Shown here: piece after piece, positions 1 through 64,000 of the stretch
Position numbering within the stretch: the first letter of the stretch is position 1
How the letters are laid out: each line of letters opens with the position of its first letter
From: an uncultured Bradyrhizobium sp.
Lineage (GTDB): Bacteria > Pseudomonadota > Alphaproteobacteria > Rhizobiales > Xanthobacteraceae
Reading direction: 5' to 3'
Assembly: GCF_947648125.1 (NCBI RefSeq)
Contig: NZ_CANSMR010000012.1
Coordinates: 62,001-126,000 of the forward strand
Length of the DNA: 64,000 nucleotides
The notes under the pieces: model-generated
The model's input: only the letters and a program-made list of their open reading frames with translations
Told to the model about the DNA's origin: nothing
Databases searched by the model: none
Made by a program: the position numbers and the translations under genes

Positions 1-297
1 GGCTTCGGGGTCGAGCCGACCGGCCGTCACAACGACGGCTGCTTCATGGCGGTGTTCAACGTCGCCGCGTTCCGCCCCTTGCAAGACTTCAAGAAGGAGG
101 TCGCCGATTTCGCCCGCTACCTGAAATCGACGCCGCCGTCGGAAGGGAGCCGTGGCGTGTTCTATCCCGGCGAGGTTGAACATCTGCGCGAAGTCGAACG
201 GCGCAAGAACGGCATCGAGATCGAGGATGCGACCTGGGACAAGCTCAAGGCGCTTGCCGCCGATTACAAGCTCACCGACGACCTCGATCTTCGCTGA
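1..297 (+). CDS. Ldh_2-family dehydrogenase, C-terminal end (partial)
   Basis: The reading frame is open from base 1 and ends at the TGA at 295-297, so only the last 98 residues are present. The piece has features of the C-terminal part of the malate/L-lactate/ureidoglycolate dehydrogenase (Ldh_2) family of NAD(P)H oxidoreductases: an HNDG turn, then YPGE, then an amphipathic helix ending in GI.I...TWDKL. The substrate cannot be told from this piece. It is followed 24 bases later by a flavin monooxygenase on the same strand, so it is probably the upstream member of that operon. Family call from motif memory only. Confidence 0.75.
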   Translation, partial: GFGVEPTGRHNDGCFMAVFNVAAFRPLQDFKKEVADFARYLKSTPPSEGSRGVFYPGEVEHLREVERRKNGIEIEDATWDKLKALAADYKLTDDLDLR

Positions 298-321
298 CGC
301 ATTCAGGTACAGGAGAACGAC

Positions 322-1686
322 ATGACACGGCAAATGGCGCTGGTCGGCTTTTTGCAGGCGCAGAACTGCACCAACCTGCCGAGCTCCTGGCGGCACCCGG
401 AGTCGCGCGACGATTCGATGTCGGCGGACTACTACCAGGAAATCGCGCGCATTCTGGAGCGCGGCAAGTTCCACATGGCATTCTTCGACGATCGCCTCGC
501 AATGCCCGACCGCTACGGCAACGATCACGCCCACACCGTCGAGTACGGCATCCGCTGCGTGAAGATGGACCCGATCGTGGTGCTGACCACGATGGGCATG
601 GTCACCACGAAGCTCGGCCTGGCCTCGACCGCGTCCACCACCTATTTCGAGCCGTTCGACGTCGCCCGCCGCTTCGCCACGCTCGATTTGATGACGGGTG
701 GCCGCGCCGCGTGGAACGTGGTGACGTCAGTCAATGACGGCGAGGCGCTCAACATGGGCCGCGCGCAGCATCTCGAGCACGATCTCCGCTATGATCGCGC
801 CGACGAATTCATGGAGGTGGTGCTCGGCCACTGGGACGCCTGGGAAGACGGCTCGCTGGTGATCGACAAGAAGAGCGGCCGCTTTGCCGATCCGGCCAAG
901 GTGAAGCGGCTCGATCACAAGGGCGCGTTCTTCACCTCGCGCGGCCCGTTCACGGTGCCGCGCTCGGCGCAGGGCCATCCCGTCGTGATCCAGGCCGGCG
1001 CCTCCGGCCGCGGCCAGCGCTTTGCCGGGCGTTGGGGCGAGGTGATCTTCACCGCGGCGCGCAACCTCGCCAACGCCAAGCAGGGCTATGACGCGATCCG
1101 GGGCGAAGCCGTCAAGGCCGGGCGCGATCCGGACCAGATGTTCCTCTGCAACCTGATCACGCCGGTCACCGGCGCTACCAAGGCCGAGGCCGAGGACCGG
1201 ATGGCCGTGATCCAGAAGCTGCCGCTCGAGATCGACGCGCTGTCGCTGCTCGCCGAAGGCCTCAACTTCGATTTCGGCGCCAAGGGGATCGACGAACCGC
1301 TCACCACCGAAGAGCTGCAGGGCATGCAAGGCATGCTCGGCATCCGCGACGGCGTGCTGCGCACCTCCGGCAAGACCAATCCCTCGACCCGCGACTTCAT
1401 CACCTTCTCCGGCCGCGGCCAGGTGCAGGACGCGATGGTCGGCGGCCCGAAGGAGATCGCCGACCGGCTGGAGGAAATGTTCGAAGGCCGCGGCTGCGAC
1501 GGCTTCGTCATCGCCGCGAGCTATGTGCCGGGCTCCTACGCCGACTTCGTCGACCACGTGGTGCCCGAGTTGCAGAAGCGCGGCCTGTTCCACAAGGACT
1601 ACGCCGGCACCACGCTACGCGAGAACCTCGGGCTGAAGCGCCCGGCTGCCGGCGCCTGGAAGACCCGCGCGCAGGCCGCGGAATAG
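322..1686 (+). CDS. NtaA/SnaA/DszA-type flavin-dependent monooxygenase
   Basis: A 454-residue protein of the bacterial luciferase-like fold, in the NtaA/SnaA/DszA branch of FMNH2-dependent monooxygenases. The order of conserved blocks fits: N-terminal strand with the ARILERGKF helix, DLMTGGRAAWNVVTS near residue 125, a YDRADEFMEV helix, then QAGASGRGQRFAGRWGEVIF near residue 225 and a C-terminal VP.LQ.RG block. Length is normal for the branch. These enzymes use reduced flavin supplied by a separate reductase, and no reductase gene lies next to it. The ATG follows AGGAGAACGAC, a good ribosome site. It sits between the dehydrogenase and an FAH-fold hydrolase with a 12-base gap to the latter, which suggests one degradative operon. 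The substrate is unknown; relatives attack aminopolycarboxylates and sulfur heterocycles. Confidence 0.9.
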   Translation: MTRQMALVGFLQAQNCTNLPSSWRHPESRDDSMSADYYQEIARILERGKFHMAFFDDRLAMPDRYGNDHAHTVEYGIRCVKMDPIVVLTTMGMVTTKLGLASTASTTYFEPFDVARRFATLDLMTGGRAAWNVVTSVNDGEALNMGRAQHLEHDLRYDRADEFMEVVLGHWDAWEDGSLVIDKKSGRFADPAKVKRLDHKGAFFTSRGPFTVPRSAQGHPVVIQAGASGRGQRFAGRWGEVIFTAARNLANAKQGYDAIRGEAVKAGRDPDQMFLCNLITPVTGATKAEAEDRMAVIQKLPLEIDALSLLAEGLNFDFGAKGIDEPLTTEELQGMQGMLGIRDGVLRTSGKTNPSTRDFITFSGRGQVQDAMVGGPKEIADRLEEMFEGRGCDGFVIAASYVPGSYADFVDHVVPELQKRGLFHKDYAGTTLRENLGLKRPAAGAWKTRAQAAE

Positions 1687-1698
1687 AAGGACATCATC

Positions 1699-2484
1699 AT
1701 GCGCTGGCTGAAATTCACCGCCGCGGGCACCACGTCTTGGGGCCTCGTCGAGGGCGACACCGTCATCACCGTGAACGGCGATCCGTTCGGTGAATGGAGC
1801 AAGACGGCGAAGACCCACGCCTTGAAGGACGTCAAGATCGAGCTGCCGCTGATCCCGCGCACCTTCTACTGCGTCGGACTGAACTATCTGAAGCACCTCA
1901 AGGAGGCCGCCGACAAGGCCGGCACGGTGCCGAACGTCCCTGATCGACCCGAGATCGGTTACCGCGCGCAGAACGCGCTGATCGCCCATGACGAGAACGT
2001 CGTGATCCCGGCGAGCGCGACCGAGAAGATCCATTACGAGGGCGAGCTGGTCGTGGTGATCGGCAAGACCGCCAAGCACCTCACCGAAGCCAATGCAATG
2101 GACTGCGTGTTCGGATACACGATCGGCAACGACGTCTCCGAGCGCAGCTGGCAGAAGGCCGATCGCGGGCTGTGGCGCGCCAAGAACGCCGACACTTTCA
2201 AGCCGATGGGCCCGTGGATCGAGACCGATGTCGATCTCGACCGCATGGAGACCGCGATCCGCGTCAACGGCAAGGAGACCGGCCGCTTCCGCACCAACGA
2301 GATGATCTTCGGCATCGTGCCCTTCCTGGTCGAACTTTCGAAATACTTCACGCTGTCGCCCGGCGACGTGATCTGGATGGGCACCGACGGCGCCTCGCCT
2401 GACCTGAAGGACGGAGACGTGGTCGAGATCGACATCACCGGCATCGGGACCTTGCGGAACAGGTTCGTGAAGGAGAAGGCGTGA
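1699..2484 (+). CDS. Fumarylacetoacetate hydrolase-family protein
   Basis: A 261-residue member of the FAH superfamily (fumarylacetoacetase / 2-hydroxyhepta-diene-dioate isomerase fold). The N-terminal cap domain is followed by FYCVGLNYLKH near residue 55, the metal-binding HYEGELVVVIGK (E-x-E ligands, near residue 115), the third ligand region GNDVSER near residue 148, and the C-terminal PGDVIWMGTDG. Such enzymes cleave or isomerise C-C bonds in dicarbonyl ring-fission products using Mg2+ or Mn2+. It starts 12 bases after the monooxygenase, so the two are probably co-transcribed and this enzyme may process that product. The exact reaction cannot be assigned. Confidence 0.88.
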   Translation: MRWLKFTAAGTTSWGLVEGDTVITVNGDPFGEWSKTAKTHALKDVKIELPLIPRTFYCVGLNYLKHLKEAADKAGTVPNVPDRPEIGYRAQNALIAHDENVVIPASATEKIHYEGELVVVIGKTAKHLTEANAMDCVFGYTIGNDVSERSWQKADRGLWRAKNADTFKPMGPWIETDVDLDRMETAIRVNGKETGRFRTNEMIFGIVPFLVELSKYFTLSPGDVIWMGTDGASPDLKDGDVVEIDITGIGTLRNRFVKEKA

Positions 2485-2517
2485 GAGTGTGGTCTAGCCA
2501 GCGCGCGCCTCATTCTC

Positions 2518-2653
2518 GATGTCGTCCCTGCGAAAGCAGGGATCCATAACCACCGCCTTGCGTGATGGAATTCGCTGGGGCCACAGCGTCGCACGACAAC
2601 TGTACCCTGTGGTTATGGATCCCGGGTCGCGCTGCGCTCGCCCGGGACGACAG
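2518..2653. repeat. Dispersed palindromic element (CGTCC/GGATCCATAAC family)
   Basis: Outer arms TCGTCCCTGCGAAAGCAGGG and the complementary CCCGGG...GGGACGA flank a second pair GGATCCATAACCACC / GGTTATGGATCC. A middle part GGGGCCACAGCGTCGCAC recurs in related form in the element at 42006-42130, and the outer arms recur at 6422-6562. It fills the gap between the FAH gene and the serine hydrolase and holds no convincing gene. Confidence 0.7.
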
Positions 2654-2799
2654 CGAGTGTGTTGCGGGGCTTGTGAGTCACACATCCGCATTCTCGTCGG
2701 GCCATCGTGACATCATCACATGGCCACTTTCGTAACGTGACAGAAACAAGAGAACCGCAATACCGTGCGGGCCGCTCGCACCCACCAGGCAAGGCAACA

Positions 2800-3984
2800 A
2801 TGCCGCTTTCGCGCCGAACGTTGCTCCAGGGCTCGCTGCTATCAGCCGCCGGGATCGCCTGGAGGCCGTGGCCGGCTCTTGCCGATCCGCCCGCGGAGCG
2901 TCCGACATCGGAGCAACGCAAGCAGATGGCGGGCCTCGCCGCCGACTTCATGAAGGAGTACGACGTACCCGGTCTTTCCATCGCGGTTTCGATCAAGGGA
3001 AAGCCCGCTTATGTGGAGGCGTTCGGCGTTGCGGACCGGGAGAGCGGCGAAGCATTGACTCCGCAGCACCGCTTCCGCATCGCGAGCATCTCGAAGCCGG
3101 TGACATCGACCGGGATCTTCACCCTCGTCGAAGCGGGCAAATTGCGGCTCGGCGACTACGTGTTCGGCGCAAGCTCCGTTCTCGGCAACGACTACCCGAC
3201 GACGCCAACCTTGCAAAGCCTGGTGCCGTCAGGCTCATCCCGCTCGCCTGTCGAGCAGATCACGATCGAGCATCTGTTGACCCACACCACCGGGACCTGG
3301 GGTAACCAGTCCCGCGACCCGATGTTCATGAACCCGGACATGAAGCATCGCGAGCTGATCAACTGGACGCTGGAGCACATGCCGCTCACCAGTCCACCGG
3401 GCCAATCATATGCCTATTCGAACTTCGGCTATTGCATCCTCGGCCGCGTCATCGAGACGCTCAGCGGCCGGAGCTACGAGCAATACATCAAGGACACGGT
3501 CCTGAAGCGATGCGGCATCACCGACATGCAGATTGCCGGCAATACGCTGCGCGAGCGGGCAAGCAACGAGGTGAAATATTACAGCCAGACCGGCGGCGAT
3601 CCGTACCGGATGAACGTCGCGCGGATGGATTCGCACGGCGGCTGGATTGCGACGCCAAGCGATTTGACGACGCTGTTCGTCCATATCGACGGCTTCAAGG
3701 ACACCGAACAGCTGCTCACCGACGACAGCCTCCGCGTCATGAGCACGCCCAGCGCCGTCAATCCTCGCTGTGCCAAGGGCCTGTTCATCACGGCGAACAA
3801 CAATTGGTGGCACAGCGGGCTGCTGGACGGAACGACGACGATCTCGGTCCGGACCGATGGAGACTTCTGCTGGTCCGCGTTCACCAATACCAGGTCGCGC
3901 GACGGCATGACCCGCGCCCTCGACCTGCTGGTCTGGCACATGGTCAAGACGGTGCCGGACTGGCAGCCGCAGAAGCGGGCGTAG
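2800..3984 (+). CDS. Exported serine hydrolase, beta-lactamase/PBP fold
   Basis: A 394-residue protein with a twin-arginine-type leader (SRRTLLQG, residues 4-11, hydrophobic stretch, ALA cleavage-like site near 28). The serine-transpeptidase fold is marked by S96-I-S-K99 (catalytic Ser and Lys), a YSN motif near residue 205 and an HSG motif near 330, as in class C beta-lactamases, esterase EstB and D-aminopeptidases. I chose the ATG at 2800 because it places the RR leader at the N terminus; an in-frame start at 2707 only adds low-complexity sequence. Gene stands alone. Probable periplasmic esterase or peptidase; substrate unknown. Confidence 0.87.
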   Translation: MPLSRRTLLQGSLLSAAGIAWRPWPALADPPAERPTSEQRKQMAGLAADFMKEYDVPGLSIAVSIKGKPAYVEAFGVADRESGEALTPQHRFRIASISKPVTSTGIFTLVEAGKLRLGDYVFGASSVLGNDYPTTPTLQSLVPSGSSRSPVEQITIEHLLTHTTGTWGNQSRDPMFMNPDMKHRELINWTLEHMPLTSPPGQSYAYSNFGYCILGRVIETLSGRSYEQYIKDTVLKRCGITDMQIAGNTLRERASNEVKYYSQTGGDPYRMNVARMDSHGGWIATPSDLTTLFVHIDGFKDTEQLLTDDSLRVMSTPSAVNPRCAKGLFITANNNWWHSGLLDGTTTISVRTDGDFCWSAFTNTRSRDGMTRALDLLVWHMVKTVPDWQPQKRA

Positions 3985-4280
3985 GCCTCGCCGTCATTCC
4001 GGGGTGAAGGGCGAGTCGCTCCACCATCCTACAGACTCAGTGATCGGCGCGTGAGGGAGCCACTGGCGGAAGGGTTCCCTCCCCCCTTGTGGGGGAGGGT
4101 AGGGAGAGGGTGCCACACGACGTGCCTTCTCCGAACCGTTACGGCAATAGGTGAACGCAATTGCACCGTCGGTGCACTCATCAATCATCTCGCCCGGGGC
4201 CCCCCCTCTCCCCACCCTCCCCCACAAGGGGGGAGGGAGCCTGGGTGACGTGCTCGCCTCACCCTCATTCCGCACCTAGC
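3985..4280. repeat. Intergenic palindromic element
   Basis: No gene is seen in this 296-base gap. Arms at about 4075-4110 (CCCTCCCCCCTTGTGGGGGA and on) and 4203-4240 are near-complementary, making a large stem around a loop of about 90 bases. It resembles the elements at 10146-10272, 16116-16235 and 53196-53339, with TTGTGG in place of TTGCGG in the arm. A short CCACCATCCTACAG string at 4020-4033 resembles one end of the elements at 6325 and 39170. Confidence 0.65.
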
Positions 4281-5201
4281 TCAGCGCGCCGCCGCCGACC
4301 TGCTCTTCACGTGATCGATGAAGGCGCGCAGCTTCGGCATGATCTGACGGTGGCCGGGATAGTACAGAAACACGCCCGGTGTCGTCGTCGCGAATGGCTC
4401 CAGCACGCGGACCAGCTTCTTCTCTTTCACCGCGCCGGCGACCAGCGGCGCGGGCACTTGCGCCAATCCCACGCCTTCGATGGCCGCGCCGACCAGCGTG
4501 GGGAAATCATGGCCGATGAAGGATCCGGAGACGGCAAGCTCGATCGAACGGCCGTTGTCGTTGAGCGACCACGGCGCCAGCCCGCCATTCGATCGCCGCA
4601 ACCTGAGGCACGCATGCGCACGCAGATCGTCCGGGCGCTTGGGCCGGCCGCGGCGCGCGAGATAGTCCGGGCTGCCGACGACGGCGAACGGGAACGGCTT
4701 GGTCAGGCGGACCGCGACCATGTCCGGGTTGATGAACTGGCCCATCCGGATGCCGGCATCGAAACCTCCGGCGGCGAGATCGACCAGCTCCTCGCTGGCG
4801 GCGAGCTCGACCTCGATCTCGGGATAGGCCTTGCAGAATGAGGCGATCAGCGGCTCCAGCAGGATCGGCACCACCGAGCGCGGTACGGTGAGACGCAACA
4901 GCCCCGCCGGCTTCTGCCCGAGCTCGCGCGCCGCCCCGCTTGCGGCGACCAGCTCCTCGAACGCGGGCCTTGCGCGCGCCAGGAATCGTTCGCCGGCTTC
5001 GGTGAGGCCGACGCTGCGGGTGGTGCGGATGAACAGCACGGCGCCGAGGCGCGCCTCGAGCGCGCGCACCGCCTGGCTGATCGCCGACGGCGTCACCGCG
5101 AGCTCGGTCGCCGCGCGACGAAAGCTGCGGTGCTGTGCAACACTGAGGAACGCCTCCACGCCGTCGAGCGCCCCCTGCCTGACTGTGAAGTTCTGCTTCA
5201 T
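4281..5201 (-). CDS. LysR-family transcriptional regulator
   Basis: A 306-residue LysR-type regulator. The N-terminal winged helix-turn-helix is clear (FRRAATELAVTPSAISQAVR, residues about 28-47), followed by LEARLGAVLFIRTTRSVGLT and a linker helix, then a two-lobed substrate-binding-like domain. It is divergent from the small exported protein at 5334, the usual layout for a LysR regulator and its target. Effector unknown. Confidence 0.92.
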   Translation of the reverse strand: MKQNFTVRQGALDGVEAFLSVAQHRSFRRAATELAVTPSAISQAVRALEARLGAVLFIRTTRSVGLTEAGERFLARARPAFEELVAASGAARELGQKPAGLLRLTVPRSVVPILLEPLIASFCKAYPEIEVELAASEELVDLAAGGFDAGIRMGQFINPDMVAVRLTKPFPFAVVGSPDYLARRGRPKRPDDLRAHACLRLRRSNGGLAPWSLNDNGRSIELAVSGSFIGHDFPTLVGAAIEGVGLAQVPAPLVAGAVKEKKLVRVLEPFATTTPGVFLYYPGHRQIMPKLRAFIDHVKSRSAAAR

Positions 5202-5333
5202 GGCCTGTCAACATTATCGCGAATAGTCGCTCGCGGGAAGCCACCCTACATCGGAGCCACAGGCAGCCGCATCGCAAGGCGCGCTGCTCCACCCGACATC
5301 ACGACGGCAGTCGTGAACGGAGACCTGCGACCG

Positions 5334-5747
5334 ATGAAAACGATCCGTCACACCCTCCTTGCCCTCACCCTCACTTCGACAGGCTTAACCTCCATGACCG
5401 CTCCCTCTCTTGCTCAGGCCCAAACACAGGCACAGGCCCCCTCCACCATCACCACCGGCGTGATGGTGATCCTCACCGTCAAGACGGGCGTCACCCGCGA
5501 ACAGGTGATGGCCGTGATGCCGGATGAAATCCGGCAGACCGTGCAGCTCTATCTCAGCGGCAAGGTTCGCGAATGGTATTCGCGATCCGACGGGCGCGGG
5601 GTCATCCTCTTGCTCGATGCCAAGGATACGTCCGAGGCGCACGCGATCATGGAAGGTCTGCCGTTGTCCAAGCTGGATATCATGGACCACGACTACATCG
5701 CGGTCGGCCCGCTGCTGCCGCTGCGCCTGCTAGTCGCCAAGCCGTGA
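5334..5747 (+). CDS. Small exported protein, muconolactone-isomerase-like fold
   Basis: A 137-residue protein with a signal peptide (MKTIRHTLLALTLTSTGLTS, cleavage near APSLAQA). The mature part, TGVMVILTVKTGVTREQV...EWYSRSDGRGVILLLDAKDTSEAHAIMEGLPL, has the strand-helix-strand spacing of dimeric alpha-beta barrel (muconolactone isomerase/YciI-like) proteins. The start at 5334 gives a complete signal peptide; longer in-frame starts would run into the divergent LysR gene. Likely target of that regulator and co-transcribed with the membrane protein that follows. Biochemical role unknown. Confidence 0.75.
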   Translation: MKTIRHTLLALTLTSTGLTSMTAPSLAQAQTQAQAPSTITTGVMVILTVKTGVTREQVMAVMPDEIRQTVQLYLSGKVREWYSRSDGRGVILLLDAKDTSEAHAIMEGLPLSKLDIMDHDYIAVGPLLPLRLLVAKP

Positions 5748-5809
5748 ACCCTCCGAGGTCGAACCCGATCGACGGGTTCGGCCTCTCCCTCCGGGTCGAC
5801 AAACAGAGG

Positions 5810-6322
5810 ATGCCGGCCGTGCCAGTCAGTCTCAACATTCCATTCCTGCTTAGCGTCGCCGGAGCATTTCTGACGAGTGCAGTGGTGGCCGCGACCTATG
5901 TCTGGCCGGCGCTCCGCACCTGGCCGCGCCATGAGGCGCTGCGGCTGCTTGCGGCGTTCCATGCCTTCCGGTTTCTCGGGATGAACTTCATGGTCACAGG
6001 CTTCGTGTCGCCGGAGGTGAACCCGGTGTTCGCCGGCGCGGTCGGCTGGGGCGATCTGACCGCCGCAGCTCTCGCGCTGCTCGCGATGGCGGCACTGTCG
6101 TGGCGCTGGCCGATCGCCATTCCGATCGTCTGGTTGTTCAACATCTGGGGCACGCTGGATCTTCTCAACGCCTACTTCATGGGCGCGACGAAGAACGCGG
6201 ATCCCGGCCTGTTCGGCGCCGGCATCTATATCCCGGCGCTCTACGTGCCGCTGCTGCTGGTCAGCCACGTCATGATCTTCATGCTCCTGATGCAGGCGAA
6301 ATCGGCGGAAGCGACTGCATGA
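5810..6322 (+). CDS. Small integral membrane protein, unknown function
   Basis: About 170 residues with four to five hydrophobic segments (LLSVAGAFLTSAVVAATYVW, then segments near residues 45, 75, 100 and 140). No motif points to an activity. The ATG at 5810 is directly preceded by GAGG; a GTG three codons later (5819) has that GAGG at better spacing, so the real start may be 5819. It lies 62 bases after the small exported protein and is probably in the same transcript. I do not recognise a named family with confidence. Confidence 0.7.
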   Translation: MPAVPVSLNIPFLLSVAGAFLTSAVVAATYVWPALRTWPRHEALRLLAAFHAFRFLGMNFMVTGFVSPEVNPVFAGAVGWGDLTAAALALLAMAALSWRWPIAIPIVWLFNIWGTLDLLNAYFMGATKNADPGLFGAGIYIPALYVPLLLVSHVMIFMLLMQAKSAEATA

Positions 6323-6324
6323 CC

Positions 6325-6408
6325 TGTAGGATGGGTAGAGCGAAGCGAAACCCGTCAACGCATCCGCGGCACGATGATGGGTTTCGCCGCGCTCTACCCA
6401 TCCTACGG
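6325..6408. repeat. Palindromic element, GTAGGATGGGTAGAGCGAAG family
   Basis: Arms TGTAGGATGGGTAGAGCG and the complementary CGCTCTACCCATCCTACG. A second copy with the same arms and the shared GAAGCGAAACCC string is at 39170-39257. No coding content. Confidence 0.75.
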
Positions 6409-6421
6409 ATTGCATCAACAT

Positions 6422-6562
6422 CGTCGTCCCGGCGCAGGCCGGGACCCATACTCCGCAGCGGTGTTGTGAACGGGATTTGTCGTTCCAGGGCCGCGCAATA
6501 ATGCATATTCGTGGTTATGGGTCCCGGCCCCCGTGCGCAATTGCGCACTAGGCCGGGACGAC
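6422..6562. repeat. Palindromic element, CGTCGTCCCGGC family
   Basis: Arms CGTCGTCCCGGCGCAGGCC and GGCCGGGACGAC enclose CCCATA / GTTATGGGTCCCGG. Same architecture as 2518-2653 and 42006-42130. Together with the preceding element it fills the gap 6323-6595, where I see no gene. Confidence 0.7.
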
Positions 6563-6595
6563 AGCACCTATGTGGCACAGCCGTCGTGGCACGTC

Positions 6596-7051
6596 TCAAA
6601 ACGGCAGCGCCACGCCGGTCTTGATCTCCTTCAGGATCACGTTGGTGCGGACGTGGCGGATGCCGGGGATGCGGAACATGAACTCGTCGAGGAATCTGTT
6701 GTAGGCGTCCATGTCGCGCACAACGACCCGCAAATGATAGTCGGCATCGCCAGTGGTCGCGAAGCATTCCAGCACCTCCCGGCGCTGCATCACCCGCGCG
6801 ACGAACTCGTCGACGAATTTGACATCGTGCCGCTCCAGCGAGACGTGCAGGATCGCCGAGGTCGCAAAGCCGGCGCGCTCGCGCGCGACCAGCGCCGAAT
6901 AGCCGGATATGACGCCCGACTCTTCCAGCGCACGGACCCGGCGCCAGCACGCCGACGTCGACATCCCAACGGTTTCGGCAAGCTGCTGGTTGGTGGCGCG
7001 GCCGTCCCTCTGCAGTTCGGCGAGAATTTTCTCGTCTTGCTCTTCGACCAT
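6596..7051 (-). CDS. Lrp/AsnC-family transcriptional regulator
   Basis: A 151-residue Lrp/AsnC protein of normal length. N-terminal helix-turn-helix (DEKILAELQRDGRATNQQLA then MSTSACWRRVRALEESGVI, residues 4-48), followed by the RAM/AsnC ligand-binding domain with the characteristic TGDADYHLRVVVRD block near residue 100. It is divergent from the indolepyruvate oxidoreductase gene, and two 13-base palindromes lie between them, so it probably controls that gene and itself in response to an amino acid or aryl-pyruvate signal (inference). Confidence 0.93.
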   Translation of the reverse strand: MVEEQDEKILAELQRDGRATNQQLAETVGMSTSACWRRVRALEESGVISGYSALVARERAGFATSAILHVSLERHDVKFVDEFVARVMQRREVLECFATTGDADYHLRVVVRDMDAYNRFLDEFMFRIPGIRHVRTNVILKEIKTGVALPF

Positions 7052-7067
7052 TACGCGGCTCCAATTT

Positions 7068-7150
7068 GGTAGATTCTACCGAATTGCCGTGCTCACAGCA
7101 ATCTCCTGCCGATTATAGTTCGTCAGATGAACAGATAGGTAAGATCTACC
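7068..7150. promoter_or_regulatory. Two Lrp-type operator palindromes
   Basis: GGTAGATTCTACC at 7068-7080 and GGTAAGATCTACC at 7138-7150 share the arms GGTA and CTACC. The first extends to a near-palindrome TTTGGTAGATTCTACCGAA. Their centres are 70 bases apart, close to seven helical turns, which suits cooperative binding by an Lrp octamer. They lie in the divergent region of the Lrp gene and the oxidoreductase gene. Confidence 0.55.
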
Positions 7151-7207
7151 ACCCCCTGAGGCGTAGCCTTGTCCGGTCAGACATTGCGATTCCCGGAGGG
7201 GTCAGTC

Positions 7208-10200
7208 ATGGGCCAGATGCCGCTGCTCGACGCCTACCAGCTGTCCGAGCGCTACAGCCGCGAACGCGGCCGCGTCTTCCTCACCGGCACGCAGGCGATC
7301 GTGCGCATCGCGCTCGATCAGATCAGGCGCGACCGTGCGAGCGGCCTCAACACCGCGGGCTTCATCTCCGGCTATCGCGGCTCGCCGCTCGGCGGCGTCG
7401 ATCTCGAACTGTGGAAGATCGGCGAGCGGCTAAAGGAGAGCCGCATCGAATTCCTGCCCGCGGTCAACGAAGACCTCGCCGCCACCGCCGTGCTCGGCTC
7501 GCAGCAGGTCGAGACGCAACGGGATCGAAAGGTCGATGGCGTGTTCGGGCTGTGGTACGGCAAGGGCCCCGGCGTCGACCGCTCCGGCGACGCGCTGAAG
7601 CACGGCAATGCCTATGGCTCCTCGCCGCATGGCGGCGTGCTGGTCGTCGCGGGCGACGACCATGGCTGCGTGTCGTCCTCGATGCCGCATCAATCCGATG
7701 TCGCCTTCATGACCTGGTTCATGCCGACGCTGCATCCGGCCGATGTCGGCGAGTATCTCGCGTTCGGCGAATATGGCTACGCGCTCAGTCGATTTTCCGG
7801 CATGTGGGTCGGCTTCAAGGCGATCTCGGAGATCGTCGAATCCGGCGCCTCAGTCGAGCTTGCGCCGCCGCGGGTGTTCGCGCAGCCGGATTTCGTACCG
7901 CCGCCCGGCGGCCTGCATTATCGCTGGCCGGATCTGCCGGGCCCGCAGATCGAGGAGCGGCTGGAGGCGAAGAAGCACGCGGTCTACGCGTTTGCAAAAG
8001 CCAATCCGATCGACCGCTGCATCTACGACATCAAGAATGCGACCTACGGCGTCGTCACCACAGGCAAAGCGCATCTCGATCTGATGGAGGCGCTGCGGCT
8101 GGTCGGGTTGGATGAAGCCGCATGCCGCCGCTTCGGCATCGACATCTACAAGGTCGGCATGGTGTGGCCGCTCGCGCTGCATGATGCGATGGAGTTCGTG
8201 AAGGCCAAGCGCGAGATCCTCGTGGTCGAGGAGAAGCGCGGCATCATCGAAAGCCAGTTCAAGGAATATTTCTACGACTATCCCGGCTCGAAGCCGGAAC
8301 GGATGGTCGGCAAGCATGACGAAACCGGCGCGCGGCTGATCTCCTGGACCGGCGAATTGTCGCCGTTGATGCTGGCCGACGTGCTGGCGCGGCGGCTCGA
8401 TCCGATGTTTCCGGAATTGCAGCTCGCCCGCCGCGTCGCTGCGCTCAGGCCGGAACAGGATCGCACGATCGCGGTCCCTGGCGCGACGCGCACGCCCTAT
8501 TTTTGCTCGGGCTGCCCGCACAACACGTCCACAAAGGTGCCGGAAGGCTCCAAGGCGCTAGCCGGCATCGGCTGTCACTTCATGGCGAGCTGGATGGATC
8601 GCGAAACCTCGTCGCTGATCCAGATGGGCGGCGAAGGCGTCAACTGGGCGGCCTCGTCGAAATTCACCGGCAACAGCCACGTGTTCCAGAATCTCGGCGA
8701 AGGCACCTACTATCACTCCGGCTCAATGGCGATCCGGCAGGCGATCGCAGCCAAGGCCAACATCACCTACAAGATCCTGTTCAATGACGCGGTGGCGATG
8801 ACCGGCGGCCAGCCGGTGGACGGCCCGGTCAGCGTGCAGGCGATCGCGCACAGCGTCCGCGCCGAAGGCGTCACACGCATTGCGCTGGTGTCGGATGATC
8901 CCGCGCAGTTCTCGCCGGCCGATCTGCCCGTCGGCGTCACCATCCACCCGCGCGAGGAGATGGACGCCGTGCAGCGCGAACTGCGCGAAATTCCTGGCGT
9001 CACCGTGCTGATCTATCAGCAGACCTGCGCCACCGAGAAGCGGCGGCGGCGCAAGCGCGGCACGATCAAGGATCCCGCGCGGTTCGCCTACATCAACGAG
9101 CTCGTCTGCGAGGGCTGCGGCGACTGCTCGGTGGAATCCAACTGCCTCAGCGTCGAGCCGAAGGAGACGCCGTTCGGCCGCAAGCGCAAGATCAACCTCT
9201 CGACCTGCAACAAGGATTTTTCCTGCCTCAACGGCTTCTGCCCGAGCTTCGTCACGATCGAGGGCGGCAAGCGGCGGGCGAAGAGCGCAAGCGCGATCGA
9301 TCCGCTGGCGCGCGCCGCCACGTTGCCAACACCGGAGCTTGCGGCACTCGACGAGCCCTATGATCTCCTGGTCACCGGCGTCGGCGGCACCGGCGTCATC
9401 ACGGTCGGTGCGCTGATCGCGATGGCCGCGCATCTCGAAGGCCGCGGCGTCTCGGTGCTCGACTTCACCGGCTTCGCCCAGAAATTCGGTCCGGTGCTGA
9501 GCTATCTGCGGCTCGCGGCGGCGCCCGAGGCGCTGCATCAGGTACGAATCGACCAGGGCGCAGCGGACGCGCTGATCGGCTGCGACCTCGTGGTGAGCTC
9601 GTCGGCCAAGGCGTCCGGCACCTATCGCAAGGGCATGCGCGCCGCGGTCAACCTCGCCGAGATGCCGACCGGCGACGTGGTTCGCTTCCGCGACGCCGAC
9701 CTCGCCTCGCCGGTTCGCCTGCGCGCCATCGAGCGGGTGATCGGACCAGGCAACCTCACCGCGATCGACGCCAATGCGCTGGGCGAGCGGCTGCTCGGCG
9801 ACAGCGTCTATGCCAACATCATGATGCTCGGCTTCGCCTGGCAGCAGGGCCTGGTGCCGGTGTCGCTGGACGCGCTGATCCGCGCGATCGAATTGAACGG
9901 CGTTGCCATCGAACGCAACAAGCTGGCGCTGGCCTGGGGCAGGATCGCCTTTGCCGACCCGGAGTTTTTGCCAAAGGCCGAGAACGCCGATCGCGACACG
10001 CCGGAGACGCTGGAGCAGATGATCACGCGACGCGCAGACTTCCTCACGGGCTATCAGGACGACGCCTATGCCGCCCGCTACCGCGCGACAGTCGACCGCG
10101 TCCGCCGCGCCGAGACCGCACTCGGCAGCCGCCGCGACGAAGGTGCTCCCCCTCTCCCGCTTGCGGGGGAGGGTTGGGGTGGGGGTGTCTCCACGAGCCG

Positions 10201-10867
10201 TAGTGCGGGAAGAGCGCCCACCCGTAACGCATCTAGCGATGCGTTACGGCCTCCCCCGCAAGCGGGAGAGGCGGACCGAGTTCGCGGACAGATCGAACCA
10301 AGCAGACAAGAACTCCCCCTCACCGACGCCGTGGCGCGGTCGCTGTTCAAGCTGATGGCCTACAAGGACGAGTACGAGGTGGCGCGGCTGCATATGCAGA
10401 CCGGCTTCCTCGAGACCCTCAAGCGCGAATTCGATGGTGACTTCACGGTGCAGTACCATCTCGCGCCGCCGCTGTTGCCGGCACGGCGCGATGCGCGCGG
10501 CCGGCCGCGCAAGCGCGCGTTCGGGCAATGGATCCAGACGCCGCTGCGGCTGCTCGCAGGCCTGAAAGGACTGCGCGGCACGCCGTTCGACATATTCGGT
10601 TACACCGCGGAGCGCCGCGCCGAGCGCGAGCTGATCACCTGGTACGAGGCGCTGATCGAAACCATGCTCGGCAGGCTCGATGCTGCGCGGTTGCCTGAAC
10701 TCGTCGCACTGGCAAAAGCGCCGATGGAGATCCGCGGCTATGGGCCGGTGAAGGACGCTGCGATCGACAAGATCAAGGCGGAGGTGGCGCGGCTGACCGC
10801 GCTTCTCACCCCCGCCCCGTCAGATACCAACGACGGCTCAGGCCGCCGCACCGCGCTTGGCGGGTGA
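7208..10867 (+). CDS. Indolepyruvate:ferredoxin oxidoreductase, fused alpha-beta-gamma type
   Basis: About 1219 residues combining in one chain the ThDP-binding and ferredoxin-oxidoreductase parts that archaea split into IorA and IorB. N-terminal pyrimidine-type domain (TAGFISGYRGSPLGG), then CSGCPHNTSTKVPEGS near residue 434 and GGEGVNW (ThDP region), a cysteine cluster near 634 (CEGCGDCSVESNC, then CNKDFSCLNGFCPSF) that should hold a 4Fe-4S centre, and a gamma-type domain beginning GVGGTGVITVGALIA near 740. Predicted reaction: oxidative decarboxylation of aryl 2-oxo acids to acyl-CoA with reduction of ferredoxin, in amino-acid breakdown. The ATG at 7208 has GGAGGGG upstream. Residues about 980-1021 are encoded by a repeat element inserted in frame, between the RYRATVDRV and AVARSLFKLMAYKDEYE blocks. 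The 3' end overlaps the convergent symporter by 30 bases. Confidence 0.92.
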   Translation: MGQMPLLDAYQLSERYSRERGRVFLTGTQAIVRIALDQIRRDRASGLNTAGFISGYRGSPLGGVDLELWKIGERLKESRIEFLPAVNEDLAATAVLGSQQVETQRDRKVDGVFGLWYGKGPGVDRSGDALKHGNAYGSSPHGGVLVVAGDDHGCVSSSMPHQSDVAFMTWFMPTLHPADVGEYLAFGEYGYALSRFSGMWVGFKAISEIVESGASVELAPPRVFAQPDFVPPPGGLHYRWPDLPGPQIEERLEAKKHAVYAFAKANPIDRCIYDIKNATYGVVTTGKAHLDLMEALRLVGLDEAACRRFGIDIYKVGMVWPLALHDAMEFVKAKREILVVEEKRGIIESQFKEYFYDYPGSKPERMVGKHDETGARLISWTGELSPLMLADVLARRLDPMFPELQLARRVAALRPEQDRTIAVPGATRTPYFCSGCPHNTSTKVPEGSKALAGIGCHFMASWMDRETSSLIQMGGEGVNWAASSKFTGNSHVFQNLGEGTYYHSGSMAIRQAIAAKANITYKILFNDAVAMTGGQPVDGPVSVQAIAHSVRAEGVTRIALVSDDPAQFSPADLPVGVTIHPREEMDAVQRELREIPGVTVLIYQQTCATEKRRRRKRGTIKDPARFAYINELVCEGCGDCSVESNCLSVEPKETPFGRKRKINLSTCNKDFSCLNGFCPSFVTIEGGKRRAKSASAIDPLARAATLPTPELAALDEPYDLLVTGVGGTGVITVGALIAMAAHLEGRGVSVLDFTGFAQKFGPVLSYLRLAAAPEALHQVRIDQGAADALIGCDLVVSSSAKASGTYRKGMRAAVNLAEMPTGDVVRFRDADLASPVRLRAIERVIGPGNLTAIDANALGERLLGDSVYANIMMLGFAWQQGLVPVSLDALIRAIELNGVAIERNKLALAWGRIAFADPEFLPKAENADRDTPETLEQMITRRADFLTGYQDDAYAARYRATVDRVRRAETALGSRRDEGAPPLPLAGEGWGGGVSTSRSAGRAPTRNASSDALRPPPQAGEADRVRGQIEPSRQELPLTDAVARSLFKLMAYKDEYEVARLHMQTGFLETLKREFDGDFTVQYHLAPPLLPARRDARGRPRKRAFGQWIQTPLRLLAGLKGLRGTPFDIFGYTAERRAERELITWYEALIETMLGRLDAARLPELVALAKAPMEIRGYGPVKDAAIDKIKAEVARLTALLTPAPSDTNDGSGRRTALGG
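10146..10272. repeat. Palindromic element inserted in frame inside a coding sequence
   Basis: Outer arms CTCTCCCGCTTGCGGGGGAG and CTCCCCCGCAAGCGGGAGAG are exact complements, and an inner pair CCGTAACGCATC / GATGCGTTACGG forms a second stem. The same outer arms flank the intergenic elements at 16116-16235 and (partly) 53196-53339. Here the element lies inside the indolepyruvate oxidoreductase gene, has no stop in the reading frame, and is translated as a Gly/Pro/Ala/Arg-rich stretch. Confidence 0.85.
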
Positions 10868-12328
10868 GATCAAGCCGACCACCACGGTCGCAATCACGGC
10901 CACCACGACGTTAAGCAGCAGCGCGCCGAGACCGACATAGAACGTATAGCTGGCATCGCCGAGCGAGATGGTGGCGAGCGGCTTCAACCCGTTGCTCCAC
11001 GCCGTGTAGGTGCCCCAGCCGATGCCGACCGCCCAGCCGAGCAGCAGGCCCTCGGCGCGGAACCAGACGGTGAACAGCCCGAACACCAGTGCCGGCAGCG
11101 TCTGCACGATCCACAGACCGCCGAGCAGTTGCAGGTCGAGCGCATATTGCGTCGGCAGGAACAGGATGAAGGCGAGCGCGCCGACCTTCACCACGAGCGA
11201 GGTGATTTTCGCCACCGACGCCTCACCGGCATGCGAGATGTCCGGATTGACATAGGACTTCCAGACATTGCGGGTGAACAAATTGGCGGCGCCGATGCTC
11301 ATCACCGCGGCCGGCACCAGCGCGCCGATCGCGATCGCCGAGAACGCGAAGCCCGCGAACCATTCCGGGAACAAGGTCTTGAACAGCATCGGCACCACGT
11401 CGTTCGGCGACGTCACCTTGATGCCGGCGGCATAGGCCATGTAGCCGAGCAGCGCGATCAGGCCGAGCAACAGCGTATAGGCCGGCAGCAGGATCGCATT
11501 CTTGCGAATCGTTTCCGCCGACTTCGAGGCGAAGATGCCGGTCAGCGTGTGCGGATACATGAAGGCGGCGAGCGCCGAGCCGAGCGCCAGCGTCGCATAC
11601 GGCAGATACTGAGCGGGCTTCAACGTCAACCCGGTGGCGCCGCCCTTTGCGGTGAAGGCGTCGTTGGCGGCGGAGAACACCGCACCATAGCCGCCGAGCT
11701 TCGAGGGCACCACGACCACCGCCGTCAGCACCACGATGTAGATCATGATGTCCTTGACGAAGGCGATCAGTGCCGGCGCACGCAGGCCGGAGCTGTAGGT
11801 GTAGAGCGCAAGGATCACGAAGGCGGCGATGATCGGCAGTTCGCCGGTCAGGCCCATCGCCTTGATCACGACCTCCATGCCGATCAGCTGCAACGCGATG
11901 TAGGGCATGGTCGCGACCAGGCCGGTCAGCGCCACCACGAGCTCGAGGCTGCGCGAGCCATAGGCGCCGTGGACGACATCCGCGGCGGTGACATAGCCGT
12001 TGGCATGCGCCTTCTTCCACAGCACCGGCATCACGGCGAAGACGAAGGGATAGACGATGATGGTGTAGGGCAGCGCGAAGAAACCGTAGGCGCCGACCGC
12101 GTACACCAGCGCCGGCACCGCGATCACGGTGTAGGCGGTGTAGAAATCGCCGCCGACCAGGAACCAGGTGATCCAGGTGCCGAACTGACGGCCGCCGAGA
12201 CCCCATTCGTCGAGATGCTCGCTGACCGGGCCGGATTTCCAGCGCGCAGCGAAGAAGCCCATCACGGTGACGAGGGCGAAGAAGAAGATGAAGACGGAGA
12301 GCGCCACCCAGGCGATGTGATCGGTCAT
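10838..12328 (-). CDS. Sodium:solute symporter, monocarboxylate-type
   Basis: A 496-residue SSS-family permease with about 13 hydrophobic segments. GGDFYTAYTVIAVPALVYAVG near residue 50 and GLRAPALIAFVKDIMIYIV near 180 are typical of the MctP-like branch that imports lactate, pyruvate and related monocarboxylates; the substrate is inferred. The ATG at 12328 has GAGGGGAG upstream. It starts 11 bases after the DUF3311 gene, a common pairing for this transporter type. The last 30 bases overlap the 3' end of the convergent oxidoreductase gene. Confidence 0.88.
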   Translation of the reverse strand: MTDHIAWVALSVFIFFFALVTVMGFFAARWKSGPVSEHLDEWGLGGRQFGTWITWFLVGGDFYTAYTVIAVPALVYAVGAYGFFALPYTIIVYPFVFAVMPVLWKKAHANGYVTAADVVHGAYGSRSLELVVALTGLVATMPYIALQLIGMEVVIKAMGLTGELPIIAAFVILALYTYSSGLRAPALIAFVKDIMIYIVVLTAVVVVPSKLGGYGAVFSAANDAFTAKGGATGLTLKPAQYLPYATLALGSALAAFMYPHTLTGIFASKSAETIRKNAILLPAYTLLLGLIALLGYMAYAAGIKVTSPNDVVPMLFKTLFPEWFAGFAFSAIAIGALVPAAVMSIGAANLFTRNVWKSYVNPDISHAGEASVAKITSLVVKVGALAFILFLPTQYALDLQLLGGLWIVQTLPALVFGLFTVWFRAEGLLLGWAVGIGWGTYTAWSNGLKPLATISLGDASYTFYVGLGALLLNVVVAVIATVVVGLISPAKRGAAA

Positions 12329-12339
12329 GGCTGCTCCCC

Positions 12340-12525
12340 TCACCGCTGCTCGTCGGCATCAGGCCGCCGGCTGCGATAGACCAGCCAGATCAGCAGCGAG
12401 GAGATCGGCACCCAGGCGAGCTGGTACCAGTAAAAGAAAGGAAAACCGAACAGCGACGGTTCGACGAAATTGTAGAACGGCACCCACAGCAAGCCGATAA
12501 ACGGCAGCAGCAACAGAATCCACAT
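12340..12525 (-). CDS. DUF3311 small membrane protein
   Basis: A 61-residue protein with two hydrophobic segments (WILLLLPFIGLLWVPFYN and a second near residue 40) and a basic, polar tail. This is the size and pattern of the DUF3311 family, which commonly precedes SSS symporters and probably serves as a small subunit (family knowledge). The next gene begins 11 bases downstream, so the two are co-transcribed. Confidence 0.85.
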   Translation of the reverse strand: MWILLLLPFIGLLWVPFYNFVEPSLFGFPFFYWYQLAWVPISSLLIWLVYRSRRPDADEQR

Positions 12526-12667
12526 GGCCTACTCTTTGACGAGCGGAATAGCTCAAGGCGGGAAGTTCCGCTGACCTCAACGATCCAGGAACCCATTCGT
12601 TGCGTCTAGAATCACGGTTACGGCAATGCGACGCAAAAAGATGTGATCGTCACCTGACGCATGCCGC

Positions 12668-13639
12668 CTATTCGGCCTTGATGCCGGCGTCCTGGACCAC
12701 CTTGCGCCAGCGCGCCTCCTCAGCCGTGAAGTAGCGGTCGAGCTCGGCCGGAGGCTGTGCCACCATCACGAGGCCCTCATTGACGCTGAGCTTCCTGAAG
12801 GCCTCCGCCTGCACAGCCTTGGCCGCCGATTTGTTGAGGCGGTCGATGACGTCGGGCGGCGTGTTCGCAGGTGCGTAAAGGCCGTACCAGGATTCCGCGG
12901 CGTAGCCCGGCACGCCGGCTTCCGACACCGTCGGCAATTGCGGGAATGACGCCGAGCGTTCAGCCGAGGTCACCCCGATCGCACGCAGCTGCCCGGCCTC
13001 GACCAGCGACGCACAGCTTGCCACCGTCGTGAACATCACCTGGATCTGGCCGCCCAAGAGGTCGGTGATCGCTGGCGCCGCGCCCTTGTAGGGCACGGTG
13101 GTGAGATTGACGGAAGCCATATGTTTGAAAAGCTCGCCGGCCAGATGCGCCGAGGTGCCCGTGCCATAAGTCCCATAGGACAGTTTTTCCGGATCGGCCT
13201 TCGCAGTCGCGATCAGATCGGCGATCGACTTGATCGGCGAAGCAGGATTGACCACGACGACATTGAACGAACGCGCCACCAGCGCCACCGGGGCAAAATC
13301 CTTGTGGGCGTCGTAGGGCAGCTTGGCGTAGAGGCTCGGGTTGACGGCGTTGGCGAAGGTCGCCATCAGCAGCGTGTAGCCGTCGGCCGGGCTGGCAGCG
13401 ACGCTTTGCGTGCCGATGATGGTGCCCGCTCCCGGCTTGTTCTCGACGATGACGGTGACGCCGAGATCCTTCTGCATCTCCTGCGCCAGCGTCCGCGCAA
13501 CAACATCGGTGCCGCCGCCCGGTGCGAACGGCACCACGATCTTCACGATGTGATCGGGATAGGCGGCGTGCGCCGGCGCCTGCAGCAGCACATTTGCTGC
13601 GATCGCGAACAGGATGGAGGTCAGAACGCGAAGCGGCAT
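12668..13639 (-). CDS. Bug-family (tripartite tricarboxylate) substrate-binding protein
   Basis: A 323-residue periplasmic binding protein of the Bug/TctC family. Signal peptide (LTSILFAIAANVLLQ, cleavage at AHAA), then YPDHIVKIVVPFAPGGGTDVVAR, the defining first block. The start at 13639 gives a clean signal peptide; an upstream in-frame ATG runs into a repeat element. No TctA or TctB membrane subunit lies nearby, so it is an orphan, as many Bug proteins are. Ligand unknown, probably a carboxylate. Confidence 0.9.
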   Translation of the reverse strand: MPLRVLTSILFAIAANVLLQAPAHAAYPDHIVKIVVPFAPGGGTDVVARTLAQEMQKDLGVTVIVENKPGAGTIIGTQSVAASPADGYTLLMATFANAVNPSLYAKLPYDAHKDFAPVALVARSFNVVVVNPASPIKSIADLIATAKADPEKLSYGTYGTGTSAHLAGELFKHMASVNLTTVPYKGAAPAITDLLGGQIQVMFTTVASCASLVEAGQLRAIGVTSAERSASFPQLPTVSEAGVPGYAAESWYGLYAPANTPPDVIDRLNKSAAKAVQAEAFRKLSVNEGLVMVAQPPAELDRYFTAEEARWRKVVQDAGIKAE

Positions 13640-13734
13640 GGCAGGCCCCGGGCGGCAAGTGACGTGCCCTTCATACACGCCGGCGCCATGCAAGGGATGC
13701 CGGGTGGTCATGATACTGCGAAGTGTAGACAAGC

Positions 13735-13822
13735 CCGTCATTGCGAGCGAAGCGAAGCAATCCATCGTTCCGCGTGCTGGAAAGCGTGGATTGCTTTGTC
13801 GCTTCGCTCCTCGCAATGACGG
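13735..13822. repeat. REP-like palindrome, CGTCATTGCGAGCGAAGCGA family, copy 1
   Basis: Arms CGTCATTGCGAGCGAAGCGA (with AGCAATCCA following) and TGGATTGCTTTGTCGCTTCG...CTCGCAATGACG form a long imperfect hairpin. Three more copies lie at 29936-30021, 34233-34318 and 47915-48000; the middle 15-20 bases vary between copies. All four are intergenic. Confidence 0.9.
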
Positions 13823-13834
13823 CTACACCGTCCA

Positions 13835-14746
13835 TCACGAATACGGATTGATCAGCTTCTGCTGCTCGGTGGCGTGATGCACCAGGAGATCGATGAAGAC
13901 GCGCACCTTCGCCGAGAGGTGATGGCGGTGCGGGTAGATCGCGTTCATCGTGAGCTCGACCGGCCGGTATTCGGGCAGCAGCCGAACCAGCTTCCCCGCT
14001 TCGAGTTCGTCCCGGACCAGGAAGCCCGCCGCCAGGAACACGCCGACGCCGGCGAGCGCCGCGAGTTTCAGCGTCTCGCCGCTGTTGGAGACGAGATTGC
14101 CCGCCACCTTCACCGCTGCCGGCGCGCCTTTGCGGTCGACGAAGTGCCACTCGTCGCCGAATGGGTAGTTGATATGGCGAACGCAGTTGCGGGTCGCGAG
14201 GTCAGCGAGCTGCTCCGGCTTGCCGTGCGCCTCGACGTAGTCGTGCGAACAGCACAGCACGTGCCGCCAGGTGGCGATGCGGCGCACGATCAGCGCGGAA
14301 TCGCGCGGCGGGATCATCTGCACGGCGAGATCGAAATTTTCGTCGAGCAGGTCGGCCGAGCGTTCGCCGATCATCAGGTCGACCTTGACCTCGGGATAGG
14401 CGGCGAGGAACCCGGTCACCGTCGACGACAGGAACTGGACCAGATGGGTGTTGGTGAAGATGCGCAGCGTGCCGCGCGGCACCGATTGCTGCGCACCCGC
14501 GATGTCGTCGGCCTGCTCGATGTCGGCGAGGATCTGGACGCAGCGCTCGTAGTAGGCTTGGCCGACCTCGGTGAGGCTGACCTTGCGTGTGGTGCGGTTG
14601 AGCAGCCGGGCACCGAGCCGGTCTTCCAGCGACTGGACGTGGTTGCTCACCATTGTCGTGGACATGTTGAGCTTGCGGCCGGCGGCGGAAAAGCCGCCGG
14701 AATCCACGACCCGGACGAAGGCGGTCAAACTGGTCAGGCGATCCAT
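13835..14746 (-). CDS. LysR-family regulator divergent from efflux genes
   Basis: A 303-residue LysR-type regulator of the DsdC/CrgA-like branch. N-terminal helix-turn-helix at residues about 16-37 (GGFSAAGRKLNMSTTMVSNH), then LEDRLGARLLNRTTRKVSLTEVG and an effector domain. It is divergent from the emrA-like gene; a LysR-type inverted repeat (ATTATCA-N9-TGATAAT) lies in the shared promoter, and a related 50-base copy precedes the emrB-like gene, so it is the probable regulator of the pump. Confidence 0.93.
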   Translation of the reverse strand: MDRLTSLTAFVRVVDSGGFSAAGRKLNMSTTMVSNHVQSLEDRLGARLLNRTTRKVSLTEVGQAYYERCVQILADIEQADDIAGAQQSVPRGTLRIFTNTHLVQFLSSTVTGFLAAYPEVKVDLMIGERSADLLDENFDLAVQMIPPRDSALIVRRIATWRHVLCCSHDYVEAHGKPEQLADLATRNCVRHINYPFGDEWHFVDRKGAPAAVKVAGNLVSNSGETLKLAALAGVGVFLAAGFLVRDELEAGKLVRLLPEYRPVELTMNAIYPHRHHLSAKVRVFIDLLVHHATEQQKLINPYS

Positions 14747-14757
14747 CTAACAAGGTC

Positions 14758-14807
14758 CGGATTATCAGCGCTGGCTTGATAATGCTTCCAGTTTTATCGG
14801 GATTATC
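14758..14807. promoter_or_regulatory. LysR operator region upstream of emrA-like gene
   Basis: Contains the exact inverted repeat ATTATCA (14761-14767) and TGATAAT (14777-14783) with a 9-base spacer, then CTTCCAGT and GATTATC. The 50-base block matches 16272-16321 at 36 of 50 positions without gaps. Confidence 0.6.
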
Positions 14808-14887
14808 ACAGCGGGGAGGACATTGCATCTAAGGGCCTATCCGGCGCCCTTTCTGGAAGGACGCGAATGTTCGGCCAGGAGACAATC

Positions 14888-16036
14888 ATGTCGACCACAA
14901 CCTATGTTCCTGAAGAATCTACCAAAATCGGCCTCCGCCCGTCGCGGCGGACGGTCAAGCGGGTGGCGCTTGGGCTTGCCGTGGTGCTCGGCATCGCCGT
15001 GGCCAGCGACTTCGGCTACGACTACCTCACCACCGGCCGTTATCTCGAATCCACCGACGACGCCTATGTGAAGGCGGACTCCACGATCATCGCCCCGAAA
15101 GTGTCGGGCTACATCGCTCGCGTGCTGGTGACCGACAACCAGCCGGTGAAGGCCGGCCAGCTGCTGGCCGAGATCGACGACCGCGACTACCGCACGGCGC
15201 TCGGTCAGGCCAAGGCCGACGTCGACGCGGCCGATGCCTCGGTGCGCAACCTCGATGCCCAGCTCGAATTGCAGCAGCCGATCATCGACCAGAGCACCGC
15301 CGACGTCACGGCCGCCGAGGCCAATCTGAAATTCGCCCAGGAAGAGCAGAGCCGCTACGACGGGCTGATGAAGTCCGGCTCCGGCACCATTCAACGCGCG
15401 CAGCAGACTGATGCGGCGCTGCGCAGCAATACGGCGCAGTTGCAGCACGCCAAGTCGGCGCTGTCGGCGGCGCAGCGCAAGGTCGACGTGCTCACCACGC
15501 AGCGCGCGCAGGCTGTGGCGCAAGTCGACCGCGCCCGCGCGGTCGAGCAGCAGGCCGAGCTGAACCTGTCCTACGCGCGGATCACCGCGCCGGTCGATGG
15601 CACGGTCGGCGCCCGTACGCTGCGCGTCGGCCAATACGTGCAGGCCGGCACGCAGCTGATGGCGGTGGTGCCGCTCGATGCGGTCTATGTGGTCGCCAAT
15701 TTCAAGGAGACGCAGCTCACCAATGTGCGCAACGGCCAGCCGGTCGAGCTCACCGTCGACAGTTTTCACGGCACCACGCTGAAGGGCCACGTCGACAGCC
15801 TGTCGCCGGCCAGCGGCCTCGAATTCGCGCTGCTGCCGCCCGACAACGCCACCGGCAACTTCACCAAGATCGTGCAGCGCGTGCCGGTGAAGATCGTGCT
15901 CGACGATCACAGCCTCACCGGCCTCTTGCGGCCGGGCATGTCGGCGATCCCGACCGTCAACACCAAGGCAACCGTGCTGGCCGAGCGAGAAGAGAGGCGG
16001 CGGCTGGCGTCGGCGGCGCGGGCGAGCGGTGGGTAG
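14888..16036 (+). CDS. EmrA/HlyD-type membrane fusion protein
   Basis: A 382-residue periplasmic adaptor of an MFS drug-efflux system. One N-terminal membrane anchor (ALGLAVVLGIAVASDFGYDY), then the biotinyl-lipoyl-like ESTDDAYVKADSTIIAPKVS, an alpha-helical hairpin rich in Ala/Gln (residues about 100-225) and the second lipoyl half with LSYARITAPVDGTVG, as in EmrA. The ATG at 14888 has AGGAG six bases upstream. It pairs with the DHA2 permease downstream. Confidence 0.9.
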   Translation: MSTTTYVPEESTKIGLRPSRRTVKRVALGLAVVLGIAVASDFGYDYLTTGRYLESTDDAYVKADSTIIAPKVSGYIARVLVTDNQPVKAGQLLAEIDDRDYRTALGQAKADVDAADASVRNLDAQLELQQPIIDQSTADVTAAEANLKFAQEEQSRYDGLMKSGSGTIQRAQQTDAALRSNTAQLQHAKSALSAAQRKVDVLTTQRAQAVAQVDRARAVEQQAELNLSYARITAPVDGTVGARTLRVGQYVQAGTQLMAVVPLDAVYVVANFKETQLTNVRNGQPVELTVDSFHGTTLKGHVDSLSPASGLEFALLPPDNATGNFTKIVQRVPVKIVLDDHSLTGLLRPGMSAIPTVNTKATVLAEREERRRLASAARASGG

Positions 16037-16115
16037 CCTTCAAACGTTCTTCGACTGATTTGACGCGATCGACCGTGAAGATCGATCGCGTTTTGCCATC
16101 CACGACCGCTCTTCG

Positions 16116-16235
16116 CCTCTCCCGCTTGCGGGGGAGGCCGTATTGCATCGCAGATGCAATACGGGTGGGGGCTCCCTCCACAGCATGACTCGCAGAGAGA
16201 GCCCCCACCCCACCCTCCCCCGCAAGCGGGAGAGG
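16116..16235. repeat. Palindromic element, CTCTCCCGCTTGCGG family, intergenic copy
   Basis: Outer arms CCTCTCCCGCTTGCGGGGGA and TCCCCCGCAAGCGGGAGAGG, inner stem GTATTGCATCGC / GATGCAATAC, and the string GGGTGGGGGCTC with its complement GAGCCCCCACCC. Nearly the same inner stem is used in the copy at 53196-53339. Confidence 0.85.
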
Positions 16236-16271
16236 GAGCCTGGCAAGCATGCCCGCCTCACGAACCAACGG

Positions 16272-16321
16272 CGGATTATCAACCTCCGCCGGACAATCCT
16301 TCCAGTCTTTCCCAGATTATC
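16272..16321. promoter_or_regulatory. Second LysR-type operator block, upstream of emrB-like gene
   Basis: Aligns without gaps to 14758-14807, with the exact shared strings CGGATTATCA, CTTCCAGT and GATTATC. It suggests that the permease gene has its own promoter under the same LysR regulator. Confidence 0.5.
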
Positions 16322-16369
16322 GAAACCGGCCGCCTAATACATGTTATGCGGGCCAGCAAGGACGACCCC

Positions 16370-17980
16370 ATGACCGCACTCCAGCCCACAGCCAACGCCG
16401 CCGATCTCCCCTCGCCCGCAGCGCCGGCGACGCCCGCGATCCCGACCAAGACCTGGATCGCGGTGATCGGCGCCACGCTCGGCGCCTTCATGGCGGTGCT
16501 CAACATCCAGATCGTCAATGCCTCGCTTGCCGATATCCAAGGCGGGATCGGCGCGGGCATCGATGACGGCGGCTGGATCTCGACCTCCTACCTGATCGCC
16601 GAGATCGTGGTGATCCCGCTCTCCGGCTGGCTCGCGCAGGTGTTCTCGGTGCGCATCTATCTGCTCACCAATGCGTTCCTGTTCCTGGTGTTCTCAGGCG
16701 CCTGCGCGCTGGCGCAGGACCTGCCGCAGATGATCGCGCTGCGCGCCGTGCAAGGCTTCACCGGCGGTGTGCTGATCCCGATGGCATTCACGCTGATCAT
16801 CACGCTGCTGCCGAAGGCGAAGCAGCCGATCGGGCTTGCGCTGTTCGCGCTGTCGGCAACGTTCGCGCCGGCGATCGGCCCGACCATCGGCGGCTATCTC
16901 ACCGAGAACTGGGGCTGGCAGTACATCTTCTATGTCAATCTGGTGCCGGGCGCCGTGATGATCGCGATGCTGTACATCTCGCTCGATCCGAGCCCGATGA
17001 AGCTGTCGCTGATCCGTCAGGGCGACTGGCTCGGCATCATCACCATGGCGATCGGCCTCGCCGCGCTGCAGACCGTGCTGGAAGAGGGCAACAAGGACGA
17101 CTGGTTCGGCTCGCCCTTCATCGTCCGCCTGTCGGTGATCGCAGCCGTGGCGCTGGTCGCCTTCCTCATCGTCGAGTTCACCGTCGAGAAGCCGCTGCTC
17201 AATCTGCGCCTGCTCGCCCGCCGCAATTTCGGCTTCGGCATGCTGGCCAACTTCCTGCTCGGCATCGCGCTGTACGGCTCGGTGTTCATCCTGCCGCAAT
17301 ATCTGTCGCGCATTCAGGGTTACGACGCCGAGCAGATCGGCATGGTGCTGGCCTGGACTGGCCTGCCGCAGCTCGTGCTGATCCCGCTGGTGCCGCGGCT
17401 AATGCAGCGCTTCGATCCCCGCATCGTGATCGGCGTCGGATTTGCGCTGTTCGCCGGCTCCAACTTCATGAACATCTACATGACCAACGACTATGCGGCC
17501 GATCAGCTGCTTTGGCCGAACGTCGTCCGGGCCGTCGGTCAGGCGCTGGCATTCGCTCCGCTGTCGGCGGTTGCGACGGCGGGAATCGAGGCGGAGAATG
17601 CCGGGTCGGCGTCAGCGTTGTTCAACATGATGCGCAACCTCGGCGGCGCCATCGGCATTGCCGCGCTGCAGACACTGCTGACCAAACGCGAGCAATATCA
17701 CTCCAACGTGCTGATGCAGTCGGTCTCCATGCTGGAACAGGCGACCCGCACGCGGATTGAGGGATTGACCCAGTATTTCCTGAGCCACGGCGTTGCCGAT
17801 CACGCCGACGCCACCCATCGCGCGATCGCGGCGGTCGGCAGGGTCGTGCAGAAGCAGGCCTACATCCTCGCCTTCAGCGACACCTTCTATCTGCTCGGCG
17901 TGGCGCTGATCGTAGCATTGGGGGCGGCGCTGTTCCTGAAGAAGCCGGGCCAGCTCGCTGGCGGCGGCGGTGCACACTAG
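16370..17980 (+). CDS. DHA2-family multidrug efflux permease (EmrB-like)
   Basis: A 536-residue 14-segment major-facilitator permease. First segment TWIAVIGATLGAFMAVLNIQ contains the D/N-x-x-hydrophobic region of DHA2 pumps; ALRAVQGFTGGVLIPMAFTL and ALFALSATFAPAIGPTIGGY are the family's motifs A and C. It should work with the upstream membrane fusion protein and an outer-membrane channel encoded elsewhere. The ATG at 16370 has AAGGA at good spacing; an in-frame ATG at 16346 is the alternative. Followed after 35 bases by an AhpD-like gene. Confidence 0.92.
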   Translation: MTALQPTANAADLPSPAAPATPAIPTKTWIAVIGATLGAFMAVLNIQIVNASLADIQGGIGAGIDDGGWISTSYLIAEIVVIPLSGWLAQVFSVRIYLLTNAFLFLVFSGACALAQDLPQMIALRAVQGFTGGVLIPMAFTLIITLLPKAKQPIGLALFALSATFAPAIGPTIGGYLTENWGWQYIFYVNLVPGAVMIAMLYISLDPSPMKLSLIRQGDWLGIITMAIGLAALQTVLEEGNKDDWFGSPFIVRLSVIAAVALVAFLIVEFTVEKPLLNLRLLARRNFGFGMLANFLLGIALYGSVFILPQYLSRIQGYDAEQIGMVLAWTGLPQLVLIPLVPRLMQRFDPRIVIGVGFALFAGSNFMNIYMTNDYAADQLLWPNVVRAVGQALAFAPLSAVATAGIEAENAGSASALFNMMRNLGGAIGIAALQTLLTKREQYHSNVLMQSVSMLEQATRTRIEGLTQYFLSHGVADHADATHRAIAAVGRVVQKQAYILAFSDTFYLLGVALIVALGAALFLKKPGQLAGGGGAH

Positions 17981-18015
17981 CCTTTCTACTCAACCCATAA
18001 CCAAGGAGAACGACC

Positions 18016-18474
18016 ATGAAGCCCCGCATGAATTTCTACCAGGCCGCCCCCGAGACGATCAAAGCGCTGGTTGCGGTCGAAGGCCAGATCACGGCGAGCG
18101 GTCTCGAGCAATCGCTGATCGAGCTGGTCAAGACCCGCGCCTCGCAGATCAACGGCTGCGCCTACTGCATCAACATGCACACCGAGGACGCCCGCAAGCA
18201 TGGCGAGACCGAGCAGCGGCTCTATCTGCTGAACGCCTGGCGCGAGTCGCCGCTCTACAGCGAGCGCGAGCGCGCCGCGCTGGCCTGGACCGAAGCACTG
18301 ACGCTGGTCGCGGAGACGCATGCGCCCGACGCCGACTACGAGGCGGTGCGCGCGCAGTTCACGGACAGCGAGCTCGTCAACCTGACCACGCTGATCGGCG
18401 CCATCAACGCCTGGAACCGGATCGCGATCGGCTTCCGCGCGGTGCATCCTGTGAAGGTGAAGGTGGCGGCGTGA
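18016..18474 (+). CDS. AhpD-like carboxymuconolactone decarboxylase-family protein
   Basis: A 152-residue protein of the CMD/AhpD fold. The redox motif C48-A-Y-C51 with H55 (CAYCINMH) is the alkylhydroperoxidase signature. Relatives act as peroxidase partners or thiol-disulfide enzymes. AAGGAGAACGACC precedes the ATG. It lies 35 bases after the efflux permease, so the pump operon may pair drug export with a peroxide defence enzyme (inference). Confidence 0.9.
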   Translation: MKPRMNFYQAAPETIKALVAVEGQITASGLEQSLIELVKTRASQINGCAYCINMHTEDARKHGETEQRLYLLNAWRESPLYSERERAALAWTEALTLVAETHAPDADYEAVRAQFTDSELVNLTTLIGAINAWNRIAIGFRAVHPVKVKVAA

Positions 18475-18482
18475 GGGCAATC

Positions 18483-18618
18483 CTGTCCGCCATATACTTC
18501 ACTGTCATGCCCCGCTTCATGCGGGGCATCCAGTACGCCGCGGCCTCTCGGCTCAAGCACCGCGGTCTCTGGAATACTGGATCGCCCGGTCGAGGCCGGG
18601 CGATGACAGCACGAATGG
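18483..18618. repeat. Long palindromic element, copy 1 of an inverted pair
   Basis: Core stem CTGTCATGCCCCGCTTCATG...to GGGCGATGACAG at 18502-18609, with further shared flank on both sides (CTGTCCGCCATATA, CACGAATGGGGAT). The reverse complement of nearly the whole block lies at 39030-39162, so the two copies are in opposite orientation about 20.5 kb apart. Confidence 0.85.
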
Positions 18619-18625
18619 GGATGGA

Positions 18626-19486
18626 TCAAACCGCCGTCGCGCGGGCGAACTCGACATAGATCTCGCGCAGGCGATCGGTGATCGGGCCGACCTTGCCGTT
18701 GCCGACGGTCTTGCCGTCGATCGCGACCACGCCCTGCACGAACACCGAGGCGCTGGTGATGAAGGCTTCCTTGGCGGCAAGCGCTTCTTCGACCGTAAAG
18801 GCGCGCTCCTCGATGCGAAGCTGGCGTTCCGCGGCGAGCTTGACCACCGCCTTGCGGGTGCAACCGGGCAGGATCTCGTTGCCGTTCTGCCGGGTCACGA
18901 TGACGTCGTCCTGGGTGACGATGAAGGACGAGGACGAACCGCCCTCGGTGACCTTACCGTCCTCGATCATCCAGGCCTCGCCGGCGCCGGCGGCGGCCGC
19001 GGCCTGCTTGGCCAGCACCTGCGCCAGCAGCGCCACGCTCTTGATGTCGCGCCGCTCCCAGCGGATGTCAGGCACCGTGATGACGTTGATGCCGGTCTTG
19101 GCCGACGGCGCGTTGATGATGTCCTTTTCCGAGGTAAACATCACAAGGGTCGGCTTGACGTCGGCCTTCGGGAAGGCGAAATCGCGCCCCTTGTCGGCGC
19201 CGCGGGTGACCTCGAGATAGACCATGCCGTTGACGAGGTCGTTGCGCTTGACCAGCTCCTTCTGGATCTCCTCGATCCGCTCCAGCGTCTCGGGAAGCGC
19301 AAGCTGGATCTCGCCGACCGAGCGCTTGAGCCGCGCCAGATGCGAGGCGTTGTCGATCAGCTTGCCCTCGAGCACCGCCGCCACCTCGTAGATGCCGTCG
19401 GCGAACAGGAATCCGCGGTCGAACACCGAGACCTTGGCCTCCGAATGCGGCACGAACGAGCCGTTGACGTAAGCGATCTTTTCCAC
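18626..19486 (-). CDS. D-amino-acid transaminase (class IV PLP aminotransferase)
   Basis: A 286-residue fold-type IV aminotransferase, matching D-alanine aminotransferase in length and opening (YVNGSFVPHSEAKVSVFDRGFLFADGIYEV). The PLP lysine should be the K in RRDIKSVALL (near residue 144). I chose the GTG at 19486, which has GCAGGAG seven bases upstream; no ATG fits as well. It follows a GltIJKL-type ABC transporter on the same strand, which suggests that the imported amino acid may be a D-form or that the pair shares regulation (inference). A branched-chain aminotransferase is the alternative. Confidence 0.88.
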   Translation of the reverse strand: MEKIAYVNGSFVPHSEAKVSVFDRGFLFADGIYEVAAVLEGKLIDNASHLARLKRSVGEIQLALPETLERIEEIQKELVKRNDLVNGMVYLEVTRGADKGRDFAFPKADVKPTLVMFTSEKDIINAPSAKTGINVITVPDIRWERRDIKSVALLAQVLAKQAAAAAGAGEAWMIEDGKVTEGGSSSSFIVTQDDVIVTRQNGNEILPGCTRKAVVKLAAERQLRIEERAFTVEEALAAKEAFITSASVFVQGVVAIDGKTVGNGKVGPITDRLREIYVEFARATAV

Positions 19487-19562
19487 GCGAGTTCTCCTGC
19501 GGACGAAGGGGGTTTCAGGCCTTCGTATACGCAAATTGTTAGCGGGGGAAAACCCCGCCTCT

Positions 19563-19661
19563 GTCATTCCGGGGCGCGCCACTCGACGCGAGCCCGGAAT
19601 CCATACTCACGATCGTGGTTATGGATTCCGGGCTCGCCTCTGCGAGGCGCCCCGGAATGAC
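19563..19661. repeat. Palindromic element, GTCATTCCGGGGCGC family
   Basis: Arms GTCATTCCGGGGCGCGCC and GGCGCCCCGGAATGAC with an inner GCCCGGAATCCATA / TATGGATTCCGGGC stem. It lies between the transaminase and the ATPase gene of the transporter and may end or process the transporter mRNA. Confidence 0.8.
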
Positions 19662-19687
19662 GATGGGAAGAGGCTGGCGCCCCAGCC

Positions 19688-20419
19688 CTAGTGCTGCAAG
19701 ATCTTCGACAGGAACTTCTGCGCGCGGTCGCTGCGCGGCGTGCCGAAGAAATCGGCCTTCTTGGCGTCCTCGACGATCTCGCCGCGGTCCATGAAGATGA
19801 CGCGGTCGGCGACCTTGTTGGCAAAGCCCATTTCATGGGTCACCACCATCATGGTCATGCCCTCGCGGGCGAGGTCGACCATGACGTCGAGTACCTCGCT
19901 GATCATCTCGGGGTCGAGCGCCGAGGTCGGCTCGTCGAACAGCATCGCGATCGGGTCCATCGCCAGCGCGCGGGCGATCGCGACGCGCTGCTGCTGACCG
20001 CCGGACAATTCGGCGGGAAACTTCTTCGCATGATCCTTCAGCCCGACGCGGTCCAGCAGCTTCATGCCCTTGGCGGTGGCATCGTCATGCTTGCGGCCTA
20101 GCACCTTCTCCTGCGCGAGGCGGAGATTGTCGATGATGCGCAGATGCGGGAACAGCTCGAAGTGCTGGAACACCATGCCGACGCGGGAGCGCAGCTTCGG
20201 CAGGTCGGTCTTGGGATCGTTGACCTTGATGCCGTCGAGCGTGATGTCGCCGTCCTGGATCGGCTCCAGCGCGTTGACGCATTTGATCAGGGTCGACTTG
20301 CCCGAGCCGGACGGGCCGCAGACCACGACCACCTCGCCCTTGGCGACGCTGGTGGTGCAGTCCTTCAGCACCTGGAAGGTCGGCCCGTACCATTTATTGA
20401 CGTGATTGATCTCGATCAT
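19688..20419 (-). CDS. Polar amino-acid ABC transporter ATPase (GltL-like)
   Basis: A 243-residue ABC ATPase. Walker [10 protein letters not shown] at residues 35-43, Q-loop [10 protein letters not shown], signature LSGGQQQR near 138, Walker [14 protein letters not shown] near 160 and the H-loop [10 protein letters not shown]. Length and the [10 protein letters not shown] block are typical of the glutamate/aspartate/polar amino-acid family. Last gene of the gltIJKL-like cluster, 18 bases after the permease gene. Confidence 0.94.
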
Positions 20420-20437
20420 GATGGCTCAGCTTGTTGT

Positions 20438-21136
20438 TCAGCGAACAATGGCGATCCGCGCCTGCAGGCGGCGGACGCCAAAGGACGCGACACAGGAAAT
20501 GACGAAGTAGACCAGCGCGGCGAACAGGTACATTTCGACCAGGCGGCCGTCGCGCTGTGCGACCTTGCTGGCGGCACCAAGGAAATCCGGGATCGACAGC
20601 ACGTAGACCAGCGAGGTGTCCTGGAACAGCACGATGGTCTGTGTCAGCAGCACCGGCAGCATGTTGCGGAACGCCTGCGGCAGCACTACGTAGCGCATCG
20701 ACTGCGCGTAGGTCAGGCCGAGCGCGCTGGCCGCGGCCGGCTGGCCGCGCGAGATCGACTGGATGCCGGCGCGCATGATCTCGGAGAAATAGGCCGCCTC
20801 GAATGCGACGAAGGTGATCAGCGAGGAGGCGAAGGCGCCGACCGAGATAGGCCGCGACGCGCCGGTCAGCCACTGTCCGATGTAAGGCACCAGGAAGTAG
20901 AACCAGAAGATCACCAGCACCAGCGGCAGCGAGCGGATGAAGTCGACATAGAAGCCCGCGATGCGCCCGAGCACCTTGTAGCTCGACAGCCGCATCAGGG
21001 CGATCAGGGTGCCGAACACGAGGCCGCCGAACGCGGCGAGCGCCGTCAGGGTCAGCGTGAAGCGCATGCCCTCCAGGAACAGGTAGGGCAGCGAGCGGCG
21101 GATGACGTCGAAATCGAGATTGCCGAGCATCGTCAT
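20438..21136 (-). CDS. Amino-acid ABC transporter permease (GltK-like)
   Basis: A 232-residue inner-membrane permease with about five segments and the EAA-type loop AYFSEIMRAGIQSISRGQPAAA. Its start ATG (21136-21134) overlaps the stop of the preceding permease gene in an ATGA junction, so the two half-permeases are translationally coupled. The frame stays open far upstream, but that upstream part is the antisense-frame shadow of the first permease. Confidence 0.92.
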   Translation of the reverse strand: MTMLGNLDFDVIRRSLPYLFLEGMRFTLTLTALAAFGGLVFGTLIALMRLSSYKVLGRIAGFYVDFIRSLPLVLVIFWFYFLVPYIGQWLTGASRPISVGAFASSLITFVAFEAAYFSEIMRAGIQSISRGQPAAASALGLTYAQSMRYVVLPQAFRNMLPVLLTQTIVLFQDTSLVYVLSIPDFLGAASKVAQRDGRLVEMYLFAALVYFVISCVASFGVRRLQARIAIVR

Positions 21137-21864
21137 TTGCCCGTGATGTAGCCGGGGATCGCGACATAGCGCTCGAGTAAGCGCATCGCGGTGACCACGA
21201 CGAAATTGAGGAGAAGATAGAGCACGGTTGCCGCGGTGAACGCCTCGAACACCTGGAACGAGAACTCCTGCATCGAGCGCGCCTCGCCGGTCAGTTCGAT
21301 CAGACCGATGGTGATGGCGACCGCGCTGTTCTTGATGGTGTTGAGGAATTCGGAGGTCAGCGGCGGCAGGATGATGCGGAACGCCATCGGCAGCAGCACG
21401 TAGCGATAGGTCTGCACCGTGGTGAGGCCGAGCGCGGTCGAAGCCTGCTTCTGCCCGCGCGGCAGCGAGCCGATGCCGGCCTGCAATTGCACGGCGACGC
21501 GCGCCGACATGAAGAGGCCGACGCCGATCGCTGCGGTCCAGAACGGCGCGTTCGGCAACTGCTTCAGCCACAGCCCGGCGGATTTCGGCAGCAGCTCGGG
21601 CAGCACGAAGAACCACAGGAAGAGCTGCACCAGCAGCGGCATGTTGCGGAAGAACTCGACCCAGCAGAAGCCGATCCACGACGCTGTCCGCGACGGCAGC
21701 GTGCGCAGCACGCCGACCACCGAGCCGGTGACCAGCGCGATGATCCAGGCGAGCACCGACACCTTGACGGTGACCACCAGTCCCGACAGCAACAGGTCGA
21801 GATAGGTGCCGGTCCCCATCGGGTTCGGCTCGAGAAAGATGTGCCAGTTCCAATTGTAGTTCAC
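21133..21864 (-). CDS. Amino-acid ABC transporter permease (GltJ-like)
   Basis: A 243-residue permease of the HisM/GltJ family with the loop AVQLQAGIGSLPRGQKQASTAL and about five membrane segments. It forms the heterodimeric channel with the next gene. It lies about 150 bases downstream of the binding-protein gene; such gaps often serve to make more binding protein than permease. Confidence 0.92.
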   Translation of the reverse strand: MNYNWNWHIFLEPNPMGTGTYLDLLLSGLVVTVKVSVLAWIIALVTGSVVGVLRTLPSRTASWIGFCWVEFFRNMPLLVQLFLWFFVLPELLPKSAGLWLKQLPNAPFWTAAIGVGLFMSARVAVQLQAGIGSLPRGQKQASTALGLTTVQTYRYVLLPMAFRIILPPLTSEFLNTIKNSAVAITIGLIELTGEARSMQEFSFQVFEAFTAATVLYLLLNFVVVTAMRLLERYVAIPGYITGK

Positions 21865-22015
21865 GGGTCCCCCGCGCTCTCGCGCCGATTACGCATTACG
21901 CCGACATCGCGCGCGGCGTCTATGCAAATGTCCGGCCATTCTCCTCCAAAATGGCCGGACACGCTTATTTTCGGGACCCGCCGCCGACGGCGACGGGTCG
22001 TGCGCAACGCTGCGA

Positions 22016-22933
22016 TCAGTTCACCAGATAGGCATCCGGATCGGGTGAATCCGACGGCTTGGCAAGCTGCTTCTTCATCTCCGGCCCGAGCGGCACGTTG
22101 AGGTTCAGGCCCTTCGGCGGGATCTTCTGGTTGAACCACTTGTCGTAGATCTTCTGGCCCTCGGGGCTGGTGTAGAGCGCCGCGGTGGCGGCGTCGACGA
22201 CCTTCTTGAACGGCGCGTCATCCTTGCGCAGCATGATGCCGTACGGCTCCGGCTTGGAGAACGCGTCCTTCGAGATCACGTAGTCGCCCGGCGACTTCGA
22301 GCCGGCGACGAGGCTTGCGAGCAGGATGTCGTCCATCACGAAGGCGACCGCGCGGTCGGTCTCGACCATCAGGAAGGCCTCGGCGTGATCCTTGGCCGGG
22401 ATGATATTGACGCTCAGCCCGCGCGCGAGGTTGGCTTCGGTGAGCTGCTTGATGTTGGTGGTGCCGGCGGTCGAGACCACCGTCTTGCCCTTGAGGTCGT
22501 CGATCGAGTTAATCTTGCTCGCCTTCTTCGTGACGTAACGGCTCGCGGTCAGGAAGTGGGAGTTGGTGAAGGAGACCTGCTTCTGGCGCTCGGCATTGTT
22601 GGTGGTCGAGCCGCATTCGAGGTCGACGGTGCCGTTGGCCATCAGCGGAATACGCGTCGCCGAGGTCACCGGGTTGAGCTTGACCTCGAGCTTGTCGAGC
22701 TTCAGCTCCTTCTTGATGGCATCGACGATCTTGTAGCAGATGTCCATCGCGTAGCCGACGGGCTTCTGGTTGTCGTCGAGATAGGAGAACGGGATCGAGG
22801 AATCGCGGTAGCCGAGCGTAATCGCGCCGGTGTCCTTGATGTTCTTCAGGGTTCCCGTCAGCTCCTCGGCCTGCGCCTGGCTCACGCCGAGCGCGGCGGC
22901 GAGCGCGAAGCCGATCAGATATTTGGATGTCAT
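22016..22933 (-). CDS. Glutamate/aspartate-type ABC substrate-binding protein (GltI-like)
   Basis: A 305-residue periplasmic binding protein of family 3. Signal peptide (KYLIGFALAAALGVSQAQA), then LKNIKDTGAITLGYRDSSIPFSYLD, the GltI/AatJ-type opening, and VDLECGSTTNNAERQKQVSFT near residue 110. These proteins bind L-glutamate and L-aspartate, some also D-forms. It begins 28 bases after the hydrolase gene on the same strand, so it may belong to a longer transcript. Confidence 0.93.
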   Translation of the reverse strand: MTSKYLIGFALAAALGVSQAQAEELTGTLKNIKDTGAITLGYRDSSIPFSYLDDNQKPVGYAMDICYKIVDAIKKELKLDKLEVKLNPVTSATRIPLMANGTVDLECGSTTNNAERQKQVSFTNSHFLTASRYVTKKASKINSIDDLKGKTVVSTAGTTNIKQLTEANLARGLSVNIIPAKDHAEAFLMVETDRAVAFVMDDILLASLVAGSKSPGDYVISKDAFSKPEPYGIMLRKDDAPFKKVVDAATAALYTSPEGQKIYDKWFNQKIPPKGLNLNVPLGPEMKKQLAKPSDSPDPDAYLVN

Positions 22934-22961
22934 ACGTCTACTCCTTCGTGGAAACGTCGAT

Positions 22962-23825
22962 TTACTGCGTGAGAATGTCGGCGAGGACGGGTGCGATATA
23001 GCGGCGAAACTGCTCCGGATTCTCGCTCATCGGAAAATGACCGAGCTTTTCCATGATCGTGACGCTGGCGCCCCCTATAGCCGCTGCTGTCCGCCTCGTG
23101 TCCTCGGGCGTGCAGGAGAAATCATACTCGCCCGTGAGAAGGTAGAGCTTGCATACTTTAGTATCGATTGACGCGACCCGGCCGCGCAGGTCGCCGTCGA
23201 CACGATAGAAATAAAGGTCGCCCTTGAACACGCCGGGACCGCCCTGCTTGTAGGCCCACAGCGTTTCCATCCTCGCAGGCGCCGGGCTTTGCGGCGCAAT
23301 CAGCCCCGACACCAGCGCAGCGCAGACTTCGCCGCCGTGAACGTCGGGGCGGTTCAGCCAGTCAGTGTCATACCACGGCGCCTGGAAATCGGCAGCCTCG
23401 AGCCCGATCAGCGCGCGGAACTCGGCGGCATGTTCGATCGCAAGGTTGAGCACGATGCGGCCGCCGATCGAGCAGCCCATCACGACAGGCTTCTCCAGCC
23501 CCAATGCACGGCAGAAGGCGCGGATGGTCTCGGTGTAGCGCGCTGTGGTGAGTTGGTATTCATCGCCGGTCCAGCTTTTCGGCGGATTCGACTTGCCATG
23601 CCAGGGCATATCGAAGGCAATGACGCGGAAATTTTCGGCAAACGCGCTATCTGCGAGCAGATGCCGCCACTGCCGCGCGTCTGATCCCGCGGTGTGCAGG
23701 CAGACCAGCGGAATGCCCTTGCCGTTCTCCTCGAAATAGATCCGGTGCAGCTCGCCGCCGACCTCGACGTGAACGTAGCGGCCGACCATCGGCTCGATAT
23801 GGCCGTTCGTGATGGTGCCGCTCAT
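22962..23825 (-). CDS. Alpha/beta hydrolase
   Basis: A 287-residue alpha/beta-hydrolase. Oxyanion block CLHTAGSDARQW near residue 42, nucleophile elbow GCSIGG (Ser near 117), Asp in LLTGEYDFSC near 232 and His in EKLGHFPMSE near 261, so the catalytic triad is complete. Related to meta-cleavage hydrolases and carboxylesterases. Its ATG overlaps the stop of the upstream gene (ATGA at 23825-23822). Substrate unknown. Confidence 0.88.
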   Translation of the reverse strand: MSGTITNGHIEPMVGRYVHVEVGGELHRIYFEENGKGIPLVCLHTAGSDARQWRHLLADSAFAENFRVIAFDMPWHGKSNPPKSWTGDEYQLTTARYTETIRAFCRALGLEKPVVMGCSIGGRIVLNLAIEHAAEFRALIGLEAADFQAPWYDTDWLNRPDVHGGEVCAALVSGLIAPQSPAPARMETLWAYKQGGPGVFKGDLYFYRVDGDLRGRVASIDTKVCKLYLLTGEYDFSCTPEDTRRTAAAIGGASVTIMEKLGHFPMSENPEQFRRYIAPVLADILTQ

Positions 23826-24238
23826 GATACGGCCGCCGCGAAACGCTGCCGCGGCAGCGCCAGCAGGTCCTTGAAGTATTGCAGATGCGCCATGAAGGGA
23901 TGCAGATCGCCTTCCAGCACCGCCTCGCCGCGCTTGGTCAGCGCCAGCAGATCGTGCCAGCCGGGTTTCGGTTCGGCCTGCCAATAGGCCGCCCAGGCCT
24001 GCGGCGTCGCGCGATAGGCGAAGCGCCACGAGCGCATCAGGACCGGCGAGGGCACGAGCTCGACGATGCGGCCGCCACGGATCGCAGCGTGAAATGGCCG
24101 CGCCATCGGACCGAGCAGGCAGTCACAATCGAGCAGCCGCCCGCGCGCGACCAGCGAGGGAGCCTGGTCGAGTAATGCGGGAAGGCCGGCAAACGCCTTC
24201 GTCACAGCGTCGTCGGTGGCGTCGGGCGATCGCGTCAT
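23822..24238 (-). CDS. Conserved protein of unknown function, coupled to hydrolase
   Basis: A 138-residue soluble protein with no signal peptide. Features: RGRLLDCDCLLGPMARPFHAAI near residue 34, a central WRFAYRATPQAWAAYW block and a C-terminal GDLHPFMAHLQYFKDLLALPR. I do not recognise a named family; the C-terminal block resembles a lipid- or sterol-carrier-like helix only loosely. The ATGA overlap with the alpha/beta hydrolase suggests that the two proteins work together. Confidence 0.75.
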   Translation of the reverse strand: MTRSPDATDDAVTKAFAGLPALLDQAPSLVARGRLLDCDCLLGPMARPFHAAIRGGRIVELVPSPVLMRSWRFAYRATPQAWAAYWQAEPKPGWHDLLALTKRGEAVLEGDLHPFMAHLQYFKDLLALPRQRFAAAVS

Positions 24239-24391
24239 CTGTCAGGGAAGTTTCCTGCGGCGGACAGCCCATGATGACCGGAAGGGCGCACTCCCGCAAG
24301 GCGCCGATGCCCTTGGATGCCCTTGGGTTCCCTGGATTATACGCTTGACCAAACGCCGCTTGCCGGTCAGGGCGCGGAGCGGTGCGCCAGC

Positions 24392-25237
24392 TCAACCCGC
24401 CTTCACCGTACGCGCGCTCTTCGGCGCCTGGGCCATCGCGCGGGCCAGCACCTGGGCTTCCTTCTTCAGCATGTCGGCGAGCTCGCTTTCGCGGCGGCGG
24501 ATGCGGTCGGATGCCGCGCCGATCGAGAGCGCGGCGACCACCTCGCCGGCATCGTCGCGGACCGGCACGCCGACGCCGCCCATGCCGGGGAATGCGGCGT
24601 CGATCAGCACGGTGTGGCCGGCCTTGCGCGCCGCCGCGATCCGCTCGCGCAGGAATTTTGGCGTGATGCGCGGCGATTTCGCCAGCCGCGGCACGATCAC
24701 CTCGATCACGGCCTCGATCTCGGCATCCGGCAGCCAGACCAGGAGCGCAAGCGCGCCGGCGCCGACGCCGAGCGGTCGGCGGCTGCCGATCTGCAGATAA
24801 TTCGGCTGCAGCGGATGGCTGCCGACCGAGCGCGCCAGATACAGCGCCTCGACCCCGGAGCGCACCGACAACAGCGCCGTATCGGCGGACCGCTCCGACA
24901 GCCTGAGCAGGCTCGGCTGCGCCAGTTCGGCGATATCGACCGAGCGGCGCGCGCCGACCGCCATCACCCGCGCCTCCTGGCCGAGCTCATAGGTCTTGGC
25001 GCCGGTGACCCGGCTGACGAAACCTTCCTCGATCAGCGAGTTGAGGATACGCAGCGCGGTCGCCTTGTTCAGCGAGGTGGTGTCGGCGATGTCGGTCAGC
25101 CGCAGCGGCGAGCGCTGCGCCAGCACGCGCAGGATCGCGCAGACCTTCTGGATCGCGTTGAACTTGTCGGGTTGGCCCGGCTCCGGCGGTGGCCTCTTGC
25201 GGCTGGTCCGTGCGGTCGCAGTCGTGGAGGCGTTCAT
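24392..25237 (-). CDS. IclR-family transcriptional regulator
   Basis: A 281-residue IclR-type protein. A basic N-terminal tail, then the winged helix-turn-helix (LRLTDIADTTSLNKATALRI, residues about 45-64), and a GAF-like effector domain containing GVPVRDDAGEVVAALSIGA near 230. It is upstream of, and on the same strand as, the hydrolase-transporter cluster and downstream of the MHS permease, so either may be its target. Confidence 0.92.
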   Translation of the reverse strand: MNASTTATARTSRKRPPPEPGQPDKFNAIQKVCAILRVLAQRSPLRLTDIADTTSLNKATALRILNSLIEEGFVSRVTGAKTYELGQEARVMAVGARRSVDIAELAQPSLLRLSERSADTALLSVRSGVEALYLARSVGSHPLQPNYLQIGSRRPLGVGAGALALLVWLPDAEIEAVIEVIVPRLAKSPRITPKFLRERIAAARKAGHTVLIDAAFPGMGGVGVPVRDDAGEVVAALSIGAASDRIRRRESELADMLKKEAQVLARAMAQAPKSARTVKAG

Positions 25238-25438
25238 GCCCTAATCTTCCTTGCCTTCAAATCCAAATACTGAACCAAGCATGACGAATGGCCGTGCCAG
25301 GCGGACATCATCCTAAAACGGATGGCGCGCGCCGGACATCGTATACTTTCGTCAGATGAAACTTTGATTGCGACTATCTACGCTGCTTTGCAGCAACAAG
25401 GATGTTCGAATTTCGCTTCACGAAATCCACCGCCATTT

Positions 25439-25486
25439 GAGCATGATTTCCTCGAAAAACCGCGTCGCACTTTTCGGATCATGCTC
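25439..25486. repeat. GAGCATGATT...ATCATGCTC element
   Basis: A 48-base imperfect palindrome with CGAAAAACCG and CACTTTTCGGATCATGC inside. It matches two tandem copies at 35521-35631. Its last base touches the stop codon of the permease gene. Confidence 0.7.
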
Positions 25487-26772
25487 TATGCCAGCCGCAG
25501 CCGGCGGATGGTGAACAGCGCCCACAGGCTGAGCAAGCAGACGCCGGTGAGGTAGTAGCCCGGTGCGAGTTCGCCGATCGGCGCGAAGCCACCCATCCAG
25601 GTCATGATCGCCGGTCCCATGCCGCCGAACAATGTGACGCCGATATTGTAGCTGAGGCCGAGCCCCGTCGCACGCGTCGCCGCCGGAAACAGCTCCGACA
25701 TCAGCGCGGCGAGCGGTCCGTAATACAGTGACTTGAGGACGCCGAGCCACAGCACGCCGAGCAGGATGATGACAGGTGTCGGCTTGCCCGTGAGCAGTAG
25801 GAAGGCCGGGAAGATCGAGACCAGCAGCAGCAGCGCAAACAGGATCATGTGCGTGGTGCGTCCGATCTTGTCGGAGACGAGGCCTGCGATCGGCGCCAGC
25901 AGCGCGACCGCCGTCTGCGCGGCGAATGCCGCGATGAAACCGACCGACGGCGCGAGGTTGAGCGTCTTCACCACATAGGTCGGCATGTAGACGATCAGAT
26001 AGTTGACCGCCGTCGACACCGCGAGCGCGCCGATCGCCAGCATCGTGGCGAGCTTCTGCCGCGCGAACACTTCCCTCACCGGCGAGTCCTGCTTTCCGGC
26101 TGCCGGTGGCGGCGTCGCATCGTCGACATGGTTGCGGATATAGATGCCGACCGGGCCGATCAGCACGCCGAACAGGAACGGCAGCCGCCAGCCCCAGGAT
26201 TGCAGGTCGTCCGGGCTCATCAGCGAGGTCAGCAGCGCACCGAAGCCGGCACCCAGCAGGCCGCTGACGCCCTGGCTCGCGAACTGCCAGCTCGCCACGA
26301 AGCCGCGCCGCTCCGGCATGTGCTCGACCAGGAACGCGGTCGAGGAGCCGAACTCGCCGCCCGCCGAAAAGCCCTGCACCAGCCGCGCCAGCATCACCGC
26401 GATCGGCGCCAGGATGCCGATGGTCTGATAGGTCGGCATCAGGGCCAGCACCAGCGTGCCAAATGTCATCAGCACGATCGAGAGCATCAGCGAGGCCTTG
26501 CGGCCGTGACGGTCGGCATAAGCGCCGAGCACGATGCCGCCGATCGGGCGGATCAGGAACGACAGGCCGAAGCTGCCGAAGGTCAGCAGCAGCGAGGTGG
26601 TCGGATCATTGGCCGGGAAGAACGCCTTGGAGAGGTAGACCGCGAAATAGGCGTAGACCGAGATGTCGTACCATTCGAGCGCATTGCCGACCGAGGTCGC
26701 GACGATCAGGCGGGTGATGTTTTTCTTGGTGGCAACGTCGGCTTCGGAGGTGATCGGCGTCGATAAGGTCAT
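25486..26772 (-). CDS. MHS-family MFS transporter
   Basis: A 428-residue 12-segment major-facilitator permease of the metabolite:H+ symporter (ShiA/ProP/CitA) type. LIRPIGGIVLGAYADRHGRK near residue 75 is the family signature, and GFSAGGEFGSSTAFLVEH near 135 the second. Imports organic acids, osmolytes or aromatic acids; substrate unknown. It follows the M20 peptidase gene on the same strand, so it may import that enzyme's substrate (inference). Confidence 0.92.
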   Translation of the reverse strand: MTLSTPITSEADVATKKNITRLIVATSVGNALEWYDISVYAYFAVYLSKAFFPANDPTTSLLLTFGSFGLSFLIRPIGGIVLGAYADRHGRKASLMLSIVLMTFGTLVLALMPTYQTIGILAPIAVMLARLVQGFSAGGEFGSSTAFLVEHMPERRGFVASWQFASQGVSGLLGAGFGALLTSLMSPDDLQSWGWRLPFLFGVLIGPVGIYIRNHVDDATPPPAAGKQDSPVREVFARQKLATMLAIGALAVSTAVNYLIVYMPTYVVKTLNLAPSVGFIAAFAAQTAVALLAPIAGLVSDKIGRTTHMILFALLLLVSIFPAFLLLTGKPTPVIILLGVLWLGVLKSLYYGPLAALMSELFPAATRATGLGLSYNIGVTLFGGMGPAIMTWMGGFAPIGELAPGYYLTGVCLLSLWALFTIRRLRLA

Positions 26773-26812
26773 TTAATTTTCCTTGCCAGCGACTGGCACC
26801 AGTCTTTCTGCT

Positions 26813-26899
26813 CGTCATGCCCGGGCTTGTCCCGGGCATCCACGTCTTTGTCTCGCAGCATCAAGACGTGGATGGCCGGGACACGCCCGGCCATGACGG
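26813..26899. repeat. Palindromic element between permease and peptidase genes
   Basis: Arms CGTCATGCCCGGGC...CCACGTCTT and AAGACGTGG...GGCCATGACG. Similar in plan to the CTGTCATGCCCCGC family, but with different inner sequence. Confidence 0.7.
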
Positions 26900-26914
26900 A
26901 GGATCAAGCGCCCC

Positions 26915-28300
26915 TCACCCCTTATGCGGTGCCTCGCCGAGATCCCAGAACAGGCCGGCCATGATGGTCAGCGCCTCCTCGGTCACCGGCAACAGGATGT
27001 GCTCGTCGGGCGCGTGCTGGGAGCAGCCCGGATAGGAATGCGGCACCCAGATCGTCGGCAGGCCGAGGCCTTCCGAGAACACGTCGTTCGGCAGCGAGCC
27101 GCCGAAGTTCGGCAGCACCGCGGGCGCCTTGCCGGTGGTGGTGCGGATCGAGTTCGCCGCCCAGTCGATCCACGGGCTGTCCATGTCGGTGCGCGAGGCG
27201 CCAAACCGCTGCGCGCCCGAGACCTCGACCATCGGGAAGCCGTTCTTGTGCAGATAGTCGCGCACCCCATCGATCACTTCGAGATATCTCGTGCCGACGA
27301 CGAAGCGGAGCTGCAACACCGCGTTCGCCTTGCCCGGAATTGCATTGGCGGGCTTGTCGATATTGCCCGACGACATCGCCAGCACTTCCAGCGTGTTCCA
27401 GGCATATAGCCGCTCGGCCGCGGTCAGGCCCTCCTCACCCCAATCCTCCGCCAGCGTCGGCTCGTCCGCCGTCGGCTTGATTTCGACGTCGGCGAGCGCG
27501 GCGCGGACGCGGTTCGAGATCGGCGGCGGTTTCAGGATATCGAGCTTCATGCGGCCCTTGCCGTCGACCAGGCTCGCGATCGCGTTCACCAAAATCGTCG
27601 CCGGATTGGCGAGCACGCCGCCCCAATTGCCGGAATGGTTGCCGCCCTCACGCAGATTGACGTCGAGATGGATGCGGTTGCCGCCACGGCAGCCGAGGAA
27701 GATGGTCGGCCGGTCCGCCGACAGCCGCGGCCCGTCCGAGGCAATGAACAGATCGGCCTTCAGCTCCTCGCGATGCGCCTCACAGACCTCGCGCAGATCG
27801 GGCGAGCCGATCTCCTCGCCGGTCTCGATGATGAATTTGGCGTTGAAGCCGAGCTTGCCGCCGCGCGCCTGCTTCACCGCGCGCAGCGCGGCCATGTTGA
27901 TCGAATGCTGGCCCTTGTTGTCAGCGGTGCCGCGGCCGTAGACGCGGTCGCCCTTGACCGTGGTCTGCCAGGGATTGAGCCCGTCGCGCCATTCGCCGAC
28001 CATGCCGTCGACGACGTCGCCGTGGCCGTAGGTCAGCACAGTCGGCCGCGCCGCATCCTCCTGGTAGTCGGCGATCAGATAGGGCCCGCGGCCAGTCGGC
28101 GACTCGATCAGCCGGGTCTTGAAATCGAGCTCGGCGAAGGCCGGCTGCAAATTTTCGACCAGATAGGCGCGCAGCGCATCGGCCTTATCGGCATTCAGGC
28201 TCTCGGTCTGGTAGCCGACCCTGCGGTCCAGCTCCTGCAAGAACTGTCCCGATTGAAAATGCTCTCGCACATTTGCGATTGCGTCGGCCCGTGTCGCCAT
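26915..28300 (-). CDS. M20-family metallopeptidase
   Basis: A 461-residue M20 peptidase or amidohydrolase. Zn ligands are visible in order: YGHGDVVDG (His, Asp), RGTADNKGQ (bridging Asp), ETGEEIGSPDL (catalytic Glu, ligand Glu) and the final His in PGCSQHAPDE. The dimerisation domain lies between. Relatives are carboxypeptidases, dipeptidases and N-acyl-amino-acid hydrolases. The ATG at 28300 has GAAGGAAC upstream. It lies upstream of the MHS permease and divergent from a flavin monooxygenase. Confidence 0.92.
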   Translation of the reverse strand: MATRADAIANVREHFQSGQFLQELDRRVGYQTESLNADKADALRAYLVENLQPAFAELDFKTRLIESPTGRGPYLIADYQEDAARPTVLTYGHGDVVDGMVGEWRDGLNPWQTTVKGDRVYGRGTADNKGQHSINMAALRAVKQARGGKLGFNAKFIIETGEEIGSPDLREVCEAHREELKADLFIASDGPRLSADRPTIFLGCRGGNRIHLDVNLREGGNHSGNWGGVLANPATILVNAIASLVDGKGRMKLDILKPPPISNRVRAALADVEIKPTADEPTLAEDWGEEGLTAAERLYAWNTLEVLAMSSGNIDKPANAIPGKANAVLQLRFVVGTRYLEVIDGVRDYLHKNGFPMVEVSGAQRFGASRTDMDSPWIDWAANSIRTTTGKAPAVLPNFGGSLPNDVFSEGLGLPTIWVPHSYPGCSQHAPDEHILLPVTEEALTIMAGLFWDLGEAPHKG

Positions 28301-28539
28301 GATTGTTCCTTCGTCCGGTCGCGTCTTGGCATGAACCCACCGGAACGCGACGCTTTGCGCCCGGATCATGCCTCTGGAGGCCGGCAACCTATCGGGATCG
28401 GCGCGCCACCGGAAGGGTGTGAATCGCGAAGGGGGCCTTGCCAAAACGTGGCAAGTCGCAACAAGTTGATGCGGGACGCCCGGCATCCGACCGGGCAGCA
28501 TTCGAAGCGGCGCTCAAGGTTTCGACCAAGGTTTCGACA

Positions 28540-29928
28540 ATGACAAAACAAATCCGGCTCAACGCCTTTGCCATGAACTGCGTGGCGCATCAGTCGCCGG
28601 GGCTGTGGACCCATCCGCGCGACCGCACCAAGGACTACAACAAGCTGTCGTACTGGACCGATCTGGCGAAGACGCTGGAGCGCGGCCGGTTCGACGGCCT
28701 GTTCCTCGCCGACGTGCTCGGCGTCTACGACGTGTACGCGGGCAATCCGGATGCGGCGCTGCGCAACGCGGCGCAGACCCCGGCCAACGAGCCGTTGATG
28801 CTGATCCCGGCGATGGCCGCGGTGACCGAAAATCTCGGCTTTGGCGTCACCAGCAATCTCTCCTTCGAGCCGCCCTACCCGTTCGCACGGCGGATGTCGA
28901 CGCTCGATCACCTCACCGGCGGCCGGGTCGGCTGGAACGTGGTGACCGGCTATCTCGATTCCGCGGCGCGCGGCGCCGGCAAGGACAAGCAGACCGCGCA
29001 TGACGACCGCTACGAGCTCGCCGACGAGTATATGGAGCTGGTCTACAAGCTGTGGGAAGGCAGCTGGGAGGACGACGCCGCGATCCGCGACGTCGCGCGC
29101 GGCATCTTCACCGATCCTGCGAAGGTGCATCGAGTGCAGCACGAGGGAAGCAACTACCGGCTCAACGCGATCCATCTCTCCGAGCCGTCGCCACAGCGCA
29201 CGCCGGTGCTCTATCAGGCCGGCACCTCGCCGCGCGGCCGTCAGTTCGCCGCCGAGCACGCCGAATGCGTCTTCATGTCGGGGCCTTCGGCCAAGGTGAT
29301 CGGCCCGCGGGTATCGGCGATCCGCGAGCTCGCCGCCGAGAAGGGCCGCAACGCAGCCGAGATCCTGATGTTCTCGATGATGTGCGTCGTCGTGGCGCCG
29401 ACCGAGGCAGAGGCGAAGGCGAAATACGCCGAGTATCGCAGCCATATCAGCCATGAGGGCGCGCTGGCGCTGATGTCGGGCTGGACCGGTGTCGACTTCT
29501 CGACCTATTCGCTCGACCAGGAAGTGCGGCACGTGCAAAACGACGCCGGCCGCTCCGCGATGGACAACGTCACCCGCGCCGATCCCGATCGGGTCTGGAC
29601 CGTACGCGAGGTCGCCGAGCATGTCGGCATCGGCGGCGCCGGCCCTGTGGTGGTCGGCTCGCCGGAGCAGGTCGCCGACAAGATCGAGCAATGGTTCGAG
29701 GACACCGACGTCGACGGCCTCAACGTCGCCTTTGCGATCTCGCCCGGCGATTTCGAGGATATCGCCGACATGCTGGTGCCGGAGCTCGTCAGGCGCGGCC
29801 GCTACAAGCGGGAGTATGCGAAGGGGACGCTGCGCGAGAAGCTGTTCGGCGCGGGCCGTGCAAGGCTCGACGCAACGCATCCGGCGAGCCGACATCGGGT
29901 GAAGTCGCAGGCAGACGCAGCGGAGTGA
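28540..29928 (+). CDS. NtaA/SnaA/DszA-type flavin-dependent monooxygenase, second copy
   Basis: A 462-residue luciferase-like monooxygenase. IRLNAFAMNCVAHQSPGLW opens the first strand; LTGGRVGWNVVTGYLDSAARG near residue 128, ADEYMELVYKLWEGSWED near 162, and YQAGTSPRGRQFAAEHAE near 225 mark the NtaA/DszA branch. It is a paralogue of the gene at 322-1686 but clearly diverged. Divergent from the M20 peptidase, with 239 bases between starts. No flavin reductase is nearby. Substrate unknown. Confidence 0.9.
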   Translation: MTKQIRLNAFAMNCVAHQSPGLWTHPRDRTKDYNKLSYWTDLAKTLERGRFDGLFLADVLGVYDVYAGNPDAALRNAAQTPANEPLMLIPAMAAVTENLGFGVTSNLSFEPPYPFARRMSTLDHLTGGRVGWNVVTGYLDSAARGAGKDKQTAHDDRYELADEYMELVYKLWEGSWEDDAAIRDVARGIFTDPAKVHRVQHEGSNYRLNAIHLSEPSPQRTPVLYQAGTSPRGRQFAAEHAECVFMSGPSAKVIGPRVSAIRELAAEKGRNAAEILMFSMMCVVVAPTEAEAKAKYAEYRSHISHEGALALMSGWTGVDFSTYSLDQEVRHVQNDAGRSAMDNVTRADPDRVWTVREVAEHVGIGGAGPVVVGSPEQVADKIEQWFEDTDVDGLNVAFAISPGDFEDIADMLVPELVRRGRYKREYAKGTLREKLFGAGRARLDATHPASRHRVKSQADAAE

Positions 29929-29935
29929 TTGCCGC

Positions 29936-30021
29936 CGTCATTGCGAGCGAAGCGAAGCAATCTATCGTTCTGCATACGCGGGCCAATGGATTGCTTCGTC
30001 GCTTCGCTCCTCGCAATGACG
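29936..30021. repeat. REP-like palindrome, CGTCATTGCGAGCGAAGCGA family, copy 2
   Basis: Same arms as 13735-13822, with a different centre (TTCTGCATACGCGGGCC). Confidence 0.9.
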
Positions 30022-30043
30022 AGGTTACGCCCAGCTCACCATC

Positions 30044-30139
30044 CCGTCATCCTGAGGAGGCGGCCGTCTCGAAGGATCGACGGCCACCGGCCGGGCCGTA
30101 CATCCTTCGAGACGCGCTTCGCGCTCCTCAGGGTGACGG
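30044..30139. repeat. Palindromic element, CCGTCATCCTGAGGAGG family
   Basis: Arms CCGTCATCCTGAGGAGG and CTCCTCAGGGTGACGG with inner CTCGAAGGAT / ATCCTTCGAG and GGCC-rich loop. Only copy of this type in the window. It lies directly next to the preceding REP copy, between convergent genes. Confidence 0.8.
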
Positions 30140-30161
30140 TGACGGATCGAACGCAACCCAC

Positions 30162-31826
30162 TCAATTCACCGAATTGCTGACCATCACCTCGATCAGCTT
30201 CGCGCCCGGACGGCTGAACGCCGATTTCATCACACCCTTCAGCTCCTGCGGATCGGTCACCTTGATCGCCTCGAGCCCGAGCGAGCGCGCGACGCCGGTG
30301 AAATCGACCGGCGGATCGATGAAATCCATGCCGACATAATTGTCGTCGCCATGGAAGGCGAGCAGGCGCTGCTTGATGATGCGGTAGCCGCCATTGTTGA
30401 CGATGACGAAGGTCAGCGGCAGCTTGTGGTTGGCCGCGGTCCACAGCGACTGGATCGAATACATCGATGAGCCGTCGCCGGAATAGCACACCACCGGGCG
30501 CTGCGGATTGGCGAGGCTGACGCCGACCGCGGCCGGCAGGCCCCAGCCGATGCCGCCGGAGGCGAGCGCGTGATAGCCGAAGCGGTCGCGATGCGGGCGT
30601 AAACCGAGGATCTGCCGCGACGAGGTCAGGCCCTCGTCGACCAGGATCGCGTTGTCCGGCATCGCCTCCACGACCTGTAGCGCCAGCCAGTCCGGATCGA
30701 TCGGTGAGGTCTGGCTCGCCTTCGAGATCTGCTCGACCAGCGCCTTGCGCTTCGCTGCCCAGTTCTTCGTCGACAGCGCTGCGAGGCCCTGCCTCGCACG
30801 CGTCTCCAGCGCGCCGCCGCCGAGCTCCTTCAATGCCGGGACCAGCGCGCGCAGCGTTTCCTTCACATCCGCCTTCACCGCGATCTCGGCGCCATAGTTC
30901 CTGGCGAGATCGCTGTCGACCAGGCCGACCTGCACGATCGAGAGCCCGTCCGGCAGGGGATCGACCTCGCTATAGACCGACATCCGCAACGGATCGCCGC
31001 CGAGCGCAATCAGGAGATCATAGGGCGCGAGCACATCGCGGGCGACCTTCTGCAGCCGCGCGATCGCGCCCATGAAGCTCGGGCTTTCGGAGAGGAAATG
31101 CGAACCAAAGGGCGTCGGCGATTGCCAGGCCGGGCAGCCCAGCGTCTCGGCAAGATCGGCCGCCTCGCGCAGCGCGTCGCTTTTGACGATCTCGTCGCCG
31201 ACGACGATCACCGGACGCTCCGCTTTCAGGATGCGCGCGGCCAGCGCACTCAACGACTCCTCCGACGGCCGGACCCTGCTGTCGACCCGGGTGGAGCGGC
31301 CGAGCTCGATGCCGGCCTCGGCGTTGAGAATGTCGCCGGGCAGCGAGATGAACACCGGTCCCGTGGGCGGCGTGGTCGCGATCTTGGCGGCGCGGCGGAC
31401 GATGCGCGGCAGGTCTTCGAGCCGCGTCACCTCGACGGCCCATTTCACCAAGGGAGTGGCCATCTGCACCAGCGGACCATAGAGCACCGGTTCGGTCAGG
31501 CCGTGGCCCTGCTCCTGCTGGCCGGCGGTGAGGATCAGCGGCGTGCCGGTGAAGCTCGCATTGTAGAGCGAGCCCATCGCATTGCCGAGACCGGGCGCGA
31601 CATGGACGTTGCAGGCGACCAGCTTGCCGGAGGCGCGGCTGAAACCATCGGCCATCGCGACGACCAGGCTCTCCTGCATCGCCATCACATAGGTGAGGTC
31701 AGGATGATCCTTCAGCGCATGCATGATCGGCAATTCGGTGGTGCCGGGATTGCCGAACAGATGCGTGACGCCCTCGTCCTTCAGCAGCGCCAGGAATGCG
31801 GAGCGGCCGGTAATGCGATTCTTCAT
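30162..31826 (-). CDS. ThDP-dependent decarboxylase, benzoylformate decarboxylase-like
   Basis: A 554-residue ThDP enzyme with the three domains in order: pyrimidine-binding (GNPGTTELP at 25-33, cofactor-activating E52 in AMQESLV, H75 in NVHVAPGLGNAMG), central, and pyrophosphate-binding (CYSGDGSSMYSIQSLWTAA ending in VNN). Overall it is closest to benzoylformate decarboxylase and related 2-oxo-acid enzymes. Against the Pseudomonas putida enzyme as I remember it, E47 and H70 are kept, S26 is Thr, and the position of H281 appears to be Ser, so its reaction may differ. GGAGGGAAC precedes the ATG. Stands alone. Confidence 0.85.
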   Translation of the reverse strand: MKNRITGRSAFLALLKDEGVTHLFGNPGTTELPIMHALKDHPDLTYVMAMQESLVVAMADGFSRASGKLVACNVHVAPGLGNAMGSLYNASFTGTPLILTAGQQEQGHGLTEPVLYGPLVQMATPLVKWAVEVTRLEDLPRIVRRAAKIATTPPTGPVFISLPGDILNAEAGIELGRSTRVDSRVRPSEESLSALAARILKAERPVIVVGDEIVKSDALREAADLAETLGCPAWQSPTPFGSHFLSESPSFMGAIARLQKVARDVLAPYDLLIALGGDPLRMSVYSEVDPLPDGLSIVQVGLVDSDLARNYGAEIAVKADVKETLRALVPALKELGGGALETRARQGLAALSTKNWAAKRKALVEQISKASQTSPIDPDWLALQVVEAMPDNAILVDEGLTSSRQILGLRPHRDRFGYHALASGGIGWGLPAAVGVSLANPQRPVVCYSGDGSSMYSIQSLWTAANHKLPLTFVIVNNGGYRIIKQRLLAFHGDDNYVGMDFIDPPVDFTGVARSLGLEAIKVTDPQELKGVMKSAFSRPGAKLIEVMVSNSVN

Positions 31827-32162
31827 GTTCCCTCCAGGCCTGCCGGCGCGTTGGCCAACGGCGCCGGGGGAGATGACCAAACTTGCGCTTGGGGAGCAAT
31901 CGAGCGGCCGGTCATGGCCGCATTCCACTGGCGCGCGCCTGGTTCATCAGGGCACGCGCTCGTCACTTCACTCCGCCGGCCAGTCCCTCGAAAGCCGGCG
32001 TTGGGCAGACGCGAACCCCAACGGGAGCCATCGAATTGCGCGGCTGACTTTAACGCTACTTTAGCCAGAGTGTCCTAAAGCGACGATGGTTTGCCTTCAT
32101 CAAGCACACAGACAAGCATGTAGGGCCCGCAGACGGCTCGCTTCGATCGCGGGGGTTCAGTC
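31827..32162. other. Divergent intergenic region, no gene seen
   Basis: The 336 bases between the decarboxylase and the membrane protein hold no convincing gene on either strand and no element of the recurring palindrome families. It must contain both promoters, but I see no clear -35/-10 pair. Confidence 0.5.
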
Positions 32163-33647
32163 ATGGACGCGCTGGCGGCCTGGAACGGAACCAGGCTCGA
32201 TAGAGGACCGGGAACGATCGGGCTCGAGAAGCCGGGTCTCTATGTCTTCCTGATCGCAGCCACGTCCCTGTACTACCTGTCGAACGGGGCGCTCCTGCTC
32301 GGCCACCTGGATCTCGGATGGCACCTCGCCGCCGGAGACCTGATCAGGGAGCGCGGCAACGTGCCCTTTCAGGATCCATGGTCATTCACCCTCGGCGACA
32401 GGCAATGGTACAATCTGTCCTGGCTCTGGGACGTCATCGCCAGCGTGGTGTTTCGATACACGGGGTATATCGGTCTCACACTGTCGGTCGTTGCGTGTGG
32501 CGCCGTCATCACCGGATGTCTTGCATCGATCTGCCTGCGCAGCGGCGCCTCGACACTCGCGGTCGGCATTTCCGTTCTCGCCGCGTGCGTGCTTTACCCG
32601 GCGTTCGTGACCGCGCCGAATTCCTATCTCGCCGCCTCGCCGAACACCCCCACCATGTTGTTCTGCGTCGTCTTCTACGCAGAGTGTTTGAAGCGAACCA
32701 GATGGTTCTTGCTGCCGGTGATGATGGTGCTTTGGGCCAATCTGCATGGCGGCTTTGTGCTCGGGCTTTTCATCATCGGCTTTTTTGGCGCCGCCTCCGT
32801 GCTCAGGCGGGACTGGGCCGGTGTCAGGATCTACAGTTTCGCAGCAGCCGGCTGCCTTGTCGCAATCCTGATCAATCCGCTTGGCTGGCGCATCTACGAC
32901 GGCGTCACGACCACGCTGGGCCACTTCGCGCAGGCGAACATCACCGAGTGGTGGTCTTATTCTGCGAACTTCAGCGTGCCCGGGAGCATTCCCGGCATCG
33001 TCTATATCGCGATATTTGCCGCGTTCGAGCTGCGCCACCCGGCTGCCTCGCCGGCTCCTCTGGAATCGCGGCTGCTGTCCTGGCTGTTTCTGCTGCTGGG
33101 ATTCTATCAATACCGGTACATGTCGTTCTTCTTCATGTTCGCAACGGTGCCGCTGGCGCTTCACATCGACCGGGTGCTGCCCAAGCAGCTGAACGACCTC
33201 AAGGTCCAGAGCTCGCTCTTGGTGGCCGGCATCGTCGCAATGTGCGCGCTGCCGCTGACCTTGATGTACGTCAAACCGGCTCTCGCACTTCCGCAGCTGC
33301 TCTCGGAGCAGGATGCGCGCTATCTTCAAACCCATTTTCCGCATGCACGGCTGCTGAACCACTGGAACGTCGGTGGCCTCCTGATTTTCTACACACGCGG
33401 TGCGGTGCCGGTGTTCGTCGACGGCCGGTCGGCCACCGCCTATCCCGATGAGCTGCTGCGCGACTATTTCAGCCTGATCAAATGGGAGATCGATGAGGCC
33501 GCCTGGGACACCGTCCTCGCCAAGTACAAGATCGATACGGTGCTCTGGGTGAAGGCGCACGAACCTCTGAAGAGGTTCCTCGTGGACAAGAGAGGGTGGA
33601 CCGAGGAATACGTAGGAACGGACGAGGTCATCTACGTGAAGCACTGA
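32163..33647 (+). CDS. Polytopic membrane protein, GT-C-like
   Basis: A 494-residue protein with about ten hydrophobic segments and a soluble C-terminal region of about 110 residues. The first loop DLGWHLAAGDLIRERGNVPF then DPWSFT and WYNLSWLWD resembles the acidic first loop of GT-C fold glycosyltransferases and their uncharacterised relatives; the C-terminal VDGRSATAYPDELLRDY is typical of a conserved unknown family with this loop. Activity is unproven. Stands alone, with a repeat-free upstream region. Confidence 0.78.
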   Translation: MDALAAWNGTRLDRGPGTIGLEKPGLYVFLIAATSLYYLSNGALLLGHLDLGWHLAAGDLIRERGNVPFQDPWSFTLGDRQWYNLSWLWDVIASVVFRYTGYIGLTLSVVACGAVITGCLASICLRSGASTLAVGISVLAACVLYPAFVTAPNSYLAASPNTPTMLFCVVFYAECLKRTRWFLLPVMMVLWANLHGGFVLGLFIIGFFGAASVLRRDWAGVRIYSFAAAGCLVAILINPLGWRIYDGVTTTLGHFAQANITEWWSYSANFSVPGSIPGIVYIAIFAAFELRHPAASPAPLESRLLSWLFLLLGFYQYRYMSFFFMFATVPLALHIDRVLPKQLNDLKVQSSLLVAGIVAMCALPLTLMYVKPALALPQLLSEQDARYLQTHFPHARLLNHWNVGGLLIFYTRGAVPVFVDGRSATAYPDELLRDYFSLIKWEIDEAAWDTVLAKYKIDTVLWVKAHEPLKRFLVDKRGWTEEYVGTDEVIYVKH

Positions 33648-33692
33648 CGCAGCTGGAGCTTCGATTCTGATTCAATCAGCACCGAAACTGCG

Positions 33693-34208
33693 CTAGAACA
33701 TCCCCTCGCGCTCGCTGCGCTTCTTCTTTTTCGAACGCTGCCAAACCACGCCGGGATAGCCCTTCAGCGGCACCAGCGGCTCGCCGGTGTAGGCCCACTC
33801 CTGCAATTCCTCGATCGCGATGTGATAGAGCGGCTGCCGGCCGGTGCGCCCCGAAAACAGCGCGCGCGGGATGTTCACCATGTGCGGCGACCGTGCGCGC
33901 TCGTAGATGACGGGCGTGCCGCAATTGCCGCAGAAGCTGCGCGCGGTCTTGGTCGCCGGATCCTCGTAGCGCGAGAGCTCGCCCGCGCCTTGCGTGATGC
34001 GGAAGCGCTTCTTCCAGCTGCCGACATAGGTCGCGTAAACCGCGCCATGGGCGCGGCGGCTCGCGGCGGTGTGATCGTGCCAGGCCCAGCGCGCCGGCAC
34101 GTCGATCTCGAACCGCACCTTGCCGCACAGGCACTGGCCGGCCGCGGGCTTCGCCAGCGCCACGGGTTTGGGCTTTTTCGTCGGCTCGAACTCGTCGTCC
34201 GGAAACAT
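33693..34208 (-). CDS. GFA/CENP-V-family zinc protein
   Basis: A 171-residue protein of the glutathione-dependent formaldehyde-activating (GFA) fold. Zinc cysteines are visible in GQCLCGKVRFE (CxC) and SFCGNCGTPV (CxxC). Start at 34208 chosen because the upstream extension is part of a REP copy. The C terminus is strongly basic (RSKKKKRSERE). Members bind glutathione S-adducts; most have no proven activity. Confidence 0.85.
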   Translation of the reverse strand: MFPDDEFEPTKKPKPVALAKPAAGQCLCGKVRFEIDVPARWAWHDHTAASRRAHGAVYATYVGSWKKRFRITQGAGELSRYEDPATKTARSFCGNCGTPVIYERARSPHMVNIPRALFSGRTGRQPLYHIAIEELQEWAYTGEPLVPLKGYPGVVWQRSKKKKRSEREGMF

Positions 34209-34232
34209 TGGGAGCTCTCCGGCTTTGCCCGC

Positions 34233-34318
34233 CGTCATTGCGAGCGAAGCGAAGCAATCCATCTATCGGCGCGTGAGGAGCGATGGATTGCTTCGTCGCT
34301 CCGCTCCTCGCAATGACG
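34233..34318. repeat. REP-like palindrome, CGTCATTGCGAGCGAAGCGA family, copy 3
   Basis: Same arms as the copies at 13735, 29936 and 47915. It lies between two genes on the same strand, just upstream of the GFA gene. Confidence 0.9.
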
Positions 34319-34352
34319 AAGATGGAACCATTGTGGCCCGGGCTACGAAGAC

Positions 34353-35480
34353 TTACGCCTGCGCCAACTCGCCGTGCACGGGATAATCCGTGTAGCCCTT
34401 CTCCTCGCCGGCATAGAAGGTCGCGCGGTTGTACTTGGTCAGCGGATAGCCGCGCTGCAGGCGGTGCGGCAGGTCCGGGTTGGAGATGAAATAGCGGCCG
34501 AACGCGATCGCATCGGCATGGCCTTCCGCAACCGCGCTCTGCGCGCTGTCACCGACGAAATTGCCGGCCGTGATCAGGACACCGCTCCACATCGGGCGGT
34601 ACAGCACCATCGCAGACGGCACATTCTGCCAGTCGACCTCGGCACGGCCGGTGCCCGAGGCGCGCGGCTCGATGAAATGCAGATAGGCGAGGCCGAACTT
34701 GTCCAGCGCCTTGATGGCGTGGCTGTAGAGCGGCATCGGATCGGCCTCGCCGCTGCCATTGGCTATGCCGTAGGGCGAGAGCCGTACGCCGACGCGGTTG
34801 GCGCCCCAGACCTCGGTCACCGCCTGCGCCACTTCCAGCAGGAAGCGGACGCGGTTCTCGATCGAGCCGCCATACTGGTCGGTCCGCAGGTTGCTGCGGG
34901 ATTGCAGGAACTGCTCGATCAGATAGCCATTGGCGCCGTGGATCTCGACACCATCGAAGCCTGCGGCGAGCGCGTTCTTCGCGCCCTGCCGATAGGCCTC
35001 GACCATCAGGGCGACCTCGCCGGTCTCGAGCGCGCGCGGCGTCTCGTAGTCGACCACCTTGCCATCCGCCGTCATGCACTTGAATTCGGAGGGAATCGCG
35101 ACCGCCGACGGCGCCACCGGCAGCGCGCCATCCGGCTGGAACGAGGAATGCGAGACGCGGCCGACGTGCCAGAGCTGCAGGAAGATCAGCCCGCCCTTGG
35201 CGTGCACCGCATCCACCACCTCGCGCCAGCCCGCGATCTGGGCCTCGCTGTAAATGCCGGGGACGCCGGGATTGCCGAAGCCGGTGGCGACCACCGGCGA
35301 GGCTTCCGCGATGAGCAGGCCGCCCGGCGTGGCGCGCTGCGCGTAATATTCCGCGTTCATCGGCCGCGGCGCGAGGCTCGGCCGCGCCGCCCGCATCCGC
35401 GTCAGCGGCGCCATCACGACGCGATGCTTCAGCTCATAGGGACCGACCTTGAGCGGCGAAAACAACGATGGAGAACTCAT
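34353..35480 (-). CDS. Old yellow enzyme-family alkene reductase (NemA-like)
   Basis: A 375-residue FMN-dependent (beta/alpha)8 oxidoreductase. APLTRMRA near residue 24, LQLWHVGRVSH near 100, the H-x-x-N pair in VEIHGANGYLIEQFLQ near 180, and RTDQYGGSIENR near 205 are hallmark blocks. Such enzymes reduce activated C=C bonds and nitro compounds with NADPH. Start at 35480 chosen because the longer frame passes into the tandem repeats at 35521-35631. Stands alone. Confidence 0.93.
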   Translation of the reverse strand: MSSPSLFSPLKVGPYELKHRVVMAPLTRMRAARPSLAPRPMNAEYYAQRATPGGLLIAEASPVVATGFGNPGVPGIYSEAQIAGWREVVDAVHAKGGLIFLQLWHVGRVSHSSFQPDGALPVAPSAVAIPSEFKCMTADGKVVDYETPRALETGEVALMVEAYRQGAKNALAAGFDGVEIHGANGYLIEQFLQSRSNLRTDQYGGSIENRVRFLLEVAQAVTEVWGANRVGVRLSPYGIANGSGEADPMPLYSHAIKALDKFGLAYLHFIEPRASGTGRAEVDWQNVPSAMVLYRPMWSGVLITAGNFVGDSAQSAVAEGHADAIAFGRYFISNPDLPHRLQRGYPLTKYNRATFYAGEEKGYTDYPVHGELAQA

Positions 35481-35520
35481 GCCTACCCCAAATATTCTTG
35501 TGTGGTTTCCGTTATATTTT

Positions 35521-35631
35521 GGGCATGATCTTTCGGAAAACCGGTGCCCACTTTTCCGGATCATGCCCGTTAGAGCGTGGGCATGACCCGCCCGGAAAAC
35601 CGGTTACCATTTTTCCGGACCATGCCCGTTA
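35521..35631. repeat. Tandem pair of GGGCATGA...CATGCCCGTTA elements
   Basis: Two copies of about 52 bases, 35521-35572 and 35579-35631, share CGGAAAACCGGT, TTTTCCGGA and CATGCCCGTTA. Each copy is an imperfect palindrome. A third, isolated copy is at 25439-25486. Confidence 0.8.
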
Positions 35632-35661
35632 TGTCACGGGTTCATCTTGTTCGCAAAAGCA

Positions 35662-35678
35662 GGTAGTGGCAATCTACC
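35662..35678. promoter_or_regulatory. Inverted repeat upstream of the ModE-like gene
   Basis: GGTAG at 35662-35666 and CTACC at 35674-35678 with a 7-base spacer, 21 bases before the start codon. A possible autoregulatory site; the arms are short. Confidence 0.3.
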
Positions 35679-35699
35679 GAACTGACAAGCAGGCTTGCC

Positions 35700-36083
35700 A
35701 TGTCGAAAACGAGCGCCACATCGCTCCCCTCGTTGAGCGTCCGCATCGATCTCGATGCCGAAGACCGCATCGGACCGGGCAAGATCCTGCTGCTCGAGCA
35801 GATCAAGGAATGCGGGTCGATCTCCGCCGCCGGCCGCGCCATGGACATGAGCTACAAGCGCGCCTGGGACCTGGTCGACGAGATCAACCGCATCTGCCGC
35901 CAGGCGGCGGTGGAACGCCAGACCGGCGGCAAGAACGGCGGCGGCGCAGTGCTGACCCCGTTCGGCCTCTCTTTGGTGGCGCGCTACCGCAAGATCGAGC
36001 GCGATGCGGCAACCGCCGTGCGCAAGGATCTCGAGGCCCTGCGCAGCGACATCGGCAAGCCGAAGAAGGCCGCGGGGCGGTAA
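35700..36083 (+). CDS. ModE-type winged-helix regulator, DNA-binding domain only
   Basis: A 127-residue protein matching the N-terminal DNA-binding domain of ModE: RIGPGKILLLEQIKECGSIS, then AAGRAMDMSYKRAWDLVDEI (residues about 42-61) and a wing containing GGKNGGGAVLTPFG. ModE's C-terminal molybdate-binding (MOP) domains are absent, so molybdate sensing is not built in. Such stand-alone proteins are often annotated as molybdate regulators, which is only a guess here. No Mo gene is adjacent, though Mo genes lie at 53-57 kb. Confidence 0.85.
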   Translation: MSKTSATSLPSLSVRIDLDAEDRIGPGKILLLEQIKECGSISAAGRAMDMSYKRAWDLVDEINRICRQAAVERQTGGKNGGGAVLTPFGLSLVARYRKIERDAATAVRKDLEALRSDIGKPKKAAGR

Positions 36084-36384
36084 ACGCAACAACCGGCGGC
36101 CGGCGCAAGGGACGCGTTGCGAAAATATCGAAAACAACCCCATGCAAAGTAGCCGGCGGCGGCCGGCGCTCGACAAGGCAACTTGACGCGTCGGGCAAAT
36201 CAGGGGTATTTTTCTAATATTCCGAAATCATGCAGGCGAAATAACACCAGCGTTGTGTGGTGAGGGGCTTCACTCCGCGAGCACGCCGAACGTTGACCTG
36301 TACCCCCTCACCCGCCGCGCAAGAGCGCGGCGACCTCTCCCCGCAAGCGGGGAGAGGTAAGAAAGCCGCAGTCGAACCGAACGC
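36084..36384. other. Intergenic region with a partial palindromic element
   Basis: No gene is seen in the 301 bases. At 36303-36360 a block GACCTCTCCCCGCAAGCGGG and on, with a CGCCGCGC/GCGCGGCG stem, resembles the CTCTCCCGCTTGCGG family but is shorter. The part 36180-36250 is relatively A/T-rich (GGGGTATTTTTCTAATATTC). Confidence 0.55.
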
Positions 36385-37881
36385 CTAACCGGTCTTGATC
36401 CAGACCGCCTTGACGTTGAGGTATTCCTCGACGTGCTGCTTGCCGGACTCGCGGCCGTAGCCGCTCATCTTGTAGCCACCGAACGGCACCGCCGGATCCA
36501 TCGCCTGGTAGCAATTGACCCAGACCGAGCCGGCGCGCAGCGCTTTCGCGACCTGGTGCGCCTTGCTGACATTGGTGGTCCAGACACCGGAGCCGAGGCC
36601 GAAGGTAGTGGCATTGGCGCGCTTGATCAGCTCGTCCGGATCCTTGAACGAGATCGCCGAGATCACCGGGCCGAAGATCTCCTCCTGCGCGATGCGCATG
36701 TTGTCCTGCACATTGGCAAACACCGTCGGCTGCACGAAATAGCCCTTCGACAGCGCGCCCTCGGTGAGGCGGCCGCCGCCGGCCAGCGCCTTGGCGCCTT
36801 CCTTCTGGCCGATGTCGAGATAGCCGGACACACGGTCCATCTGCTGCTGCGACACCAAGGGGCCGATCTGGGTGTTGGGATCGAGGCCGTTGCCGACCTG
36901 CAGCTTCTTGCCGAACTCGGCGACGCGGCCGACGAACTCGTCATAGACCTTCTGCTCGACGAACAGCCGCGTGCCGGCGCTGCAGATCTGGCCGGAATTG
37001 GCGAACACCGCCATCGCAGCCCCCGGCACCGCGGCGTCGAGATCGGCGTCGGCGAACACGATGTCCGGCGACTTGCCGCCGAGCTCGAGCGAGACGCGCT
37101 TGAGGTTGCCGGCCGAGGCACGGATGATCGATTGTCCCGTGACGTGCGAGCCGGTGAAGGCGACCTTGTCGACGTCGGGGTGCGAGGCGAGCGCGGCGCC
37201 CGCGGTCTCGCCATAGCCCGGCACGACGTTGACGACGCCGGGCGGAATGCCGGCCTCCATGCAGAGCTCGCCGATGCGCAGCGAGGTCAGCGGCGATTCC
37301 TCGGCCGGCTTCAGCACCACGGTGCAGCCGGTCGCGATCGCCGGGCCGATCTTCCAGATCGAGGCGGTCAGCGGCCCGTTCCAGGGGATGATGGCGCCGA
37401 CCACGCCGATCGGCTCCTTCAGCGTGTAGGAGAATATCTCGCCGGCCAGCGAGTTCTCGATGGTCTCGCCGTGGATCGCGGTGGCCTGGCCGGCGTAGTA
37501 GCGCAGCATGCCGAGCGCGCGCAGCTTATTGCCGCGGGTGCGGCTGATCGGTGCGCCCATGTCGAGCGTGTCGAGCTGGGACAGTTCCTCGAAATTGGCC
37601 TCAACCAGCTCGGCGAGCTTGAGCAGCATGTTCTGCCGCTCGAACGGCTTCACCTTGCTCCACGGCCCTTCGAAGGCGCGACGCGCCGCCGCGACCGCAC
37701 GGTTGATGTCCTCGGCATCGCCCTCGGCGACGGAGGCGAGCAATTCGCCGGTGGCGGGGTTGTGGGTTTCGAACTTCTTGCCGGAGGCGGCGTCGACCCA
37801 TTTGCCGTCGATCAGCATCTTTTTGTAGGAGCCATCGGCATAAGGATGGCGCGTGATCGGAATAGCCTGCGAAACAGCCAT
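36385..37881 (-). CDS. Aldehyde dehydrogenase, NAD(P)-dependent
   Basis: A 498-residue ALDH-superfamily enzyme. IIPWNGPLTASIWKIGPAIA near residue 165, the cofactor loop FTGSHVTGQ near 243, the general-base Glu in LELGGKSP near 266 and the nucleophilic Cys in NSGQICSAGTRLFVEQ near 300 are all present. Length and sequence suit the class 1/2 or phenylacetaldehyde dehydrogenase-like group; the substrate is not fixed. Divergent from an SDR gene, with a dispersed repeat between them. Confidence 0.93.
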   Translation of the reverse strand: MAVSQAIPITRHPYADGSYKKMLIDGKWVDAASGKKFETHNPATGELLASVAEGDAEDINRAVAAARRAFEGPWSKVKPFERQNMLLKLAELVEANFEELSQLDTLDMGAPISRTRGNKLRALGMLRYYAGQATAIHGETIENSLAGEIFSYTLKEPIGVVGAIIPWNGPLTASIWKIGPAIATGCTVVLKPAEESPLTSLRIGELCMEAGIPPGVVNVVPGYGETAGAALASHPDVDKVAFTGSHVTGQSIIRASAGNLKRVSLELGGKSPDIVFADADLDAAVPGAAMAVFANSGQICSAGTRLFVEQKVYDEFVGRVAEFGKKLQVGNGLDPNTQIGPLVSQQQMDRVSGYLDIGQKEGAKALAGGGRLTEGALSKGYFVQPTVFANVQDNMRIAQEEIFGPVISAISFKDPDELIKRANATTFGLGSGVWTTNVSKAHQVAKALRAGSVWVNCYQAMDPAVPFGGYKMSGYGRESGKQHVEEYLNVKAVWIKTG

Positions 37882-38052
37882 GTTTGCACTCCCTGTAAAA
37901 TGTCGGCTGAGGTCTTTTGGAAGCGTTATATCGGCGATTCTACAGCGCGGGCGCGAAACCGTAAAGCGAAGCAAGCGTTGTCGAGGGTGGCGCGCATGAA
38001 AACCTCCCATGCACCTGCGTGCATGGTGGGTGCGATATGCTAGGTAAGGGTC

Positions 38053-38114
38053 TTCTTGTTTGACGCGTTTTCTTCACGCGAACCGGGAACCACTTCGCTT
38101 GAAAACGCTATGCT
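38053..38114. repeat. Dispersed element, CTTGTTTGACGCGTTTTC orientation
   Basis: About 60 bases (CTTGTTTGACGCGTTTTCTT through CTTGAAAACGCTATGCTA) whose reverse complement matches 42477-42535. The copies carry promoter-like words such as TTGACG, but this is repeat content. Confidence 0.7.
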
Positions 38115-38147
38115 AACCTCAGCCACAGGTGTGTCCGGAGACCGACG

Positions 38148-38999
38148 ATGCCCCACCCCGTGATATCAGCCAATCATGTTGCCGTGATCACCGGAGGCGC
38201 ATCCGGCATCGGCCTTGCGGCAGCGACGCGGTTTGCGGAAGCCGGCATGAAGGTCTGCATCGCCGATCTCGGCGATGACAGGCTGAAGGCGGCTGCAGCA
38301 AAACTGTCATCCGCCGCACCCGGCGGCGCCGCCGACATCATGACGGCCGCGGTCGATGTCAGCCGCGCCGATGAGGTCGCAGGCCTTGAGGCCGCCGTCG
38401 CGAAAAAGTTCGGCGGCACCGACATCCTGATGAACAATGCCGGCATCCAGCCCGGCAGCGCGATGTTCGGGCCCGCGGCCAATTGGCAGCGCATCCTGGG
38501 CGTCAATCTCTGGGGCGTGATCAACGGCACGCAGGCGTTTGCGCCCAACATGATCAAGCGCGGCCGGCCGGGGCTGATCATCAATACCGGCTCCAAGCAG
38601 GGCATCACCACGCCGCCAGGCGATCCCGCCTACAACGTCTCCAAGGCCGGCGTGAAGGCGTTTACTGAAGCGCTACAGCACGAGCTGCGCAACACCGACG
38701 GCTGCAAGATCACGGCGCATCTCTTGATCCCGGGCTTTGTCTTTACCGGGCTGACCGCGCGCGGCCGCACCGAGAAGCCGGCCGGCGCCTGGACAGCGGA
38801 GCAGACCGTCGACTTCATGATCGAGCACCTCAAATCCGGCGATTTCTATATCCTCTGCCCCGACAACGACGTGCCGCGCGCGCTCGACGAGCGCCGCATC
38901 CTCTGGGCCGCCGGCGACATCGTCGAGAACCGCCCGCCGCTGTCGCGCTGGCATCCGGATTTCGGCGACGCGTTCGCCGCGTTCGTGAAGGGGAAGTGA
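38148..38999 (+). CDS. Short-chain dehydrogenase/reductase
   Basis: A 283-residue classical SDR. Cofactor motif TGGASGIG at residues 15-22, NNAG near 98, catalytic Ser in NTGSKQG near 147, and YNVSK near 163. CGGAGACCGACG precedes the ATG. The second strand ends in IADLGDD, with an acidic residue that favours NAD(H). Substrate unknown. Divergent from the aldehyde dehydrogenase, so the two may form an alcohol-to-aldehyde-to-acid route (inference). Confidence 0.92.
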   Translation: MPHPVISANHVAVITGGASGIGLAAATRFAEAGMKVCIADLGDDRLKAAAAKLSSAAPGGAADIMTAAVDVSRADEVAGLEAAVAKKFGGTDILMNNAGIQPGSAMFGPAANWQRILGVNLWGVINGTQAFAPNMIKRGRPGLIINTGSKQGITTPPGDPAYNVSKAGVKAFTEALQHELRNTDGCKITAHLLIPGFVFTGLTARGRTEKPAGAWTAEQTVDFMIEHLKSGDFYILCPDNDVPRALDERRILWAAGDIVENRPPLSRWHPDFGDAFAAFVKGK

Positions 39000-39029
39000 A
39001 TTCGCAGGATGGGCTAACTCACCCTATCC

Positions 39030-39162
39030 CCATTCGTGCTGTCATCGCCCGGCTTGACCGGGCGATCCAGTATTCCAGAGACTTCAGTGCCTAACCGAGG
39101 GGCCGCGGCGTACTGGATGCCCCGCATGAAGCGGGGCATGACAGCGGAATATATGGCGGACA
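39030..39162. repeat. Long palindromic element, copy 2 of an inverted pair
   Basis: The reverse complement of 18483-18618. The stem core CTGTCATCGCCCGGCTTGAC...GGGGCATGACAG is at 39039-39144. Only scattered differences, mostly in the centre. Confidence 0.85.
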
Positions 39163-39169
39163 GTAGAAT

Positions 39170-39257
39170 CGTAGGATGGGTAGAGCGAAGCGAAACCCAT
39201 CATCTGTCGTGCGGCACGCCGTTTGACGGGTATCGCTGCGCTCCACCCATCCTACGC
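39170..39257. repeat. Palindromic element, GTAGGATGGGTAGAGCGAAG family, copy 2
   Basis: Arms GTAGGATGGGTAGAGCG and GCGCTCCACCCATCCTAC; it shares GAAGCGAAACCCATCAT-type sequence with 6325-6408. Together with the preceding element it fills the gap between the SDR gene and the next gene. Confidence 0.75.
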
Positions 39258-39269
39258 ACCACGCACTCC

Positions 39270-39650
39270 CTAATTCGCCCGCACCCGCACCGGCGTTGCC
39301 GGCTGCGCCACCAGCGCCTCGCCGAGCTCGCTCTGCTGGGCGCGCGGGATCGAGAAGCAGACGCTGAAGCCGTCCGACGTCTTGAGCGTCATCATGCCAT
39401 GGGCCGGATCGGTCGACTGCTCGAGCACCCATGAATCCAGGGGATAGGCGTAGCGCAAGCTCTGGTCGCCGAAACGGGTCTGCAGCGCCTTGCTGATCAG
39501 CCCCGGCAGCGTCATCACCAGCGCGCCGACCTGGTTGATCGACAGGCGGATGGTTGCGGGCTCCCCCTTGCCGTCGACGAATCCCAGCGAGATGGCGCAG
39601 CCGTCGGGCGCGACTTCGCAGGTGGTGAGCTCCTGGGTTTCGATCTGCAT
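39270..39650 (-). CDS. Small soluble protein of unknown function
   Basis: About 126 residues (MQIETQELTTCEVAPDG...), no signal peptide or membrane segment. Recognisable are ATIRLSINQVGALVMTLPGL near residue 39, LRYAYPLDSWVLEQSTD near 70, and DGFSVCFSIP near 100, which read as an all-beta fold. I do not recognise a family. The ATG at 39650 has GGAG upstream; an in-frame ATG at 39668 with GAAG is the alternative. Divergent from the second aldehyde dehydrogenase. Confidence 0.7.
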   Translation of the reverse strand: MQIETQELTTCEVAPDGCAISLGFVDGKGEPATIRLSINQVGALVMTLPGLISKALQTRFGDQSLRYAYPLDSWVLEQSTDPAHGMMTLKTSDGFSVCFSIPRAQQSELGEALVAQPATPVRVRAN

Positions 39651-39827
39651 GCCGGCACTCCGGATCATTTCTTCGTTATATTTGTAAATATATATCGCTC
39701 GGCTGGCCGCCGTCCAGCCGTTATTCGGGGAGCATCTTTGGCCGTGGCCCGCCCGTCGCAATCGTGATATACGACGAGATATAGCGAGGCCCGCGAAGGG
39801 CCCGTTTGACCAGGGAGAGCAAAGCCT

Positions 39828-41237
39828 ATGAGTGATTACAAGCTTCTCATCGACGGCAAGATGGTACCCGGCGACCAGACCATGCCGGTGCTCAATCCGG
39901 CGACCGAAGAGGTGGTGGCGCAATGCCCCCGCGCCTCCAAGGAGCAGCTCGACAAGGCCGTCGCCGCCGCGAAGGCCGCCTACCCGGCATGGGCCGCTAC
40001 GCCGATGGAAGAGCGCCGCAAGCTCATCATCAAGATGGCCGAGGCGATCGAGGCCAACACCAACGAACTCGCCCACATCCTGACCAGCGAACAGGGCAAG
40101 CCGCTCGCGGACGCTACCGGCGAGGTCATGGGCATGGCGGGCTTCTTCCGCTATCTCGGCTCGCTCGATCTGCCGATGCGCGTGGTCGAGGATTCCGGCG
40201 ACCGCAAGGTCGAGGCCTATCGCCGCCCGCTCGGCGTGGTCGGCGCGATCATTCCCTGGAACTATCCGCTGCTGATCCTGGCGTTCAAGCTGCCGTCGGC
40301 ACTGCTCGCCGGCAACACCCTGGTGGTGAAGCCTGCGCCCACCACGCCGCTGGCTTCGCTGCGCTTTGCCGAGTTAGTCAAGGACATCCTGCCGAAGGGC
40401 GTGCTCAACTTCATCGCCGACGCCAACGATCTCGGCGATCACATGACCAAGCACCCTGACATCCGCAAGATCTCCTTCACCGGCTCGACCGCAACCGGCC
40501 AGAAGGTGATGGCGAGCGCATCGCAGACGTTGAAGCGGATCACGCTCGAGCTCGGCGGCAACGACGCCGGCATCGTGCTCGACGACGTGGATCCGAAGAA
40601 GGTCGCGCCCGGCATCTTCGAGGGCGCGTTCCAGAACTCCGGCCAGGTCTGCCTCGCCATCAAGCGGCTTTATGTGCACGAGTCGGTCTATGACGAGATC
40701 TGCAACGAACTGGTCGCGATTGCGAAGAACACCGTCGTCGATGACGGCTCCAAGCAGGGCACCAAGCTCGGCCCGCTGCAGAACAAGATGCAGTACGAGA
40801 AGGTGAAGGCGTTCCTCGACGACGCCCGCAAGAACGGCAATGTGATCGCCGGCGGCGCCGCGATGGACCGCCCCGGCTATTTCATCGAGCCGACCATCGT
40901 GCGCGACATCAAGGAAGGCTCCAAGCTGGTCGACGAGGAGCAGTTCGGCCCCGTGCTGCCTGTCATCAAGTATTCCGACAAGGATGACGTGATCCGCCGC
41001 GCCAACGCCACCACCTACGGCCTCGGTGCGTCGGTCTGGTCGTCGGACATCAAGCGGGCGCACGAGATCGCGACCCAGATCGAGGCCGGCACGGTGTGGA
41101 TCAACAAGCACCTCGACATGGCCCCGAACATTCCGTTCGGCGGCGCCAAGCAATCGGGCATCGGCACCGAATTCGCCGAGGAAGGTCTCGCCGAATTCAC
41201 CCAGCTGCAGATCATCAACGGCCCGCCGGCCGCCTGA
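39828..41237 (+). CDS. Aldehyde dehydrogenase, second copy
   Basis: A 469-residue ALDH-family enzyme with IIPWNYPLLILAFKLPSALL near residue 143, FTGSTATGQ near 218, LELGGNDAG (general-base Glu near 243) and NSGQVCLAIKRLYVHE (nucleophilic Cys near 277). The LAIKRLYV block after the Cys is seen in the betaine/gamma-aminobutyraldehyde or aliphatic ALDH groups. CAGGGAGAGC precedes the ATG. Substrate unknown. The DUF2478 gene starts 71 bases after its stop. Confidence 0.92.
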   Translation: MSDYKLLIDGKMVPGDQTMPVLNPATEEVVAQCPRASKEQLDKAVAAAKAAYPAWAATPMEERRKLIIKMAEAIEANTNELAHILTSEQGKPLADATGEVMGMAGFFRYLGSLDLPMRVVEDSGDRKVEAYRRPLGVVGAIIPWNYPLLILAFKLPSALLAGNTLVVKPAPTTPLASLRFAELVKDILPKGVLNFIADANDLGDHMTKHPDIRKISFTGSTATGQKVMASASQTLKRITLELGGNDAGIVLDDVDPKKVAPGIFEGAFQNSGQVCLAIKRLYVHESVYDEICNELVAIAKNTVVDDGSKQGTKLGPLQNKMQYEKVKAFLDDARKNGNVIAGGAAMDRPGYFIEPTIVRDIKEGSKLVDEEQFGPVLPVIKYSDKDDVIRRANATTYGLGASVWSSDIKRAHEIATQIEAGTVWINKHLDMAPNIPFGGAKQSGIGTEFAEEGLAEFTQLQIINGPPAA

Positions 41238-41308
41238 TCCGAAAACATGCGGCCGCGACGCCCCGGCGCCGCGGCCGCCTCTTTTCTTAACAACGAACAG
41301 AGCCCATC

Positions 41309-41884
41309 ATGTTCGATGCCCAATGCGACCTTGCCGCTCTGGTCTATGACGACAATGACGATCCCGACGCCATCCTGCGCGACTTTGCCGGCGAGCTGAA
41401 GGCGCACGGCGCGCGCGTGGTTGGTATGGTACAGACCGGCCAATGCGCCGATTCCAGCCTGTCGGCGGTGCTGGTCCACAGCGGCGAGACGCTGCTGCTG
41501 GCGCAGCCGCCGAGCCCAAGTACTACAAATTCTGGCGCCACCGGCTGCAAGCTCGATCTGTCGCGGCTGCAGGACGCCGGCATCCGCGTCGCCGACGCGC
41601 TCGCTGAAGGCGCCGATCTCGTCATCGTCAACCGGTTCGGCAAGCGGGAACGCAACGGCAAGGGCCTTGGCTTTGTGATCGAACGCGCGCTCGACGCCGA
41701 TATTCCCGTCGTGATCGCGGTGTCACGCCAAAGCTTTGCCGACTGGATCAAATTCGCCGGCGGCATGAGCGTGAAGCTCGCCTGCGACCGCCACGCGCTG
41801 AATGCCTGGTGGCGCAACGTCTCGCTGCGGACCGCGGCCCGGATCGCGCCGGATCACACCACGGTCTGCGAGGCGTTCAAGTAA
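41309..41884 (+). CDS. DUF2478-family protein
   Basis: A 191-residue soluble protein. The blocks LAALVYDDNDDPDAILRDFA near residue 8, DLVIVNRFGKRERNGKGLGF near 107 and VSRQSFADWIKFAGGMSVKL near 137 fit DUF2478. As I recall, members are annotated near molybdenum-transport genes and resemble nucleoside-triphosphatases; I cannot see a complete Walker A motif. It lies behind an aldehyde dehydrogenase here, so the context gives little support for a Mo role. Confidence 0.8.
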   Translation: MFDAQCDLAALVYDDNDDPDAILRDFAGELKAHGARVVGMVQTGQCADSSLSAVLVHSGETLLLAQPPSPSTTNSGATGCKLDLSRLQDAGIRVADALAEGADLVIVNRFGKRERNGKGLGFVIERALDADIPVVIAVSRQSFADWIKFAGGMSVKLACDRHALNAWWRNVSLRTAARIAPDHTTVCEAFK

Positions 41885-41930
41885 AGGTGCTTTGTGGGGT
41901 TACGCTCTGCCACCCCACCTGCGGACCATC

Positions 41931-41977
41931 ACCGTCATCCCCGCGCAAAGGCTTCACCTTTGCGCGGGGATGACGGT
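41931..41977. terminator. Strong hairpin after the DUF2478 gene
   Basis: ACCGTCATCCCCGCGCAAAG pairs with CTTTGCGCGGGGATGACGGT around a short GCTTCAC loop: a perfect stem of about 20 base pairs. It lies between convergent genes. There is no T-run, so it may be another REP-type element that serves as a mRNA end. Confidence 0.5.
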
Positions 41978-42005
41978 GTGAGAATTGTAGCGAGCGGCCT
42001 TCCCA

Positions 42006-42130
42006 CGCTGTCGTCCTGGCGAAAGCCAGGACCCATAACCACCGAATTCGATTGAGAGTGCGATAGTGGCCCCAGCGTCGCACAACAACAAGCAGTTGGG
42101 GTAATGGGTCCTGGCTTTCGCCAGGACGAC
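42006..42130. repeat. Palindromic element, CGTCCTGGCGAAAGCCAGG family
   Basis: Arms CTGTCGTCCTGGCGAAAGCC and GGCTTTCGCCAGGACGAC, inner CCCATAACC-type sequence, and GTGGCCCCAGCGTCGCAC in the middle. The same plan as 2518-2653. Confidence 0.8.
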
Positions 42131-42176
42131 GCCGAATACATTCGCATTCTCTCAGGATGACGGAAGCGAGGCTCGC

Positions 42177-42383
42177 TTACAGCGTTTCCTGCTTGTGGTC
42201 ACAGTTCTTGCAGGTGAACTTGACGCGGGACTGGCCCTTTTCCGCCTGCACCCGGTTCGGCGCGCCGCATTTGCCGCAGACGGCCTCGATCCTGGTCGTG
42301 CCCTGCTTGATGACCAGGTTCCGCTTTTCCATGGTCTCGCGGATCAGGCGCTCGGCCTCCTCGCGCAATGATTGCTTCGACAT
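42177..42383 (-). CDS. Small zinc-ribbon protein
   Basis: A 68-residue protein with two CxxC knuckles near residues 37 and 58 (CGKCG and CKNCD), enough for one zinc ribbon. The N-terminal half is a charged helix (REEAERLIRETMEKRNLVIK). Start at 42383 (MSKQ) preferred; an in-frame ATG three codons earlier is possible. Unknown function; could be a nucleic-acid-binding or adaptor protein. Confidence 0.75.
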   Translation of the reverse strand: MSKQSLREEAERLIRETMEKRNLVIKQGTTRIEAVCGKCGAPNRVQAEKGQSRVKFTCKNCDHKQETL

Positions 42384-42476
42384 TAACCCCACCGGTCATT
42401 GGTTTGCGGGCGGCGTCATAGCACGACCCCGTGAAGCTTTGACAGCAGATATCGAGCTCTATTTGTGAGTACATCC

Positions 42477-42535
42477 TAGAGCGTTTTCGAGCGACATGGA
42501 TACCGGTCCACGTAAAGAAAACACGTCAATACAAG
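42477..42535. repeat. Dispersed element, TAGAGCGTTTTCGAGCGA orientation
   Basis: About 59 bases matching the reverse complement of 38053-38114. It ends just before the stop of the nitroreductase-like gene. Confidence 0.7.
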
Positions 42536-42538
42536 AAT

Positions 42539-43534
42539 CTACACGATGAGCCGATCGACCGGCAGCCGGAAATGCCGCGGTTTCAACGGTTTTGCGGGCC
42601 AGCCGACGCGGAACACGTTGACGAGGCGCAGATCGGTGCCGATCTTGCCGAGCTTGCGCAACCGGTCGTTGAAATCAGGGTGATCGGCCAGCGCCGAAAT
42701 CGGGCACGCCGCGAGCCCGGCGCGATCGATCTCGAGCCAGCTGCGGTAGAAATGCCGTCCCGTCGTGAGTGGGTCCTCACCGACCGGACGACAGAACAGC
42801 ACGATCGCCGCGGCCGAGGCGGTCTTGGCGCTGTCTGACAGCAGCGATGCGGCGATGCCGAGACGATCCAGCGGCTTGAACAGGCTGCCGAGCACGTAGC
42901 GCGCGGCGGTGGCCTCGACCGCATTCATGGCGAGCGCATCGCGATTGAGACCGTCGAGCAGGTAATGCGGATGATCGGGCGACAGCCGCATCCATTCGAG
43001 CAGCTCGGCCCGATAGTCGTCGCCGTGGACAAAGGAGAACTCGGCCTGGTCGGCCCAGCCGGCGATATCGGCAATTGCCCGGCGATCCCCGATGCAGATC
43101 AGATCGTCGCGCGCGACGGCAAGCTGCACCAGCGGCGCGGCATCATCCGGCGGTGCTGCGAACTTGCCACGCCACGACATCCGGTGGGCCACGTTGTCGG
43201 CCAACGGATCGGGCGCGACACCCTGCCTGATCGCAAAGCTGCAAAGCGCGGCAAATTGCGGTGACAGCGGCTGCTCGATCGTCGTCATCGCCGTGATCGC
43301 GAGGCCGCGGCGGTTGAGGGCGAGGCTCATGCCCTCGAGCGATGCGCCGTGCGACACAAGCACGTCGTGTCCGGCGGGGTCCGCGACCGGCGCGCGGACC
43401 CAGTTCGCATCGACCAGCGCCAGCCGCCCGTCGCCGAGCAGGCGCCAGCGCGTCGGCTGGATGTTGTGGACGCTCGGCGCCAGCCGCGCCTCCGCGACCA
43501 GCTCGCGCAGCAAATCCGGCGTCAGCTCGCTCAT
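42539..43534 (-). CDS. Acg-type nitroreductase homologue (FMN-binding fold)
   Basis: A 331-residue protein. LLRELVAEARLAPSVHNIQP with TRW following (residues 9-30) is the FMN-binding opening of nitroreductases, and the SVHNIQP-then-VSHGASLEGMSLAL pattern, together with the double-length chain, fits the Acg (Rv2032-like) branch, whose members may store FMN rather than turn over. Fifth and last gene of a run in which each start overlaps the preceding stop in ATGA (43534-43531 here). By context it is probably the redox step of the E1-like/acyltransferase pathway encoded upstream (inference). Confidence 0.8.
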   Translation of the reverse strand: MSELTPDLLRELVAEARLAPSVHNIQPTRWRLLGDGRLALVDANWVRAPVADPAGHDVLVSHGASLEGMSLALNRRGLAITAMTTIEQPLSPQFAALCSFAIRQGVAPDPLADNVAHRMSWRGKFAAPPDDAAPLVQLAVARDDLICIGDRRAIADIAGWADQAEFSFVHGDDYRAELLEWMRLSPDHPHYLLDGLNRDALAMNAVEATAARYVLGSLFKPLDRLGIAASLLSDSAKTASAAAIVLFCRPVGEDPLTTGRHFYRSWLEIDRAGLAACPISALADHPDFNDRLRKLGKIGTDLRLVNVFRVGWPAKPLKPRHFRLPVDRLIV

Positions 43535-44652
43535 GCTGCGGCCAGCCGCTTGGTGAACAGATGCAGCCGGTGCAGCGGCGTGGCGCCGGCCTTCTCGACC
43601 TGGCGCAGCGACGGCGCGTTGATGTCGGCGATCCAGGTGCCGCCGAGCGTGCGGTAGCCGGCCTCCTGCAACGCCAGCGCGGTGCGGTAGAGCATCGCGC
43701 CGTTGAGGCCGCGATTGTGCAGGTCGCGACAGACCGACTGATAGATCAGCACGGCGCGGGTGTTCAGCATGCGGTGATGCACGAATTTGAACGGCGCGGT
43801 AAGCCCGATCCGGCCGCCGATCGCCTTGATCAATGGATTGAGGTCCGGGATAGCGATGATCGCGCCGGCGGGTCGACCGCGGTGATAGACCACGGTCGAA
43901 ATCCGCTTGTCGATGATCCACATCATGTCGCCGGCCTGGAATAGATATTCGGCCGCGGTCGGCGGCACGAACATCGGGTTGTCGGCAAAGCCGTCGTTCA
44001 GGATCAGGCGCGCATCCTCCAGCCGCATCTTGAAGGCGGAGCGCTTGATCGGCTGCCAGACGAAATCCGAATCGGCCAGCACCGCGCGCTGCTTGTCGCC
44101 GAGCAGCTGCTCCGGCTTGCCGCCGTCGAGCGCGATCTCGAACGTCGTCATCGGGAAGGTCGCCGCATAGCCGGCGCGTTCGAGGTGTTGCGCGATATGC
44201 GGCGGCGACCACATCATGTCGGTGAACGGCGCATGGTCGAACCCGTCGGTCATGACGCCGATCTGCTGCATCGCCGTGAGATTGAAATTGCCGGCGATGC
44301 GGGTCATGCCGCGCGCGGCCAGCCACTGCTCGGCAGTGCGCAACAACAGATCGGCGACATCAGGCTCGTCGACACAATCGAAGAAGCCGAATGCACCGTG
44401 ACGGGTGCCGTGCTTGCGGTTGGAGGCATCGTGGATCGAGGCCGCGATGCGGCCGACCGGGCGGCCGTCACGATGCGCCGAGAACAGCGCATAGCGGCCA
44501 TGGCCTTCGGTGACGAACGGATTCTTCGCGGAATCGAACATCCGGTCGAAATCGCTCCACAGCGGCGGCACGTAGAGGCTGTCGGGCCCATAGGCGTTGA
44601 GCGCAGCATCAAACGCCGCCCTGCGGTCGCCCTCCCGGATCTCCAGCGTCAT
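43531..44652 (-). CDS. YghO-like GNAT-fold acyltransferase
   Basis: A 373-residue protein resembling E. coli YghO, a large GNAT-superfamily protein of unknown substrate. The opening FDAALNAYGPDSLYVPPLWS then FVTEGHGRYALFSAHRDGRPVGRIAASI gives the N-terminal GNAT half; GNFNLTAMQQIGVMTDGFDH near residue 120 is a family block; YHRGRPAGAIIAIPDLNPLI near 255 and LYQSVCRD-type blocks follow in the C-terminal half. ATGA overlaps at both ends couple it to the membrane protein and the Acg-type gene. Confidence 0.8.
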   Translation of the reverse strand: MTLEIREGDRRAAFDAALNAYGPDSLYVPPLWSDFDRMFDSAKNPFVTEGHGRYALFSAHRDGRPVGRIAASIHDASNRKHGTRHGAFGFFDCVDEPDVADLLLRTAEQWLAARGMTRIAGNFNLTAMQQIGVMTDGFDHAPFTDMMWSPPHIAQHLERAGYAATFPMTTFEIALDGGKPEQLLGDKQRAVLADSDFVWQPIKRSAFKMRLEDARLILNDGFADNPMFVPPTAAEYLFQAGDMMWIIDKRISTVVYHRGRPAGAIIAIPDLNPLIKAIGGRIGLTAPFKFVHHRMLNTRAVLIYQSVCRDLHNRGLNGAMLYRTALALQEAGYRTLGGTWIADINAPSLRQVEKAGATPLHRLHLFTKRLAAA

Positions 44653-45848
44653 TTGGCCTCCGGGGTCAGCGCCAAGAGCCGCCGCACCAACGCCAGCGCG
44701 GTTTCGGTGGCGGGATCGGCCGCGGTCACCGGCACGGCGAGCACGATCAGGTCGAGCGGATCATGCGCGAGCACGATGACATGGGAGGCGTTGTTGGCAG
44801 TCATCAGCGAGGCCATGCGCTCGGCGGCAGGGTCGGTCGGCGCCAGTCCCCACGGTGCCTCGGAGCGGCGCAGCACGCGCCTCGTCGACAGGAAGTCGCG
44901 GAGCAGCGGCGGATCGTAGGGTCCGAGCTCGTCTTCGCGGAAACGCCGCGCGCTCTCGAAGATCGGATGCCGCGCGAGCTCGGCGATCAACTGCTCCCGG
45001 GTCTGCGCCGGCGACGCCGCAACCGAGTTGAGCACGCCCGGCTCCTGCGATTCGAACAGCGCCCGCAGCGCGTCCGTCATCAGCCCGATGGTCAGCACGC
45101 CGGCGATCGCCACCGCGACGAACCGGATCATCTGCGCGGCGTCGACGTCAGGCGCCATGAAGGCGGCGGCGAGCCCGAGCAGGCCCGACGAGATCAGCCG
45201 CAGTGCCATCATCGCAAGCCCATGCCGCCGCGTCTCGGCGCCGCCGCCGGCGATCAGCATCACGGTCACCGTGAGCAGCGCCCCTAGCGCGCCGAGCCGG
45301 ACCGGAATGTCGGGAAACAGCGTGCGGAAATCGGTCAGGATGAACGGGATCACGACCAGCGCCCCGACCGCCATGCGGCCGATGCTGCGGTTTTCCGAGG
45401 CCATCAGCGAGGCGCGGTCGCGCGTTGCCAGCAGCAGCGCGCAGGTGGCAAAGCCAACGAGCTGGAACAGCGCCAGCGTGATCGCGTAGGGCATCACGAA
45501 GCGCTGCAGCCCGAACGTACCGCCGAGGCCCAGCAGAACGCCGCCCGCGAGCGCTGCGATCTTGACCGCGCGCGGCGCGTGGCGACGCAGGATGCCTTCG
45601 GTGACGATCAGCGCGCCGAGCGGAATCAGCGAAGCCGGGATCACCGAGAGACGGTCGAGCAGCCAGCTTCCGCTCCACCACGCCAGGCCGCGATCGAGGA
45701 ACAGGGTTGCGATCACGCCGAGCGCGAGCAGCAGGCGGCGCGTCAATGGGCTCCTCGGATCGCGCCGGTAGAACGTCATCATCGCCACCGCAACGCCGAT
45801 GGCGCCGCAGAGATTGACGATGGAATCGGCGATCACCCCCGAGGTCAT
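44649..45848 (-). CDS. Polytopic membrane protein of the E1-like operon
   Basis: A 399-residue protein with about nine hydrophobic segments in residues 1-265 and a soluble C-terminal region of about 130 residues. The soluble part (REQLIAELARHPIFESARRF onward) ends in a strand-rich NASHVIVLAHDPLDLIVLAV block. I recognise no family. Start at 45848 because its ATG overlaps the stop of the ThiF-like gene (ATGA), and its own stop overlaps the next start. Probably a membrane anchor or exporter for the pathway (inference). Confidence 0.78.
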   Translation of the reverse strand: MTSGVIADSIVNLCGAIGVAVAMMTFYRRDPRSPLTRRLLLALGVIATLFLDRGLAWWSGSWLLDRLSVIPASLIPLGALIVTEGILRRHAPRAVKIAALAGGVLLGLGGTFGLQRFVMPYAITLALFQLVGFATCALLLATRDRASLMASENRSIGRMAVGALVVIPFILTDFRTLFPDIPVRLGALGALLTVTVMLIAGGGAETRRHGLAMMALRLISSGLLGLAAAFMAPDVDAAQMIRFVAVAIAGVLTIGLMTDALRALFESQEPGVLNSVAASPAQTREQLIAELARHPIFESARRFREDELGPYDPPLLRDFLSTRRVLRRSEAPWGLAPTDPAAERMASLMTANNASHVIVLAHDPLDLIVLAVPVTAADPATETALALVRRLLALTPEAK

Positions 45849-46720
45849 GCGACGCCCGTCAATTGATCGATCGCCCGCCGCACTAGCGGGCGCATCAGGG
45901 CGGCGACCAGCGCATTGCGCGGCTTCTCGATCGCCGGCCGGTGCGGGTTGAGGAACCAGCCGCGGCAATCGGTGCCCGAGGTGCGGCCGAGGATCAGCGC
46001 GACCGCCTCATAGGCCATCAGCATGCCGGTCGAGATCACCATCGGCGCGAACGACATCCGGCTGCGGCGGCCGGCCGCGACCTCGCCGGCGATCGCGAGG
46101 TCGACATAGTTGCGCGAGGAGGAGTGCAGCATGACGTGCTCGATCTCGGCACGCATCGCGGCGCGGCGGTCGTCCTCGGTGATCTCGGTCCAGTCCTTGG
46201 CCAGCGTCGGAAAGCCGAGGCGCTCCTCGGGCCGCGGATCATGCGGGCGCACCACGATCACCGATGGCAACGGCGACATATAGGCATCGATCACGGTTGC
46301 GTCGGCGCGCTTGGCGGTCCGGTACAGATGCACGCCGGCGGCGATATCGTCCATGCCGTTGACGATGACCGGGCAGCGTTCGGCAATGCCGGCGAGCTCA
46401 CTGGTCCAGTTCTCGCCGAGCACCTCGACCTCGATGGTCGGGTTGATGCGTCTGGCGGCTTCGGCCGCGACCGCCGCCTTCTCGCGGCCGACCTCGTCGG
46501 CAAAGGCGAACACCTGGCGATTGAGGTTGGAGACCTCGAAGCGATCGATGTCGGCGATCACGAACTTGCCGACGCCGGCGCGCGCCAGCGCCATGAAGGC
46601 CGCGCCGCCCATGCCGCCGACGCCGCAGACGAACACCCGCGCCCGGCGCAGCAGCTGCTGCTCATGCTCGTCGATGAAGCCGATGTTGCGGCCGGTGAAG
46701 GAGTAGTAATCGAAATTCAT
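45845..46720 (-). CDS. ThiF/MoeB/E1-like adenylyltransferase
   Basis: A 291-residue E1-superfamily protein. Nucleotide loop GVGGMGG at residues 33-39, the ATP-binding ADIDRFEVSNLNRQV (56-70: D59, N65, R68), K81 in GREKAA, and NGMDD near 122-126 are the expected active-site groups. The paired CxxC zinc motifs of MoeB/ThiF are absent; the only cysteines I see are in VFVCGVGG, ERCPV and TDCRGW. It should adenylate a carboxyl group, of a peptide or small molecule rather than necessarily ThiS/MoaD. ATGA overlaps link it to the GNAT gene before it and the membrane gene after it. Confidence 0.88.
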   Translation of the reverse strand: MNFDYYSFTGRNIGFIDEHEQQLLRRARVFVCGVGGMGGAAFMALARAGVGKFVIADIDRFEVSNLNRQVFAFADEVGREKAAVAAEAARRINPTIEVEVLGENWTSELAGIAERCPVIVNGMDDIAAGVHLYRTAKRADATVIDAYMSPLPSVIVVRPHDPRPEERLGFPTLAKDWTEITEDDRRAAMRAEIEHVMLHSSSRNYVDLAIAGEVAAGRRSRMSFAPMVISTGMLMAYEAVALILGRTSGTDCRGWFLNPHRPAIEKPRNALVAALMRPLVRRAIDQLTGVA

Positions 46721-47772
46721 CGCGCGGCCCCGCTCTCCTGCCTGCGCGGCCGCAACGTGCCGAAGGCGCGGGTGTCGTCCATCCAGTAGACCACCGGCAG
46801 CACCAGCCGCTGCAGCGCCAGCATCGCCGACGCCGCGAGCAGCGCCGGCAGCGAGCCCGAGGGCACCTCGCTCATGAGATAGCGGCGCGCACCGGCAAGA
46901 TCGACGCGGCCGATCTGCAGGACGTCGTCGCCGCGGCCGTAATCCAGCTCGCGCTCGCAAAATTCGTTGTAGACGGCATCGCGATGCTTCGGCGCGATCT
47001 CAAAAGTCTTCTTCAGCGCATCCGAGCCGCCGGTATAGGCATTGGTGATGACCGAGCGCGCCTCGTCGAAACCGGCCTCCTCGCCGACACCGAACACCGC
47101 GCGATGCCGCGCCATGATGCCGCGCGCGAGTTGCAGATGCGCAAAGCTCTGCCGCGCCCCCGGCAGCGGCGACGGGAATACGTCCGAGAAGGTGTCGCTG
47201 ACCATGCCGACCACCGCCGGCACCTGGGTGACGTTGGAGATCCATTTCGGCCGCAGCCCGTCGCGCGCGAACAGCACCAGCGCGGTCAGGCCGTAAAGCA
47301 CCCAGGACAGCCCCTGCCCGCGCACATCGGGATCGACCATCACGAGGCCGAGATGGGTGACTTCCGTGGGCTCGCCGTCGAGCGTCACGTCCATCACCGA
47401 CAGCGCGTTGAACGCGATCGGCCGTCCACTGTCTTCCTCGGAGATCAGCGTGATGATGGCGCGCGACAGCCGCTCCGGCTCGCCGGAGAAGATGCCGTAA
47501 GTCAGGCTCTCCTCGGGCAGCGTCTTGGCGGCGACGATGCGCAGCTGCCCGACCAGCGCGTCGAGCTCGGCTTTCGGCAGCGACAGGCCGGGCGATTCGA
47601 CGATGCGGGTGCGCTGGCCGGCCTGGGTGCGCAAGGTGAGATCGATGGTCGGCTGCGACAGCGCCTTCAGCCAGAAACCGCCATGGCTGCGGAGGCCGTC
47701 AAAGGCCGCGCGCGCCTTCGTAAGGCTCCTGCTGCCGCGCGAAGCGGGGGTGCGATTGTCCGTGGACGCCAT
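46717..47772 (-). CDS. GNAT-like protein, first gene of the E1-like operon
   Basis: A 351-residue protein. The central GNAT block is HLGLVMVDPDVRGQGLSWVL near residue 178, where VDPDVRGQGLS corresponds to the acetyl-CoA-binding R/Q-x-x-G-x-G/A loop; the rest, including YDEARS-type C-terminal helices, is not familiar. Start at 47772 chosen because GAGGGACAGAA lies upstream. It opens a five-gene operon of GNAT, E1, membrane, YghO-like and Acg-like genes, all with ATGA junctions. Substrate unknown. Confidence 0.75.
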   Translation of the reverse strand: MASTDNRTPASRGSRSLTKARAAFDGLRSHGGFWLKALSQPTIDLTLRTQAGQRTRIVESPGLSLPKAELDALVGQLRIVAAKTLPEESLTYGIFSGEPERLSRAIITLISEEDSGRPIAFNALSVMDVTLDGEPTEVTHLGLVMVDPDVRGQGLSWVLYGLTALVLFARDGLRPKWISNVTQVPAVVGMVSDTFSDVFPSPLPGARQSFAHLQLARGIMARHRAVFGVGEEAGFDEARSVITNAYTGGSDALKKTFEIAPKHRDAVYNEFCERELDYGRGDDVLQIGRVDLAGARRYLMSEVPSGSLPALLAASAMLALQRLVLPVVYWMDDTRAFGTLRPRRQESGAAR

Positions 47773-48072
47773 TTCTCTGTCCCTCGGGCGCGATCTCTGC
47801 ACTCTCGCCTGTTAAAGAGCCATGAGTGCAACCTGGCGCTGTTTGCCGCAGGGTAAACAAGGCCTTCCGGAAACGGAACAAGTTGGTGCTAAGCGGTCGG
47901 CGGCCTATCCACACCGTCATTGCGAGCGAAGCGAAGCAATCCATCCGTCCGCATATGCGGTGCAATGGATTGCTTCGTCGCTACGCTCCTCGCAATGACG
48001 TGGAGAGCTTTGGGCATTGGCCGTTATTCAGAGCGGCGGGTAAAAAGCCCCGCCGCTTCGTCTTTCTTCGGC
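47773..48072. other. Upstream region of the E1-like operon, with REP copy 4
   Basis: No gene is seen in these 300 bases. REP-like palindrome copy 4 occupies 47915-48000 (arms CGTCATTGCGAGCGAAGCGA and its complement CTCGCAATGACG). The operon promoter should lie in 47780-47915. I looked there for a small peptide gene that could be an E1 substrate and found none convincing. Confidence 0.6.
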
Positions 48073-48348
48073 TCACCCCGCCTTGGACACTTCCATCAGC
48101 AGGCGCTCGGCCTTGGCGTCCTCGATGCGGTTCACGAACTTGCCGCTCTCGTAATTGTCGCGCACCGTCTTGGTCAGCGTGATGCAGGTCTGGACCAGCA
48201 TCACAATGCCCATCGTCAGATAGCCCTTCATCCAGAGGTCGATCGGCAGGAAGAACACGCCGACGGCGACGAGGAAGGCGGAGGCTGCGAAGGACGCGTA
48301 GGTGAAGGTGATCCAGCTGCCGCTGTGGGGTTGGATGGTCTGGTTCAT
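48073..48348 (-). CDS. YiaA/YiaB-family inner-membrane protein
   Basis: A 91-residue protein with two hydrophobic segments (ITFTYASFAASAFLVAVGVF and GYLTMGIVMLVQTCITLTK) of the YiaAB two-helix family, and a polar C-terminal tail. AAGGAGACGACC precedes the ATG. It lies 70 bases after the PspA-like gene, on the same strand, so the two may form an envelope-stress pair. Confidence 0.88.
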   Translation of the reverse strand: MNQTIQPHSGSWITFTYASFAASAFLVAVGVFFLPIDLWMKGYLTMGIVMLVQTCITLTKTVRDNYESGKFVNRIEDAKAERLLMEVSKAG

Positions 48349-48418
48349 GGTCGTCTCCTTGATGATAGGTGATTTGAAGTTGGCTTGGTTTCAGGCTCGA
48401 CGTTTCAGGCTTGAGTTC

Positions 48419-49114
48419 TCAGGCGGCAGGCGGGCGCTTGGCTCTCAAGCGCGCCAGCACGTCGTCGGCCGTCGATTTCATCCGCGGGCCAAAGCCCTGC
48501 TCGGCGAGCTTCTCGGCGGTGGCTGATGGGCCCGAGGCGGTGTCGATCTCGAACAGCGCGTCATCGGCCGCCTGGATCTCCATCTGCCGCTCGCGCAGCC
48601 GCTTCAGCGTCGCTTCCGCTTCCGGCAGCGTCGACTCGTAGGGCCGCGCCGCCTCGATGCTGCTTCGGCGCAGCGAACGCACCGCTTCCGAGGCGCGGGC
48701 GAGGCGACGGCCGCGATCGAGCTCGGCAATGCGCGCCTCGGCGTTGCCGACATGGCGCTTCAGCCGGGTGATCTCGGTGGCGAACAGCGTGCGCGCGGTC
48801 ATTGCGGCGTCGCGTTCGGCTTCGAGATTGGCGATCGCCTGGGCGGCTTCGCGGGCGAGGTCGTCCCGGCCGCCCTCGAGCACCGCCGACGCCCGCACCT
48901 CGAGATCGGCGATCCGGGCATTGGTCGCCTCGAGCCGCCGGCCCTCCTGCTGGTCGCCGGCAATGGCGAGCGCCAGGGTCCGTTTCGAGCGGTCGACCGC
49001 GGCGGCGGCATCGCGCATCTGCTGGTCGAGCACGACCAGCGCGGTCCGATCTTGCAGTTCCTCCTCGGCTGCCGCCACGCTGCCGCGGAAAATCGTCAAA
49101 ACAGTTTTGAACAT
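48419..49114 (-). CDS. PspA/IM30-like coiled-coil protein
   Basis: A 231-residue, highly helical protein rich in Ala, Arg, Glu and Leu. MFKTVLTIFRGSVAAAEEEL opens as in PspA, and the long coiled coil carries RDAAAAVDRSKRTLALAIAG and LEAERDAAMTARTLFATEIT. PspA proteins coat stressed inner membranes. GGGAG precedes the ATG at 49114. Divergent from a TetR gene across a region with three matching palindromes, so it is probably repressed by that protein. Confidence 0.85.
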   Translation of the reverse strand: MFKTVLTIFRGSVAAAEEELQDRTALVVLDQQMRDAAAAVDRSKRTLALAIAGDQQEGRRLEATNARIADLEVRASAVLEGGRDDLAREAAQAIANLEAERDAAMTARTLFATEITRLKRHVGNAEARIAELDRGRRLARASEAVRSLRRSSIEAARPYESTLPEAEATLKRLRERQMEIQAADDALFEIDTASGPSATAEKLAEQGFGPRMKSTADDVLARLRAKRPPAA

Positions 49115-49128
49115 TTGGCCACTCCCTG

Positions 49129-49200
49129 TTATGAGCATCGCTCATAAATCTCTTGTACCACATAATGAGCATTGCTCAAGAATTATTTGAGCACCGCTCA
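49129..49200. promoter_or_regulatory. Three TGAGC-N3-GCTCA operator palindromes
   Basis: TGAGC-ATC-GCTCA at 49132-49144 (extended to a perfect TTATGAGC / GCTCATAA stem at 49129-49147), TGAGC-ATT-GCTCA at 49166-49178 and TGAGC-ACC-GCTCA at 49188-49200. The arms of all three are identical and only the three central bases vary. Centre spacings are 34 and 22 bases. They occupy the shared promoter of the PspA-like and TetR genes. Confidence 0.75.
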
Positions 49201-49226
49201 AGCATGGGGTTAACGACGGGTGAAAC

Positions 49227-49829
49227 ATGTCCAAAGCATTGGAACGACGAGCGAAACTGCGCGAAGCGCTGATCGAGGCGGCGGAACGGGCAATTGCGGC
49301 AAAGGGTCTCGGCGGCCTGAAAACGCGCGAACTGGCCCAGGAAATCGGGGTCGCCAATGGCGGCGTCTACAATCTGGTCGAGGATGTCGACGAGCTGATC
49401 CTGCGTGTCGGCTCCCGCACGCTGGCCCGGCTCGATGCCTCGCTGTCGCTGGCCGAGATCGGCGGCGCGGCGGCGCCGCGCGAGATGCTGGTGCGGATCG
49501 CCGTCGCCTATTGCGACTTCGCCGCCGACAATCTCGAATTGTGGCGCGCGCTGTTCGAACATCGCATGCAGCCCGGCAAGCCGGTGCCGGAATGGGCGAT
49601 CAGCGAGCAGATGGAACTGTTCCGCCACATCTACAAGCCGCTCGCCGCGTTGTTTCCGCAGCGTTCGCCGGCGCAGCTCGGCGTCACCGCGCGCAGCCTG
49701 TTCTCCGCCGTGCATGGCATGGTCGCGCTCGGGCTGGAGCACAAGCTGATCGCGGTGCCGATCGGCGCGCTGCGCAGCGAGATCTCGACCCTGACGCGCG
49801 CGATGGTCGACGGCCTGACGGCGAAGTAG
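49227..49829 (+). CDS. TetR-family regulator
   Basis: A 200-residue TetR-type repressor. Helix-turn-helix LKTRELAQEIGVANGGVYNL near residues 31-50, followed by an all-helical ligand domain of the WHG type (LWRALFEHRM). Divergent from the PspA-YiaA pair and next to three matching operator palindromes, so it probably represses both itself and that pair. Signal unknown. Confidence 0.92.
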   Translation: MSKALERRAKLREALIEAAERAIAAKGLGGLKTRELAQEIGVANGGVYNLVEDVDELILRVGSRTLARLDASLSLAEIGGAAAPREMLVRIAVAYCDFAADNLELWRALFEHRMQPGKPVPEWAISEQMELFRHIYKPLAALFPQRSPAQLGVTARSLFSAVHGMVALGLEHKLIAVPIGALRSEISTLTRAMVDGLTAK

Positions 49830-50082
49830 GCCGCGTGGCCCCAACCCGCACGATGCTGTTGCCTCAGGGGACGTCGCGGTCGAGGTCAGAAAGGGTGGCA
49901 AGGCCCCTTGCGGAACGATCGAACTGTAGTTACTTACCTCGGATCGAGTTTCGGCCGAACGACTTGGCCTCGCCGCTGATAGCGTGCCTGACTGACGACC
50001 CTCACCCCCTGAACTTCGAATTAGCCTGCTGCGCCCTCGGGTGCGGCTCCAAACACGCATCTATACTAAAGGACGATGTTCC
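49830..50082. other. Leader region upstream of cspA
   Basis: No gene is seen in these 253 bases. As in other cold-shock genes the region may give a long 5' leader; I see no clear cold-box sequence. AAAGGACGATGTTCC precedes the cspA start. Confidence 0.4.
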
Positions 50083-50292
50083 ATGAGCATGGGAACTGTG
50101 AAGTGGTTTAACGGTCAGAAGGGTTTCGGCTTCATTCAGCCGGACGACGGCGGCCAGGACGTTTTCGTTCATATCAGCGCAGTCGAACGCGCCGGCATGA
50201 GCACTCTCAACGAGGGACAGAAGGTGTCTTTTGAAATCGTTGCAGACCGCCGGACCGGCAAATCTGCTGCGGACAATCTGCGCGCGGTGTAA
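50083..50292 (+). CDS. cspA: CspA-family cold-shock protein
   Basis: A 69-residue single cold-shock domain. RNP1-type KGFGFIQP and RNP2-type VFVHISAV are intact at residues about 15-37; TVKWFNGQ opens the first strand. AAAGGACGATGTT is the ribosome site. These proteins bind single-stranded RNA and DNA. Many alphaproteobacteria have several paralogues, and this one lies 190 bases before a fatty-acid desaturase gene on the same strand. Confidence 0.95.
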
Positions 50293-50482
50293 GCTGCGGC
50301 AATTCGCCATGCTGCTTTGACCACGGATGAACTGGCAAAGCCTCTGGTTACGCGACCCCGCGACTGGTCACCCGGCCGCGGGGTTCTCTTTATCAACACC
50401 GCGCGCAAGGCCCGCCAGGACCAGGACTTGAACCGTCTGCCGGCGAAGCTGCCTGCGCATCGAAGCAGCTGAGGTCGCGAGC

Positions 50483-51643
50483 GTGTCCACCAATATCGAT
50501 ACGGCTCCGCAGCACGACGACATCATGTACCCGCAGGTCCTCCCGTTCGTGCTGGTCCATGTGGGGTGTCTTGCGGCGATCTGGTCGGGCGTCTCATGGC
50601 CGGCGATTGCAATTTGCGTCGCGCTGTATTGGCTGCGCATGTTTGCGATCACGGCCGGGTATCATCGCTACTTCTCGCATCGAGCCTATTCGACCAGGCG
50701 GGCGTTTCAATTCATCCTTGCGTTCCTGGCCCAAAGCAGCGCCCAGAAAAGCGTCCTGTGGTGGGCTGCGAAACATCGACATCACCATCTTCATTCTGAT
50801 ACCGAGCAGGATGTGCATTCACCCCGGCACAAAGGCTTCGTGTACAGTCATCTCGGCTGGATCTTCTATCGACAGCACGATGCGACCGATCTGACGAAGG
50901 TTGCGGATTTTGCCGCGTATCCGGAGTTGATGTGGCTGCACAAATTTGAGGTTTTGCCGGCCGTCGTGGTCGCAGCTCTGTGCTTCCTCGTTGCCGGGTG
51001 GCCGGGGCTCCTGGCCGGTTTCTTCTGGAGCACCGTGCTGCTCTATCACGCAACGTTTTGCATCAACTCCCTCGCACATGTTCACGGACGCAAGCGGTAT
51101 GTGACGGGCGACGACTCCCGCAACAATTGGCTGCTGGCGCTGGTTACGATGGGTGAGGGTTGGCACAACAATCACCACGCCTATCAAAGCAGTGCGCGGC
51201 AAGGCTTCCGCTGGTGGGAGATCGATGCGACCTATTATGTTCTGGTGGCCTTGTCCTGGTTCGGTATCGTCTGGGATCTGAAGGCGCCGCCCGCGCAGGT
51301 TCTCCGCAACGAGCAGCGTCTGGGATCGCGTGTGATCAAGCGGACGGCCGAACAGCTCGCCGGCCGTTTCAATCCCGAATACATCGCACAGGCGATCAAA
51401 TCCTCGGTCCATGAAACCGGATTGTCGGTGCGGGAGGCGCTTTTTCTGTTGCAGCATCGTGCCGACTTGCATCTGCCCAGCATGCCGACGCGCGAGCAGT
51501 TGCTCGCTGAAGCCCAGGCCATGTTCGCGAAGACGCGATCATTGGACGACATCGTCGACCGTGCACATGAGCTCCTGGTGGAATCAGTTTGCTTCCTTTT
51601 GGCCGTTCCGCCACCGGTGGCCGGCGTAAGCCCGAAAGCTTGA
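50483..51643 (+). CDS. Fatty-acid (acyl-CoA type) desaturase
   Basis: A 386-residue integral-membrane desaturase. The three histidine boxes are present: H61-RYFS-H66, H98-RH-HH102 and HNNHH near residue 229 (GEGWHNNHHAYQ), with about four membrane segments. GTG start at 50483 with GAGG upstream; the first ATG is at codon 15. It probably introduces a delta-9-type double bond. A C-terminal extension of about 95 residues (from VIKRTAEQLAGRF) follows the usual end of the domain and looks soluble and helical. Next to cspA, which suits cold adaptation of the membrane. Confidence 0.93.
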   Translation: MSTNIDTAPQHDDIMYPQVLPFVLVHVGCLAAIWSGVSWPAIAICVALYWLRMFAITAGYHRYFSHRAYSTRRAFQFILAFLAQSSAQKSVLWWAAKHRHHHLHSDTEQDVHSPRHKGFVYSHLGWIFYRQHDATDLTKVADFAAYPELMWLHKFEVLPAVVVAALCFLVAGWPGLLAGFFWSTVLLYHATFCINSLAHVHGRKRYVTGDDSRNNWLLALVTMGEGWHNNHHAYQSSARQGFRWWEIDATYYVLVALSWFGIVWDLKAPPAQVLRNEQRLGSRVIKRTAEQLAGRFNPEYIAQAIKSSVHETGLSVREALFLLQHRADLHLPSMPTREQLLAEAQAMFAKTRSLDDIVDRAHELLVESVCFLLAVPPPVAGVSPKA

Positions 51644-51677
51644 GAGAGCGGTAGTATTTTGCCTCGGGCATCCCTAT

Positions 51678-51854
51678 ATGACGTGGATGACCAACTGGCA
51701 GAAACCGACCAAGCGAGAAGCCCCCAAGACCAAGGCCGAATTGCGCGAGATGCTGACCGAGGCCGTGCGTAACACGCCGAGCCCGGACCAAGCGTCGAAG
51801 CGGCGCCCGGCAAAAGTCAAGACGACCGCGGCTGGGGCCGCCGACGTCGACTAG
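51678..51854 (+). CDS. Small basic protein, 58 residues
   Basis: ATG at 51678 to TAG at 51852. The product is rich in Lys, Arg and Thr: KPTKREAPKTKAELREMLTE then PSPDQASKRRPAKVKTTAAG. The first part predicts a helix and the rest is disordered. No clear ribosome site is seen apart from a weak GGGCATCC. I do not recognise it; it might be a chance frame, but its position between two genes on the same strand supports it. Confidence 0.5.
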   Translation: MTWMTNWQKPTKREAPKTKAELREMLTEAVRNTPSPDQASKRRPAKVKTTAAGAADVD

Positions 51855-51943
51855 CCGCGCGCGCCGACCGACCGGATCGCCCGCCCCGGGATACGACCGA
51901 ATTCCATTCGCGACGAGCGCGAGAATCTTCGTGAAGGAGCAGC

Positions 51944-52180
51944 ATGCGCAAGCTTCCCAAGCCCACCGAACAAGAGATCAATGAGGGACCCCAAGCGGTG
52001 TCTTTTCAGATTGCGAACGGAAACGCACGGCAGGACTGCACCCTGCAAACCACATTCCCAACGAAGATGCAGGCGCACAAATATCTGCTCGCGAATTGGC
52101 CGGCCATCGAAAAGAGAGCTCGCGATGCCCTTGCGGCGGGGACCATTGAAGGCGGCCAGATCAAGCTCATGATGATCTGA
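51944..52180 (+). CDS. Small conserved-type protein of unknown function
   Basis: A 78-residue protein (RKLPKPTEQEINEGPQAVSF onward, ending in GTIEGGQIKLMMI). GAAGGAGCAGC precedes the ATG, a very good ribosome site. It has one Cys, no signal peptide and no membrane segment. The central FPTKMQAHKYLLANWPAIEK predicts a helix. Function unknown. Confidence 0.75.
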   Translation: MRKLPKPTEQEINEGPQAVSFQIANGNARQDCTLQTTFPTKMQAHKYLLANWPAIEKRARDALAAGTIEGGQIKLMMI

Positions 52181-52204
52181 ATACCTGACGGAAACACCCA
52201 GACC

Positions 52205-52576
52205 TCACGGCTCCATCGTGTAGGCGCGCCCGGGTTCGAGCGCATAGATCGTCAAAAATCGCAGCGGCCGTTCCGGATCGCAATTGCGAAACAGTGTGTG
52301 CGGAACATCGGCCCGGTCCTGCAAGGTCTCACCTGCCCGATATTGTTGCGGTGCCTCGTCGCCATAGGCGGACTCGGCAACCCCCTCGACGATGAAGATC
52401 ACGCCGCCGACCGGATGCCGGTGCAGCGGAGCAACCCCGCCCGGCGGATAAGTCACCTCGGCAACGACGAGCTCGCGCTGATCGCCGGGCAGCGCAAGTC
52501 GCTCGAGGGTCTTGCGCGTGACACCGGCAAAGCCGGCTTGCTGAGCGTTGGCCTGACCGTTGTTGCTTTCAGCCAT
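52205..52576 (-). CDS. Cupin-domain protein
   Basis: A 123-residue single-domain cupin. Motif 1 is PLHRHPVGGVIFIVEG (metal-ligand His pair and Glu, near residue 52) and motif 2 includes DVPHTLFRN near 90. AAAGGGTTCCA precedes the ATG. Members bind a metal and may be enzymes or sensors; substrate unknown. Confidence 0.88.
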   Translation of the reverse strand: MAESNNGQANAQQAGFAGVTRKTLERLALPGDQRELVVAEVTYPPGGVAPLHRHPVGGVIFIVEGVAESAYGDEAPQQYRAGETLQDRADVPHTLFRNCDPERPLRFLTIYALEPGRAYTMEP

Positions 52577-52770
52577 TGGAACCCTTTCTCATCTCGCGAA
52601 CGATTGTGTTCTGATCACATCGCAGAGCGATGACTATGGGGGCGCTGCAACGACGCAACAAGCGCCCGAGCCATTTCAATCCGTGCAACACATCTGAGCC
52701 GAAGTCCTTGCCACCCCTGCTCCGGCGTTGCAGGATTCCCTCGCCGAAAACCTTCAGCAGTGGGCCTTGC

Positions 52771-53169
52771 ATGAGAACGAGCATCGTTACGACGCCATTG
52801 TCGGGAGCCGCCGCCCTGGCGCTCATCCTCGCGACATCAAGTGTCACGCCGGCGTCTTCGGCGCAGGCCGTGCCGGAATGCTCGATGTCGGTGACATTGG
52901 CGGATTGGGGCGAGAATTCGACCGGCGACATCGACCTCGCAGCAGGCGAAAGCTGCCAGATCCCGATCGGGATCCGCGGCACGGTGACGGACTCGTCGAT
53001 CTCGCAGAAACCGGCCTATGGCAAATTGAAGAAGATCAACGCATCGACCTTCGAATACAGGGCGAAGGCCAAATACAAGGGCAGCGACACGTTCGCGATC
53101 AAGGCGACAGGTCAGGGACCGAAGGCCTCCGGCACCTCGGTCATCACCGTGCACGCCACGATCAAGTAA
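52771..53169 (+). CDS. Exported beta-rich protein of unknown function
   Basis: A 132-residue protein with a signal peptide (LSGAAALALILATSSVTP, cleavage near SSAQA). The mature part has two Cys (VPECSMS and GESCQIP) that may pair, followed by alternating strands ending in KASGTSVITVHATIK, reading like one Ig-like or cadherin-like beta domain. Start at 52771 preferred, since upstream frame content lacks a leader. Periplasmic or surface location expected; role unknown. Confidence 0.72.
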   Translation: MRTSIVTTPLSGAAALALILATSSVTPASSAQAVPECSMSVTLADWGENSTGDIDLAAGESCQIPIGIRGTVTDSSISQKPAYGKLKKINASTFEYRAKAKYKGSDTFAIKATGQGPKASGTSVITVHATIK

Positions 53170-53195
53170 TCGCTGGCGCATCGCGGTTGGTTCCA

Positions 53196-53339
53196 CCTCT
53201 CCCGCTTGCGGGGTCGAGACGAGCGAAGCTCGCTCTTAGGTCGTATTGCATCGAAGATGCAATACGGGTGGGGGCTCTCTCCACGATGTGACTCGTGGAG
53301 AGAGCCCCCACCCCACCCCTCCCCCGCAAGCGGGAGAGG
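53196..53339. repeat. Palindromic element, CTCTCCCGCTTGCGG family, intergenic copy
   Basis: Arms CCTCTCCCGCTTGCGGGG and CCCCCGCAAGCGGGAGAGG, with an insertion CGAGACGAGCGAAGCTCGCT near one arm. The inner stem GTATTGCATCG / CGATGCAATAC and the GGGTGGGGGCTC string match 16116-16235. Confidence 0.85.
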
Positions 53340-53386
53340 GAGCACACCGCCTTAGCAACTGCCACTCAGCGTGACTTTACCGCGTT

Positions 53387-54211
53387 CTACGCCGGCCGCG
53401 CGCCGGTGCGGATGATCGAGCCGACATGCTGGCCGCGCAGCGCCGCGGTGAGCCGGCCGGGAACCAGGCCGTTCACGAGCTGCACGCGTTCGATATGGCG
53501 CGCATTGGCCATCACCTCGAGCAGCGCAGGATCGAACGGCAGCGTCCCTTTCAGCTTGGCAAGATCGGCGAAGCTCGTCTCGCGCAGCAGCTGGGCCTTC
53601 TTGCCGTTGGGACCATTCGGATCGTCGCTGTACACGCCGTCGACGTCCTCGACGATGGTGAGGCCGGCAGCGCCGAGCGCATCGGCGATCAGGAACGCAC
53701 CGGTGTCGGCGCGGTGCAGCGGGATGCGCGAGACCGGGAATTCATGATGGTGATACGGCGGGAAGGCGCTGCCGACCACCGCGCGGGCCGCAGAGAGATG
53801 GATCGCGAGCTGGCTCGCGATGGTCGGATGCTCGATATAGGACACGCCCTCCGGTGCGAGCAGGCAGCCGAGGATGTGGCCATTCTGGCCGGCCTCGCTC
53901 GCGGCAAGCGGCGCGAGCGAGCCGACCGGCAGTCCGAGGTCGAGGCCGACGCTGTAGAGATGGCGGGCGCGGATGCCGGCGCCGGTCAGGATCAGCATGC
54001 GGTGCTCGGGCAGCAAGGAGCGCAGCTCGTCGACGATCGGCAGGATCGCTTCATGGCCGCGATCCATGATGGAGCGGCCGCCGATCTTCACCACCTGCAC
54101 CCAGGGCAGCAGCGGGATCGGGCGTCCGCCGGCGACGGGACGGGTGAGATCGCTGTCGAGCAGGGTCTGGCGCGCGAGCGGCGAAGCGACGTGCTTGATG
54201 GTGTCATCCAT
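53387..54211 (-). CDS. mosA: Molybdenum storage protein, alpha-type subunit
   Basis: A 274-residue amino-acid-kinase-fold protein close to the alpha subunit of the Azotobacter MoSto complex. [20 protein letters not shown] opens it; the nucleotide-binding VVKIGG (K42) and the H154-H156 cluster in [10 protein letters not shown], which binds the polyoxomolybdate cluster in MoSto, are intact. [14 protein letters not shown]-type and [16 protein letters not shown] blocks complete the fold. MoSto stores Mo as cage-held oxide clusters driven by ATP. It lies 14 bases after the partner gene. Assignment of alpha and beta names is from memory of the Azotobacter sequences. Confidence 0.9.
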
Positions 54212-54225
54212 GGTCGTGTCTCTGC

Positions 54226-55038
54226 TCAGTTCGCGGTGATGATGGTGCCGACATGCTCGCCCGCGAGCGCGCGGGTGAGATTGCCGGGGACGAGGCCATT
54301 GACGACCTGCACCTGGCGGACATGGCGCGCGGTGGCGAGCAGATCGAGCACCGGGAATTCGAGGATCGAATCCTGCAATCCCTTCGCCTTCATCTCGGCG
54401 ACCGAGATCTTCGGAATGAAGGTGGCGCCCTTCGAGGTCTTGGGGTTCGCGGTGTAGAGGCCGTTTTCGTCCTTCACATAGATCATCGACTTGCAGCCGA
54501 ATTGTTCGGCGACCAGGAAACATCCGGCATCGGTGCGGTAAGGCGGGATCATGCCCTCGGCTGCGGGCCGCATCCACAGCCCGTAAGGTGGCATGCCGCT
54601 GAAGATCACCGCGTTCACCTCGGCGAGATAGAGCGGCACGGCCGAAAGCCCGGCGCCGCTGACCGCGGAGATGCCGTGCTTGGCGAGCAGCTGGCCCAGC
54701 ATCACCGCATTCTGATCGGCAACCGAGGCGCCGAGCTGCGAGAGCACGCCGGCCGGCAGCCGAAGCCCGGCCGCGATCGAGTAGAGATGCCGGGCGCGGG
54801 TGCCCGCGCCGGTCCCGATCAGCATCTTGTGCACCTTGCGGGCGGCGACGATCTCGTCGACCAGCGGATAGACGGCGGCGCGGCCGCGGTCGATGACGCT
54901 CTGGCCGCCGATCTTGATCACCGCGGCATCCGGCAGGATCCGGAAGTTCGACGCCGCCTCCGCCGTCGCCAGGAGCTGCGGATCGGTCAGCGACCGCTGC
55001 ATCAGGAGCGCTTCAAGCTCCGCCGTCGTGTTTGCCAT
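54226..55038 (-). CDS. mosB: Molybdenum storage protein, beta-type subunit
   Basis: A 270-residue amino-acid-kinase-fold protein matching MoSto beta in length and sequence blocks: [31 protein letters not shown] (K42), [37 protein letters not shown] and [27 protein letters not shown] precedes the ATG. First gene of the mosB-mosA operon, divergent from the tupBA genes, with nested palindromes between them. Supports Mo accumulation, for example for nitrogenase. Confidence 0.9.
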
Positions 55039-55072
55039 GAGAAACGTCCTTTCTCCAATGCGCCTGGCATTG

Positions 55073-55116
55073 CTTCCGGATTGCACTGGTAGCGGTAAGT
55101 GGGGCGGGTCTCAAGA
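55073..55116. repeat. 44-base direct repeat flanking tupBA, left copy
   Basis: Matches 56938-56981 at 35 of 44 positions without gaps; the last 15 bases GGGCGGGTCTCAAGA are identical. Here it lies in the divergent mosB/tupB promoter region. Confidence 0.7.
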
Positions 55117-55163
55117 CCTCGATAATTTTGCTTATTTGCCGAGGTCTGGCTTAGTAAGAGACC
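55107..55163. promoter_or_regulatory. Nested palindrome upstream of tupB
   Basis: Outer arms GGTCTC (55107-55112) and GAGACC (55158-55163, touching the start codon); inner arms AGACCTCG (55114-55121) and CGAGGTCT (55140-55147) around an A/T-rich 18-base loop. All arms are exact. It could be an operator, or an RNA hairpin that hides the tupB start. Confidence 0.5.
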
Positions 55164-55862
55164 ATGAATGACTTTACCCAAGCGCTGGATATGGCCGTCA
55201 GCCTTATCGGCCGTTTTGATCCGGAGCTACGCCAGATCGTCGGCCTGTCGCTCGGCGTCAGCCTGACGGCGAGCCTCTTTGCCTTCGCGATCGGGGCGCC
55301 GATGGGCACGGCGCTGGCCATCTACCGGATCCGGGGCAGAGTTGCGTTGATCGTTGCCGTCAATGCGCTCCTGGGGTTGCCGCCGGTCGTGGTGGGGCTT
55401 GCTGTTTACCTCCTCCTATCCCGATCGGGGCCATTGGGGGCGCTCGGGATTCTGTTCACGCCAACCGCCATGGTGATCGCGCAGGCCATTCTCGGCATTC
55501 CCATCATCATTGCGCTGGTGCACCGGATGATGGTGGATGTCTGGGCTCGCTACGGCGATGCCCTCCTCGTCGACGGCGCCTCGCGCTTGCGTGCCACCTG
55601 GCCGCTGATGGCTATCGGACGCGACGGGCTATTAACCGCGTTTCTCGCTGCGTTCGGCCGGGCGATCGCCGAGGTCGGCGCAATCATCATCGTCGGCGGC
55701 AATGTGCGCGGCTATACGCGCACCATGACCACTGCCATCGCATTGGAGACGAGCAAGGGGGAGTTAAGCCTCGCGCTTGCGCTCGGCATCATCCTCGTAA
55801 TCCTCTCGATGACCGTGAGCGCGTTGAGCTTTTTGATCGGACGCATCCTGACCAGTCGCTGA
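55164..55862 (+). CDS. tupB: Tungstate/molybdate-type ABC permease (TupB-like)
   Basis: A 232-residue permease with about five membrane segments and an EAA-type loop MMVDVWARYGDALLVDGASR then AFGRAIAEVGAIIIVGGNVR, the block typical of TupB/WtpB/ModB permeases. The first gene of a pair with the TupA-like binding protein, divergent from the Mo storage genes. No ATPase gene (tupC) follows, so an ATPase from elsewhere must complete the transporter. Confidence 0.9.
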   Translation: MNDFTQALDMAVSLIGRFDPELRQIVGLSLGVSLTASLFAFAIGAPMGTALAIYRIRGRVALIVAVNALLGLPPVVVGLAVYLLLSRSGPLGALGILFTPTAMVIAQAILGIPIIIALVHRMMVDVWARYGDALLVDGASRLRATWPLMAIGRDGLLTAFLAAFGRAIAEVGAIIIVGGNVRGYTRTMTTAIALETSKGELSLALALGIILVILSMTVSALSFLIGRILTSR

Positions 55863-55902
55863 AGCGCCAAACAATATTGTTGTTCAAAGGGAGATCGCTC
55901 AC

Positions 55903-56751
55903 ATGAACCACTGGTTCGGCTCACTTCGCATCCTCGCAATCATCGCGCTTGCCGTGCTGGGCGCGCAGACCTTCACCCAATCGGGTTGGGCAGAAGATCA
56001 GTCAATTGTCGTGGCGTCGACGACCTCCACTCAGGACTCCGGGCTGTTCGGCTACCTACTCCCGATCGTCAAGCAGAAGACGGGGGTTGAGGTGAAGGTG
56101 CTGGCACAAGGCACGGGTCAGGCGCTCGACACCGCACGTCGCGGCGATGCCGACGTGGTGTTCGTTCACGCCAAATCAGCGGAGGAGAAGTTCCTTGCGG
56201 AGGGATTTGGCGTGAAGCGCTATCCCGTGATGTATAACGACTTCGTCGTCATCGGTCCGAAGGACGATCCGGCGGGCATCAAGGGCAAGGATGTCCTCAC
56301 GGCGCTGCAGACCATCAAGACCAGAGCCGCGCCGTTCGTCTCCCGCGGCGATCATTCCGGCACCCATATTGCCGAACTGAAGCTTTGGAAGGAGGCCGGC
56401 ATCGACATCGTGAACGACCGCGGCTCGTGGTACAAGGAAATCGGCCAGGGCATGGGCGCGTCGCTGAACATGGCCTCGGCGTCAAATGCCTATGTGCTGT
56501 CCGACCGCGGCACATGGCTGGCGTTCCAAAATCGCGGCGACCTGGCGGTCCTGGTTGAAAGCGACAAGCGGCTGTTCAATCAGTACGGGGTGATGCTGGT
56601 AAATCCGGTCAAGCATCCCACGGTGAAGAAGGAAGCCGGCCAGCGCTTCATCGACTTTCTGATTTCACCGGAAGGACAGAACGCGATCGCCGGCTACAAG
56701 ATCAACGGCCAGCAGCTGTTCTATCCCAATGCGAACGATCCCAATGCTTGA
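55903..56751 (+). CDS. tupA: Tungstate/molybdate-type binding protein (TupA-like)
   Basis: A 282-residue periplasmic protein. Signal peptide (LRILAIIALAVLGAQTF, cleavage near GWAED), then IVVASTTSTQDSGLFGYLLP, the TTTS-x-D-S-G motif of the TupA oxyanion site, and FVSRGDHSGTHIAELKLWKE. AAGGGAGATCGCTC precedes the ATG. TupA proteins bind tungstate most tightly and also molybdate. Located with the MoSto genes, molybdate uptake is the probable role. Confidence 0.9.
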   Translation: MNHWFGSLRILAIIALAVLGAQTFTQSGWAEDQSIVVASTTSTQDSGLFGYLLPIVKQKTGVEVKVLAQGTGQALDTARRGDADVVFVHAKSAEEKFLAEGFGVKRYPVMYNDFVVIGPKDDPAGIKGKDVLTALQTIKTRAAPFVSRGDHSGTHIAELKLWKEAGIDIVNDRGSWYKEIGQGMGASLNMASASNAYVLSDRGTWLAFQNRGDLAVLVESDKRLFNQYGVMLVNPVKHPTVKKEAGQRFIDFLISPEGQNAIAGYKINGQQLFYPNANDPNA

Positions 56752-56937
56752 GGAGACAAGGAGCGGCCCGGTCGCGTTCCGTAAGCACGCGCCGGGCCTG
56801 ACCCACCGCGGGGCAGAGCCTCAGAGCGGCGGGCTGATTGCAAATATGCTCTAACCAATGACCCGCTCAAAGCTATTCGGTTGAGAACCGACGTCATCAA
56901 TGGGGCGATTGCAACACAAGACAACGCGTTGCGAGGA

Positions 56938-56981
56938 CTTCCGAACTGCACGGGTAGTGATAGTCCGGGCGGGTCTCAAGA
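56938..56981. repeat. 44-base direct repeat flanking tupBA, right copy
   Basis: The partner of 55073-55116. This copy is not upstream of any gene: tupA ends 187 bases before it, and the kinase gene converges from the other side. Confidence 0.7.
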
Positions 56982-57000
56982 TGCAATGGCGATGATGCCG

Positions 57001-57029
57001 CGCGGCCGGCGCCCATTTTGCCGGCCGCG
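57001..57029. terminator. GC hairpin between convergent genes
   Basis: CGCGGCCGGC and GCCGGCCGCG form a perfect 10-base-pair stem around GCCCATTTT. It lies just past the 3' end of the kinase gene. No T-run follows on the minus strand, so a Rho-independent role is uncertain. Confidence 0.4.
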
Positions 57030-57034
57030 AAGCC

Positions 57035-58339
57035 TCACCGATCGGTCGCCGGCAGCTTGACGGTCACGCGCAGGCCCGAACGTCCGGCACCGGTCAAATT
57101 TTCGAACAGAACCGAACCGGCGGCGCGATCGACGATGCGCTTCACGATCGAGAGCCCGAGCCCGGCGCCCTCTCCGCTCGGCTGACCGCCGCGGAAGAAC
57201 GGCTCGCCGATCCGCTCCAGATCCTGCGGCGAAACGCCCGGTCCGGAGTCCTCGATCTGGATGACGGCCATTCCGTCCTCCCTAGCGACGGCAAGATCGA
57301 CGGCCCCTCCGTTCGGCGTGAACTTGATTGCGTTCTCGACCAGGTTCCGGACCGCCGAGATCAGCGACAGCTCATCACCGTTCACCGCGATCGGTTCGAC
57401 CGTCGTGAAACCGAGATCGATGTTGCGCGCTGCCGCCTCCGGCAGCAGATCGGCGACGACGCCTTTTGCGATCTTGTCCAGCTCCACGGGTTCGCTCACG
57501 ACGGACGGCGCAGCGTCCTGACGCGCCAGCGCGAGAAGTTGCTCGAGCAGATGCTTGGTGCGCCGCATGCCGCTCTTCAACGCATCGAGCCGGTCGCGCG
57601 TCTCCGCCGGCATGTCGAGGGAAGCGAGATTTTCCGCCTGCAGGCTGAGCGCGGTGACCGGCGTTCGAAGTTCATGGGCCGCGTCGGCGATGAAACGCCG
57701 TTGCTGGTCCATCATGACGCGCACCCGCCCCAGCAACCCGTTGATCGAGCCAAGGAACGGCTGCAGCTCGCTCGGCGCGCCCGTCGCCGGCAATGCACCG
57801 ACGTCATCCACCCTGCTCGCATCGAGATCGCCGGCGAGGCGCAACATCGGCCGGAACGATCGGGCAATCACAAATGCCGTCATCAGCAGCAGGCACGGCA
57901 CCAGCGCGGCAATCGGCAACAGCGTGCGCACGGCCATATCGCCCGCGATCTCGGTGCGGATCTCGGTCTGCTGCGTCACCGCAAAGCGGCTACCGTCCGG
58001 CCGTGTCCGAAGCAGCACGCGCACCGGCTGGCTGTGATAGACATCATTGTGCAGCCCATCCGTCAGTCCCCACAGCCGGCGATCGTCGGCAGAGCCGCGC
58101 GGCACCTCACCGAGCTCTACGACGGCAACCTCGGCTTCCGCGTCGATGCCGGTGACCGGGCGGCTTTGCCGGATCGGAGCGCTGAGCGCGAAGCTGCCGA
58201 TCTGGATCAGGACGGAGTCCTGCATCTCGATCGCTTCGCTGTAGGCCCATCTGTAGGCCAGGAGTCCGCCGACGGCGCCCGTCAACAGGATGATCGCAGT
58301 GAGTCCGACGAACAGGCGCCCGCGCAGCGATCTCATCAT
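57035..58339 (-). CDS. Sensor histidine kinase, QseC/PmrB-like
   Basis: A 434-residue transmembrane kinase. Two N-terminal membrane segments (near residues 8-28 and 140-162) flank a periplasmic sensor of about 115 residues; a HAMP-like linker; the phosphoacceptor His in FIADAAHELRTPVTALSLQA; N-box RNLVENAIKF; G1 EDSGPGVSPQDL; and G2 GAGLGLSIVKR. Its start overlaps the stop of the response-regulator gene in ATGA (58339-58336). The frame is open far upstream, but that part is a shadow of the regulator gene. Signal unknown. Confidence 0.92.
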   Translation of the reverse strand: MMRSLRGRLFVGLTAIILLTGAVGGLLAYRWAYSEAIEMQDSVLIQIGSFALSAPIRQSRPVTGIDAEAEVAVVELGEVPRGSADDRRLWGLTDGLHNDVYHSQPVRVLLRTRPDGSRFAVTQQTEIRTEIAGDMAVRTLLPIAALVPCLLLMTAFVIARSFRPMLRLAGDLDASRVDDVGALPATGAPSELQPFLGSINGLLGRVRVMMDQQRRFIADAAHELRTPVTALSLQAENLASLDMPAETRDRLDALKSGMRRTKHLLEQLLALARQDAAPSVVSEPVELDKIAKGVVADLLPEAAARNIDLGFTTVEPIAVNGDELSLISAVRNLVENAIKFTPNGGAVDLAVAREDGMAVIQIEDSGPGVSPQDLERIGEPFFRGGQPSGEGAGLGLSIVKRIVDRAAGSVLFENLTGAGRSGLRVTVKLPATDR

Positions 58340-58998
58340 CTCGAACGATCCACCATCCATCCGACGCCGCGCACGTTCCTGATCGCCGTGGCGCCGAGTT
58401 TTCTGCGCACGGCGTGGATCAGGAATTCGACCGCGTTGCTCTCGACCTCCTCGCGCCAGCCGTAGATCTGGCGTTCGAGCTCGGCGCGAGACAGGATCGT
58501 CCCCGGCCGCGCCAGCAGCGCCTGAAGCAGGGCGAACTCGCGTGCGCTGAGCACGGCTTTTTCTTCGCAAAAAGTAGCTTCCCGCGTTGCCGGGTCGAGA
58601 TGAAGCTCGCCGTTGGTCAGCACCGGCGGCGCCCCGCTGCCCTCGCGCCGCAGCACCGCGCGCATCCGCGCCAGCAGCTCGGCGATCTCGAACGGCTTGA
58701 CCAGGTAATCGTCGGCGCCGAGATCGAGCCCCCGGATACGATCGTTCAGCGCATCGCGTGCGGTGAGAATGATCACCGGAAGGCGCGAGGAGCGCTCCCG
58801 GATCGCCTTGAGAACGTCGAGACCGTCGGTCAACGGCAGGCCGAGATCGAGCAGCGCGATGTCGTAGGTCTCGCTGCGGCTGGCTTCGATGGCAAGATCG
58901 CCATTGCGCACCCAGTCGACCGCATAGGCGGCATCCCGCAGCGCCTCGACGACGGCGGCGCCGATCATCCTGTCGTCCTCCACCACGAGCACCCGCAT
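58336..58998 (-). CDS. OmpR-family response regulator
   Basis: A 220-residue regulator of the QseB/PmrA/TctD type. Receiver domain with acidic pair in VVEDDR, phosphoacceptor Asp in LLDLGLP near residue 51, Thr in ILTARD, Lys in VKPFEI; then a winged-helix domain ending in IRNVRGVGWMV. The ATG at 58998 gives the standard MRVLVVED start; an in-frame ATG at 59013 is possible. Probably binds the CTTAG direct-repeat boxes in the divergent promoter region. Confidence 0.93.
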   Translation of the reverse strand: MRVLVVEDDRMIGAAVVEALRDAAYAVDWVRNGDLAIEASRSETYDIALLDLGLPLTDGLDVLKAIRERSSRLPVIILTARDALNDRIRGLDLGADDYLVKPFEIAELLARMRAVLRREGSGAPPVLTNGELHLDPATREATFCEEKAVLSAREFALLQALLARPGTILSRAELERQIYGWREEVESNAVEFLIHAVRRKLGATAIRNVRGVGWMVDRSR

Positions 58999-59097
58999 CG
59001 CCTGGCAATCCATCTCGATCCGCACCGGGAGCACGCCCCAGCGAAACTGCGTCGCACCGATCAGCCGGCGACGCTTCCGCGATCATATCAGCTTCCA

Positions 59098-59166
59098 CTT
59101 AGCCGCAACTTAGGGGCTTTCGGCGCCCAAATGGCGGCCGCTCCACCCACCTAAGCCGGGGCTAAG
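59098..59166. promoter_or_regulatory. Two opposed 11-base-period response-regulator boxes
   Basis: CTTAG-CCGCAA-CTTAG at 59098-59113 and CTAAG-CCGGGG-CTAAG at 59151-59166. Each is a direct repeat with 11-base period, the layout used by PmrA/QseB-type dimers; the second is in reverse orientation. Centres are 53 bases apart, about five turns. They lie in the region shared by the regulator-kinase operon and the COG4705 operon. Confidence 0.65.
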
Positions 59167-59219
59167 TCTCGCCGTGCACGCTCGCTTTCGAACTCGGCGG
59201 AACCGCCGACCCTGTCAAA

Positions 59220-60020
59220 GTGGAGCTTCGCACCGTGCTGGATATCAAACCCATCGGCCGCAGCATGCTGAACAAGGTCCCCGAAGTCACCCTCGTCTTC
59301 TGGCTGATCAAGATCATGTCGACCACGGTCGGCGAGACCGGCGCCGATTACCTTGCCGTCCATGTCGGCCTTGGCACCAGCGTGACCGGCCTGCTGATGA
59401 TTACGCTGCTTGCCGCGGTGCTGGCCATCCAGCTGCGGATGGACCGTTACGTGCCATGGGTCTACTGGCTGACGGTCGTGCTCGTCAGCATCGTCGGAAC
59501 GCAGATCACCGATGCACTGACCGACAAGCTCGAGATCAGCCTTTACGTCAGCACGGCCGTCTTCGCGATCGCTTTGGCCGCGACCTTCGCGATCTGGTTC
59601 TCGGTCGAGCGGACGCTGTCGATCCACAGCATCGTGACCACGCGGCGCGAATTGTTCTACTGGGCCGCGATCCTTTTCACATTCGCGCTCGGCACGGCGG
59701 CGGGCGATCTTGCGACCGAAGCGCTGGGCCTTGGCTTCAACGTCGGGGTGGTCGCGTTCGCGGCACTGATCGCGGCGATCGCGGCGGCTTACGCACTCGG
59801 CGCCAATGCGGTGCTGACCTTCTGGCTTGCCTACATCCTGACGCGGCCGCTCGGTGCATCGTTCGGCGACCTGCTGTCGCAAGCCCGAGAGTATGGCGGG
59901 CTTGGCTTCGGCACGATCTACACCAGCCTCGCCTTCCTGACCGTGATCGTCGCGCTGGTCGCCTGGCTGTCGTTCGAAGGCGACGCCGGCGGAAAGCCTG
60001 AGGCGTCGCCCGGCGCGTGA
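59220..60020 (+). CDS. COG4705-type membrane protein with four internal repeats
   Basis: A 266-residue protein with about eight membrane segments. The motif W-x9-G-x4-D occurs four times with exact internal spacing: W28/G38/D43, W83/G93/D98, W148/G158/D163 and W202/G212/D217. [20 protein letters not shown] opens repeat 1. The four repeated acids inside membrane segments suggest ion handling. A GTG at 59220 is assumed; an ATG at codon 16 (59265) is a good alternative. First gene of an operon with a small exported protein and a paralogue, divergent from a two-component pair. COG4705 has no proven function that I know. Confidence 0.85.
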
Positions 60021-60076
60021 ATTCAACTGCACCCCGACGGACACCAATCGAACCAACCCCGCACAGGAGAACCACG

Positions 60077-60475
60077 ATGAACAAGACAACACTCAGCTTG
60101 GCGACGGCGATTGTTGCGCTCGCAGTCATCCAGCCGCTCCCCGATGCCAACGCAGGCCTCAGGCTGCTGCCGCACACGCAGACGGCCGCCTCCAGGCTCG
60201 GCGACCTGGCGCCCTTCCGCAGCATCGCCGCCGATGTCGCGGCGCTGGTCGACAAGGGCGACCTGGCCGGCGCCAAGACGCGGATCAAGGATCTCGAGAC
60301 CAAATGGGACGAAGCGGAAGCCGGATTGAAACCGCGCGCGGCTACTGACTGGCACACGGTCGACAAGGCGATCGATCGCGCGCTCGAGGCGGTGCGTGAG
60401 ACCAATCCGGATGCCGCCAAGTGCAAGAAGGCGCTCGCCGAGCTGCTGTCGATCATGGACTCGATGAAGGCCTGA
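60077..60475 (+). CDS. Small exported helical protein between COG4705 paralogues
   Basis: A 132-residue protein with a signal peptide ([18 protein letters not shown], cleavage near DANA). The mature part is helical and charged: [20 protein letters not shown] then [20 protein letters not shown] and a second pair of helices with one Cys. AGGAGAACCACG precedes the ATG. It could be the periplasmic ligand or accessory of the kinase sensor or of the membrane proteins (inference from position). No family recognised. Confidence 0.8.
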
Positions 60476-60499
60476 TCTCTCCATCCAGCATTTCGAGCA

Positions 60500-60523
60500 C
60501 GCCGGCGGCATCGTCCGCCGGCG
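60500..60523. other. Intercistronic hairpin
   Basis: CGCCGGCGG and CCGCCGGCG form a perfect 9-base-pair stem around CATCGT, 25 bases after the small exported protein and 28 bases before the second COG4705 gene. No T-run. Could set mRNA processing or stability between the cistrons. Confidence 0.45.
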
Positions 60524-60550
60524 ACCCGACCTCCCGGAGCGAAGAACCCC

Positions 60551-61321
60551 ATGGAATTATTGTTGCACGACACCGCCGCGGACGAGCGCGCGGGAAAAGT
60601 CCCCGCCGTCACGCTCGGCTTCTGGGTCATCAAGATTCTCGCCACGACGCTCGGTGAAACCGGCGGCGATGCCGTCACGATGTCGATGAATCTCGGCTAT
60701 CTCGTCGGCACCGCGATCTTCGCGATCATCTTCGCTGTTGCCGTCGCCGCGCAGATGGCGGCGAAGCATTTTCATCCGCTGCTGTACTGGACGGTGATCA
60801 TCGCGACGACGACCGTCGGCACGACCTTTGCCGATTTCGTCGACCGTTCGCTCGGGATCGGATATCTCGGCGGCTCGTCGCTGCTCGCCGGACTGCTCGT
60901 TGTGTCCCTTGCCGCATGGCATCGCACCATGGGAACGGTCTCGATCGCGTCGATCGACAACAAGGCGGCCGAAACCTTCTACTGGATCACGATCCTGTTC
61001 TCGCAGACGCTGGGCACCGCGCTCGGCGACTGGATGGCCGACTCCACCGGCCTCGGCTATGGCGGCGGCGCCGTCGTGTTCGCCGCCGGCATCGCCATCG
61101 TTGCGGCCGCCTATCTCTGGACCAGAGTGTCGCACACGGTGCTGTTCTGGATCGCCTTCGTCCTGACCAGGCCGCTCGGCGCCACCGTCGGCGATTTCCT
61201 CGACAAGCCGCTGGATCACGGAGGCCTTGCGCTCAGCCGCTACACGGCGTCGATCGCTCTCGCCGTTGCGATTGCCGCTCTTGTCTTCATCCTGCCGCAG
61301 CGGGCCGAGGAGCACGCGTGA
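60551..61321 (+). CDS. COG4705-type membrane protein, paralogue with four internal repeats
   Basis: A 256-residue paralogue of the protein at 59220. Again four W-x9-G-x4-D units: W25/G35/D40, W80/G90/D95, W145/G155/D160 and W200/G210/D215. KVPAVTLGFWVIKILATTLG opens repeat 1, and FYWITILFSQTLGTALGD is repeat 3. Distances between repeats (55, 65, 55) almost equal those of the first protein (55, 65, 54). GGAGCGAAGAACCCC precedes the ATG. The pair probably forms a heteromeric transporter or sensor complex (inference). Confidence 0.86.
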   Translation: MELLLHDTAADERAGKVPAVTLGFWVIKILATTLGETGGDAVTMSMNLGYLVGTAIFAIIFAVAVAAQMAAKHFHPLLYWTVIIATTTVGTTFADFVDRSLGIGYLGGSSLLAGLLVVSLAAWHRTMGTVSIASIDNKAAETFYWITILFSQTLGTALGDWMADSTGLGYGGGAVVFAAGIAIVAAAYLWTRVSHTVLFWIAFVLTRPLGATVGDFLDKPLDHGGLALSRYTASIALAVAIAALVFILPQRAEEHA

Positions 61322-61356
61322 ATGGCACGCCCGGCAAGACCTGCTCGAACCGTCGA

Positions 61357-62340
61357 TCAGGCCTTGTCGGGCGTAAAGATGACTTTCCCCTTGAAGGCGG
61401 CAGCTTGGGCGATCGCCTCGGAAAATCCCTCCAGACCGTATGTCCCGATGACCGGGGCGCTAATCGCGCCGGACGCGACCATCGGCACCAGATGGCCGTA
61501 CATCGTGGCCAGCGTCTCGTCGGTTGCGGTCTTGCCCCAATGGCCGAGCCAGAAGCCGCGGATGGACACCTCGTTGAAGATCACGCTCAAGGCCGAGCCG
61601 GAGAACGGCTGTCCGCTCATCGCGCTGTAGATGACGAGCACCGCCTTCGGCGCCAGGCAGTTCATCAGGTTTAAAGCTGATGTGCCGCCGACGACGTCGA
61701 GCGCCAACAGGATCGGCGCGCCGCCGGTCTCCTTGGCGACGCGCTTGGCGAGATCCGGCCCGTCGACCAGCACGATATCGCCGCCGACCGACTTGACCTC
61801 ACCCACGACCTCCTCGCGCCGGACGACATTGACGGTCTTCAAGCCCAGCGACTTGGCAACCGCGATCACCGCGCGCGCGGTCGCTGAATTGGCGCCGTTC
61901 TGGATCACCCAGCCGCCGTGCGGGATCTTCACGAAATCGGTCAGCAGCAGATAGGCGGTCGCCGGATTGACGGCGATCATCGAGAGTTGCTGGACGTCAG
62001 CCTTCTCGGGCAACGGCCGCTGCCACGACGCCCTGAACTTGACGCGTTCGGTCCAGGTCGGGACCGTGAACGGGATCAACGTGCGATCGCCGACCTTCAG
62101 GTTCTTTACTTCCGAGCCAGCCGCAACCACCCGCCCGACGCCCTCGATCCCGAGCGTCGCCGGCGGCGTCGGCAGATAGCCGTAGCGCCCGGCGATGATC
62201 ATGAAATCCGAGTTGTTGATCGGCGCAGCCTCCACCGCGACCACGACCTCGTTGGGACCAGGGCTGCCGACGTCGGGCACCTCGTTGAGCTTGACCACAT
62301 CCTGGGCACGTCCGAACGCAACGACCTGAACAGCTTTCAT
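61357..62340 (-). CDS. MDR-family zinc-independent reductase (enoyl/quinone reductase-like)
   Basis: A 327-residue medium-chain reductase. The GroES-like N-terminal part has PATLGIEGVGRVVAAGSEVK near residue 62; the Rossmann domain has NGANSATARAVIAVAKSLGL near 150. The zinc ligands of alcohol dehydrogenases are missing. It resembles 2-enoyl thioester reductase (MECR/Etr1) and quinone reductases. GGGAG precedes the ATG at 62340. Divergent from a TetR gene with a palindrome between them. Confidence 0.88.
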   Translation of the reverse strand: MKAVQVVAFGRAQDVVKLNEVPDVGSPGPNEVVVAVEAAPINNSDFMIIAGRYGYLPTPPATLGIEGVGRVVAAGSEVKNLKVGDRTLIPFTVPTWTERVKFRASWQRPLPEKADVQQLSMIAVNPATAYLLLTDFVKIPHGGWVIQNGANSATARAVIAVAKSLGLKTVNVVRREEVVGEVKSVGGDIVLVDGPDLAKRVAKETGGAPILLALDVVGGTSALNLMNCLAPKAVLVIYSAMSGQPFSGSALSVIFNEVSIRGFWLGHWGKTATDETLATMYGHLVPMVASGAISAPVIGTYGLEGFSEAIAQAAAFKGKVIFTPDKA

Positions 62341-62363
62341 GGCACGATCTCCCGATTTCATTA

Positions 62364-62379
62364 TGTACTAGTAAGTACA
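62364..62379. promoter_or_regulatory. TetR-type operator palindrome
   Basis: TGTACT-AGTA-AGTACA is a perfect 6-4-6 palindrome, 24 bases before the reductase start codon; an isolated AGTACA half-site lies at 62448-62453, just before the TetR gene. Probably the operator of the divergent TetR protein. Confidence 0.6.
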
Positions 62380-62465
62380 GAACGCAGTTGACGTCAATGG
62401 TCCGAACTGCCTTCACGGCAAGGTGAAGGCTTCACATCCGACGCAGGAGTACATAAAAGGGCGGT

Positions 62466-63041
62466 ATGGCAAGGCCGCGCAGCTTCGATCCGGACGATGT
62501 CCTGGAGATCGCCCGACAGGTATTCTGGCAGAAGGGCTTTCAGGCGACTTCGCTCGACGAGATCACGGCCGCGAGCGGCGTCGCCAAGCCCAGCCTCTAC
62601 GCGGCGTTCGGCGACAAGAACGCGCTGTTCCTGAAAGTGCTCGACCGCTATCACGACGGCATTCTGGGCTGGGCCGAGCGCACCCTGGCACAGCCTGTGC
62701 CCGCCTGTGAGGCGATCAGGCAGTGGCTCACCGGCTTCATCCCCTACTGCTCGGGTGAGAAGGGACAGCGCGGCTGCCTGTCGATCAATTCCGCGACCGA
62801 CGGCTCGCTCGATCAGGCCGAGCTCCGCAAGAGCATCGAGCGCTACAACCGGCGGCTCGAAGAGCTGTTGCGCGCGCGGCTGCGCGCCGACCGCGCCGAG
62901 TTCAGGAAGGGCTTTGATCCCGACGTCACCGCGCACACCATCATGGTGGTGCATGCCGGGCTGCTGGCGCTCGCTCACCAAAGGCCGGATTCAAAGCGTG
63001 TGAAGGCCGTGATCGACCAGGTGATGAGCTTGCTCGCCTGA
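62466..63041 (+). CDS. TetR-family regulator (AcrR/NemR-like)
   Basis: A 191-residue TetR-type protein. ARPRSFDPDDVLEIARQVFW then the helix-turn-helix TSLDEITAASGVAKPSLYAA (residues about 28-47) and a helical ligand domain with GCLSINSATDGS and conserved Cys near residue 96 and 104. The Cys positions may allow redox or electrophile sensing, as in NemR-like repressors (inference). Divergent from the MDR reductase, its probable target. Confidence 0.92.
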   Translation: MARPRSFDPDDVLEIARQVFWQKGFQATSLDEITAASGVAKPSLYAAFGDKNALFLKVLDRYHDGILGWAERTLAQPVPACEAIRQWLTGFIPYCSGEKGQRGCLSINSATDGSLDQAELRKSIERYNRRLEELLRARLRADRAEFRKGFDPDVTAHTIMVVHAGLLALAHQRPDSKRVKAVIDQVMSLLA

Positions 63042-63101
63042 GTTCGCCGGCACCCGGCCCTGGCCCGGCGGCATGTCGCGCCCTCGCACGAATGTGACTA
63101 T

Positions 63102-63112
63102 ATGATAATCAT
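63102..63112. promoter_or_regulatory. Fur-box-like palindrome
   Basis: ATGATAATCAT is a perfect 5-1-5 palindrome and equals the core of the classical Fur consensus; over the full 19-base consensus 14 positions match. It lies about 75 bases upstream of the small exported protein. Alphaproteobacterial Fur/Mur and Irr sites vary, so the cognate factor is open. Confidence 0.4.
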
Positions 63113-63184
63113 CATCTTATTGATGTCACGCGCGTGATGACCATGTCCGGATTGGCTGCTGGGCTGTCCGGATCTGGGGATCAG

Positions 63185-63538
63185 ATGAACAAACCGTTTT
63201 GGCGTGCGATGCTTTTTGCCACCGGCTTACTGGCGTTGCCGGCGATCGGCCCGGTGCAAGCCCATGATCACCAGCATCCCGAGTTGAACGGCTGGTACGA
63301 GAGCTTGCACAGCGGCAAGGGACCCTGCTGCGACGGCAGCGACGCGCAGCGCGTCGACGATGCCGATTGGGACACCAGGGACGGCCACTATCGCGTCCGG
63401 CTCGAGGGTGAATGGGTCGACGTTCCCGATGAGGCCGTCGTCGCCGGCCCGAACCGCGCCGGCCGCACCATGGTCTGGCCGTATTACCTCGACGGCCACC
63501 CGCGGCCGCGTTGCTTCATGCCAGGCAGTATGGGCTGA
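63185..63538 (+). CDS. Small exported Cys-containing protein
   Basis: A 117-residue protein with a signal peptide (RAMLFATGLLALPAIGP, cleavage near VQAHD). The mature part starts with a His-rich DHQHPE and has GKGPCCDGSDAQRVDD, WDTRDGHYRVRLEGEWVDVP, and a C-terminal RPRCFMPG. The CC pair and the single Cys could form a disulfide or bind metal. I have seen similar small proteins in Bradyrhizobium-type genomes, without known function. A Fur-like box lies upstream. Confidence 0.78.
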   Translation: MNKPFWRAMLFATGLLALPAIGPVQAHDHQHPELNGWYESLHSGKGPCCDGSDAQRVDDADWDTRDGHYRVRLEGEWVDVPDEAVVAGPNRAGRTMVWPYYLDGHPRPRCFMPGSMG

Positions 63539-63577
63539 ACGTCAGCGAAGACGTCGCGCGTCGACGAACTCGGCTGA

Positions 63578-64000
63578 TCAAAGATCCAGCTGGACCCGTC
63601 CCTCGCCGTCGCCATCCGGCTTCGCCGGCACGGCGCAGCAGATCAGCACCTCGTCGTCAGTCACCTCGGCAGTCGGCTCCTTCAGATAGGTCACGGCGCC
63701 TGCCAGCAATCGGGTTCGACAGGATCCGCAATTGCCTTCCCGGCAACTGAATGCGGGGCTGAGGCCGCGCTGCTCCGCCAGTTCGAGCAGCGTTCCCGAT
63801 TCCGGCGTCCAGCGCGCTTCCTTCATCGATGCGGTGAAGGCGACCGGGACCGGCGTGGTCGCAGGCGGCCGGCGCGGCGGCACTGTTGTGGCCACGTCCG
63901 GCTTCCGCACCAGCGACGATGGACCAAACGTCTCGGCGTGAATCCTGCCATCGGCAATGTTGTAGCCGCGCAACCCGTCATAGAGCGATTGGGTGAACTG
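63578..64000 (-). CDS. 2Fe-2S ferredoxin domain, C-terminal end of an oxidoreductase (partial)
   Basis: The frame is open through the window edge at 64000, so the N-terminal part is missing; 140 residues are visible. The end is a plant-type 2Fe-2S domain: C-x4-C-x2-C in SCREGNCGSCRTRL, with the fourth Cys in DDEVLICCA. Upstream, QSLYDGLRGYNIADGRIHAE and a Pro-rich linker look like the C-terminal end of an FAD/NAD-binding reductase module, so the gene is probably a ferredoxin-linked oxidoreductase (MOSC- or PNPOx-type fusions are candidates). Confidence 0.82.
   Translation of the reverse strand, partial: QFTQSLYDGLRGYNIADGRIHAETFGPSSLVRKPDVATTVPPRRPPATTPVPVAFTASMKEARWTPESGTLLELAEQRGLSPAFSCREGNCGSCRTRLLAGAVTYLKEPTAEVTDDEVLICCAVPAKPDGDGEGRVQLDL

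Follow-up and report, generated by a model that had tools for sequence, protein, structure and literature searches.

Organization of the operon and its surroundings

The five genes considered here lie on the minus strand of a 64,000-nucleotide stretch of DNA from an uncultured Bradyrhizobium sp., hereafter the window. They encode a GNAT-fold acyltransferase (P0001, 351 aa; 46717..47772) with a C-terminal hydrophobic helix at about residues 305-331, an E1/ThiF-like adenylating enzyme (P0002, 291 aa; 45845..46720), a polytopic membrane protein (P0003 or MEM, 399 aa; 44649..45848) for which hydropathy predicts about 9 transmembrane segments and a cytoplasmic C-terminal domain, a YghO-like N-acyltransferase (P0004, 373 aa; 43531..44652) and an Acg-type nitroreductase/flavin oxidase (P0005 or NTR, 331 aa; 42539..43534). 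An earlier sequence-only reading had described a five-gene operon joined by four ATGA junctions, and this is confirmed: all five frames are open, the 4-base overlaps lie at 46720/46717, 45848/45845, 44652/44649 and 43534/43531, and every downstream gene has an in-frame ATG. Elsewhere in the window, an NTGA overlap is possible in 5 of 28 successive same-strand pairs of gene-like ORFs, which together with the 4 in the operon makes 9 of 32, a rough background in which gene-like ORFs were picked by a home-made rule.

The couplings are conserved across loci. Among 77 loci collected via the E1 protein, and with start codons picked by rule, the exact 4-base overlap was found at 48 of 65 measurable junctions between GNAT and E1, at 60 of 73 between E1 and MEM, at 52 of 68 between MEM and YghO, and at 43 of 63 between YghO and NTR.

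The operon is accompanied by recurrent neighbours. In the window these are a YiaA/B-type small membrane protein that recurs beside the operon (48073..48348, minus strand; PF05360, 6e-19), a conserved PspA/IM30-family protein (48419..49138, minus strand; PF04012, 5.5e-23) and a divergent, likewise conserved TetR-family regulator (49227..49829, plus strand; PF13305/PF00440). In Bosea, an LplT-Aas-like gene combining MFS, PlsC-type and AMP-binding parts stands directly before GNAT, while a gene for a RoxA-like dihaem cytochrome is convergent to NTR in 29 of 71 loci. The PspA, YiaA and LplT-Aas neighbours, and elsewhere the RoxA-like cytochrome, suggest a cell-envelope setting. An Ensifer plasmid in RefSeq carries the annotation 'hypothetical protein' for its GNAT, membrane-protein and NTR genes.

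Two separable modules

The same five-gene order, with E1 interleaved between GNAT and MEM, was found in 68 of the 77 loci. GNAT adjoins E1 in 75 of the 77, the exceptions being one locus at a contig end (L048) and one whose GNAT-MEM pair is located elsewhere in the genome (L064). Since these loci were collected via E1, the presence of E1 in them is by construction. Searches of 156 Bradyrhizobium genomes are free of this bias, and their results are given as raw counts over related genomes. The E1, YghO-like and NTR genes occur there in an identical set of 19 genomes, while MEM is matched in 62, including all 19 of that set. The remaining 43 genomes have MEM without the other three, two of them by remnants only, and MEM is therefore more commonly found without E1 than with it. 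In all 14 inspected Bradyrhizobium loci devoid of E1, YghO and NTR, the GNAT-MEM pair is kept and still ATGA-coupled, and when one such locus (L202) is compared with the window, the operon region shows two separate gaps, corresponding to E1 and to YghO-NTR. No genome with E1 was shown to be without GNAT-MEM, neither among the 77 E1 loci nor among the 19 E1-bearing Bradyrhizobium genomes. One tree was built without 14 Bradyrhizobium loci that are nearly identical and without 5 loci in which GNAT and MEM are not both complete.

The operon is thus composed of two separable parts, GNAT and MEM (P0001 and P0003, module I) and an optional set of E1, YghO-like protein and NTR (P0002, P0004 and P0005, module II), and module II depends on module I, as seen in their one-way co-occurrence. 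The claim that the ATGA junctions are strong evidence for stoichiometric, functionally linked products stands as far as the coupling goes, but it was too strong, because GNAT and MEM persist without the other three genes. The sequence-only reading had also held that it would be contradicted if the five genes rarely occurred together, and this applies by half: no E1-bearing genome was shown to lack GNAT-MEM, but in the Bradyrhizobium genomes MEM is found more often without E1 than with it.

It is also conceivable that the modules are functionally separate, module II using its own N-acyltransferase, the YghO-like protein, and merely sharing a promoter and a site with GNAT-MEM. The retention of GNAT-MEM alone in Bradyrhizobium is in line with this, as is one Yoonia genome in which E1-YghO-NTR lies apart from GNAT-MEM. 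However, that genome still has both parts, MEM is matched in every one of the 19 E1-bearing Bradyrhizobium genomes, and the genes are interleaved in most loci. Furthermore, at 5 of the 77 loci YghO is missing between MEM and NTR, an absence scored at the locus only, and GNAT, E1, MEM and NTR are kept there. We consider separate modules unlikely. Judging from these five loci, the chemistry can probably proceed without the YghO-like protein.

The E1-like enzyme

P0002 belongs to the ThiF/E1 superfamily (PF00899, 1.2e-36, 126.5 bits against a cut-off of 28.1), and in the PDB it is similar to TcdA (5.5e-15), ThiF (1.8e-14) and MoeB (2.6e-13). Equivalents of MoeB R14, GxGGxG, D62, N70, R73, Q74, K86 and D130 are retained in P0002, the aspartate aligned with D130 being D124 by our count, and the adenylation residues (equivalents of GxGGxG, R14, N70, R73, K86 and D130) are retained in all 25 operon E1s compared. 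Zinc cysteines are absent from the operon E1s, the aligned positions being occupied by other residues or gaps. P0002 scores far below the TIGR02355/02356 cut-offs, and the operon E1s form a clade of their own (support 95/97) outside MoeB/ThiF, joined to PRK14851-type ThiFs by a branch of 1.4 and to the MoeB/ThiF group by one of 3.8, in a tree with unsettled bootstrap in which two own-genome entries and TcdA sit on very long branches. The description as an E1-like enzyme without the zinc motifs of MoeB/ThiF was therefore borne out. We rejected a MoeB/ThiF-type cofactor role in view of the separate clade and the absent zinc cysteines.

On the other hand, P0002 does not reach a full-length cut-off of an oxazolone-type ThiF (PRK08223/PRK14851-like; NF006077 or NF011424). 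It scores about 116 bits on PRK08223, against a cut-off of 266, and the match is confined to its N-terminal half. Scores of 380-455 were obtained for five PRK14851-type reference proteins. The 15 PRK14851-type ThiFs that make up the group labelled 'FDO-linkedThiF' in the tree have NTR adjoining or fused in only 5 cases, and none was detected beside ThiF in the other 10, so a ThiF of this type need not be paired with a flavin oxidase. FeeM/Acetyltransf_5 synthase families were matched by 7 of 8 scanned neighbour proteins of such loci.

No cysteine is invariant among the operon E1s, C32 being present in 34 of 41 and C252 in 32 of 41, which makes transfer without a thioester possible. This bears on a RiPP-like reading, in which the E1 would activate the C-terminus of a protein or peptide, ubiquitin-like or RiPP-type, and the flavin enzyme would act on the modified peptide. 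Superfamily membership is what speaks for it. A precursor peptide gene finds no room between the overlapping five genes, and one end of the operon is directly flanked by a large conserved gene in some genera (in Bosea by LplT-Aas ahead of GNAT, in other loci by the RoxA-like gene behind NTR), so the resemblance to RiPP-type modification raised earlier is unsupported. Together with the lack of an invariant cysteine, and with two acyltransferases in the set pointing to lipid chemistry, this makes peptide activation highly improbable.

Acyltransferases and the membrane protein

Along its full length, P0004 is homologous to E. coli YghO (26% over 389 columns, 1e-32) and thus falls into the YghO/bCerS (aca) family. 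Acetyltransf_1 was matched in 34 of 35 family members with E-values up to 0.1, P0004 itself being at 0.16. Passages of PMC9386255 list yghO together with Caulobacter CC_1154, a ceramide N-acyltransferase, and suggest sphingoid-base N-acylation for E. coli YghO; in Caulobacter, this N-acyltransferase is a peripheral membrane protein of the cytoplasm.

P0001 is a weak GNAT by sequence and has a GNAT fold in its AlphaFold model. BjaI is among its structural matches, tied with many ordinary GNATs, and FeeM is not among the 50 matches listed, an absence that carries no weight. A profile comparison of the P0001 family with FeeM-like synthases gave no similarity (hhalign probability 0.1, 7-sequence profile), so its assignment as an amino acid N-acyltransferase is a guess. 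Comparisons revealed no sequence link between P0001 and P0004, nor between P0004 and FeeM-like synthases. NodA touched 2 of 36 P0001 relatives at 0.03, which was not used as evidence. For P0003, none of 41 members reached a Pfam cut-off and PDB profiles gave no convincing match, leaving only scattered weak hits. PHROGs searched with P0001, P0003 and P0004 yielded nothing useful.

The grouping of YghO with a ceramide N-acyltransferase, in the excerpted source, raises another option, in which the E1, instead of cyclising, would activate the carboxylate of a lipid or amino acid so that it forms an amide with an amine, YghO would N-acylate and the flavin enzyme oxidise a sphingoid- or ornithine-like lipid, and the product would be a tailored two-chain amino lipid. 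The LplT-Aas-like neighbour, the possibility of thioester-free transfer and the restriction of the PRK08223 match to the N-terminal half of the E1 are all consistent with this. Against it, the published pairs of ThiF and TyzC-type flavin enzymes belong, in the excerpts at hand, to oxazolone or dehydro-amino acid routes, and no serine palmitoyltransferase was evident among the recurrent neighbour families inspected. Such a product appears rather improbable.

The flavin enzyme

The best NCBIfam model for P0005 is NF047509 (Acg), on which it scores 136 bits, under the cut-off of 199 and so outside the family proper, while its family profile matches Acg 2YMV at 9e-20. In the tree, the P0005 family is a clade of its own (SH-aLRT 100) that falls to the NF047509 side (SH-aLRT 94) but outside the NF047509 group. 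It is also separate from the ThiF-linked flavin oxidases (FDO-A; TyzC/OxzB/TrzS), as judged from 5 references, none of which is one of the published proteins.

Fusions of the ThiF and nitroreductase parts, which the sequence-only reading had proposed to look for, are absent from the operon family in the 75 of 77 loci that hold both genes. The one fusion seen (L100) is of the PRK14851 type, outside the operon family. The accompanying pointer to mycobacterial Rv1355c as such a fusion proved apt, as this ThiF-flavin oxidase is now TrzS and makes tryptazolones, according to excerpts of PMC12856293.

Proposed pathway

With gene order, coupling, two-module behaviour, adenylation residues and clade positions established here, we propose, at somewhat less than an even chance, a two-module pathway to a modified N-acyl amino-acid-type lipid. 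P0001 and P0003 would make an N-acylated amino compound and handle it at the inner membrane, and judging from its retention, module I may work alone in many species. By analogy with OxzB, TyzBC and TrzS, P0002 would adenylate the carboxylate to give an oxazolone-like ring or another activated form, and P0005 could introduce a C=C bond with O2. P0004, as a relative of bacterial ceramide synthase, may attach a second acyl chain, and the neighbours suggest that the product is probably a cell-envelope component.

In favour of this pathway we counted the similar gene sets of the known oxazolone and dehydro-tyrosine routes, the NTR and synthase-type neighbours found at PRK14851-type loci, the retained adenylation residues, the absent zinc cysteines and the shorter branch to PRK14851-type ThiFs, the sharing of E1-YghO-NTR by the same 19 genomes, all with MEM, the two separate gaps of L202, the homology of P0004 to YghO, the lipid and envelope neighbours, and the GNAT fold of P0001 with BjaI among its matches. 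A published parallel to module I alone is Massilia umbonata, in which, as far as the excerpted source goes, a synthase without the ThiF and nitroreductase pair yields saturated N-acyl amino acids only. Counted against the pathway were the lack of profile similarity between P0001 and FeeM-like synthases, the position of P0002 under the PRK08223 cut-off and that of P0005 outside both reference flavin groups, the 10 PRK14851-type loci with no NTR detected beside ThiF, and the five operon loci lacking YghO.

A more specific form of this pathway is decidedly doubtful. As a widespread system of Alphaproteobacteria, GNAT-MEM would make and place an N-acyl amino lipid within a PspA/YiaA membrane-stress locus, and the optional E1-YghO-NTR 'electrophile cassette' would use it to form a reactive, desaturated lipid of the acyl-oxazolone type, on whose new C=C bond the RoxA-like cytochrome, where present, would act in the periplasm. 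The result would be a new class of bacterial envelope lipids, with a cassette that is present or absent as a block though non-contiguous.

If the two-module pathway is true, oxazolone-kind chemistry, here in the context of the envelope, would extend to rhizobia, Bosea, relatives of Caulobacter and marine Rhodobacterales, and the P0001, P0003 and P0005 families, which have no known role, would be tied to one pathway. Close strains form natural pairs with and without module II, for example the window species and the G759 species that holds L202, and such pairs make the physiological role testable in soil bacteria that are harmless.

Comparison with known systems

Searches on this gene set in the open-access literature listed papers on oxazolones and N-acyl tyrosines, reviews of ThiF-like enzymes and unrelated work, and none on this operon was noticed among the papers listed. 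Its predicted chemistry most resembles the recently discovered fatty-acyl oxazolone route from amino acids. Known oxazolone and dehydro-tyrosine gene sets consist, in excerpts of PMC10404671, PMC12856293 and PMC12479983, of an N-acyltransferase, a ThiF cyclase and an FMN oxidase, and acyl-oxazolones have come to be known as lipids of bacteria only of late, their role being open (PMC12856293, in excerpt). Oxazolones are destroyed by acid and by methanol. As described there, OxzAB, TyzACB and TrzAS of Pseudoalteromonas rubra and actinobacteria likewise encode together an N-acyltransferase, a ThiF-like ATP-dependent cyclase and an FMN-dependent oxidase of the nitroreductase superfamily. The PRK14851-type ThiFs compared share with the operon E1 the lack of MoeB-type zinc cysteines. 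Unlike these systems, the operon has no FeeM-like synthase, carries an extra membrane protein and a YghO-like acyltransferase, and is built of two modules. By their sequences, its E1 and nitroreductase are placed in clades of their own outside the oxazolone enzyme families, as judged through PRK14851-type ThiFs and ThiF-linked flavin oxidases as stand-ins for OxzB, TyzB and TrzS. Gene clusters for N-acyl dehydrotyrosines (stieleriacines, thalassotalic and kyonggic acids) are similar in having, as far as their excerpted descriptions go, a synthase with or without the ThiF and nitroreductase pair, but P0001 differs by profile from the FeeM-like synthases tested.

The remaining likenesses concern single enzymes. 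TcdA, MoeB and ThiF share sequence similarity and the adenylation residues with the operon E1, which nevertheless lies outside the MoeB/ThiF clade, has no zinc cysteines and is accompanied by no Ubl gene among the five; the placement of TcdA relative to it is unsure, given its long branch. For the bacterial ceramide synthase family (bCerS/aca; CC_1154), the likeness is the whole-length homology of P0004 to E. coli YghO, although at the low identity given above; the recurrent neighbours inspected included no recognised ceramide genes. P0005, finally, finds its closest relation in the Acg-type MSMEG nitroreductase 2YMV and its model NF047509, yet its score and its own clade set it apart from them.

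Results

The sequence-only reading had described the five minus-strand genes at 42539-47772 of the window as coupled by ATGA overlaps, and such an overlap was confirmed at all four junctions between GNAT (P0001), the ThiF-like E1 (P0002), the polytopic membrane protein MEM (P0003), YghO-like (P0004) and the Acg-type nitroreductase NTR (P0005). Elsewhere in the window, an NTGA overlap is possible in 5 of 28 same-strand neighbour pairs. The genome containing the window comprises 8.57 Mb. A REP-like dispersed inverted-repeat element is located 5′ of the GNAT gene (47912-48000), with matching copies elsewhere in related loci. No publication on the five-gene set was found in searches of an open-access library.

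Searching the genome collection with E1 as query resulted in 77 loci, the window being closest to Bradyrhizobium records (E1 99% in L005). Among the taxa named in the record titles are Bradyrhizobium, Bosea, Shinella, Ensifer, Mesorhizobium, Devosia, Brevundimonas and Caulobacter, together with several Rhodobacterales; Lysobacter, one Halomonas MAG and one Eisenbacteria MAG are represented by a single record each. The complete set in the order GNAT, E1, MEM, YghO-like, NTR was present in 68/77 loci, while one gene was missing at a contig end in three (L021, L048, L062), NTR immediately followed MEM without YghO at the locus in five (L049, L050, L066, L071 and L077, which additionally stops inside NTR), and Yoonia L064 held neither GNAT nor MEM. 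Because YghO is missing at five loci, the core, judged at the operon locus only, would be GNAT, E1, MEM and NTR, with YghO outside it. Four-base overlaps were found in 48/65 measurable GNAT/E1, 60/73 E1/MEM, 52/68 MEM/YghO and 43/63 YghO/NTR junctions of these loci. In rhizobial plasmid records, GNAT and E1 matched in the same ten.

The picture of the operon as a single set was altered when MEM replaced E1 as query. Among 156 Bradyrhizobium genomes (thresholds MEM 1e-5, E1 1e-60, YghO 1e-50, NTR 1e-30), MEM matched in 62, including contig-end pieces in G726 and G742 and short remnants in G663 and G755; E1 and YghO matched in 19 each, and NTR in 20. The last three sets share the identical 19 genomes, all of them with MEM, the extra NTR being a distant match in G764 (7e-31). 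Of 29 new MEM loci (L126-L154; the window's own, L115, left out), 18 carried five genes, some partial at stretch ends, and 11 only GNAT-MEM; GNAT adjoined E1 or MEM in all 29. These 11, together with Bradyrhizobium L120-L122, L123 from another family and Yoonia L201, make 16 two-gene loci, all with the GNAT/MEM ATGA overlap. The Yoonia genome holds E1-YghO-NTR (module II) at L064 and a GNAT-MEM pair (module I) at a separate site.

DNA alignment of locus L202 with the window revealed two separate breaks in the operon region, at about 42453-44647 (YghO-NTR) and about 45895-46744 (E1). In a tree built from GNAT and MEM of 74 loci, 4 changes sufficed to explain the two-gene state, against a mean of 13.9 after shuffling; five-gene Bradyrhizobium rows were surrounded by two-gene loci, with two-gene L142 inside them, and adjoining Bosea rows were five-gene. 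We favour the reading that the three module II genes, although not contiguous, were lost together repeatedly, the change count being compatible with gain or loss. In some five-gene loci (G657, G749, L012, L019, L025, L080), NTR, YghO or E1 copies are truncated or frame-disrupted, either by module II erosion or by sequencing error. In G663 and G755, genomes without the operon, the MEM match consists of short remnants only, which suggests that module I is decaying as well.

TetR, PspA/IM30 and YiaA/B genes lie immediately 5′ of the operon in the window. This block, incomplete in some loci and in some reaching the end of the fetched stretch, also adjoins the operon in Bosea, and lies on its opposite side in Shinella, Ensifer, Rhizobium and Mesorhizobium loci. 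An LplT-Aas-like fusion (MFS, PlsC-type acyltransferase, AMP-binding) immediately precedes GNAT in Bosea and is convergent after NTR in the latter four genera, rhizobial plasmids included; it abuts the operon at L027 3581-7036 and L205 12217-15615. In genera other than these, a RoxA-like dihaem c-type cytochrome gene is convergent with NTR, at 29 of the 71 loci having at least 1.8 kb past NTR. Two of its proteins were identified by Pfam and the remainder by similarity; the ORFs found by rule hold two CxxCH motifs (28/28), and the ORF end lies at most 26 bases from the NTR stop (28/28 measured). In Yoonia it accompanies the E1-YghO-NTR part (L064 10970-12586).

Discussion

We propose a two-module route in which module I would N-acylate an amino compound and module II would modify the product. 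The N-acyl amino compound made by module I would be cyclised or activated, and desaturated, by module II, and P0004 may attach a second acyl chain. Counting against this proposal, P0002 and P0005 are not members of the known oxazolone-type ThiF and flavin oxidase subfamilies, respectively, P0001 is not FeeM-like, and no NTR was detected beside ThiF in 10 of 15 loci with PRK14851-type ThiF.

In acyl-oxazolone pathways, an N-acyltransferase works together with a ThiF cyclase and with a flavin oxidase (PMC10404671, PMC12856293), and N-acyl dehydrotyrosine clusters hold the same three, a strain without ThiF and nitroreductase giving saturated products only (PMC12479983). The two-module route is proposed because module II is likewise present in some genomes and missing from others that keep an acyltransferase; in this respect the operon resembles the N-acyl dehydrotyrosine clusters.
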